A stretch of DNA of 34,586 nt. It comes from an uncultured Pseudomonadota bacterium. Lineage in GTDB: Bacteria; Desulfobacterota; Binatia; Binatales; Binataceae. Position numbers and translations under genes: made by a program. Positions 1 to 34,586 of this stretch are shown here, in pieces; the stretch's first letter is position 1, and each line of letters begins with the position of its first letter. Location: positions 1 through 34,586 of the forward strand of contig CALAOW010000011.1 in NCBI GenBank assembly GCA_937889395.1, given 5' to 3'. The notes below the pieces were generated by a model. The model had not been told where the DNA came from and searched no databases. It worked only from the letters and a program-made list of their open reading frames with translations.

Positions 1-59
1 CGCATTCGATCGCGATCCAGATGCCGCCGCTTGCGGTGATCTGGTTCTCCGTCCCGTAA
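1..59 (+). CDS. C-terminal tail of a probable 1,4-alpha-glucan branching enzyme (partial)
   Basis: Reading from base 3, the frame encodes HSIAIQMPPLAVIWFSVP and then stops at TAA (57-59). The pattern of a beta strand followed by PPLA and an aromatic or hydrophobic end resembles the last strand of the C-terminal all-beta domain of GlgB-type alpha-glucan branching enzymes. Only 18 codons are present and the rest lies outside the window, so the assignment rests on this short motif. Another alpha-amylase-family enzyme is possible. The other two forward frames contain no comparable motif. Confidence 0.45.
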   Translation, partial: HSIAIQMPPLAVIWFSVP

Positions 60-167
60 CCCAGCCGATCCATTCCTACCGGTGACCGCTTCGCCCGCCA
101 CTTGCCGCCCCTCGTTGCGCAGCGCGCGTTCATCTGACAATTTTCTTAAACGCCCCGGTAGCTCACG

Positions 168-356
168 ATGACGTGTCCCATCTGCAAAAAGCCCGCTGAC
201 CTGTCGCCCCGAAATCGCTTTCGGCCGTTCTGCTCTGAGCGATGCCAGATGATCGATCTGGGCACGTGGGCTTCGGGCGATTACAAGGTGGAGGGCTCGA
301 AGGCCGCCGACAACGAGCATCACGACGATCTGAAAAAGCGCAGGCTCCTCAATTGA
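168..356 (+). CDS. yacG: YacG-type zinc-binding DNA gyrase inhibitor
   Basis: This 62-residue protein has the family's four-cysteine zinc site, CPIC near residue 3 and CSERC near residue 23, followed by the typical ERCQMIDLGTWASGDY stretch. In Escherichia coli YacG binds GyrB and blocks DNA binding by gyrase. The length matches the family. The C-terminus is charged and probably disordered, as is usual. Its TGA stop (354-356) overlaps the TTG start of the next gene (353-355), so the two are very likely co-translated. Identification is confident from the motif; cellular activity here is inferred from the family. Confidence 0.88.
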   Translation: MTCPICKKPADLSPRNRFRPFCSERCQMIDLGTWASGDYKVEGSKAADNEHHDDLKKRRLLN

Positions 357-1180
357 CGCGTGACGCGGCGGCGCGGATTCATCCGACTTCGGTGGTAGGC
401 GCCGAGGTCGAGCTGGCCGCCGGCGTCGAGGTCGGTCCGTTGTGCCTGCTCGACGGAAAAATCCGCGTCGGTGCGCGCACCCGTCTAATCGGTCACGTCA
501 CGATTCTCGGCATCACGGAACTCGGCGCCGACAACGTGCTTCATCCGGGCGCGGTAATCGGCGACGAGCCGCAGGACCTGACCTTCACCGGCGTCGCACG
601 CTCGGTGAAAATCGGCGATCGAAACATCTTCCGCGAATTTTCCAGCGTCCATCGCGGCAGCGAGCGCGGCGACGTCACAATCATGGGCGACGACAACTTC
701 ATGATGCAGAATGCGCACGTCGCGCACGATTGCCGAATCGGTAACTCGACCATCATTGCCGGCGGCGCGCTGCTCGCTGGCTGGGTCGAGCTCGGCGACC
801 GCGCGCTCGTCTCGGGCAACTGCGTCGTGCATCAGTACACGCGCATCGGGCGCCTGGCGATGATGCGAGGTCTGTCGCGTACCAGTCGCGACGTGCCGCC
901 GTTCTGCATCATGGACGGCACCCATATCCTGCGCGGGATCAATGTCGTTGGACTCAAGCGCGCGGGAATTTCGTCGAAGTCGATTCATGCGCTCCGGCAC
1001 GCTTTCACAACGCTCTTCGGCGCGCGCCAGAATCTCAAACTCGCAATCGAGCGCCTCGAAAAGTCCGGCGATCTTGCGCCCGAAGTAATCGAGATGGTCG
1101 ATTTCATCCGCGCCTCGAAGCGCGGCGTCGCCTTCGGCCCCAACGACCCGCAAGCCGATTCCGAATCGTCCGAAGATTAG
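353..1180 (+). CDS. lpxA: UDP-N-acetylglucosamine acyltransferase (LpxA)
   Basis: The 275-residue protein catalyses the first step of lipid A synthesis, transfer of a 3-hydroxyacyl chain from acyl carrier protein to UDP-GlcNAc in the cytoplasm. It shows left-handed beta-helix hexapeptide repeats over about residues 5-190 (starting IHPTSVVGAEVEL). The catalytic region NAHVAHDCRIG places a histidine at residue 125, the same number as in E. coli LpxA. The C-terminal helical part contains the family's GVN-type loop (RGINVVGLKRAG). The start is taken as TTG at 353, overlapping the yacG stop, because upstream codons in this frame merely mirror yacG. Other lpx genes are not in the window. Confidence 0.93.
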   Translation: MTRDAAARIHPTSVVGAEVELAAGVEVGPLCLLDGKIRVGARTRLIGHVTILGITELGADNVLHPGAVIGDEPQDLTFTGVARSVKIGDRNIFREFSSVHRGSERGDVTIMGDDNFMMQNAHVAHDCRIGNSTIIAGGALLAGWVELGDRALVSGNCVVHQYTRIGRLAMMRGLSRTSRDVPPFCIMDGTHILRGINVVGLKRAGISSKSIHALRHAFTTLFGARQNLKLAIERLEKSGDLAPEVIEMVDFIRASKRGVAFGPNDPQADSESSED

Positions 1181-1234
1181 CAGCAGCCAGCCCGTGCACC
1201 CTTGCCGGGAAGAAAACGAGCGCCGACCAGGAAA

Positions 1235-1270
1235 TGAAAGCTGCGTGAGGTTTCAGACTTCCCGTCTTAA
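1235..1270. repeat. Double-hairpin repeat, copy 1 (upstream of qNOR)
   Basis: Two overlapping inverted repeats: TGAAAGC (1235-1241) with GGTTTCA (1249-1255), one mismatch, and TTCAGAC (1252-1258) with GTCTTAA (1264-1270), one mismatch, around the loop TTCCC. The two stems share TTCA, so they cannot form together. A second, better-paired copy lies at 3783-3818. It lies between lpxA and the nitric oxide reductase gene. Confidence 0.7.
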
Positions 1271-1370
1271 TAAAAGCAGGAAACGCCATGAACGCAGGCC
1301 AGCCGCAGCCGATCGAAATCACCAATGAATCCGCGCGAATCAAGTCTTGAGAAGGGACAGGGGATCACCA

Positions 1371-3671
1371 ATGGATGAGATCGAGATTCTTTCGCCGTGG
1401 TGGCGGCGTTCAGCGATTGTTATGATCGTTGCGTGCTTTTGCGTACTCGGATGGCTCACGAAGCTGACCTATTCCGGCGCGCCGCCGATTCCCGAACGCG
1501 TCGTTGGCCCGGACGGGGCTGTACTGTTCACCGACCGCGATATCACGGCCGGCCAACAGGTCTTTCTCCGCTACGGCCTGATGGAGAACGGCACGATCTG
1601 GGGACACGGCGCGTATATCGGACCCGATTTCTCCGCTGAGTATCTGCACACGCTCGCGCTCGACGCTGAAGAGACCGTCGCACAGCGCCACGGCTTCGTC
1701 ATGGCGGCGGCGCTGCGGCCCGGCCAGCGATTGATCGTCAACGCGGAAGTCGCGCAACTACTCAAACAGAATCGCTACGACCCGATCTCGAAGACTCTCA
1801 CCTTCACGGAGGCCGAGGCCGCGTCCTTCCAGCGGCAGATCGGCCTATGGACGAAATACTTCAAGGATCCTGAAAACAATGGCGGCCTTCCGCGCAATTA
1901 CATCGGAGACCCTGCGCAACTTCGCGAACTGACGTCATTCTTCGCATGGACGGCGTGGGCTTCGGTCACGGATCGGCCCGGGCGCAATTACTCGTACACG
2001 AACAATTTTCCCTATGATCCCGCGGTCGGCAACGTACCGACGAGCGGCGCTGTGCTATGGAGCGCACTGAGCTTGATCACGCTGCTCGGGGCGACGGCCG
2101 CGGTGCTGTTCGCGTTCGGGCGGTTCGACTTCCTTGGATGGCGCCGGCGGCGCGGGCATGTGCATCCGAAGATGCTCCCCGGCGTGGCGACGCCCAGCCA
2201 GCGGGCGACGATCAAGTACTTCACCGTCGTCGCGCTGCTCTTCCTGGCGCAGGCGCTTGTCGGTGGCGGCACAGCGCATTACCGCGCCAGCGCCGGCAGC
2301 TTTTACGGATTCGATCTCTCCGCGATTCTGCCGAGCCAGATCCTGCGCACGTGGCATCTGCAGCTCGCGATTTTCTGGATCGCCGCATCGTACGTCGCGG
2401 GTGGACTGTTCCTGGCGCCAGCGATTGGAGAAAATGAGCCGCGCGCGCAGACCCTGTGGGTAAACGTGCTGTTTGTCGCGCTCGTGCTGATCGTCGTTGG
2501 GAGCCTGCTTGGCGAATTCGCCGGAGTTCATCAGTGGATGGGGCGGCTGTGGAGCTGGTTCGGTGACCAGGGATGGGAATACCTGGACCTCGGGCGCGCG
2601 TGGCAGATGATGCTCGCGGCCGGTCTGGTGCTGTGGGTCGTGCTCCTGTACCGCGCGATCGCACCGCGGCTGCGCGGCCACGAATCGAGCGAACTCTCTG
2701 CGCTGTTCATGGCCGCGGCGATCGCGATCCCGGTCTTTTACGTGCCCGCGTTCTTTTACAACACCGCGTCGAACTTCACCGTCGTCGACCTGTGGCGATT
2801 CTGGGTCATCCATCTCTGGGTAGAGAACTTTCTCGAGCTGTTCGTGACCTGCGCGGTCGCGATCATCTTCTACCAGCTGGGGATCGTCTCCAGCATAACC
2901 GCGTCACGCGTCGTCTATCTTGACGCGCTGCTCTACCTCGGCAGCGGGATTATCGGCACGGGACATCATTGGTACTTCACCGGCCAGGCGCAGCTCACGA
3001 TGTCGCTCAGCGCCGTCTTCTCAGCGATGGAGGTCGTGCCGCTCACGCTGCTTACGCTCGACGCGTGGGATTTCGTCGCGCTGACGCGGGGGCAATGCGA
3101 TATCTGCGGCGAGGATATTTCCGTGCCGCATCGATGGACGTTTTACTTCCTGATGGCGGTGGGAGTCTGGAATTTCGTCGGCGCTGGTGTGTTCGGTTTC
3201 CTCATCAATATGCCGATCGTGAGCTACTTCGAGGTCGGGACGATGCTCACGCCCAATCATGCGCACGCGGCATTCATGGGCGTATTCGGGATGCTTGCGA
3301 TTGCTCTTATGGTCTTCGCATTCCGGCAGGTGACGCCCGATGAGCGATGGCGTGATACGGAAAAATACATCCGCGTCTCGTTCTGGGGGCTGAACGTCGG
3401 GCTGGCGATGATGGTCGTGAGCAATCTTTTCCCCGGCGGCGTTCTCCAGCTCTATGACGTGCTGCAAAACGGATACTGGCACGCGCGTAGTCCCGCGTTC
3501 GGACACAGCCCGCTGATGCACGCGCTTGAATGGGCGCGGCTTCCCGGCGATCTAATCTTCATCTTTGTCGGTGTCGTCCCGCTCGTGATCGCCGCACTCA
3601 AGACTTTTTTCGGTCTTTACAGAACGCCGGAGATAACACGGGAACAGGACATCGCGGGCGAAGCGGCATGA
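1371..3671 (+). CDS. norZ: Quinol-dependent nitric oxide reductase (qNOR, NorZ-type)
   Basis: This 766-residue membrane enzyme of the haem-copper oxidase superfamily reduces NO to N2O using quinol. A single-chain fusion of NorC-like and NorB-like parts explains the length. An N-terminal TM (about residues 10-30) precedes a periplasmic domain to about residue 220, followed by about 13 TM helices. Active-site motifs are visible: HLQLAIFWIAAS, HLWVENFLELF (FeB histidine and two glutamates), GTGHHWYFTG (paired FeB histidines) and NHAHAAFMG (haem ligands). The ATG at 1371 is chosen because AGAAGGGACAGGGG lies just upstream; a TTG at 1347 would add eight residues. A CxxC motif (CDICGEDISVPH) sits in a loop before the last helices. 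The gene stands alone, without norC or norD. It may detoxify NO or serve denitrification. Confidence 0.93.
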   Translation: MDEIEILSPWWRRSAIVMIVACFCVLGWLTKLTYSGAPPIPERVVGPDGAVLFTDRDITAGQQVFLRYGLMENGTIWGHGAYIGPDFSAEYLHTLALDAEETVAQRHGFVMAAALRPGQRLIVNAEVAQLLKQNRYDPISKTLTFTEAEAASFQRQIGLWTKYFKDPENNGGLPRNYIGDPAQLRELTSFFAWTAWASVTDRPGRNYSYTNNFPYDPAVGNVPTSGAVLWSALSLITLLGATAAVLFAFGRFDFLGWRRRRGHVHPKMLPGVATPSQRATIKYFTVVALLFLAQALVGGGTAHYRASAGSFYGFDLSAILPSQILRTWHLQLAIFWIAASYVAGGLFLAPAIGENEPRAQTLWVNVLFVALVLIVVGSLLGEFAGVHQWMGRLWSWFGDQGWEYLDLGRAWQMMLAAGLVLWVVLLYRAIAPRLRGHESSELSALFMAAAIAIPVFYVPAFFYNTASNFTVVDLWRFWVIHLWVENFLELFVTCAVAIIFYQLGIVSSITASRVVYLDALLYLGSGIIGTGHHWYFTGQAQLTMSLSAVFSAMEVVPLTLLTLDAWDFVALTRGQCDICGEDISVPHRWTFYFLMAVGVWNFVGAGVFGFLINMPIVSYFEVGTMLTPNHAHAAFMGVFGMLAIALMVFAFRQVTPDERWRDTEKYIRVSFWGLNVGLAMMVVSNLFPGGVLQLYDVLQNGYWHARSPAFGHSPLMHALEWARLPGDLIFIFVGVVPLVIAALKTFFGLYRTPEITREQDIAGEAA

Positions 3672-3782
3672 ACGCCAATTAGTGGACTATAACAGCCGTA
3701 TCGGAAGTGGCCTGCTTCACAGATTCCTACCGGGCGTTGCGCTGCGCGTGTGGGGTGTGGAAGGCAGATGGGAATCCAGAAC

Positions 3783-3818
3783 TGAAACCTTACGCAGGTT
3801 TCAGACCTCCCGTCTGAA
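3783..3818. repeat. Double-hairpin repeat, copy 2 (downstream of qNOR)
   Basis: TGAAACC (3783-3789) pairs perfectly with GGTTTCA (3797-3803), and TTCAGAC (3800-3806) pairs perfectly with GTCTGAA (3812-3818) around CTCCC. As in the copy at 1235-1270, the two stems share TTCA and exclude each other. Orientation is the same as copy 1, so the two are direct repeats bracketing the qNOR gene. No T-run follows, so a simple intrinsic terminator is unlikely. Confidence 0.75.
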
Positions 3819-3840
3819 TCACACAAGAAGCAACGAAAAC

Positions 3841-3867
3841 GAAACCCAGTGTGGGTGTTTCGCATCC
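3841..3867. repeat. GAAACCC palindromic repeat, copy 1
   Basis: An imperfect palindrome (GAAACCCA then TGGGTGTTTC) is followed by GCATCC. The same motif with a cleaner stem and the same GCATCC flank recurs at 26244-26272, directly after the CoA-transferase gene. It lies in the 282-nt gap between qNOR and ccmE, about 20 nt after the double-hairpin repeat. Confidence 0.6.
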
Positions 3868-3953
3868 GGTTCTGCTCTTCTCTCCCTGCTTCGTGGCGAT
3901 TGCCTGCGCATCCGACCCCTGCGACAATCATGACGAGGCCGGGCAACCAAAAA

Positions 3954-4403
3954 ATGAACATACGTCCACGATTTTTCATCGGCGCGGGACTGATCATCCT
4001 GGCGATCGGCTACCTTATCGGCAATGCGATGCGCACCACCTCGGAATACTACCTGACCGTCACTGAAGTGGCCGCGCGCCAAAGCGAGCTTGGCGCACAG
4101 GCGCTGCGGGTTGCAGGCCGCGTCAAGCCCGGCACGGTCAACTGGGACCCGAACACGCTGACCCTGAAATTTGAAATCGTGCCGATTCCCGACCTCGATG
4201 CTGCCGGCGCGCCCATCAAACCTGTCGTAGCGACCGAGCCCGTCTCGTTCCGCGTCGTAGCCGCCGGCGAGCCCAAGCCCGACATGTTCGCGCCCGGCCG
4301 CGACGTTATCGTCGAGGGCAAGCTCGGCGCGGGCGGCGTTATCACCGCGACGCAGGTGCTGACCAGTTGCGCTTCCAAATACAAGCCCAAACAATCACAA
4401 TAA
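3954..4403 (+). CDS. ccmE: Cytochrome c maturation haem chaperone CcmE, Cys-type variant
   Basis: The 149-residue protein has one N-terminal TM helix (RFFIGAGLIILAIGYLIG) and a periplasmic OB-fold. In the standard system a histidine in HxxxY binds haem covalently before handover to CcmF. Here the motif is CASKY, with cysteine at residue 139 and tyrosine at 143. The CxxxY form is known from the variant 'System I*' of archaea and some sulfate reducers. The start at 3954 gives a normal short N-terminus; ATG at 3930 is an alternative adding eight residues. It is the first gene of the ccm cluster, 15 nt before ccmF. Confidence 0.92.
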   Translation: MNIRPRFFIGAGLIILAIGYLIGNAMRTTSEYYLTVTEVAARQSELGAQALRVAGRVKPGTVNWDPNTLTLKFEIVPIPDLDAAGAPIKPVVATEPVSFRVVAAGEPKPDMFAPGRDVIVEGKLGAGGVITATQVLTSCASKYKPKQSQ

Positions 4404-4418
4404 CGGCGGATTTTACTG

Positions 4419-6443
4419 ATGCCGCAACTTGGTAACCTCGCGCTCGCGATCGCGCTGATTCTCGCCGTCTATTCCATCGTCGCGAATATCTACGGCATGC
4501 GCCGCAATGCGCCCGACTTCGTCGTCAGCGCGCGTCACGCGATTTGGTCGATGTGCGCGATGGTCACGATTGCGGTCGTCGTGCTGTGGGTGGCGCTGCT
4601 GCGCAGCGACTTCTCGCTCGAGTACGCCGCCTCATATTCCAGCAGCACGCTCCCGACCGCTTACAAAATCACCGCACTGTGGGCCGGGCAGCAGGGCTCG
4701 CTGCTGCTCTGGACCTGGTTGCTGGCGATCTTCACGTCGGTAGCCGCGTTCCAGAATCGCCGCCGCAATCCCGACACCGCGCCCTACGCGCTGGCCGTGC
4801 TTGCCGGCGTCGCGATTTTCTTTCTGTGGATGCTCAATTTCGTCACCCGTCCGTTCGATCTGCTCCCGGCGATTCCCGCCGAAGGCTCCGACCTCAATCC
4901 ATTGTTGCAGAACTATTGGATGGCGATACATCCGCCGTCTCTCTACATCGGCTACGTCAGCGCATCGGTTCCGTTTGCATTCGGCGCCGCCGCGCTCATC
5001 ACCGGCAAACTCGACGACGGATGGATTCGCTCGACGCGCCGCTGGGCGATTTTTTCCTGGTTCTTTCTGACTCTTGGCAACCTGTTCGGCGCCCGCTGGG
5101 CCTACGAGGTTCTCGGCTGGGGCGGTTACTGGGCCTGGGACCCGGTCGAGAACGCGGCCTTCATGCCGTGGCTCGTGATGACCGCGTACCTGCATTCGGT
5201 GATGATCCAGGAACGCAAGGACATGCTGAAGGTCTGGAACCTGTCGCTGATTGGGCTCGCATTCGGACTCACGCTGTTCGGCACTTTCATCACGCGCAGC
5301 GGCGTCATCTCGTCGGTGCATTCGTTCACCCAATCCGGCCTCGGTCCATACTTCCTCAGCTTCCTGATAGCGGTGACGGTCGCCTACACCGCACTTTTAA
5401 TCTTCCGCTCGAAGCAATTGCGCAGTCCCGCCGAATTTGAGTCCTATTTGTCGCGCGAGGCCGCATTTTTGTTCAACAACCTCATCCTGGTCGGGATCAC
5501 GTTCGCCGTTTTCTGGGGCACCATCTTCCCCGTGCTGTCGGAGGCGGTGCGTGGCGTGAAGATTACCGTCGGACCGCCGTTCTTCAATCGCGTCAACGCA
5601 CCGCTGGCGCTCGGGCTGGTGTTCCTGACGGGCATCGGGCCGCTGATCGCGTGGCGGCGCACGACCGCTGACAATCTGGTGCGCAGTTTCGCCGCGCCCG
5701 TCGCGATTGGCGTCGCGACCGGGATCATCGGCGCCGCTTGCGGGTTGCGCCAATGGTACGTGCTGACCGCCTTCTCATTGGCCGCGTTCGTGATGGGCAC
5801 CGTACTCGTCGAGTTTCGCCGCGGGATGAACGCGCGCCGCCACCTGCTGGCCGAGCCGCGCGCCAAAGCGCTGGTCAATCTCGTTGCCAAGAACAACCGC
5901 CGCTACGGCGGCTACGTGATCCACGTCGGCGTGATCGTCGCGTTCATCGGAATCGTCGGCTCGTCGTTCTTCCGCACCGAAGTGAAAAAGAGCGTGCACG
6001 CGGGCGACAGCTTTACGATTGGTTCGTACACGCTGCGCTTCCTGGGTTTCTCGGAGGTGGACACGCCTCATCTCGCGAGCGCAACCGCACGCGTCGAGGT
6101 GCTGGGCCCTGACGGCCGCGAAATCACCGTGATGACGCCAGCCAAGCTTTTCTACATACGGGCGCAGCAGCCCGCGACCTTGGTCGCAATCCGCTCGACT
6201 CCCCTAAACGACCTCTATGTTGTACTGGCCGGAATCGACGACAGCGGTCAGACCGCGACCTTCGAAGTGTTTTTGACGCCCCTGGTCTTCTGGCTGTGGG
6301 CTGGCGGCCTGCTGATGGTGCTCGGCACCGTGATTGTGATGTGGCCCAACGTGCGCGAGCGTGCCGCAATCGCGACCGTGCTGAGCCGCTCGTCCAGCGC
6401 CGACCGCGAACTCGCCGACTTGGCCGCCCCCGGGGGTGATTGA
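4419..6443 (+). CDS. ccmF: Cytochrome c haem lyase subunit CcmF
   Basis: This 674-residue polytopic protein belongs to the haem-handling family. The tryptophan-rich WWD motif GGYWAWDPVENAAFMPWL lies at about residues 231-250. With CcmH and CcmI it attaches haem from CcmE to apocytochrome CXXCH motifs at the outer face of the inner membrane. The length matches the family (about 640-670). A large periplasmic C-terminal loop precedes the last TM segment (VFWLWAGGLLMVLGTVIVMW). Its TGA overlaps the start of ccmH by 8 nt, so translation is likely coupled. Confidence 0.95.
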   Translation: MPQLGNLALAIALILAVYSIVANIYGMRRNAPDFVVSARHAIWSMCAMVTIAVVVLWVALLRSDFSLEYAASYSSSTLPTAYKITALWAGQQGSLLLWTWLLAIFTSVAAFQNRRRNPDTAPYALAVLAGVAIFFLWMLNFVTRPFDLLPAIPAEGSDLNPLLQNYWMAIHPPSLYIGYVSASVPFAFGAAALITGKLDDGWIRSTRRWAIFSWFFLTLGNLFGARWAYEVLGWGGYWAWDPVENAAFMPWLVMTAYLHSVMIQERKDMLKVWNLSLIGLAFGLTLFGTFITRSGVISSVHSFTQSGLGPYFLSFLIAVTVAYTALLIFRSKQLRSPAEFESYLSREAAFLFNNLILVGITFAVFWGTIFPVLSEAVRGVKITVGPPFFNRVNAPLALGLVFLTGIGPLIAWRRTTADNLVRSFAAPVAIGVATGIIGAACGLRQWYVLTAFSLAAFVMGTVLVEFRRGMNARRHLLAEPRAKALVNLVAKNNRRYGGYVIHVGVIVAFIGIVGSSFFRTEVKKSVHAGDSFTIGSYTLRFLGFSEVDTPHLASATARVEVLGPDGREITVMTPAKLFYIRAQQPATLVAIRSTPLNDLYVVLAGIDDSGQTATFEVFLTPLVFWLWAGGLLMVLGTVIVMWPNVRERAAIATVLSRSSSADRELADLAAPGGD

Positions 6444-6972
6444 ATCTGTGCGTTCGCAATTCGCATTCGCATCGTCGCCGCGGCTCGCGTTCATCGTCGT
6501 CGCGCTCTTCGTTTTTCTTTCTCCTGAACTAAAAAACGTTTCACGTGAAACATTTGCCGCGGAACGCCCAACCAACGCGCAGGTTTCCGAAGGATTGACC
6601 TGTCAATGCGGATGCGGCCTCACCGTCGCCAACTGCAATATGCCGACCTGCGGCTTTTCAGTGCCGATGCGCGCCGAGATAGACGGCATGATCCGCAAAG
6701 GGATGAACCGTGCGCAGATAATCGCCTTCTATCGCCACAAGTACGGCGAGAAAGTCCTGTCCGCACCGACCGCTGAGGGCTTCAATCTGCTCGCCTGGAC
6801 GATGCCCTTTATCGCGCTCGTACTCGGCGGCGGCTTGATGGTGCTCCTGGTCGGGCGATGGCGCTCCAATCCGCCGTCTGCGCCGTCGGGCTCGAAACCG
6901 GCCGGGGAGCCGTCGTCATTCGATCCCGAACTCAGGCGCAGACTCGAAAACGAACTCAAGGAGCGCAGATAA
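6436..6972 (+). CDS. ccmH: CcmH-type apocytochrome reductase, multi-cysteine variant
   Basis: This 178-residue protein has an N-terminal signal or anchor (about 11-30), a periplasmic three-helix domain and a C-terminal TM (TMPFIALVLGGGLMVLLVG). The ordinary LRCxxC motif is replaced by LTCQCGCG followed by NCNMPTC, giving cysteines at about 56, 58, 60, 67 and 72. The following helix (MRAEIDGMIRKGMNRAQIIAFYRHKYGEKVL) is typical of CcmH. Family members keep apocytochrome cysteines reduced for haem ligation. The GTG start at 6436 lies within ccmF, behind a GGGGG stretch; a GTG at 6448 is possible. Bases 6537-6552 also form a parS-like palindrome, read here as NVSRETF. Confidence 0.88.
   Translation: MIESVRSQFAFASSPRLAFIVVALFVFLSPELKNVSRETFAAERPTNAQVSEGLTCQCGCGLTVANCNMPTCGFSVPMRAEIDGMIRKGMNRAQIIAFYRHKYGEKVLSAPTAEGFNLLAWTMPFIALVLGGGLMVLLVGRWRSNPPSAPSGSKPAGEPSSFDPELRRRLENELKERR
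6537..6552. other. parS: Chromosomal parS site (ParB-binding palindrome) inside ccmH
   Basis: The 16 bases CGTTTCACGTGAAACA match the bacterial parS consensus TGTTTCACGTGAAACA at 15 of 16 positions. The 14-bp core GTTTCACGTGAAAC is a perfect palindrome. Such a core is expected by chance less than once per 100 Mb. Chromosomal parS sites are bound by ParB and usually cluster near the replication origin. It lies in the poorly conserved linker after the signal segment of CcmH, where coding cost is low. No parA or parB is in the window. Confidence 0.85.
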
Positions 6973-6975
6973 GCG

Positions 6976-7527
6976 GTGTTCATTCTTGCCGCCGCGCTGA
7001 TTGTCGCTGGAGTCGCGCTGTTCGTGGCGGCTCCACTGGGCATCGGGCTAATCGGAGCGCGCGCCAAGTCGGCGGGCGAGATTCAAGTTGAGCGCGACGA
7101 GCATGATCGCGGGCTGGCGGTGCAGGGTCTTCACGAACTCGAGTTCGATCGCGAGATGGGCAAGCTGTCTGACGTGGACTACGAATCGATGCACAAGGCG
7201 CTTGAGGATCGGGCGCTGACCGCGATGGCCGCGGTCGAGAATTTCCACCTCCAGACCGACAAGGCCGCAAACCCGAAGAAACCTTCCTCTGCACCTTTGA
7301 CGCAGGCGCCGCGCCGACCCGCAGCGCCAGTGCGCCGCACCGACGCCGTGCCGACGCCCGTCGTGCACGCGGAACCGCCACAGCCGCCGCAATCCTCGCC
7401 GTCGCCGTCGCGCAAGATTCGTTTCTGTTCGCAATGCGGAACGCGCGCCGCGGCCGACTCGAAGTTCTGCGCGCAATGCGGCCTCGCGATCAAGCCGATC
7501 GGCGGCGCGACCGCCTGGACTGAGTGA
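6976..7527 (+). CDS. CcmI-like membrane protein with C-terminal zinc ribbon
   Basis: The 183-residue product starts with one TM segment (MFILAAALIVAGVALFVAAP). A cytoplasmic coiled region with RGLAVQGLHELEFDREMGKL resembles the first domain of CcmI (CycH). A proline-rich linker (about 100-145) leads to a double zinc-ribbon, FCSQCG and FCAQCG, near residues 152-173. Standard CcmI instead ends in periplasmic TPR repeats that bind apocytochrome. The gene sits 3 nt after ccmH and overlaps ccmA, so a role in c-type cytochrome maturation is likely, but what the ribbon binds is unknown. Confidence 0.75.
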   Translation: MFILAAALIVAGVALFVAAPLGIGLIGARAKSAGEIQVERDEHDRGLAVQGLHELEFDREMGKLSDVDYESMHKALEDRALTAMAAVENFHLQTDKAANPKKPSSAPLTQAPRRPAAPVRRTDAVPTPVVHAEPPQPPQSSPSPSRKIRFCSQCGTRAAADSKFCAQCGLAIKPIGGATAWTE

Positions 7528-8228
7528 TGCCGGCGCCCGTCGTCGAGACTCGCAGCCTGGCAAAGACTTACGGTCCGGCGGTCGTCCTGCGCGAAGTGCA
7601 ATTGCGGCTGCTGGCGGGTGCGGGCGCGTTTATAATCGGCGGCAACGGCGCCGGGAAGTCCACCCTGCTGCGAATCCTCGCCGGACTCGAGGCACCGAGC
7701 GACGGCCAGGCCCTGGTCTTCGGGCAGGACACGCGCAGACTCGCGGCACGCTATCGGCGCCGAATCGGCCTGATGGCGCATCAGAGTTTCCTCTACCCGA
7801 ATCTGACCGCGCGGGAGAATCTCGAATTTTACGCTGAACTGTATTCGCTCGCCGATCCGCGCGCGTGCGCCCATCAATGGCTCGGCCGGGTCGGACTGGC
7901 CGAGGTTGCCGATACCCGCGTGCGTGCGTTCTCGCGCGGGATGGAGCAGCGCCTCTCGGTGGCGCGTGCGATGCTTGCCGAGCCGGCGCTGCTGCTGCTC
8001 GATGAGCCGTTTGCGTCGCTCGACCATGACGGCGCCGAAATCGTCGCGGCGCTGATTCGCGGCGCTGTCGAACGCGGTGCCTGCGTGCTGGCAACCACTC
8101 ATGGAATCCCCGAAATAGACGGCGTCGAGCTTGCGGTCTTCGAAATCTCGCGGGGCCGCCTGATGCAGCATGCGCATAAGGAGGAGGTCCGGCGCGGCGG
8201 GCGAATTCGCTCGCTGTTGGGCAGATAG
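7527..8228 (+). CDS. ccmA: ABC transporter ATPase CcmA
   Basis: This 233-residue ABC ATPase shows Walker A GGNGAGKST (about residues 38-46), the signature SRGMEQRLSVARAM and Walker B LLLLDEPFASLD. With CcmB and CcmC it drives release of holo-CcmE for haem delivery. The ATG at 7527 overlaps the previous stop (TGATG); a GTG one codon upstream is an alternative. The signature SRGMEQRL departs from LSGGQ, which is normal for CcmA. Position between the CcmI-like gene and ccmB fixes the identity. Confidence 0.93.
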   Translation: MPAPVVETRSLAKTYGPAVVLREVQLRLLAGAGAFIIGGNGAGKSTLLRILAGLEAPSDGQALVFGQDTRRLAARYRRRIGLMAHQSFLYPNLTARENLEFYAELYSLADPRACAHQWLGRVGLAEVADTRVRAFSRGMEQRLSVARAMLAEPALLLLDEPFASLDHDGAEIVAALIRGAVERGACVLATTHGIPEIDGVELAVFEISRGRLMQHAHKEEVRRGGRIRSLLGR

Positions 8229-8232
8229 AAGC

Positions 8233-8904
8233 GTGTCGGGATTTGCCGCCGTTTTGCGCAAGGACCTGCGCCTCGAGCTCCGCAGCGGCGAGAGCACGCT
8301 GGCGCTGCTCGCGCTCTCGATGCTGGTGCTGGTGGTGCTGGTCTTCGCGCTCGGCGCGGCGCGCGTGCGCAGCGTTGACGCGGCGGCGGGCGCGCTGTGG
8401 GTAGCGATGGTGTTCGCGGGGATGCTGGGCGCCAATCGCGCGCTGCTCGCGGAGCGCGACAACGGCGCGATTCGCGGTCTGCTGCTCAGCCCGCTCGATC
8501 CCTCCACGCTCTACGCCGCCAAACTCTGCGCCGCGTTGATCTTCATGGCGGTGGCCGAGGTCGGCGCGGTCATCCTGATGGTGTTGTTCTTCAATCTCGA
8601 CTTCGACGCATCGATGGCGCGGCTGGCGCCGATTCTGGTGCTGGGCGCGATCGGATTTTCCGCGCTGGCGACGCTGCTCTCCGCAATCACGGGACGCACT
8701 CGCGGCGGCGATATGCTATTGCCGATTCTCGCCGTGCCGATTTTCGTGCCGGCGCTGATTGCGGGTGTCAAGGCGAGCGCAGCCGCGCTTGCGGGCGCGC
8801 CGTTCGAGTCGATGGGCGACTGGCTGAAGATCATGATCGCGTTCGACGTGCTGTTCGTCACCGCCGGTTACCTGCTGTTCGAGCATGTGGTAGGCGGGGA
8901 GTGA
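8233..8904 (+). CDS. ccmB: Haem exporter membrane subunit CcmB
   Basis: The 223-residue integral membrane protein has about six TM helices and the conserved N-terminal stretch FAAVLRKDLRLELRSGE, typical of CcmB. It forms the CcmAB(C) complex that resolves the CcmE-haem adduct. The GTG at 8233, 4 nt after the ccmA stop, is preferred. A longer reading frame from 8170 runs within ccmA and adds only shadow codons. Its neighbours are ccmA and ccmC. Confidence 0.92.
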   Translation: MSGFAAVLRKDLRLELRSGESTLALLALSMLVLVVLVFALGAARVRSVDAAAGALWVAMVFAGMLGANRALLAERDNGAIRGLLLSPLDPSTLYAAKLCAALIFMAVAEVGAVILMVLFFNLDFDASMARLAPILVLGAIGFSALATLLSAITGRTRGGDMLLPILAVPIFVPALIAGVKASAAALAGAPFESMGDWLKIMIAFDVLFVTAGYLLFEHVVGGE

Positions 8905-8928
8905 CGAAAGGAAAACACCGGTGGCCCC

Positions 8929-9642
8929 ATGAACAACCCCACGATTCGCAACTGGCTCGGATTCTCGACGCTGGCCCTGATGCTGGCGTCGCTGTTCATG
9001 GTCTTCGACTACGTTCCCCCCGATGCCGAGATGGGAATCGCCCAGTTGATATTTTATTATCACGTCCCACTCGCCTGGGTCGCGTTCGCGTCGTTTGGGC
9101 TGGTCGCGATAGCGGGGATATTTTACCTGTGGCTCGGCGATCAGCTCTGGGACGACCTCGGCTACGCCGCCGCCGAAACCGGGATGGTCTTCTGCACGCT
9201 GATGATTATCGCAGGTTCGATTTGGGCCAAGCCGATTTGGGGCACCTGGTGGACCTGGGACTCGCGGCTGACGATGACTTTTATCCTGTGGCTGATGTAC
9301 GGCGGCTACCTGATGCTGCGCGCCAGCGCCGATGACACGCCGCAGGTAGCCCGCTTCGGCGCGGTGATCGGAATCGTCGCCGCGATGGACGTGCCGATCG
9401 TTATCGTGTCGGTGCGGCTGTGGCGCACGATCCATCCCGCGGTGCTGGTTACCAAGCAGGGCACCCATGGATTGGAGGATCCACGGATGGTCTGGACGCT
9501 GCTGGTGTCGCTGACGGCATTTACGCTGCTGTGGGCGTGGTTCCTGATGCTGCGATTCACGCAGTTGCGGACCCGAAGCAGGATGAGCAAGCTGGCCGGC
9601 AGGATCGCGCTGGCGACCGTGGCGGCATCCGACCCCAAGTAA
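8929..9642 (+). CDS. ccmC: Haem-handling membrane protein CcmC
   Basis: The 237-residue protein has six TM helices, the WWD motif WGTWWTWDSRLT (about 104-115) and the two expected haem-ligand histidines in FYYHVPLAW (about residue 45) and LWRTIHPAVL. CcmC loads haem onto CcmE. It is encoded 24 nt after ccmB, behind GAAAGGAAAACACC. All family hallmarks are present, and the length is normal. Confidence 0.95.
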   Translation: MNNPTIRNWLGFSTLALMLASLFMVFDYVPPDAEMGIAQLIFYYHVPLAWVAFASFGLVAIAGIFYLWLGDQLWDDLGYAAAETGMVFCTLMIIAGSIWAKPIWGTWWTWDSRLTMTFILWLMYGGYLMLRASADDTPQVARFGAVIGIVAAMDVPIVIVSVRLWRTIHPAVLVTKQGTHGLEDPRMVWTLLVSLTAFTLLWAWFLMLRFTQLRTRSRMSKLAGRIALATVAASDPK

Positions 9643-9655
9643 TGGAGTTGAGTTG

Positions 9656-9841
9656 ATGGGAGCACATTTTGGATACCTGTTCGCCGCGTATAGCATCATT
9701 TTCGTTGCGATTTTCCTATACGTGATGTTCATCTGGCGCCGCCAGGCGGCGCTTGACGCGGAACTTCGCACGCTGGAGGCGCGGATGGCGGCGCTGACGG
9801 AGCGCCCGGCGGCCGGTGCGCCGCCGCGGCCTGATGCTTGA
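9656..9841 (+). CDS. ccmD: CcmD-like small membrane protein
   Basis: This 61-residue protein has a single TM helix (YLFAAYSIIFVAIFLYVMFIW), a short charged segment after it (RRQAALDAELRTLEARM) and a proline/alanine tail. This layout and the position right after ccmC match CcmD, which links CcmE to the CcmABC complex. Sequence conservation in CcmD is weak, so the call relies on topology and context. ATG at 9656 is preceded by TGGAG. It is the last gene of the cluster. Confidence 0.85.
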   Translation: MGAHFGYLFAAYSIIFVAIFLYVMFIWRRQAALDAELRTLEARMAALTERPAAGAPPRPDA

Positions 9842-9842
9842 T

Positions 9843-9873
9843 TTGCCAGTCGAGCATGCCAAGTGAGTATAGT
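9843..9873 (+). promoter_or_regulatory. Possible promoter of the dnaJ-type gene
   Basis: TTGCCA (9843-9848) and TATAGT (9868-9873) resemble -35 and -10 boxes, but their spacing is 19 bp, longer than optimal. They lie about 40 nt before the DnaJ-type start. No heat-shock sigma-type or CIRCE element was seen. Weak evidence. Confidence 0.3.
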
Positions 9874-9910
9874 AACTGAGGTTACGAATGTTTCCGACTG
9901 AGTATTCCAG

Positions 9911-11050
9911 ATGGAATTTCGCGACTACTACAAAACTCTCGGGGTCGATCGAAAAGCCGGCGAGGCGGAAATCAAGAGCGCCTACCGCAAGCTCGCCCGC
10001 AAATTCCATCCCGACGTAAATCCCAACAACAAGGATGCCGAGGCCAAATTCAAGCAACTGAACGAGGCCTACCAGGTCATCGGCGACGCCGACAAGCGCA
10101 AGAAGTACGATGAACTCGGCGCCGATTGGGAGCACGGCGTATCGCAGGAAGAGATGATGCGCCGATACGCGCGGCAGCAATCGGCGGCGGGCGAGGGCGC
10201 GGGCGCCGACTTCGGCGGCGGCGATTTCAGCGATTTCTTTTCGCAATTCTTCGGCGGCGGCGGACCAAGCGGCTTCGGACGCGGCGCCGGCGGGCGCAGC
10301 CGCGGCGGTCCGTCACGCGGATTTTCCGGCTTCGATTTCGACGCCAGCGGCGCGGGCGCCGAGCCGGCGCGCGCCCCCGATCTTCGCGCCGAAGTCAGAA
10401 TCCCGCTCGTCGATGCGGTCAAGGGCGCGAAGCGGCGGCTCGACCTCGTCGCCGAGGACGAATGCGCCACCTGCCGGGGCAGCGGAATGATCGCGCGCGA
10501 CGAAAAGCAGGGCAAGGCGCGCGTGATTCGCTCCGCCGAGCCTTGTCCGACCTGCGGCGGGGTTGGCGTGGTGCAGGCGCGGCGCACGCTCGAAGTCACA
10601 ATCCCGGCGGGCGTGGCGGATGGCACGCAGTTGCGCTTGAAGGGGCAGGGCGGCCGCGCACCGCGTCCCGATCAGAACGGCGATCTCTTCCTGATGGTCA
10701 GAATCGAACCGAACCCGGTGTTTGCGCTTGCGGGCCGCGACCTCCGCGTCAATTTGCCGGTGTGGGACTACGAAGCGGCGCTCGGCGCCGAAATCACCGC
10801 GCCGACGGTTGACGGGCGCGTGTCGCTCAAGATTCTTCCCGGAAGTCAGGCCGGAAGGGTGATGCGGCTGCGCGGGCGGGGACTGCCGGCGCGCGGCAAG
10901 GAGCCTGCGGGGGACCTGCTCTACGAACTGAAGGTGCTCGCCCCGACCGACTTGAGCGCCAAGGAGCGCGCGCTCATGCAGGATTTGGCCGATAGTCTCA
11001 AGGCGCGCGGGATTGCCGATCCGCGGGCGGAACTGATGGCGTCGAAGTGA
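9911..11050 (+). CDS. DnaJ-family co-chaperone with reduced zinc finger
   Basis: The 379-residue protein has an N-terminal J domain (residues 1-70, with HPD in KFHPDVNP), a Gly/Phe-rich linker (about 90-150) and the C-terminal substrate-binding beta domains. It would stimulate DnaK ATPase and present clients. Between them is a shortened zinc-finger insert with only two CxxCxGxG motifs (CATCRGSG and CPTCGGVG) instead of four. It thus lies between type I DnaJ and type II CbpA. The gene is followed at 16 nt by a small MerR-like regulator, the usual cbpA-cbpM arrangement. Confidence 0.88.
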
Positions 11051-11066
11051 CTCGGAGCTGAACGCA

Positions 11067-11378
11067 ATGGCGCGGCGATCTTCTACTACTAGCTCGACTT
11101 CGACGCATCGACGCGCCGATCGCGGCAAGGTGGTCCTCATGAGCAGGAGCGTGTTCTGCTCGATCGGCGGAATCAGCGAACGCGAGTTGGCGTCGTGGGA
11201 GCGCGAGGATCTGATCGCGCCGGTCCGAGTGGAGCGAGTGCGCGGACGGCCGGAGGCGCTCTACGATCGCGAAGCGTTGCGGCGGGCCCGTGTGATTCGC
11301 ACGCTCGGCGAGGAACTCGAGGTGAATATCCCGGGGATCGGCGTGATCCTGCACTTGCTGGATCAGATGGGGCGCTGA
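11067..11378 (+). CDS. CbpM/HspR-like chaperone-modulating MerR-family protein
   Basis: This 103-residue protein has a serine/threonine-rich N-terminus and then a MerR-like helix-turn-helix (SIGGISERELASWEREDLI, with RPEALYDREALRRARVI). The last part, LEVNIPGIGVILHLLDQM, is the chaperone-linked element found in HspR and CbpM. Such proteins bind and inhibit the J-protein, or repress the chaperone operon. Directly following a J-protein gene supports this. The ATG at 11067 is used; the first 25 residues may be dispensable (ATG at 11139 is an alternative). Whether it binds DNA, J-protein or both cannot be told. Confidence 0.75.
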   Translation: MARRSSTTSSTSTHRRADRGKVVLMSRSVFCSIGGISERELASWEREDLIAPVRVERVRGRPEALYDREALRRARVIRTLGEELEVNIPGIGVILHLLDQMGR

Positions 11379-11398
11379 CGGCAGGGGAAATGCTTCAC

Positions 11399-11935
11399 TC
11401 AGGAGCGGGCGGTGAAGGCGCGAGCTTCCAAAATATAGAGAACGTGCGGCAGGCCGGCGTGGACGATGTCGCGCTGGTATGTGAACCCGCAATTCTCCAT
11501 CACGGCGCGCGACGCCCGGTTGTGCGGCAAGGTGAAGGCGACGATTCGATCCAGATGCATCGTGTCGAACCCCCACTTCAGCGCCGCGATTGAAATTTCG
11601 GTCGCGATTCCTTTGCCCCAGTAATCGGACCTGACTGCATACGCGAGCTCGATCTCGTCGCGGCCCTCGACGACGGCGTGTTTGATTCCGCCGTAACCAA
11701 CGAAAACGAACTCGCCATCGAGCCGCTCGCGGAAGAACCACAGTCCGAAACCGTGCAACTTCCAATGCTCGGCGGCGTGTTTCAGGAAAGCACGGGTCTG
11801 CACTTCGCTGAAAGTGTTGCCGTCGGCGGACAGCGTCGCCATCACGCGCGAATCGCCGTGCAGGCGGCGAAGATCTGCGAAGTCGCCTGGAACGGCGGGC
11901 GTGCCGATCAGACGACGAGTGTTGAGTTCGTTCAC
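11399..11935 (-). CDS. GNAT-family N-acetyltransferase (RimJ/RimL-like)
   Basis: The 178-residue protein begins LNTRRLIGTPAVPGDFADL and contains the acetyl-CoA-binding region, YAVRSDYWGKGIATE at about residues 98-112. The motif LDRIVAFTLPHNRASRAVMENCGF is typical of RimJ/RimL and other type 3 GNAT acetyltransferases. The substrate cannot be predicted; both protein N-termini and small amines are used in this family. It is convergent with the CbpM-like gene (20 nt apart) and 24 nt behind the methyltransferase gene on its own strand. Confidence 0.85.
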   Translation of the reverse strand: MNELNTRRLIGTPAVPGDFADLRRLHGDSRVMATLSADGNTFSEVQTRAFLKHAAEHWKLHGFGLWFFRERLDGEFVFVGYGGIKHAVVEGRDEIELAYAVRSDYWGKGIATEISIAALKWGFDTMHLDRIVAFTLPHNRASRAVMENCGFTYQRDIVHAGLPHVLYILEARAFTARS

Positions 11936-11959
11936 GCCGGATTCCAGCGGCTCGCGCGG

Positions 11960-12631
11960 TTACTTCTTGCGAACGATGGTAACGCCGTCGCTGAAGCCGA
12001 GCATCACGGCCTCGACGCGCGTGTCTTTGGCGATGAAATCGTTGAGCGCGCGAAGCGCCATCGTGTCCGCGTCCTTTATCGCTTCATCGACGATTGCGCC
12101 TTTCCACAGCACGTTGTCGATCAGGATGAGTCCGCCCGGACGCAGCCGCTTGAGAATTTCGTCGTAATAGATCGGGTAGCTCGACTTGTCGGCGTCGATA
12201 AATGCGAAGTCGAAGGTATGCGAAGCCGATAGCGCCTTCAGCGTGTCGGCCGCGGGCCCCAGCTTGAGTGTTATCTTGCTCGCGACGCCCGCCCGTTCCC
12301 AATACCGACGCCCGATGCCAGTCCATTGCTCGTTCACGTCGCAACACAGAAGCCGGCCGTCGGCGGGTAACGCGCGAGCCACGCAGAGTGCGCTGTAGCC
12401 GGTGAACGTCCCGACCTCGACTGCGGAGCGCGCGCCGATCGCGGCGGCGAGGATTGCCATGAAAGTGCCTTGCTCGGCGGCAATCTGCATTGTGCTAATC
12501 TGCCCCAGTTTTGCGGTCTCAGCCGCCAATTCGGCGCGGATCGGATCGCCGTTGTGCCCGTGCGCAACCAGGTATTCGTAGAGTTTGGGAGTGAGCGCGA
12601 TAAATTGCGAGGGTCCTGATGCCATGCTCAT
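11960..12631 (-). CDS. SAM-dependent O-methyltransferase (caffeoyl-CoA family)
   Basis: The 223-residue class I methyltransferase shows the SAM-binding motif AVEVGTFTGYSAL (about residues 68-80). The metal- and substrate-site elements FAFIDADKSSY and GGLILIDNVLWKG (about 141-180) define the caffeoyl-CoA/catechol O-methyltransferase family (Methyltransf_3). It probably methylates a hydroxyl of a small aromatic or similar compound. The start is ATG at 12631, with a second ATG two codons on. It starts 3 nt after the stop of the secreted-protein gene, so they likely share a transcript. Confidence 0.9.
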   Translation of the reverse strand: MSMASGPSQFIALTPKLYEYLVAHGHNGDPIRAELAAETAKLGQISTMQIAAEQGTFMAILAAAIGARSAVEVGTFTGYSALCVARALPADGRLLCCDVNEQWTGIGRRYWERAGVASKITLKLGPAADTLKALSASHTFDFAFIDADKSSYPIYYDEILKRLRPGGLILIDNVLWKGAIVDEAIKDADTMALRALNDFIAKDTRVEAVMLGFSDGVTIVRKK

Positions 12632-12634
12632 TTC

Positions 12635-13909
12635 TTACCGGCCGCCGAGATACGCGAAGTCGCCGTGCTGATTCACCGTCAACGTGCCCGTGAAGATCGA
12701 ATGATGCTTCTGCGCGCCCATCGCGATTCGGTAGATCAGTTCAGATTCGCCGACCTCGAAAAATGCGTCGTCAGGCGATAGCACGTAGAGCTTTTCGTGA
12801 TCATCGGAATCGGTGGCCCCGATGAACATAGCGCCAGAAGCCGTCATCACCGGGTCGCCCAGCGACTCCAGTTCGGTGCCGAAGGGAGTTAGCTGTCCGC
12901 GCTGAATGCGCAAATCGAGGCGCTGCCGGGTCAGCCGAAAAATTGCGGGTATGCGCGCGCATCCCGCGAGTACCGCGGTCGTTCCGTCAGCCATCAAACC
13001 TGGGCGCCCCGCCGACAGATATGACACCGGACCGGCACTCGTCAGAGTGCCGGTCGGCAGGATCCTCGCCATTGAACCGCCGCTGTACAGGAACAGCGCC
13101 GCGCCGCTGAGCGACTTGGCCGTGAACGCGACCATTGTCCCAAGCGCAGTGGGCAGTGCTGCCGGCAATCCGAACGGGCGCTGATAGAGCGTGTGATTGG
13201 GTCCGTATTCGCCTTCGACCGCAAGTTCCGTAACGCCGCGGGCAACGGAAGCAAGCAGGAGCGCCTGATGATGTCCAGCAGGTTTCGCGCTCTCGCCGAG
13301 AAACCCGGTGAACACGACCTGGCCGTCGTCGCCCATTTGCGGGCTGCCGAAGCTCAGCACTGCGATCTCGTGCCCTTCATTGGTTTTGTCACCCGCCTTC
13401 GCCATGCAGGTGAGGTTTCCGTGCGAATAAAAGAACAGCGCATCGCGGCCGTGCGGCACTATCGACATGAACGCGATATTTCCGTCCATGTCTGCGAGGG
13501 GATAAGGGTCGCCCTTGAATGCGGGCCTGCAATCGCCGACCAACGCCTTGGGATTGAGCGCCGTGATTATGCGATGGCTCGGTACGGCATCGGCATTGCC
13601 GATGAAGATATTCCACCGGGCCTTGATATTGGTGTCCTTGGGCTGCGTCTCGGCGCCGAAGATCACGCGTCCATCGGGCATCATCGACGGCACGCCGACT
13701 TCGGTTACGACGCCGCCGCCGGGCGCCGGCATTCCGATTCCGGTGATCAGCGTCGGGACGCCGTTGCTGTCGCTGGCATAGACTGCCTGCGTGTTGTCCG
13801 TCTGCACATCGGCGCCGCTTCCGTTAAGGGTCAGCGAAACCGCGTGCGCGCTCAGTGGAGTCAGGAGCAGAATCATGAGCGCAGATGGGAAAGCCCTGAA
13901 ATTAAACAT
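12635..13909 (-). CDS. Secreted protein of unknown function, probable beta-propeller
   Basis: The 424-residue product has a signal peptide (MFNFRAFPSALMILLLTPLSAHA) and is exported. The mature part carries repeats of the type PDGRVIFGA, ADMDGNIAFMS, GDDGQVVFTGF, ADGTTAVLAG and QHGDFAYLG, spaced about 60-90 residues apart. Such D/G-G-x-h-x-F blades suggest a beta-propeller, similar to a family of exported proteins with 'choice-of-anchor'-like repeats. No catalytic motif is seen. The function is unknown; neighbours give no strong clue. Confidence 0.7.
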   Translation of the reverse strand: MFNFRAFPSALMILLLTPLSAHAVSLTLNGSGADVQTDNTQAVYASDSNGVPTLITGIGMPAPGGGVVTEVGVPSMMPDGRVIFGAETQPKDTNIKARWNIFIGNADAVPSHRIITALNPKALVGDCRPAFKGDPYPLADMDGNIAFMSIVPHGRDALFFYSHGNLTCMAKAGDKTNEGHEIAVLSFGSPQMGDDGQVVFTGFLGESAKPAGHHQALLLASVARGVTELAVEGEYGPNHTLYQRPFGLPAALPTALGTMVAFTAKSLSGAALFLYSGGSMARILPTGTLTSAGPVSYLSAGRPGLMADGTTAVLAGCARIPAIFRLTRQRLDLRIQRGQLTPFGTELESLGDPVMTASGAMFIGATDSDDHEKLYVLSPDDAFFEVGESELIYRIAMGAQKHHSIFTGTLTVNQHGDFAYLGGR

Positions 13910-14027
13910 TTTTCCCCCAGCCCCTAATCAGTAACTCGAATCTGAGATCCCCGAGATTCTTATAGTCGCCAAAGCTCCCCTAATGCAACGCAAAGGGAAA
14001 GCCACCCCGCAGCGGCGGGTCAGGACC

Positions 14028-14483
14028 TCAGAACGCGATTGAATCCAGCATCGCGTGCATTCGCTCCGGATGCGTCTCGGACCAGTAGATTCGGCCGCAC
14101 TCCTCGCACTCGGCAAATCGATCGTGGCCGGCAAAGACGTAGGGCGGCACTCGCCGCGACACGAGTTCACGTGCAACCGGCGTCAGCGCATGGTTGCATC
14201 GTGAGCATCTCGTCAGCGCAATCACTCGCGGGTCGAGCTGGAAGCGTCTGACAGCCTCGCGCAATTGACTTCTGATCGCGTTGCCCTCGACGAAAAAAAC
14301 GTCGGGCGCGGTTCGCAGGCGTTTATCGCGGGTCACCAGGATTCTGTTGTCCGCTCGAGCGATCTTCAGAAGCTCGGCGCCGCTCAGCGACGCGTCCGTA
14401 ATAACGTCGGCGCCGAGCAGCCGCAGCCATCGCGCCAATCGCATCAGCATCCTGTCAGCCGCAAGTCGGGGAGTTTCATCCAT
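14028..14483 (-). CDS. Mut7-C-type PIN-like RNase domain protein with zinc ribbon
   Basis: The 151-residue protein begins MDETPRLAADRMLMRLARWLRLLGADV, the hallmark start of Mut7-C proteins. They have a PIN-fold nuclease core (acidic residues near ILVTRDKRL) followed by a zinc ribbon, here CSRC about residue 102 and CEEC about residue 132. The usual ending YWSETHPERMHAML is present. Biochemical roles are poorly known; nucleic acid cleavage is inferred from the fold. The upstream 53 codons of the longer frame were discarded because this ATG lies just after a strong extended -10 and begins the conserved part. It is divergent from the hydrolase gene. Confidence 0.85.
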   Translation of the reverse strand: MDETPRLAADRMLMRLARWLRLLGADVITDASLSGAELLKIARADNRILVTRDKRLRTAPDVFFVEGNAIRSQLREAVRRFQLDPRVIALTRCSRCNHALTPVARELVSRRVPPYVFAGHDRFAECEECGRIYWSETHPERMHAMLDSIAF

Positions 14484-14496
14484 CGCGATGGACTGT

Positions 14497-14505
14497 ATTA
14501 TATCA
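14497..14505 (-). promoter_or_regulatory. Extended -10 promoter of the Mut7-C gene
   Basis: On the minus strand TGATATAAT is a perfect extended -10 (TGnTATAAT), with TATAAT at 14502-14497. No good -35 is visible, which extended -10 promoters tolerate. Starting about seven bases downstream would leave a leader of only about six nucleotides before the ATG at 14483, so the transcript may be almost leaderless. Confidence 0.6.
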
Positions 14506-14569
14506 GCGATCGACGGAACCACAGTCCGGGCAAATATAAAGTGACAGTTTAAGTTTTGAGAGGCGCGCG

Positions 14570-15193
14570 ATGCAGGAAATTCAGGTGTCCTTTCGATCCG
14601 GCGATTTGAGGTTGGAAGGCCTGCTCGCCAGTCCATGCGCAAATGCGCCCGCCGCGGTGGTCTGTCACCCGCATCCGGCCTATGGCGGCTCGATGGACAA
14701 CAACGTTGTCGATGCGATCCTCGCGGCGATGTGGCAAGCCGGATACGCGACCTTGCGATTCAACTTTCGCGGTGTCGGCGCCAGCGAGGGCGAGCATGAC
14801 GCCGGTCCCGGCGAAGTTGATGACGCCGTCGCGGCGATGGCGTTTCTCCTGGCTCAGCCCGGCGTGCGCAAAGAGGGCGCCGTGATGGCAGGATATTCGT
14901 TCGGCGCAATGGTCGCGGTGAGCGCAGGATACGCACGCGCGGAGATCGCGCGAATAGTCGCCGTCGCGTTGCCGCTTGCGATGGCTGATGCGCGCATTCC
15001 GGATGGCGCATCCAAGCCCGTGTTGCTGGTTTCCGGCGATCGCGATTCATACTCGCCCGTCGCGGGGCTGAAAACGCTTAGGTCGAAAATCGGTGACTCG
15101 GCGCGACTCGAGATCGTAACCGGCGCCGATCATTTCTTTGGCGGCCACGAAGCGGAACTGTCGCGCGCAATCGCTGCCGCGCTCGCAACCTAG
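14570..15193 (+). CDS. Alpha/beta hydrolase (dienelactone hydrolase-like)
   Basis: The 207-residue protein shows the CHPHPAYGGSMDNNVV oxyanion region (about residues 32-47), the GYSFGA nucleophile elbow (Ser near residue 110), an aspartate in SGDRDSYSP and the histidine in GADHFF. All three triad positions are thus present. The arrangement with HPHP and NFRGVGAS is typical of the small COG2945-type hydrolases. The substrate is unknown. It is divergent from the Mut7-C gene, and its TAG overlaps the stop of the convergent aminopeptidase gene (CTAG, 15190-15193). Confidence 0.85.
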   Translation: MQEIQVSFRSGDLRLEGLLASPCANAPAAVVCHPHPAYGGSMDNNVVDAILAAMWQAGYATLRFNFRGVGASEGEHDAGPGEVDDAVAAMAFLLAQPGVRKEGAVMAGYSFGAMVAVSAGYARAEIARIVAVALPLAMADARIPDGASKPVLLVSGDRDSYSPVAGLKTLRSKIGDSARLEIVTGADHFFGGHEAELSRAIAAALAT

Positions 15194-16314
15194 CTGCCGC
15201 CGGAAAGCGCGGGAGCCGCGCGGGTCGCCTCCCAGATGGCGTAGAAAGGATCGTAGGGATGCGCCTTCGCGATCGAAATGATTTGCGCGATCGTCGCGCA
15301 CAAGTCGCCGTGATTCATCCGATCGAGCGCGGCGAAGTTGTCGAGATCGTGAAAGTAGATCAGATAGTTCACCAGCACGGCGTTGTTCAGCGGCTGCTTG
15401 TCGAGATCGAAGCGCTCCAGTCCCGATAGCGACGGCGCCAGCGCGGCGTAGTCGGCCTTGATCGCTGCGAAGGCCGCTTCGCGGCGCTTGTCGAGATCGT
15501 TTTTCGGTGGCTTGGCCATATAGATATCGAGCAGGCGCGCCTGCTCCTGGAGCAGAAAGCGCGCGAACCTGAAATCGCTCTCCAGGATGCCGCGCGCCGC
15601 GATTGTGGTGGGCGCCGACTCACCGTCAGTCGCCGCGAAAAAAGCTACCGCACCCGCACTGCCGGCATAGTTGGCGGCCGATTCGTCGAACATCGCGTTG
15701 CCCGCCAGATAATACGTGCGATGGAACAGTTCGTGGATGATCACGCCGGCCAGCTCGACGCGGTCCAGCTTGAGCAGATTCGTCAGCAGCGGGTCGCTGA
15801 AAAAGCCCAGGCTCGAGAACGTAACCGCCGGCCGCACCATCGTGTCGAGCCCCTGTGCTTCGAGCGCCGCCGCTTCGGCCGTCGCATCGCTCTCGTCGAA
15901 ATAGCCGCGATACGGTACGCGGCCTACTATCGGGAACCACCATGTGTACGGCTCCAGCGAGTCGCGCGGCGCCGCCATCAAGACGTGCACGACCGCGCTT
16001 CGATCCACGGGGGCGATGCTTTGATACGCACCGCCGACATTGAGGCCGAGTTCTTCGGCCGCGAACTTGCGCACCGCGAGCACGGTCTCCAGCTTCGCGC
16101 GAATGTCCGCAGGAAGATCTCCCCGCGCGAGCGCATCGTCAATCGGCTTGCGGTTCCACAAAATTCGGCCTTCCTCGTACGCGGCGCGTGCGAGGTAACC
16201 CGCGTAGCATCCGCCCAGCACAATCGGCACGAAGACCAATGCTGCCAGCCGCAGCAGATATCCCGCCTGACCCCGCGCCGCCCGCCGCGTCGTGCCAGCC
16301 ACTTCTCCGTCCAC
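15190..16314 (-). CDS. Predicted zinc aminopeptidase, lipoprotein type
   Basis: This roughly 374-residue protein is exported as a lipoprotein: the N-terminal segment LLRLAALVFVPIVLGGC ends in a lipobox with cysteine near residue 35. It matches the predicted aminopeptidase family (COG4324): LRKFAAEELGL-type region, PYTWWFPIVGRVPYRGYFD, FSSLGFFSDPLL, then the zinc site HELFHRTYY with FDESAANY. HExxH fits a metallopeptidase. The exact start is uncertain. GTG at 16314 is used because the longer frame overlaps the ABC gene; GTG at 16302 is also possible. Confidence 0.82.
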   Translation of the reverse strand: MDGEVAGTTRRAARGQAGYLLRLAALVFVPIVLGGCYAGYLARAAYEEGRILWNRKPIDDALARGDLPADIRAKLETVLAVRKFAAEELGLNVGGAYQSIAPVDRSAVVHVLMAAPRDSLEPYTWWFPIVGRVPYRGYFDESDATAEAAALEAQGLDTMVRPAVTFSSLGFFSDPLLTNLLKLDRVELAGVIIHELFHRTYYLAGNAMFDESAANYAGSAGAVAFFAATDGESAPTTIAARGILESDFRFARFLLQEQARLLDIYMAKPPKNDLDKRREAAFAAIKADYAALAPSLSGLERFDLDKQPLNNAVLVNYLIYFHDLDNFAALDRMNHGDLCATIAQIISIAKAHPYDPFYAIWEATRAAPALSGGS

Positions 16315-16324
16315 CAGGCCGGCG

Positions 16325-18166
16325 TCAGCCCGCCACAAGGCGGTCGCTGTTAGCCATTGCGGCGTACTGCAATTCGAATAGCCGGTAATAGAGTCCGCGC
16401 TGTGCGAGCAGTTCGTCATGCGTGCCGCTTTCGCGCAGCACGCCTCCGCCCAGCACCATGATCCGATCGGCGCGCTCGATGGTGGATAGCCGATGCGCGA
16501 TTACGACCGCGGTGCGCTCCGCCAGCAGCTCGTTCAGCGCCAGCTGGATCAGGCGCTCGGTCTCGCTGTCCACGCTCGAGGTCGCTTCATCCATCACCAG
16601 GATTCGCGGGTTGTACGCCAGCGCGCGCGCGAACGACAGCAGTTGGCGCTGACCCGCCGACAGGTTCGCGCCGCGTTCGCGGATTTCCTCGGCGAGTCCT
16701 CTCGGCAATCGCTCGACGAATCGCAGAGCCTGCGCGCGCCGCAGCGCATCGCGCACCTCGGATTCGCTCAAGTCGGTTCGCGACAGCCGGATGTTTTCCA
16801 TCACGTCGCCGGCGAACAGGAACACGTCTTGTTGCACGTATCCGATTTCGCGGCGAAGAGCGCCGAGGTCCCACCCGCGCACATCGACGCCGTCAACCAG
16901 GATTCGCCCGCCGGTCACGTCGTACGAACGATTCAGCAGCTTGATGATCGTGGTTTTGCCCGAGCCGGTCGGCCCAACGATCGCGATCTTCTGTCCCGGC
17001 TCGACCGTGAAGCTCAGGTCCTTCAGTATCGGTTCGTCCGGACGGTATTCGAAGATGACGTGATCGAACACGATTGCCCCGCGCGAGACCGCCGGCCGCT
17101 GCGGATGCACAGGAACTGGAAGCGTCTTCTCGCCTTCCATCAGGGCGTGGATTTTCTCGACCGCCGCGAGCGCCGATTGGAGCGCGCTGTACTTGGTCGA
17201 GATCTCGCGCAACGGCATGAAAAACTGCTGAGCGTACTGGATGAACGCGATCAGCGTGCCCAACGTCACCAGGCGCCGAATCACGCTGCCGCCGCCGATC
17301 CACAGTATAACCGCGACCGTGATGGAACTTAGCGCCTCCACCGATGAGAATTGGGCGGCCTCGTAAACGTTGGCCATCATCTGCACGTCGCGCGAACGCC
17401 GGTTGAGCGCGTCGAACTCGCGGCGGCTTTCGCGTTCGCGCGTGAAGAGCTGCACTATCATCATGCCGGCCAGCGATTCGGACAGGTAGGCGTTCAACGC
17501 GGCGAGACGGTCGCGTATCTGGCCGTACACGATGCGCGATCTCGAACTCAGAAAATAAATGACCAGCGTCAGCGGCGGAATCGCGCACAGCGCCGACAAC
17601 GCCAGGCGCGGGCTCAGGCTGAACATGATCGTCACGATGCCTGCCAGCGTCATCGCATCGATGAATATCGTCAGCGAGCCCGCCGCGAACATATCGTTGA
17701 TCGCATCGATATCGGTCGTCATTCGGCTGACCAGCCTGCCGACCGGCGTGCGATCGAAGAACGACATCGGCAAACGCTCGACCTTGCGAAACAGCGCCAT
17801 CCGAAGGTTCGCGAGGCTGAACTGCGCGACCATCATCATCAGGTAAAACTGAGCGTAAAACGCGGCGAACTCGCCGATCACCAGCAGCAGATACAAGGCG
17901 CCCATCACGAACAGGCCATGTCCGCCTGACGCACGAAACAGCATCGCGAGCCAGGCCGGAGGCCGTGCGCCGTGCGAGCCCGACAGAAATTCGTCAACCG
18001 TGAGCTTGATGACGTATGGCTGTGCGAGCAGAAACGCCGTGTCCAGCGGCATCATAAGCGTCGCCAGCCAAAACAGCCCCTGGTATGGACGGATGAATCC
18101 CCACACCCATCGCACCAGCGCGGCATCGTAGGTCCTGGCGAGCGGCTTTTCCTCGGCGACCTGCAT
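16325..18166 (-). CDS. ABC exporter, catalytic half of a heterodimer
   Basis: The 613-residue protein has six TM helices (about residues 30-320) and a C-terminal ATPase domain. Walker A is GPTGSGKTT, the signature LSAGQRQ, Walker B ILVMDEATSSVD with the catalytic glutamate, and the H-loop VIAHRLST. Together with the neighbouring 583-residue half transporter, encoded 2 nt upstream in the same direction, it would form an MsbA-like or multidrug-type exporter such as BmrCD or TM287/288. Its substrate is not predictable; lipid, drug or glycolipid export are all possible. Next to it is an aminopeptidase gene. Confidence 0.9.
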   Translation of the reverse strand: MQVAEEKPLARTYDAALVRWVWGFIRPYQGLFWLATLMMPLDTAFLLAQPYVIKLTVDEFLSGSHGARPPAWLAMLFRASGGHGLFVMGALYLLLVIGEFAAFYAQFYLMMMVAQFSLANLRMALFRKVERLPMSFFDRTPVGRLVSRMTTDIDAINDMFAAGSLTIFIDAMTLAGIVTIMFSLSPRLALSALCAIPPLTLVIYFLSSRSRIVYGQIRDRLAALNAYLSESLAGMMIVQLFTRERESRREFDALNRRSRDVQMMANVYEAAQFSSVEALSSITVAVILWIGGGSVIRRLVTLGTLIAFIQYAQQFFMPLREISTKYSALQSALAAVEKIHALMEGEKTLPVPVHPQRPAVSRGAIVFDHVIFEYRPDEPILKDLSFTVEPGQKIAIVGPTGSGKTTIIKLLNRSYDVTGGRILVDGVDVRGWDLGALRREIGYVQQDVFLFAGDVMENIRLSRTDLSESEVRDALRRAQALRFVERLPRGLAEEIRERGANLSAGQRQLLSFARALAYNPRILVMDEATSSVDSETERLIQLALNELLAERTAVVIAHRLSTIERADRIMVLGGGVLRESGTHDELLAQRGLYYRLFELQYAAMANSDRLVAG

Positions 18167-18167
18167 C

Positions 18168-19919
18168 TCAGTACCGGCTCAATTCCTCTTCGAGTAGTTG
18201 GCGACGGAACAGCTCTGCGTAAATTCCGCGGCGACCCATCAGTTCCTCGTGCGTGCCGCGTTCGGCAATCTCCCCGTCTTCGAGCACCACGATCTGATCG
18301 GAGTCGCGCACCGTGGACGCGCGATGCGAAACCACGATGGTGGTGCGGCCCTGTACGCTTTTCTCGAGGCTGTCCAAAACCGTCTTCTCAGTTTCGGTAT
18401 CGACGCTCGACAGCGCGTCGTCCAGCACGACGATCGCGGGATTGTAGGCGAGCAGCCGGGCAATCGTGACGCGTTGCTTCTGCCCGCCCGACAGCGCCAT
18501 GCCACGTTCGCCGACGATCGTGTCGAGTCCATCGGGCAACACCGCGATGTCCGGCTCGAGTCCCGCGATGCGCGCAGCGTTGTTGATTTCAGCCACCGAC
18601 GCATCGGTCTTTCCGAACGCGATGTTGCGCGCGAGCGTGTCGGTGAACAGGGTCGGCTCCTGCGGGACCATTCCCACAGTTCGCCGCAGCGCGCCCAGCG
18701 CCATCTCCTCTACGTCGCGGCCGTCGAGCAGTATTCGTCCCTCGGTCGGTTGCAGCAGCCGCGCCAGCAACTTGACCATGGTTGATTTTCCCGATCCGGT
18801 GCGGCCGACAATTGCGAGTTTTTCTCCCGCGCCCACTTTGACGTTGATGTTTTTGAGCGCATACGAAATCTTTCCGTTCGCTCCGTCGCCATTATTCGCC
18901 AGGTAACTGAACGAAACCCCTTTCCATTCGACCGCACCGTTTATCTCGAGCTTGAGGTCCTCGCCCGCGACGCTATCGGCCCCGCGCGCGTTGAAAATCT
19001 CGTCGAGACGCTTCATCGAGGCCTTGCCGCGCTGATAAATCGACAGCATCCATCCAAGCGAGATGGTCGGCCATGCGAGCTGGCCCAGGTAGCTCAGGAA
19101 CGCCACCAGCGATCCGAGCGACATTCGTCCGTTCATCACCAGCGACCCGCCGTAAATCAGCACGACCATCGTCGCGGTCGCCGCGGCGCCGCGAATCATC
19201 GGCATCATCGCACCGCGCGTGCGCGCCAGCGCGAGACCCTGCTCGTTGTAAGCGTCGTTGATTTTGCGGAACAGCCCGGCCTCGTGCTCCTCGAGCGTGT
19301 ACGCTTTCACCACCGGGATCCCGGCCAGGCTCTCCTGCACCTTCGAGCCGATCGCGGCGATCCCCTCCTGCACCCGCAGGCTGCGCATCAGCATCTTGCG
19401 CATCAGCCAGCGGATCGCGACGAACAAAACAATGTAGGGAATGATCGCGAACAGCGTCAGGCGCGGGTCGAGCCAACTCATAAAAACCAGCCCGAGCCCA
19501 TACGTCAGCGGAGTGCTCGAGACCGACAGCACGAACATTCCCGCCATCATTCGAACCGCGGTCAGGTCGTTGATCATCCGCGACATCAGGTCGCCGGTCT
19601 TGAACTTCTGGTAGAAGTCGGCGCCAAGCGTGGTCAGATGCTGGAACAGATCGTTGCGCAAGTCGTATTCGATATCGCGGCCGACGTTGAAGATGACGAA
19701 GCGCGAGAACCAGCGGACTGTTCCCAGCATCAGCGCGAAAAGGATCATCAACTCCGCGTAGTGCGCGACCAGGTCGGGTCGATGCTTATCGGTCGCGTTT
19801 ATCGCGTCGCGGATGAACAAGGGAATGATCATCGCGAGCGTGGCGTTCGCGAACGTGCAAAAGATCCCGAATGCGTAACGCAACCGGTAGCGTCGCGCGT
19901 AAAAAAACAGGCGTTTCAT
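18168..19919 (-). CDS. ABC exporter, degenerate-site half of a heterodimer
   Basis: The 583-residue half transporter has six TM helices (about 15-310) and an ATPase domain. Walker A is GRTGSGKST, the signature LSGGQKQR and the H-loop VVSHRAST. The catalytic glutamate after Walker B is replaced by aspartate (IVVLDDALSSVD). In heterodimeric exporters one of the two ATP sites carries such a change and binds but scarcely hydrolyses ATP. The partner keeps glutamate. The two genes are nearly contiguous, which supports one heteromeric pump. Confidence 0.9.
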   Translation of the reverse strand: MKRLFFYARRYRLRYAFGIFCTFANATLAMIIPLFIRDAINATDKHRPDLVAHYAELMILFALMLGTVRWFSRFVIFNVGRDIEYDLRNDLFQHLTTLGADFYQKFKTGDLMSRMINDLTAVRMMAGMFVLSVSSTPLTYGLGLVFMSWLDPRLTLFAIIPYIVLFVAIRWLMRKMLMRSLRVQEGIAAIGSKVQESLAGIPVVKAYTLEEHEAGLFRKINDAYNEQGLALARTRGAMMPMIRGAAATATMVVLIYGGSLVMNGRMSLGSLVAFLSYLGQLAWPTISLGWMLSIYQRGKASMKRLDEIFNARGADSVAGEDLKLEINGAVEWKGVSFSYLANNGDGANGKISYALKNINVKVGAGEKLAIVGRTGSGKSTMVKLLARLLQPTEGRILLDGRDVEEMALGALRRTVGMVPQEPTLFTDTLARNIAFGKTDASVAEINNAARIAGLEPDIAVLPDGLDTIVGERGMALSGGQKQRVTIARLLAYNPAIVVLDDALSSVDTETEKTVLDSLEKSVQGRTTIVVSHRASTVRDSDQIVVLEDGEIAERGTHEELMGRRGIYAELFRRQLLEEELSRY

Positions 19920-20010
19920 GGGCTGCCGGTTAAATTATCAGGTCTGCGCCGCGATAGAAGTGGCTTTTCACCGGACAATCGAGGTTTCAACCGCACGAGA
20001 CCGCAAGCGC

Positions 20011-20772
20011 CTACAGCCCCGTGCGCGATTTCAGCCGGCGCTCGTAGAGCTTCGCGTATTTCAGAAATACGTAGAATGCGGCCGCCATCGCGGCGTACAA
20101 GCCGCGTCCGCCGTCGCGAAACCCGCCGCGGATAATATAAAAATTGAAAAACCGCCACGCCGGATTCGCTATCATCTTAAACGGCGTCAGCGCGTTCGGC
20201 TCCTGCTCCATCGCCGCCCGCGAGCTGAACCGGTTCATAGTCGCCACGTGATCCGCGATGTCGCGGTAGCTGAAATGCAGAATCGGCTGGTCGAGCCGCT
20301 CGAGGCGTCCTTCGACTACGACCTTGTCATGCGGATCGCGGCCGCCTATATGCCCGCGCTGGCGCCGGAACAGGCGCACCGGAGTGTCCGGATAAATCGC
20401 GTGCGAGTAGTAATGCCCCAGGTGGTACAGGATGCGCCGAATCCGGTAGCCGTCGGCGGGCGCCGGCGAGGACACCGTGCGCAGAATTTCCTCGCCGAGG
20501 TCGTGCGTCGCCTGCTCGTCGGCATCCATCAGCAGCACCCAGTCTCCCGTCGCGCGATCCAGCGCCATCTGCTTCTGCTTCACGTAGTTGGTGAACTCGT
20601 GCTGCACGACGTCGGCGCCAAGGCTGCGCGCAATCTCGACCGTCTTGTCGGTCGAGAACGAATCGATGATGATTTTCTCGTCGCAGAACCACGCGCTCTT
20701 CAGGCACTGGCCGATCAGCGCCTCTTCGTCGCGCGTAATCGTAATCAGCGAAATCTTTGGCCGCTCTGACAT
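20011..20772 (-). CDS. Family 2 glycosyltransferase, LPS-core (WaaE/KdtX-like) type
   Basis: The 253-residue protein begins ISLITITRDEEALIGQCLKS, then DEKIIIDSFSTDKTVEIA and the metal-binding MDADEQ (about residue 93). The SFSTDKT and DADEQ combination is characteristic of the WaaE/KdtX-like branch that adds hexose to LPS core heptose. A C-terminal hydrophobic/amphipathic part (YAAMAAAFYVFLKYAKLYERR) resembles the membrane-associating end of that branch. ATG at 20772 is chosen, 11 nt after the Mrp gene; the longer frame upstream is only the shadow of that gene. Confidence 0.85.
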   Translation of the reverse strand: MSERPKISLITITRDEEALIGQCLKSAWFCDEKIIIDSFSTDKTVEIARSLGADVVQHEFTNYVKQKQMALDRATGDWVLLMDADEQATHDLGEEILRTVSSPAPADGYRIRRILYHLGHYYSHAIYPDTPVRLFRRQRGHIGGRDPHDKVVVEGRLERLDQPILHFSYRDIADHVATMNRFSSRAAMEQEPNALTPFKMIANPAWRFFNFYIIRGGFRDGGRGLYAAMAAAFYVFLKYAKLYERRLKSRTGL

Positions 20773-20783
20773 CCTGTAAAAAA

Positions 20784-21848
20784 CTAAGACGCGTGCTGCG
20801 CTTCGGATCGGTCGAGTCCTTCGATCACTTTCGCCGCAATCGACTTGAACACCGCGCTCACCGGATGCGCCGGGTTGGCTGCGACGATCGGGCGTGCATT
20901 GTCTCCCCCCTCGCGCAGTTCGCGCACCAGCGGCAGCTCGCCCAGGAACGGCACGTTGAGCGAACGCGCCAGCGCGGCGCCGCCGCCGTGCCCGAAAATC
21001 TCGTGGCGATGGTTGCACTTGCGGCAAACGTAATAACTCATGTTCTCGACCACGCCGAGAACCGGCACGTGAACTTCCTCGAACATCGCGACTCCGCGCT
21101 TGACGTCGAGCAGCGCGAGTTCATTCGGCGTCGTCACGATCACGCCGCCGTCAAGCGCCACACGCTGCGTGATCGTCAGTTGCGCGTCGCCCGTGCCGGG
21201 AGGCAGGTCGAGCACCAGGCAATCCAGCTCGCCCCATTCGACGTTGAACAGAAATTCCGTCTCGAGCTTGGTGACCATCGGCCCGCGCCAGATGACCGCG
21301 GTCTCGTCGTTGATGAACAGCGCCATCGATATGTAGCGAATTCCGTACCGCTCCAACGGAACGATGCGCCGCTCGGGCGTGACTGTCACGGCCTTCTCGA
21401 CCCCGACCATCATCGCCACGCTTGGCCCGTACACGTCGGCGTCCATCAGGCCGACGCGCCATCCCAGCCCATGCATCGCGAGCGCGAGGTTCACCGCGAC
21501 GGTAGATTTGCCGACTCCGCCCTTGCCGCTGGCTACCGCGACGATGTGCTTGACGCCCGCGATTGTCCGCGGCTGCGCAATCCCGGCAGCCCTCGGCGCG
21601 CTCTGCGCAGGCCGTTCGATCTGGATGTTGACGGCAGGCACACCCGGCATCGCCGCAACCGCCGCCTTCACCTCGGCGACGATTTTCTCGACGACTTCGG
21701 GATTGGCCGACGCCATCGCGAGCGAGACGGTCACGCCCGCATGCGCGACTTCGATATCCTTTATGATCCCGAACGAGACGATGTCGCGGGTGAAGCCGGG
21801 GTATTTTATTTTCTTGAGTTCGGCGAGAATTTCATTTGGGCTCGGCAT
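20784..21848 (-). CDS. mrp: Mrp/ApbC-type iron-sulfur cluster carrier ATPase
   Basis: The 354-residue protein consists of an N-terminal MIP18/DUF59 domain (about 1-80) and a P-loop NTPase domain with the deviant Walker A SGKGGVGKST (about 107-116). The switch motif DLPPGTGD is followed by CRKC (about residues 275-278), the cysteine pair that binds an Fe-S cluster. Mrp/ApbC proteins carry Fe-S clusters to apo-proteins. It starts 130 nt from the divergent DUF4838-type gene. Family assignment is clear; the client proteins are unknown. Confidence 0.93.
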   Translation of the reverse strand: MPSPNEILAELKKIKYPGFTRDIVSFGIIKDIEVAHAGVTVSLAMASANPEVVEKIVAEVKAAVAAMPGVPAVNIQIERPAQSAPRAAGIAQPRTIAGVKHIVAVASGKGGVGKSTVAVNLALAMHGLGWRVGLMDADVYGPSVAMMVGVEKAVTVTPERRIVPLERYGIRYISMALFINDETAVIWRGPMVTKLETEFLFNVEWGELDCLVLDLPPGTGDAQLTITQRVALDGGVIVTTPNELALLDVKRGVAMFEEVHVPVLGVVENMSYYVCRKCNHRHEIFGHGGGAALARSLNVPFLGELPLVRELREGGDNARPIVAANPAHPVSAVFKSIAAKVIEGLDRSEAQHAS

Positions 21849-21977
21849 TGTGCAGATCGGACCTGTCGATGGTTTCGATTAGAATGCGGCCACGCTATCA
21901 AAGCGCGACGCTCATGTTATCATTCCGCAACCGCCGGAAAAACGACGGGTCGAACGCATCGGGAGTTATATTAGGAA

Positions 21978-23867
21978 GTGAGTAAAGAAGGCGCCGCCGC
22001 GCAGGCCCGTCCCCGAGTCCGCTTTAGCGGCGCCGGCGGCGAAGTTGCGGCGCTTGCTGCTCGCGATCTGTCGAGCGGACTCGCGGCGATGCTTGGGATG
22101 GAGGTCGGATCGTCCCCGGATGCGTCGATTCCGCGCGCCGAAATGAGAATCGACCTCGGCGATTCGGCGACCGCCGAGCACGCAGCGCCGATCGCACTCG
22201 AAGGCGACAGCTTCGACGTCTCACGCGAAGGCGGCGGCGCTGGATCGATAGTGATTCGTGCCGGGACGGAGCGCGGACTAATCCATGCGGCATCGAATCT
22301 GCTCGAAAAGCTCGGCGCACAGTTCCCACCGGGCGTGGCGCCATCGTATCCGCGCATCGAGAATGCCCGCGTTGGCGCGCTCGAACCCTGGCGCGTCACG
22401 CCAGCCTTCAAGCGCCGCGCATTCGTCTCCGACATCATGACCTGGAACTACAACTTCGCCGACCGCCTCGATTTGCATCTTCGCCACGACCGCGAATTCA
22501 TCCCATGGATGGCGCGGCGCGGAATCAACGCGTTCTCGTACATCCGCCACGCGCACGACACGCGCCTCAAGATCGACGAGATCGCGCCGCTGCTACGCGA
22601 GCGCGGAATAGACGTCGAATACGGCGGCCACGTCATCCAACTTCTGCTGCCGCGCGATCGCTTCGCCGAGCACCCCGAGTATTTCCCGGCCGGCGACGAC
22701 GGGGTTCGAGTCGCGCGCGGCAATCTCTGCGTCTCCGATCCCGACGCCGTTGCTATCGTCCGCGCGGGCGCGCTCGCCTACGTTCACGAGCATCCCGAGA
22801 ACAGGTTGCTGCACATCTGGGGCGCCGACGTATGGCGCGGCGCGTGGTGCCGATGCGGTCGATGCCGCGAGCTTCCGCCGCAGCTCCAATACATGGATGT
22901 CGTTAATGCAATCGGCGGCGCACTCGCCGCTGACTCCAACGCTCCGCCGATCGCCTATCTCGCCTATCACGACACCATCGATCCGCATCCCGGCCTGAAG
23001 CCGCTGGGCAACGTATGGTTCGAATGGGCGCCGCGCGAACGATGCTACAGCCATGCGATCGACGACCCGGCGTGCGAGATCAATCCGCGCTACCTCGAAT
23101 CGCTCAAACGCTACCTCGAGATCTTCGACGGACGCGGCCACGTCTTCGAGTATTACGCCGACGCGATCCTGTTCGGCGGGTTGGGCTTCGCGACGCCTGC
23201 GGTAGTGGCGCGCGATCTCCGCGCCTATCTGTCTGTTGGGATCACGAGCATTTCCTGCCTGACTTTTGGCGCGTACAGCGCGATGGCCTATCCTGTGAAC
23301 CTGGAGGCATTCGTTCGCGGCGCGCGAGATCCCGATTTCGAGCCTGATGCCACTCTAGTTGACACTTCCGCCGGCAGGCATCCGCGATGCGCCCCCGAAA
23401 TGGCCGCTGCCTATCGCGCTGTCGAGCGCGCGTCGAAGCTGTGCCTGGACTACGGCGACGTGATGAGCCCGGCGATGCCGCCCGAAAAGGCCGTGCACAA
23501 GCGCGACGAACTGCGAGAAGCCGCCTTGACGTTCAACGAGGCGATTGCCGCGGCCGACCAGATTGCGCTGAGCATTGATACCCCCCGCGCGGATGCCGAG
23601 AAGGATCTCTGGCGCTATAGCAGCGACGTGCTGGCGGGACTGTCTGACTATCTAGGCGCGATTGCAGACGCCGGCGCCGATCGCCGCGTACGTGGCAAAG
23701 CCGCCATCGCGAAAGTCGCGGGCGCCATCGCGCGCATCCGCGAGATCGATCCCGAAATCAAGGGGACCTGGGGCGCGTACGATCTCGAATGGATCCGCGA
23801 GATGTGGATCAGCGCGCTTGCGCGCGGGCTCGATGGAGACGGGAGACCGCCGGAGGAACTGTTCTGA
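21978..23867 (+). CDS. DUF4838-type putative glycan-active protein
   Basis: The 629-residue protein has an N-terminal small alpha/beta domain (about 1-105), as precedes the barrel in alpha-glucuronidases and GH20-type enzymes. A long barrel-like region follows, with RRAFVSDIMTWNYNFADRLDLH, the cysteine pattern WCRCGRC (about residue 293) and VFEYYAD, as in DUF4838 proteins. A C-terminal helical part starts near residue 470. No signal peptide is seen, so it is probably cytoplasmic. The GTG start at 21978 follows AGGA. Its stop overlaps the dehydrogenase start (TGATG), so the two are translationally coupled. The substrate is unknown. Confidence 0.72.
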   Translation: MSKEGAAAQARPRVRFSGAGGEVAALAARDLSSGLAAMLGMEVGSSPDASIPRAEMRIDLGDSATAEHAAPIALEGDSFDVSREGGGAGSIVIRAGTERGLIHAASNLLEKLGAQFPPGVAPSYPRIENARVGALEPWRVTPAFKRRAFVSDIMTWNYNFADRLDLHLRHDREFIPWMARRGINAFSYIRHAHDTRLKIDEIAPLLRERGIDVEYGGHVIQLLLPRDRFAEHPEYFPAGDDGVRVARGNLCVSDPDAVAIVRAGALAYVHEHPENRLLHIWGADVWRGAWCRCGRCRELPPQLQYMDVVNAIGGALAADSNAPPIAYLAYHDTIDPHPGLKPLGNVWFEWAPRERCYSHAIDDPACEINPRYLESLKRYLEIFDGRGHVFEYYADAILFGGLGFATPAVVARDLRAYLSVGITSISCLTFGAYSAMAYPVNLEAFVRGARDPDFEPDATLVDTSAGRHPRCAPEMAAAYRAVERASKLCLDYGDVMSPAMPPEKAVHKRDELREAALTFNEAIAAADQIALSIDTPRADAEKDLWRYSSDVLAGLSDYLGAIADAGADRRVRGKAAIAKVAGAIARIREIDPEIKGTWGAYDLEWIREMWISALARGLDGDGRPPEELF

Positions 23868-25030
23868 TGGACGCTGACAATGGATTCGTACTGTCGCCGG
23901 AACTGAGGTCGCTTCGCGACCAGGTGGGAAAGATAATCCGCGAGGAAATTATCCCGATCGAAGCGCGGATCGATCCCGACGCGCCCGAGATTCCCGAGGA
24001 TGAATTCTGGCCGATCGCGCGCAAGGTGCAAGCCGCGGGGATGTGGTGCATGGGCGCGCCGCGCGAGTACGGCGGCGGCGGCCTGGGCACTTTCGACATG
24101 TGCGTGCTGACCGAGGAAATGGCGCAGCATCGCATGGGCCTCTACAACCCTGGATGCGGGGTCTTCGGGCGCACCCCGCCACCGGTGATCTACGCGGGCA
24201 GCGAAGAACAGAAGCGCACCTACGCCGGCGGCACGATCAAGAATGCCTGGCACACCTTCTTCGCGATCACGGAACCGTCGGGCGGTTCCGATCCGGCCGG
24301 CGCGATCCAGTGCAAAGCGGTTCGCCAGGGCGATACCTACGTCCTCAACGGCACCAAGATTTTCATCTCGCATGCGCACGAGGCCGAGTGGGGCGTGGTC
24401 TTCACCCGCACCGACGCCAAGGCCGGCCGCAAGGGAATCACCTGCTTTATAATCAAGAAGGGCACGCCGGGATTCACGCCGCGGCCGATTCGCACGATCC
24501 GCACCTCGGCGGTACCCAATGAGGTTCAGTTCGAAGATTGCGTCGTGCCAATTGAGCAGCGGCTCGGGCCCGAGGGCGAGGGCCTGAATCTATGCCTCGA
24601 TCTGCTGACGCGGCTGCGCTTCCCGTACTCGGCGTGCAACGTCGGGGTGGGAGTGGCGGCGCTCAGGATGGCGATCGATCATGCCAAGCAGCGCAGCACC
24701 TTCGGCGAACTGCTCGCCAAGCGGCAGGCGATACAGTGGATGCTCGCGGATTCGGAGGTCGAGCTGCGCGCGGCGCGGTGGCTGACGTGGGAGGGAGCGT
24801 GGAAGGCCGATCGCGGCGAGGATTTCCGCACCGAGGCGTCGATCGCAAAGCTCTATTCGAGCGAAGTGCTCGGCCGGGTGGTCGATCGCGCCGTGCAGAT
24901 TCATGGCGGCTACGGCGTCAGCAAGGAGTTCCCCATCGAGCGATGGTACCGCGAGGCGCGAGTCCGCCGGATCGGCGAAGGCCCCAGCGAAGTGCATCGG
25001 ATGGTGATCGCGCGCGCGCTTTTGCGATGA
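23867..25030 (+). CDS. Acyl-CoA dehydrogenase
   Basis: The 387-residue flavoprotein has the family order: N-terminal helices with PREYGGGGLG, the middle beta domain with FAITEPSGGSDPAG (FAD contact) and LNGTKIFIS, and C-terminal helices with RSTFGELLAKRQAIQWMLAD and IHGGYGVSKEFPIERWYREAR. The final IGEGPSEVHR has a glutamate at the usual catalytic-base position. It catalyses alpha,beta-desaturation of an acyl-CoA, but the chain type is not clear. ATG at 23867 overlaps the previous stop and ends 22 nt before the CoA-transferase gene. Confidence 0.92.
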   Translation: MDADNGFVLSPELRSLRDQVGKIIREEIIPIEARIDPDAPEIPEDEFWPIARKVQAAGMWCMGAPREYGGGGLGTFDMCVLTEEMAQHRMGLYNPGCGVFGRTPPPVIYAGSEEQKRTYAGGTIKNAWHTFFAITEPSGGSDPAGAIQCKAVRQGDTYVLNGTKIFISHAHEAEWGVVFTRTDAKAGRKGITCFIIKKGTPGFTPRPIRTIRTSAVPNEVQFEDCVVPIEQRLGPEGEGLNLCLDLLTRLRFPYSACNVGVGVAALRMAIDHAKQRSTFGELLAKRQAIQWMLADSEVELRAARWLTWEGAWKADRGEDFRTEASIAKLYSSEVLGRVVDRAVQIHGGYGVSKEFPIERWYREARVRRIGEGPSEVHRMVIARALLR

Positions 25031-25052
25031 AGACTGAACAAGGAGAGGCGCG

Positions 25053-26237
25053 ATGAGTCTGCCGCTCGAGGGAATCCGCGTGATCGATCTGGGACAGGTT
25101 TACGCGGTGCCGTACTGCACGCTGCAACTCGCGGCGATGGGCGCCGATATCATCAAGATCGAGCCTCCCGTGACCGGCGAAGTGCTGCGGCAGCCGAAAA
25201 TCCCGCCGGGCGGCGCCGGTTACTCGTTCCTGATGCTCAATGCGAACAAACGCTCGGTCACGATCAATCTGAAGGACCGGCGCGGCTATGAAATCCTGCT
25301 CAAGCTGCTCGAGGACGCCGACGTGCTCGCCGAAAATTATCTTGACGGCGTGATGGAGTCGTTCGGACTGGGCTACGAGCAGATCGCCGCGCGGTTTCCG
25401 CGGCTGATTTACGCGTCGGGCAAGGGCTACGGCTCGAACAGCAGGTACGCGAAGCTTGGCTCGATGGACAATACGATCCAGGCGTCGTCGGGATTCATCA
25501 GTGTCACCGGATTTCCCGAGCATCCGGTGAAGACCCCCGCCACTTTCATCGACATGGGAACCGGGAGTCATCTGGTCAGCGGAATCCTGGCCGCGCTGAT
25601 ACATCGCGGGCGCACCGGCCGCGGACAGCATGTCGAGGTCGCGATGCTCGACGTGGCGATTCCCGCGCTGACCAGCGCGCTTGCGCCGGCGCTGCAAGGG
25701 ATGAAGTTCGGGCGGATGGGAAATCGTCATTGGGGCGCATGCCCGACCAACCTCTATCCCGCGCGCGACGGCGAGATATTGATCTTCTGCCTGACCGAAG
25801 CGCATTGGTGCACGCTGGCGAAATTGATGGGACGCGAAGAGCTGATCGCCGATCCGCGATACAGGAATCATGGCGCACGTCTGAAGATTGCCGACGAACT
25901 CGACGCGATTGTCTCCGATTGGACACGAGCACAGCCGCGCGACGCGATGGTCGAGGGACTGATCGAGGCGGGAATCCCATGCGCGCCGGTGCGCACGGTC
26001 GAGGAAGTGATCGCCGATCCTGAAACCGCTCAGCGCCATATGCTTATAGACAGCGAATATCCCACCCGGGGTCCAATCCGCGTCGCCGGCACACCAATCA
26101 AGATGTCCGATGCGCCCGAAGGCGACCGGCCGACGAGAAGGCCGCCCGAGCTTGGCGAGCACAACGCCGAAGTGCTCGGCTCGATCGGAATTGGCGCCGA
26201 CGAACTCGAACGCCTCAAGCGCGCCGGAGTCATCTAA
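25053..26237 (+). CDS. CaiB/BaiF family CoA transferase
   Basis: The 394-residue class III CoA transferase starts LPLEGIRVIDLGQVYAVPYCTLQLAAMGADIIKIEPP. LNANKRSVTINLKDRRG and the region FIDMGTGSHLVSGILAALIHRGRTGRGQHVEV carry the conserved aspartate that forms the acyl-enzyme anhydride. It moves CoA between carboxylic acids and probably activates the substrate of the neighbouring dehydrogenase. AAGGAGAGGCGC precedes the ATG. The last 33 codons (26136-26237) are repeated at 27920-28021. Confidence 0.92.
   Translation: MSLPLEGIRVIDLGQVYAVPYCTLQLAAMGADIIKIEPPVTGEVLRQPKIPPGGAGYSFLMLNANKRSVTINLKDRRGYEILLKLLEDADVLAENYLDGVMESFGLGYEQIAARFPRLIYASGKGYGSNSRYAKLGSMDNTIQASSGFISVTGFPEHPVKTPATFIDMGTGSHLVSGILAALIHRGRTGRGQHVEVAMLDVAIPALTSALAPALQGMKFGRMGNRHWGACPTNLYPARDGEILIFCLTEAHWCTLAKLMGREELIADPRYRNHGARLKIADELDAIVSDWTRAQPRDAMVEGLIEAGIPCAPVRTVEEVIADPETAQRHMLIDSEYPTRGPIRVAGTPIKMSDAPEGDRPTRRPPELGEHNAEVLGSIGIGADELERLKRAGVI
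26133..26237 (+). repeat. Direct repeat A: 3' end of the CoA-transferase gene
   Basis: These bases recur at 27917-28021 with about 14 differences in about 103. The first 28 matching bases, from GAGAAGGCCGCCC to GGCGAGCAC, are identical. Encoded proteins agree at 28 of 33 positions. The two copies bracket the intergenic repeats and the serpin gene. Confidence 0.9.
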
Positions 26238-26243
26238 TTGAAT

Positions 26244-26272
26244 GCGAAACCCACCGTGGGTTTCGCGCATCC
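26244..26272. repeat. GAAACCC palindromic repeat, copy 2
   Basis: GCGAAACCCAC and GTGGGTTTCGC form an 11-bp perfect inverted repeat around one base, followed by GCATCC. It matches the element at 3841-3867 in sequence and flank. It begins 7 nt after the CoA-transferase stop and could act as a transcript-end hairpin, though no T-run follows. Confidence 0.7.
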
Positions 26273-26276
26273 TTGG

Positions 26277-26293
26277 GCAGGGGTGACCCCTGC
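26277..26293. repeat. GCAGGGGTGACCCCTGC palindrome, copy 1
   Basis: This is a perfect 8-bp inverted repeat around a single G. An identical 17-mer occurs at 28751-28767, also immediately after a gene end. Confidence 0.85.
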
Positions 26294-26350
26294 ACCCAAC
26301 TAAAAGTGAAAAGAAAAGATGCGGGCTTCGCCCTGTTAGAACCTTTTTTG

Positions 26351-26374
26351 TGTCATTCTGAGCGCAGCGAAGAA
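26351..26374 (+). repeat. TGTCATTCTGAGCG-type dispersed repeat (short form)
   Basis: Bases 26352-26374 match the reverse complement of 28839-28861 at 22 of 23 positions. Related repeats of this form (TCATTCTGAGCGAAGCGAAGAA) occur in many environmental bacterial genomes, from memory of the motif rather than from a search. Confidence 0.75.
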
Positions 26375-26463
26375 ACCCGGCGCTGTGCTCGACGCCGCAC
26401 TATTCTCGGAATTACAGCAACTGAGCGTGGGTGCGAGGGCTGGCGTTGCACCTCATCCGGCGC

Positions 26464-26512
26464 TTGCTCTTTTGTGTCATCCCGAGCGAAGCCGAAGGAT
26501 CCCGGATCCTTG
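26464..26512 (+). repeat. TGTCATCCCGAGCG-type dispersed repeat (long form)
   Basis: It reads TTGCTCTTTTGTGTCATCCC, then GAGCG and a GGATC-containing end. It corresponds to the reverse complement of 28869-28924 and, more distantly, of 31448-31503. It lies before the serpin gene in the opposite orientation to those two. Confidence 0.75.
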
Positions 26513-26648
26513 CCGCGAGCCCGTGGCACCTCCCTGTATCGCGAGAGGCCGCGCCTCCGGCGCGGGTGAGGGACACCGGAATCGTGCAAAGGCCGGCCGT
26601 CTGGTGTATGCGTGGAGGCTGAATCAGAGTTCTAAATCCTGGGTCGAT

Positions 26649-27920
26649 ATGGAAATTCCGGCTTACATTCGCAACTTGATAGTGGCCGCGTTCGTATTCG
26701 CATCGATTGTGACCTCGTGCGCTCTGGTGAAAGGTGAAGACATCGGGGGCGCGAATATTCCCGCTCCCGACCCAGCGGTCACGAGCCGCGTTTCTTCAGC
26801 GACGGATGATTTCGGCTTTCGACTGCTGAAGGCGCTGGCCAAAGACCCGGCGCAAAATACCATCATATCCCCGCTTGGGGTCGCGACGGCGTTTGCCATG
26901 GCATACAACGGCGCCGCCGGCGATAACAAAACGGAGATGGCTAAGACGCTCGCTCTCGGATCGCTTGGCGACGAGGACATCAATCGAGCCAATCACTACT
27001 TGATGCACACCCTCGCGGCGGCGGATCCCGCGGTGCAGAGTGAAATCGCCAATGCGCTGTGGGTACAGAAAGACTTCCCAATCAACCCGGATTTTCGCAC
27101 AGTGTGCGAATCCTTCTACAATGCGAGCGCTGCCAGCCTGAATTTCATCGGCGATCCGGCGGGAGCCGCGGCGGAAATCAACTCGTGGGTTGACAAAAAC
27201 ACCCATCACCGGATTCCGGTCTTAGTCGCGGGGATTAGACCCGATACCCGGCTGATGCTGACCGACGCGGTCTACTTCAAAGGCCGCTGGTCATCGCAGT
27301 TCAAAAAAGCACAAACGCGGCCACGGCCGTTTCATCTTCTGAGCGGCGATTCGCGGCAGACCGCAATGATGGATCAATCGGGAAATTACTCTTACCTCGA
27401 GAATCAGAACTTCCAGGCCATTCGCATCCCCTATGGCAATCAGCGCTATGCGATGTACGTATTTATCCCGCGCGAGATGGCGGGACTGCACGATTTTATC
27501 CGCTCGCTCGATGAAACGCATTGGACGCAATGGACAAGTCAGTTTGCTCGAAGGTCCGGAGAGATAGTTATCCCAAAGTTCGAAACGACCTATAGCAAGC
27601 AGCTCAATGAGACTCTGAAGGAAATGGGAATGAGGTTGGCGTTCGATCGCATAGCAGCCGATTTTTCGCGAATTCATCCCTACCTATTTATCAGCGACGT
27701 TGAACATAAGACGTGGGTAAAGGTCGATGAGGAGGGAACCGAAGCCGCGGCGGCTACCTCAATCGGCATGAGTATGGCCCTTGCGGTTGGTACATCCATG
27801 CGTCCGTTTGTGATGATAGTGGATCACCCGTTCTTCTTCGCGATTACCGAGCAGCAATCCGGCGCGCTGTTGTTTGCCGGCGTTGTCATGGATCCGACGT
27901 TGACCGGTGGTGCGCGATGA
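26649..27920 (+). CDS. Serpin-family protease inhibitor, predicted lipoprotein
   Basis: The 423-residue protein has an export signal with a lipobox-like end (IVTSC, cysteine 24), so it is probably a membrane-anchored periplasmic or surface lipoprotein. From about residue 50 it is a full serpin: NTIISPLGVATAFAMAYNGAAG, LMLTDAVYFKGRWSSQF, and the signature DHPFFFAITEQQSGALLFAGVVMDP. The hinge of the reactive loop (residues 361-370, EEGTEAAAAT) is the inhibitory type. Counting from the P15 glycine puts P1-P1' near Ala377-Leu378, implying an elastase- or subtilisin-like target. ATG at 26649 is chosen at the signal peptide. Its TGA at 27918 overlaps the copied CoA-transferase tail. Confidence 0.9.
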   Translation: MEIPAYIRNLIVAAFVFASIVTSCALVKGEDIGGANIPAPDPAVTSRVSSATDDFGFRLLKALAKDPAQNTIISPLGVATAFAMAYNGAAGDNKTEMAKTLALGSLGDEDINRANHYLMHTLAAADPAVQSEIANALWVQKDFPINPDFRTVCESFYNASAASLNFIGDPAGAAAEINSWVDKNTHHRIPVLVAGIRPDTRLMLTDAVYFKGRWSSQFKKAQTRPRPFHLLSGDSRQTAMMDQSGNYSYLENQNFQAIRIPYGNQRYAMYVFIPREMAGLHDFIRSLDETHWTQWTSQFARRSGEIVIPKFETTYSKQLNETLKEMGMRLAFDRIAADFSRIHPYLFISDVEHKTWVKVDEEGTEAAAATSIGMSMALAVGTSMRPFVMIVDHPFFFAITEQQSGALLFAGVVMDPTLTGGAR

Positions 27921-28021
27921 GAAGGCCGCCCGAGCTTGGCGAGCACGACGCCGAAGTACTCGGGACGATCGGAATTGGCGCGGATGAGGCCAAACGCCTC
28001 AAGCGCGGTGGAGTTATCTGA
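27917..28021 (+). pseudogene. Second copy of the CoA-transferase 3' end (34-codon remnant)
   Basis: Starting with ATG (27917, overlapping the serpin stop as ATGA) and ending with TGA (28019-28021), the frame encodes RRPPELGEHDAEVLGTIGIGADEAKRLKRGGVI after the Met. That matches the C-terminus of the CaiB-type protein ending at 26237 in 28 of 33 residues. The remaining 360 or so residues are absent, so this is a fragment. It cannot be a functional transferase. The frame has stayed open, and several changes are at third bases. It is direct repeat B, partner of 26133-26237. Confidence 0.9.
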
Positions 28022-28061
28022 GCGGATGCGGGTTGCGCAATTGGTGGCGGAGGAGGGTGGA

Positions 28062-28751
28062 GTGGCCCGCGGGCGTTTTCGCGCGGTCATCCGGCGCGCA
28101 TCAGCGGTCGTGTTCGCGCTCGCAATCTCGAATGCGCTAATCGCGTGCGAGCCGACGGAGTCAACTGGCTATCCGCCCAACGACACCGGCGCCCCGGCTG
28201 AAGTCGGGAAAGCACGGCCGCTCGAGCTGTCGTCATCGGAGTTCGCGCTCGACATGGTCACGCCCGCCGGAATTCGCGTCAAGACGAACGGCCAGTATAA
28301 GACCGAGGCCGTGAGTAAGGCCGCGGCCCTTGCGATCGATCGTTACTGGAACGAAGTTCGCTCTTGCGCGGCCGGCGTGGAACGGCCCGGCGACATGGAT
28401 GTCCGCGACCTGACGGATGAGTTCCCGCGCCATCTGGCGGTTGAGATTGCGAACAACTGGAAGGTGGTCGAGGGTCCGACAACGCATCGCAGGATACAGG
28501 CGTTCCCGTCGATTGCGCGGCGGGGCTCGTGGTCAACGGCGCGGCGCCAGGAGGACGCGCTCTACATTGTAGTTGTCCCGGAGTTGAATGGACTCGGTCC
28601 GCAGATGGTCAATGAGCTGAATCTGTGGCTGAGCAAGAACGCGAACGTGCCGCCGACGGCGGATTTGGTCGGTGCGTGTGCGTCGGTCGCGTGCGTGAGG
28701 TTCAACTATAACAACGCGCCGTCGCAGGCATGGAACGAGTGCAAGCAGTAG
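28062..28751 (+). CDS. Predicted lipoprotein of unknown function
   Basis: The 229-residue product has a basic n-region (ARGRFRAVIRR), a hydrophobic core and the lipobox LIAC (cysteine 29), followed by a proline/glycine-rich linker. The mature part contains ALAIDRYWNEVRSC, LYIVVVPELNGLGPQMVNELNLWLSKNANVPPTADLVGACASVACVRFNYN, with four cysteines that may form disulfides. I do not recognise a domain. The GTG at 28062 is preferred because GGAGGAGGGTGG lies just upstream and it begins the signal peptide; ATG at 28026 would add 12 residues. It ends inside a palindromic repeat. Confidence 0.75.
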   Translation: MARGRFRAVIRRASAVVFALAISNALIACEPTESTGYPPNDTGAPAEVGKARPLELSSSEFALDMVTPAGIRVKTNGQYKTEAVSKAAALAIDRYWNEVRSCAAGVERPGDMDVRDLTDEFPRHLAVEIANNWKVVEGPTTHRRIQAFPSIARRGSWSTARRQEDALYIVVVPELNGLGPQMVNELNLWLSKNANVPPTADLVGACASVACVRFNYNNAPSQAWNECKQ

Positions 28752-28767
28752 CAGGGGTGACCCCTGC
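28751..28767. repeat. GCAGGGGTGACCCCTGC palindrome, copy 2
   Basis: It is identical over 17 bases to 26277-26293. Its first G is the last base of the lipoprotein's TAG stop. The position at a gene end in both cases suggests a preferred insertion site or a role at transcript ends. Confidence 0.85.
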
Positions 28768-28811
28768 CCGTTGGCACGGGAGGCCAGTATTAAGAAAGCG
28801 CGCGCTGCTTA

Positions 28812-28835
28812 CGCCGGACGCAGAAGCGTCCGGCG
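28812..28835. repeat. Perfect GC-rich hairpin
   Basis: CGCCGGACGC (28812-28821) and GCGTCCGGCG (28826-28835) pair over ten bases around the loop AGAA. It abuts the dispersed repeat that starts at 28839. No T-run follows on either strand, so it is better seen as part of the composite repeat than as a terminator. Confidence 0.7.
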
Positions 28836-28838
28836 AGA

Positions 28839-28924
28839 TTCTTCGCTTCGCTCAGAATGACGGAAACAAAGATCCGGGGTCCCTCGGCTCCGCAGACTCC
28901 GCTCGGGATGACACAAAAGAGCAG
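28839..28924 (-). repeat. Composite dispersed repeat before the ATPase gene
   Basis: On the minus strand it carries first the long form (28924-28869, matching 26464-26512 and resembling 31503-31448) and then the short form (28861-28839, matching 26352-26374). It fills most of the 240-nt gap between the lipoprotein and ATPase genes. Confidence 0.75.
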
Positions 28925-28983
28925 GGGGCGGGCACCTGCTGTTTCCCGGGGTAACCAATTATCCACATTTTGGTCTGCATAAC

Positions 28984-29014
28984 GTGACATTATGATGCTG
29001 CCTACTCTTATAGT
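28984..29014 (+). promoter_or_regulatory. Possible promoter of the ATPase gene
   Basis: GTGACA (28984-28989) and TATAGT (29009-29014) resemble -35 and -10 boxes with a 19-bp spacer. If used, transcription begins near 29020, downstream of the first ATG of the long frame (28992). That would favour the start at 29074 in the other frame. Confidence 0.35.
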
Positions 29015-31490
29015 CTCCTCCGATCGAGTTGCAGAAGGGCGCGGGAGCGAGCGGGCGCGCAGCAGAGGGCGCAATGGCAGTGCTGTCTCATCCGATGGAA
29101 TCGCACAACGGCGGAAAGCGGCGCGCGAGCGCGCCGCGCTAGTTCGAACTCGAGCCGCCTGCACCCGAACGATTGCGACTGGAGACGACGCCGCGCGTCT
29201 CGACCGTCGCGAGCTACGTGTTCACACGCGCGGCCGAACGCTCGTGGGGAAGTCCTCAATCAGCATCTTGCTGAGCCGCAAAGGGGCCGTGTTCTGGATT
29301 GGCGGCCCGGCCGGATGCGGCAAGACGCATTTCCTTGACTACGTAATCGCGCTGCAGAGGCGGGCGGGCGCGCTCGACGCGCAAAACATTCGGCGCCTGG
29401 TGTGCGGGCTCGAGCTGGCCGGACGGGTGAGTGCGGCAGAAGCCGAGCTGTTCCTGCTGAGCGTCCTGGCCGAGCAAATCGGCGGCGACCCGCGCTCGTC
29501 GGGCGATCTTTTCCGCCAGATGCGCGGTGCGGCCGCGTTGAACGTGGGGCTGGAGACTGCGCGGCGGACCGGAATCAGGGCGGTAACGGTTGCGATAGAT
29601 TTCGGAACGTCGCAATGCGAGTCGGCGGCGGATTTCTTTAAGATGCTAGCTCAAGTTGCCGCGTCGGTCCGCCAGGTAAAGTTCACCGTGATCGCAGCCG
29701 GGCGCGCGACGGCTCCGGAAGCGACGCGAGCGCTTGCGGTGGCGCCGCGCGACGCGAACGAGGAAACAATCATCGCGGTGCGGCGCGCGCGACGGCTGGT
29801 CGAGGACGCCGAGTTCGACGCCGGCATCGCGTACGCGGGAATAGATACGGCGGGCTTGGCGCCTGACTCGATTTTCCCGTTCCATCCGCTAACGCTTAGC
29901 GCGCTTCGAGCAATCGCCACCCGTCCCAATCCAGCCGGTGAAAGTTCCGATCCCGCAACGATCGTATCGCTGTCGCGCCTGGCCCGCGAAGTGTTGTCCT
30001 CGCCAATTTTCGCCGGCGCCGCCGGCGGCGGCGAATCGCCGGCGCGGCTGATCTACCCACCCGACCTGACGATGAACGCGGTAATTTCAAGCCAGATCAA
30101 GGCGCTCCTGGCTGAAGCCGGGCGCGCTGCGTGGAAGATTGCGCGCGACCGGATCGCCGATCTGGATGGGTACGAGAAGGACCTCGCGCGCGAAATAATC
30201 GACTCGCTGATCATGGAGAATGTGTGCGGCGGCACGGCGGCGCTCGCGATCGAAGAACTGCAGTCGCGAGTGCCGATGGTCGCACTCGGCGGTACGGCGG
30301 ATGAGCGGACGCTTGCGGCCGTGCGCGGGTTGCTGCGCCGATTGGAGGTGTCCACCGGCGGCGTGATCCGTTTCGAAACCGACGCGGCCCGGTTCGACCC
30401 GGAGGCCGCCGGCGCGCCAAATCTCGCGGCGTTCAACGCGGCGCTTGTGCTGGCGCGGCGATTCGATCCGCGGCTTGGGCTCGCGCGCGACCGCGAAGGG
30501 CTGGACGCACGCCTGAAGCGACTCGAAGCCGCGATGGCCGACGCAGTCGAGGCGGCAATCCGCACGCGCAACGTGCTCGCGTCGGCGCTTACGGAAGCGA
30601 ACCTCGAGATGCCCGCGGCTAATCGCGCGGCGGCGATGCTCGAGGCGGCGGCCGATCGATCGTATCTCGCGTCGGCCATCCAGATCGCCGACGCGTACGA
30701 GGCAATCGCGGCCGCTTGCGTGTCGATGCCGCGGATGCGTTCGATGCGCGAGTCTCTCACTGCGACAGGACTGCGCGCGGCGCCGGGCGAGGCCGGCTTA
30801 TCAGAAAGTGTCTCGCGTGAATCGGCGGTTGCTTCATTGGAGACCGAGTGCGAACTGCTCCGAGTGGAACTTGGGCCGCGAATCCTGACGGGCCCGCCGC
30901 GCAGTCTGGACGCGATGGAAGCACGCTTTCAAAAATTCAAATGGACGTACGTGCAGTGTTATCTGAGCGCGCATGAGCGATGGCGCCTGAAGATGGAGCG
31001 GCTGGAGCTGGTCGCCGGCGACGCGCGACGGTACTTCGACGCGCTCACGCGGCTCAACGCGATCGCCGCGCTCGGTCTCCCCGAAGGCGAGCAGCTGGGG
31101 GCGCGGATGGCGGAGCTAGCCGCGCGCGTGGTGCGATGCGAGCTTAAGGACGCAATCGCGCCCGAGACGACGCCGCGATGTTCGAGCTGCGGGTTTCAGC
31201 TGGGCGCGGCGTCGCCACAGGCGGAACTCGAGGAAGCGATGGAGGGGATTCGTCGCGCGCTCGAGATCAAACTGGCAGCGCTCTCGCAAAGCATGATCGC
31301 GCGCCTGATTCGCATTCACGACCGCGAGCATCGCCTCGAAGGATTCCTGAAGATCACGCAGGCCGCGCAGACCGACGCGCTGGTGCGGGTGCTCGACGAG
31401 AAGCTCGCGCGATACCTGGCGCAGGTGCTCGACGAAAATGAGACAGCGGATCCAGGGTTCCCCCGGCCCCGCAGACTTCGCTCGGGATAA
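28992..31490 (+). CDS. Large P-loop protein, PglY/DUF6079-like, probably truncated
   Basis: The open frame encodes up to 832 residues, but only the part after about residue 85 looks genuine. Walker A is GPAGCGKT (residues 105-112) within AVFWIGGPAGCGKTHFLDYV. The Walker B strand AVTVAIDFG has aspartate but no following glutamate. Helical regions lead to a CSSC zinc knuckle (cysteines 730 and 733) and a long amphipathic C-terminal helix. This order, with the GxxGxGKTHF loop, resembles PglY and the DUF6079 ATPases of BREX phage defence. That is inference from architecture, and no other BREX gene is in the window. The true N-terminus seems to lie in another frame (29074-29274). The last 14 codons come from a dispersed repeat. 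Confidence 0.6.
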   Translation: MMLPTLIVSSDRVAEGRGSERARSRGRNGSAVSSDGIAQRRKAARERAALVRTRAACTRTIATGDDAARLDRRELRVHTRGRTLVGKSSISILLSRKGAVFWIGGPAGCGKTHFLDYVIALQRRAGALDAQNIRRLVCGLELAGRVSAAEAELFLLSVLAEQIGGDPRSSGDLFRQMRGAAALNVGLETARRTGIRAVTVAIDFGTSQCESAADFFKMLAQVAASVRQVKFTVIAAGRATAPEATRALAVAPRDANEETIIAVRRARRLVEDAEFDAGIAYAGIDTAGLAPDSIFPFHPLTLSALRAIATRPNPAGESSDPATIVSLSRLAREVLSSPIFAGAAGGGESPARLIYPPDLTMNAVISSQIKALLAEAGRAAWKIARDRIADLDGYEKDLAREIIDSLIMENVCGGTAALAIEELQSRVPMVALGGTADERTLAAVRGLLRRLEVSTGGVIRFETDAARFDPEAAGAPNLAAFNAALVLARRFDPRLGLARDREGLDARLKRLEAAMADAVEAAIRTRNVLASALTEANLEMPAANRAAAMLEAAADRSYLASAIQIADAYEAIAAACVSMPRMRSMRESLTATGLRAAPGEAGLSESVSRESAVASLETECELLRVELGPRILTGPPRSLDAMEARFQKFKWTYVQCYLSAHERWRLKMERLELVAGDARRYFDALTRLNAIAALGLPEGEQLGARMAELAARVVRCELKDAIAPETTPRCSSCGFQLGAASPQAELEEAMEGIRRALEIKLAALSQSMIARLIRIHDREHRLEGFLKITQAAQTDALVRVLDEKLARYLAQVLDENETADPGFPRPRRLRSG
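29074..29274 (+). pseudogene. Displaced N-terminus of the PglY-like ATPase in another frame
   Basis: From ATG 29074, behind AGAGGG, this frame reads MAVLSHPMESHNGGKRRASAPR, then TAG (29140-29142), then FELEPPAPERLRLETTPRVS and TVASYVFTRAAERSWG. Between 29143 and 29247 third codon positions are mostly G or C, as in real genes here. After the G4 run (29246-29249) this frame turns AT-rich at third positions and soon stops. One extra G would join ...AAERSWG to KSSISILLSRKGAVFW in the long frame. Thus the gene carries at least a nonsense codon and a frameshift, unless either is a sequencing error. Confidence 0.6.
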
Positions 31491-31503
31491 CACAAAAAAG
31501 CGG
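31448..31503 (-). repeat. Dispersed repeat supplying the end of the ATPase gene
   Basis: The plus-strand bases align with 28869-28924 along most of their length; the stretch CCGCAGACTTCGCTCGGGAT differs from its counterpart by one base. The TAA at 31488-31490 falls within it, so the ATPase ends in the repeat-encoded residues ADPGFPRPRRLRSG. Confidence 0.75.
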
Positions 31504-31519
31504 GCGCGCGGGAGTTCAG

Positions 31520-31765
31520 CTAGCGGGCGGGGGCCTTGCGTTTTTTCGGTTGGCCGGGAGGAAACGCGCTCGCGCGTTTGGGCCGCGGCCGAACGTTGAG
31601 ACGATCGAGAAGGCGGAAGTACGAATCGCGGACGATTTCGAGTCCCCACAGCAGGGTCAGACCCAACGCCCGGCCAACTGCGCCAGCGACTTCCTTGACT
31701 AGAGGAAGACCGCGCAGCGGCTCGATGCGAATCTCGACTCGCGCTTTCTCTTCGACGGTTTCCAT
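31520..31765 (-). CDS. Small protein of unknown function
   Basis: This 81-residue frame begins METVEEKARVEIRIEPLRGLPLV. A mildly hydrophobic segment (AVGRALGLTLLWGLEIV, about residues 28-44) is followed by a basic tail (RPRPKRASAFPPGQPKKRKAPAR). It may associate with the membrane. ATG at 31765 is preceded by an in-frame GTG. Codon use looks coding, but I recognise no family. It converges with the ATPase gene, 29 nt apart. Confidence 0.5.
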   Translation of the reverse strand: METVEEKARVEIRIEPLRGLPLVKEVAGAVGRALGLTLLWGLEIVRDSYFRLLDRLNVRPRPKRASAFPPGQPKKRKAPAR

Positions 31766-31861
31766 CACGGTTCAGAGTAAGTTGCCAGGCGCCCGGATGC
31801 AACCATCGCGCGGGCGCCCGGCAAGACTGTTGTCGCGTCGGCGGATCTCAGAACGAATCAA

Positions 31862-32653
31862 CTACGGCGACGGTGACGCGGCGGGGGCGGCGGGGGCTGC
31901 GGTTTCGCCTTCGCTGCGGACCGTAATTTTCACGTCGTCGAATTCCGCCTGCGAATCGTCGCGCGCCCACAGTCCGATTTTGCCCTTGGCTATTTTGTTT
32001 TCGTCGAAATCGAAGATCATCTTGTCATTGTCGTAACACATGAAATGTCCACTCAGGACTGTGACCTTGAGCCGGTACCAGGTGTCCTTGTCGGTGGGCA
32101 CCACGCTCTGCTTGAGCCCGATCAGCTGCCCGTTGGTCATCCGCGACAGAGCGAAGTAATCGCTGGGGCATCCGGCGGAAAGCAGGTAGAAGTTTTTGTC
32201 GTCAACGTAGCGGAAGATCAGACCGCCGGAGCAATCGAAACGTCCGCCGACAGATTTGAACTGAGCTTCGAGAGTAAAGTCGGAATACTCAGTCGGATCG
32301 CTTTGAATTGCCATTGGGTAATACTCGAGCGCGCTGGTTAGCGACTTGAGCAGACGCCCCGCGGGCAGACCGAATGTATTGGGCTTGCTCGGCGCGCTCG
32401 GATCGGCAATCACCTGCCAATCGCCTTCAAGCGCTTTCCATCCCGCCGGCACCTCGCCCGCTTTGTCCTGATCAAAATTCCACACGTGAACTTCAGGGGT
32501 CGGCGTGGCCGTCGGCGTCACGGTAATGGTCGGTGCCACGACCGGTTTCTTTTTTTGCCTTGAATGAGCGGCAGGGCTGATGACCAGCACCGTCACTATT
32601 ATGCCTGCTGCGACGATTCCCGCGCTTCGCAGCCAAGAATTTCCCGTCTTCAT
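31862..32653 (-). CDS. Secreted concanavalin-like (jelly-roll) domain protein
   Basis: The 263-residue protein has a signal peptide (residues 1-31, ending PAAHS), a threonine/proline linker (VTPTATPTPEV) and then a single beta domain. It contains VWNFDQDKAGEVPAGWKALEGDW, FTLEAQFKSVGGRFDCSGGLIFRYVDDKNFYLL, WYRLKVTV and GKIGLWARDDSQAEFDDVKI. This is the pattern of the family 16 glycoside-hydrolase-like/DUF1080 jelly roll. No catalytic acidic pair is evident, so it may bind rather than cleave glycans. It ends in an alanine/proline tail. Confidence 0.75.
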   Translation of the reverse strand: MKTGNSWLRSAGIVAAGIIVTVLVISPAAHSRQKKKPVVAPTITVTPTATPTPEVHVWNFDQDKAGEVPAGWKALEGDWQVIADPSAPSKPNTFGLPAGRLLKSLTSALEYYPMAIQSDPTEYSDFTLEAQFKSVGGRFDCSGGLIFRYVDDKNFYLLSAGCPSDYFALSRMTNGQLIGLKQSVVPTDKDTWYRLKVTVLSGHFMCYDNDKMIFDFDENKIAKGKIGLWARDDSQAEFDDVKITVRSEGETAAPAAPAASPSP

Positions 32654-32924
32654 CTATCCTCTCTCCGCCCCGATGAGCTTAAGGCGTCTTAATTCTTAAT
32701 GTGGTGGATCGGCCTGCCGGTCGGCGCGAGTTTCGCCAATGAATGGCGTTGCTGTCAAGCTGAACTAAGCGAAAGCCAAAGCGCTCGATGGGGGCCTGTG
32801 CGCCATTCTTGCCACATAGGCTTCGCGCTGAATAGCCAGAACAAGCCTCAGTTTCGCTTTTCCTTCGGCTACTAACTATTTCACCTAATAGTCATTTTAT
32901 CGCATCGCAGGACCCCCGGATTGC
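32654..32924. other. Non-coding stretch before mraZ with no recognised element
   Basis: This stretch and the promoter beyond it make a gap of 324 nt between divergent genes. It contains short inverted bits and no convincing open frame, tRNA or riboswitch. It must carry the promoter of the secreted-protein gene on the minus strand, but I see no clear boxes. Confidence 0.4.
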
Positions 32925-32959
32925 TTGACTGAAGTGGGATAGAGTGGGATGTTGTGGGA
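32925..32959 (+). promoter_or_regulatory. mraZ promoter with MraZ operator (three TGGGA repeats)
   Basis: TGGGA occurs at 32935-32939, 32945-32949 and 32955-32959, exactly 10 bp apart, each preceded by G. MraZ proteins bind TGGGN repeats at this period upstream of their own operon. TTGACT (32925-32930) fits a -35 box, and a weak -10 (GATGTT, 32948-32953) lies 17 bp on, so the repeats overlie the promoter, consistent with autorepression. The ribosome site GGGGAGG (32964-32970) follows. Confidence 0.9.
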
Positions 32960-32977
32960 CACTGGGGAGGAAAGACA

Positions 32978-33427
32978 GTGTTCAACGGTCGCTTCGACCA
33001 TTCGATCGATGAGAAAGGCAGGGTGAGTATTCCTGCCCGGTTTCGCGAAGTTCTCCAGCGCGAGAATCACGATCGTCTTTATATCACCAATTTCCCCTTC
33101 GACGGAGAGCGTTGCCTGGCGCTGTATCCACCGAGTCAGTGGGAGACGCTTAACGCGCATCTCCGAACCAAGCCGAGATTCGATCCGCGGGTGCAGGTGT
33201 TCGAGACGCTGATCATCGGCGGAGCGCATGAGGTGCCCGTGGATCGGCAGGGACGGATTCTGATTCCGCCCAAGCTTCGCGAATATGCGGCGCTCGATCG
33301 CGAGGTGACGTTTTCGGCGCGGCAGGATCATTTTCAACTTTGGGACAAGCAGATCCTCGAGAAGGTTTTGAAGGCCACCGAGCAGAAGATAATGGATCCG
33401 GATTTTTTTGAGAAGCTGGGTCTGTGA
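32978..33427 (+). CDS. mraZ: Transcriptional regulator MraZ
   Basis: The 149-residue protein contains two SpoVT/AbrB-like beta domains, each with a DxxGR-type motif: SIDEKGRVSIPARFRE (about residues 9-24) and VDRQGRILIPPKLREY (about 88-103). It forms ring-shaped oligomers and represses the division/cell-wall operon from the repeats just upstream. The GTG at 32978, 7 nt after GGGGAGG, gives the standard VFNGRFDHSID start. A longer TTG frame from 32954 is ruled out because it runs through the operator. It is followed by rsmH at 6 nt. Confidence 0.95.
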   Translation: MFNGRFDHSIDEKGRVSIPARFREVLQRENHDRLYITNFPFDGERCLALYPPSQWETLNAHLRTKPRFDPRVQVFETLIIGGAHEVPVDRQGRILIPPKLREYAALDREVTFSARQDHFQLWDKQILEKVLKATEQKIMDPDFFEKLGL

Positions 33428-33433
33428 CGAGTG

Positions 33434-34354
33434 ATGAGTCTGGCTTGCATAGACGAAGACGACGCGGCGGACCGGAGGCATGTGCCGGTGATGGTGGAGG
33501 AGGTGTGCGGGCTGCTGTCCGCACACGGTCCGCTCGCGTTCGTCGACGTGACTGTCGGGACCGGAGGGCATGCCGAGGCGATGCTGCGCGCGACCAGGGC
33601 GCGGATGCTTGGGCTGGATCGCGACGGGGCGGCATTGGAATTCGCGCGCGAGCGGCTGGCCCAGTTCGGCGATCGCGTCGTGCTGGAGCGCGCGGACTTC
33701 GGCGAAGTCGCGGCCGTGATGAAGCAGCACGGCTTCGATGGCGCCGACGCGATGCTCGCCGACCTGGGCATGAGCAGCTACGCGCTCGATGATCCCGAGC
33801 GTGGCTTTTCATTTCGGCTCGACGGTCCGCTCGACATGCGCATGGACAGCCGCCACGCGATCCGCGCGCGAGACATCGTCAATGAAGAGAGCGCCGAGGA
33901 GCTTGCGCGCATCATCTATACGTACGGCGAGGAGCGGGCGTCGTGGCGGATAGCAAGGATGATCGTCGAGGCGCGCCGGCGGGCTCCGATCGAGACCACC
34001 GGCGAATTGCGCGCGATCGTCGAGCGCGCGCTGGGAGCGCATCGACGCGGCGGAGCGCATCCTGCCACACGCACCTTCCAGGCTCTTCGAATCGCGGTGA
34101 ATCACGAGATGGAAAGTCTCGCGGCTCTTCTGCGCGATGGCCCCGCGATGCTCAATCCCGGCGGCCGGATGCTGGTTATTTCGTATCATTCGCTCGAAGA
34201 CCGTCCGGTCAAGGAGCGTTTTCGCGACCTGGTGCGCGCCGGTGACTACACGGCGATTGCGCGCAAGGTGATCAAGCCGTCGGCGGCCGAAACTTCGCGC
34301 AATTCGCGCGCGCGCAGCGCAAGGATCCGATGCATCGAACGGAGCGCACCATGA
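33434..34354 (+). CDS. rsmH: 16S rRNA (cytosine1402-N4)-methyltransferase RsmH
   Basis: The 306-residue protein shows HVPVMVEEV, the SAM-binding FVDVTVGTGGHAEAML and LGLDRDGAALEFAR, ADLGMSSYALDDPERGFSFRLDGPLDMRMD, and RTFQALRIAVNHE near the C-terminus. All are RsmH hallmarks. It N4-methylates C1402 in the decoding centre of 16S rRNA. ATG at 33434 follows the mraZ stop by 6 nt; a GTG one codon upstream is possible. Its TGA overlaps the ftsL ATG (ATGA), as is usual in the dcw cluster. Confidence 0.96.
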   Translation: MSLACIDEDDAADRRHVPVMVEEVCGLLSAHGPLAFVDVTVGTGGHAEAMLRATRARMLGLDRDGAALEFARERLAQFGDRVVLERADFGEVAAVMKQHGFDGADAMLADLGMSSYALDDPERGFSFRLDGPLDMRMDSRHAIRARDIVNEESAEELARIIYTYGEERASWRIARMIVEARRRAPIETTGELRAIVERALGAHRRGGAHPATRTFQALRIAVNHEMESLAALLRDGPAMLNPGGRMLVISYHSLEDRPVKERFRDLVRAGDYTAIARKVIKPSAAETSRNSRARSARIRCIERSAP

Positions 34355-34586
34355 TCGCGCGGGTAAAACCGACGCGGCGGCCCTCCAGGGCGGTGCCTGC
34401 CGCGCTCGGCGCGCTGATCGCGGTCGTCGGATTCGCAACGTTGATGATACGGCTGGAAGTGACGCGAGAAGGCTATCGGCTTCCGGCGTTGCACGATGAA
34501 ATCGCCAGGCTGCAGGACGAAAATCGCGCGCTGCGCCTGACCGCCGCGCAGCTCAGCTCGCACGATCGCCTGCGCGCGCTCGCGCC
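34351..34586 (+). CDS. ftsL: Cell division protein FtsL (partial, C-terminus cut by window end)
   Basis: From ATG 34351 the frame encodes MIARVKPTRRPSRAVPAALG, then a TM helix (about residues 16-33) and a short spacer. A leucine-zipper-like coiled coil follows (ALHDEIARLQDENRALRLTAAQL) up to the end of the window. A short basic N-terminus, single TM and periplasmic coiled coil right after rsmH is the FtsL layout; FtsL joins FtsB and FtsQ in the divisome. Sequence identity in this family is low, so the call relies on topology and position. Confidence 0.88.
   Translation, partial: MIARVKPTRRPSRAVPAALGALIAVVGFATLMIRLEVTREGYRLPALHDEIARLQDENRALRLTAAQLSSHDRLRALA

What the first reader, a model, noticed from the sequence alone, without database searches (positions are those of the whole stretch)
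26133..28021. Serpin gene bracketed by two copies of the CoA-transferase tail
The last 33 codons of the CaiB-type gene are repeated in the same orientation right after the serpin stop, with 28 of 33 residues and the first 28 bases identical. The copies enclose 1.7 kb that contains the serpin and several repeats. This is what remains after integration at, or recombination between, CoA-transferase genes. One scenario is that the serpin sat upstream of a paralogous caiB elsewhere and arrived by recombination at the shared tail. Another is that a caiB duplicate was deleted down to its tail. The divergence of about 14% means it is not a recent copy of the neighbouring gene.
Basis: partly seen in the sequence, partly recalled or inferred. 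Interest (0 to 1): 0.75.

Follow-up and report, generated by a model that had tools for sequence, protein, structure and literature searches.

The report
Serpin insertion that duplicated a gene tail
In a group of uncultured soil bacteria (Candidatus Binatus), a protease-inhibitor gene inserted between two neighbouring genes and left a second copy of the first gene's last 35 codons behind it; related species show the site empty, filled, filled with extra genes, and partly deleted, so the history can be read step by step, although the individual processes are already known.

Summary
Window 26131-26246 and 27915-28030 are 116-nt direct repeats at 84% identity, with 28 of 33 residues shared. They bracket a serpin gene (26649-27920). 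Genomes of the same genus settle most of the history. G003 and G004 (outgroups) and G001 have no serpin and one uninterrupted caiB tail, joined to the downstream gene through TGA-4 nt-ATG: an empty site. G005 (Ca. Binatus soli UBA7539) and G006 carry the serpin at exactly this place, with the second tail truncated differently in each. G002 has lost the serpin but keeps a scar: the serpin's upstream block, then the last 12 nt of the second tail. The insertion is therefore a single-locus event older than the G002 split, and G001 is best read as a seamless reversion. The downstream copy (t2) is in the ancestral context of the downstream gene; the upstream copy (t1) completes caiB. The tail belongs to this same caiB gene, not a paralogue, and no other serpin locus examined lies near a caiB. 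The likeliest mechanism is integration of a short circularised DNA by one crossover in the caiB tail, a reaction shown in E. coli to give 109-950 bp partial duplications. That step is inferred. Ordinary in kind, unusually well documented.

The parts
25053..26237 (+). caiB-type family III CoA-transferase, complete; its own tail (t1) is 26131-26237
   Evidence: Pfam PF02515, 3.6e-110; orthologue in all 7 genomes of the genus
26131..26246 (+). tail copy 1 (t1), in frame in caiB
   Evidence: 84% to t2
26238..26582 (+). intergenic stretch made of genus-wide interspersed repeats, present after t1 in G000, partly in G006 and G002, replaced by an MscS gene in G005
26583..26648 (+). serpin upstream block, conserved in G005 and G006 and left as a scar in G002
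26649..27920 (+). serpin gene: putative lipoprotein signal (VTSC, C24), inhibitory hinge EEGTEAAAA; GC 55.3% against 62.5% for the window
   Evidence: Pfam PF00079, 1.1e-108
27915..28030 (+). tail copy 2 (t2), isolated; 34-codon open frame 27917-28021 overlapping the serpin stop
28026..28751 (+). downstream gene, no Pfam family, start 4 nt after the t2 stop; joined directly to caiB in the empty-site species

Best explanation
An ancestor of a Ca. Binatus subclade had caiB followed 4 nt later by a downstream gene. A block of about 1.4 kb (upstream block plus serpin) entered at this junction and the last ~105 nt of caiB were duplicated, so caiB kept an intact C-terminus (t1) and the downstream gene kept its original upstream sequence (t2). 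[Shown: empty, filled and scarred states in relatives.] The most likely reaction is a single crossover between the chromosomal caiB tail and a small circularised DNA carrying a caiB tail and the serpin, with the circle closed by an illegitimate join at the serpin stop (GCG|CGATGAG). [Inferred.] Afterwards t2, no longer part of caiB, was free to erode: intact in G000, split in G005, only its last ~24 nt in G006, 12 nt in G002. The site also gained other genes in G005 and reverted seamlessly in G001, probably by t1 x t2 recombination or replacement by an empty allele. [Inferred.] The serpin itself is probably an inhibitory, membrane-anchored protease inhibitor. [Inferred from sequence.]
For: Empty site: in G001, window 20275-26246 and 27915-28767 align to overlapping, contiguous stretches, i.e. 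one tail; same in G003 and G004. Junction GGAGTCGTCTGA(GCGG/ACGG/ACAA)ATG is conserved there and on t2. G005 and G006 have the serpin at the same place. G002 keeps the upstream block (local alignment score 46 against 27 for the best of 2000 shuffles; 59 against 33 using the G006 block) and GGAGTTGTCTGA before the downstream ATG (11 of 12 at a fixed place, P about 2e-6) although its caiB has its own tail. Trees put G002 outside G000/G001/G005/G006 with 100% support and G003+G004 outside that. t1-t2 dS 0.34 and serpin G000-G006 dS 0.365 are older than the radiation (dS 0.13-0.19 in caiB), nearer the G002 split. Serpin GC is low. Mechanism: in E. coli, 56 of 60 rare recombinants from a cut plasmid carried a partial duplication of the homologous gene end; 14 sequenced cases were 109-950 bp and were ascribed to single crossover of a re-circularised molecule (PMC3240628).
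Against: No donor with serpin beside a caiB tail was found outside this locus. The single-crossover step is by analogy only, and competence of Ca. Binatus is unknown. G005 t2 differs from its t1 by six changes in 63 nt, all synonymous (simulated neutral P 0.0002 or less), so it behaved as coding sequence until recently; a simple free erosion of one old t2 does not predict this, and a second recombination is needed. The first 27 nt of t1 and t2 in G000 are identical, which also hints at later exchange. All genomes appear to be metagenome assemblies.
Confidence: 0.6

Rival explanations
1. caiB was tandemly duplicated in full and the second copy was then replaced by the serpin and deleted down to its last 35 codons.
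For: Also gives two same-strand tails with t2 in the ancestral context of the downstream gene.
Against: No species shows any caiB sequence upstream of the CGATGAG boundary; the serpin meets the tail at the same CGATGA in G000 and G005 (first 20 nt kept) and ends in the same CGATGA in G006. The deletion would have had to end at the serpin stop.
Confidence: 0.15
2. Illegitimate insertion without a circle: homology-facilitated illegitimate recombination, or template switching at a staggered break, copied the caiB tail on both sides of the captured serpin block.
For: A short shared sequence (CGATGAG) lies at the t2 junction and GTACTCG at the G005 junction.
Against: Homology-facilitated illegitimate recombination usually deletes recipient DNA rather than duplicating it (PMC3240628); no natural case was available to compare.
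Confidence: 0.17
3. Site-specific integrative element using the 3' end of caiB as attachment site and bringing its own replacement tail.
For: Such elements duplicate gene ends and keep the target gene whole (general knowledge); extra cargo in G005 fits a hot spot.
Against: No integrase or transposase in the insert or among the larger window proteins scanned; the insert is one gene in G000 and G006; no serpin relative in viral contigs.
Confidence: 0.06
4. t2 is a functional small ORF or a translation-coupling leader between the serpin and the downstream gene.
For: ATGA overlap with the serpin stop, open frame to a TGA 4 nt before the downstream ATG; in G006 the shortened remnant is still in that frame.
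Against: Five residue changes in G000; frame lost in G005 and no start codon in G002; no comparable fragment at other serpin loci.
Confidence: 0.08

Closest known systems
Insertion-duplication by single crossover of a re-circularised fragment (E. coli pJA2/lacZ, PMC3240628)
   Same: Foreign DNA flanked by a partial direct duplication of the gene end it shares with the chromosome, 109-950 bp there and about 105-116 here.
   Different: There a laboratory plasmid; here a natural, old event, with no donor molecule known and diverged repeats.
Transformation-generated merodiploids in Streptococcus pneumoniae (PMC3784515)
   Same: DNA uptake with partial homology producing direct duplications.
   Different: Those are tandem duplications of about 100 to 900 kb by unequal crossing-over between chromatids.
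Genomic islands integrated at gene 3' ends
   Same: Gene end duplicated, target gene kept whole.
   Different: No integrase, no island, no defined core site here.
Prokaryotic serpins (PMC8233489)
   Same: Pfam serpin domain and the inhibitory hinge ExGTEAAAA described for hub-like prokaryotic serpins.
   Different: Nothing unusual; sparse in the genus and of lower GC than its surroundings.

Membership tests
Serpin (PF00079) | Full-length serpin domain | tested here: met
   residues 51-416, profile 2-370 of 370, E 1.1e-108
Inhibitory serpin | Hinge motif ExGTEAAAA | tested here: met
   EEGTEAAAA in G000, G005 and G006; motif definition in PMC8233489
Inhibitory serpin | Inhibits a protease by the stressed-to-relaxed change | not testable with these tools
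   needs biochemistry
Insertion with target duplication | Empty-site relatives with a single uninterrupted target | tested here: met
   G001, G003, G004
Insertion by single crossover | Donor circle or locus carrying both tail and insert | tested here: inconclusive
   none found in family genomes, 395 phylum genomes, other named genomes or viral contigs; its absence does not exclude the reaction
3'-end integrative element | Integrase gene within the repeats | tested here: not met
   only the serpin lies between the repeats
IS or transposon | Transposase and short target duplication of about 2-14 bp | tested here: not met
   no transposase; duplication of about 105 nt
Full caiB tandem duplicate | caiB homology beyond the tail in the second copy | tested here: not met
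   homology stops at 27915 in G000; not exceeded in G005 or G006

The most novel reading that the evidence does not exclude
The caiB/downstream-gene junction is a gene-capture hot spot without mobile-element machinery: because the downstream gene takes its translation start region from the caiB tail, only insertions that duplicate that junction keep both genes working, so tail-duplicating captures recur here (the old serpin event, and a second join at GTACTCG in G005, with an MscS gene and a 155-residue gene as further cargo).
Probability: 0.2. Interest if true: 0.55.

Novelty: new member of a known kind. Interest (0 to 1): 0.38.

Why it matters
Gene gain in tightly packed bacterial operons is usually seen only as the end product. 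Here seven related genomes show the empty site, the filled site, filled sites with the duplicate worn away, an imprecise loss with a scar and a seamless single tail, so the route by which a lone non-mobile gene enters and leaves an operon can be followed. It also suggests a testable rule: tolerated insertions between tightly spaced genes carry a copy of the junction. It would not change how serpins or CoA-transferases are understood.

Tried and rejected
Paralogue origin of t2: the next best match in the own genome is a distant CoA-transferase tail at 73%; rejected. Donor search: G023 has the nearest family relative of the serpin outside the genus (52%), but it sits among unrelated genes; 17 further serpin loci in the phylum and five named loci elsewhere lack caiB within the stretches held, mostly about 1.5 kb on each side in the phylum loci. 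Viral contigs: no match. Plasmid serpins: all below 60% identity. RNA family search over 25900-29300: only chance-level matches. The single tail of G001 as a t1/t2 hybrid: its body is t1-like and its end t2-like, but outgroups have the same end, so it does not discriminate. The serpin upstream block as a purely repetitive element: only one copy per genome passed in five of the seven genus genomes, so its presence at this site in G002 is informative.

Full report
What is there. The window is contig 11 of a 2.75 Mb draft genome in 206 contigs. caiB (25053-26237, CoA-transferase family III) is followed by about 410 nt of intergenic sequence, a serpin (26649-27920) and a gene of unknown family (28026-28751). 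The last part of caiB is repeated directly behind the serpin: 26131-26246 and 27915-28030, 116 nt, 84%. In frame there are 14 differences in 102 nt, seven synonymous and seven not, and 28 of 33 residues agree.

The empty site. In G001, G003 and G004, from the same genus, caiB runs through one uninterrupted tail straight into the downstream gene. The junction is caiB...GGAGTCGTC TGA, 4 nt, ATG in all three. The same junction, not the one behind caiB, is found on the second tail of the window (GGAGTTATC TGAGCGG ATG). So t2 is the copy in the ancestral context of the downstream gene and t1 is the copy that completes caiB.

The filled sites. G005 and G006 have the serpin at the same place, at 90% and 81% amino-acid identity. 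In G006 almost all of t2 is gone: the serpin stop overlaps ATGATGTCCGGC, followed by AAGCGCGATGGGGTAGTCTGAGTCGGATG, the last part of the tail. In G005 an MscS-type channel gene lies between t1 and the serpin. The serpin is followed by the first 20 nt of t2, then by a 155-residue gene, then by a 5' fragment of a second serpin joined at GTACTCG to the rest of t2. The 155-residue gene is present at another locus in G001 and G006, where G000 and G005 lack it, so single genes do move in this genus.

The scar. G002 has no serpin match (its genome is about 85% complete, but the contig spans this site). Its caiB has a full tail and stop of its own. Then come about 190 nt which contain a repeat element, a stretch matching the serpin's upstream block (local alignment score 46 against a maximum of 27 in 2000 shuffles; with the G006 block 59 against 33), and GGAGTTGTCTGA directly before the downstream gene (11 of 12 against the tail end at a fixed place, P about 2e-6). 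This is what remains after a deletion from the start of the serpin to near the end of t2.

Timing. Trees of the flanking 2.4 kb place G002 outside G000/G001/G005/G006 with 100% support, and G003+G004 outside that group; the order within the four is not resolved. The insertion is therefore older than the G002 split, and the seamless single tail of G001 is most simply a reversion, by recombination between the two tails or by import of an empty allele. Divergences agree: t1-t2 synonymous divergence in G000 is 0.34, and the serpins of G000 and G006 differ by 0.365, whereas caiB differs by 0.13-0.19 within the four species and by 0.57-0.63 from G002, and the neighbouring acyl-CoA dehydrogenase by 0.13-0.17 and 0.41-0.46. 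The t1-t2 value rests on 33 codons and is imprecise.

An unresolved point. In G005, t2 differs from t1 by six changes in 63 nt, all synonymous; random substitution gives this at most about twice in 10,000 trials. That piece of t2 must have been part of a working caiB for most of its divergence. Together with the different join (GTACTCG instead of CGATGAG), this suggests a second recombination in G005 that used the tail of an empty-site allele. Recurrent exchange would also explain why the first 27 nt of t1 and t2 in G000 are identical and why the G006 serpin is more diverged than its surroundings. These are inferences from short sequences.

Mechanism. Nothing between the repeats encodes a recombinase, no mobile-element family appeared among the larger window proteins scanned, and a duplication of about 105 nt is far longer than transposon target duplications (general knowledge). 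A partial duplication of a gene end flanking inserted DNA is what Amarir-Bouhram and colleagues found in E. coli when linearised molecules re-circularised and entered by a single crossover: 56 of 60 clones, 109-950 bp in 14 sequenced (PMC3240628). I take this as the most likely reaction here. Homology-facilitated illegitimate recombination, template switching, or erosion of a full caiB duplicate remain possible.

The serpin. It is a full serpin domain with the inhibitory hinge EEGTEAAAA, a predicted lipoprotein cysteine (C24, by eye), dN/dS about 0.3 between species and GC 55% against 62% around it. It is sparse: among 58 relatives searched, only the three genomes with this locus and G023 carry a good full-length match, with one weak match in a fifth. 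It is probably a functional, laterally acquired, surface-anchored protease inhibitor; nothing in its sequence is exceptional.

Verdict. A real, ordinary kind of event, seen in unusual completeness. Interest is moderate: the set of states at one site, and the idea that tolerated insertions in tight operons must copy the junction, are worth a short note.

Noticed in passing
26235-26341 and similar sequences genome-wide: Palindromic intergenic repeats (AATGCGAAACCCACCGTGGGTTTCGC, GCAGGGGTGACCCCTGC) occur in dozens of copies per genome in at least five species of the genus.
   Followed up: partly
26339-26502 and 28831-28931: Inverted pairs of a TTTGTGTCATYCYGAGCG element flank the serpin and the downstream gene at 80% complementarity.
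   Followed up: no
26579-26636 and L036 1501-1558: The serpin upstream block has a 93% identical copy in G003 in front of an unrelated gene, closer than the copies in sister species.
   Followed up: partly
L122 (G001:C12:29069-29527), L123 (G006:C42:40445-40903), L069 8657-9121: A gene for a 155-residue protein without Pfam family lies at one locus in G001 and G006 and at the caiB/serpin locus in G005; G000 lacks it.
   Followed up: partly
28026-28751: The downstream gene evolves much faster than its neighbours (dN 0.07-0.10 within the four close species).
   Followed up: no
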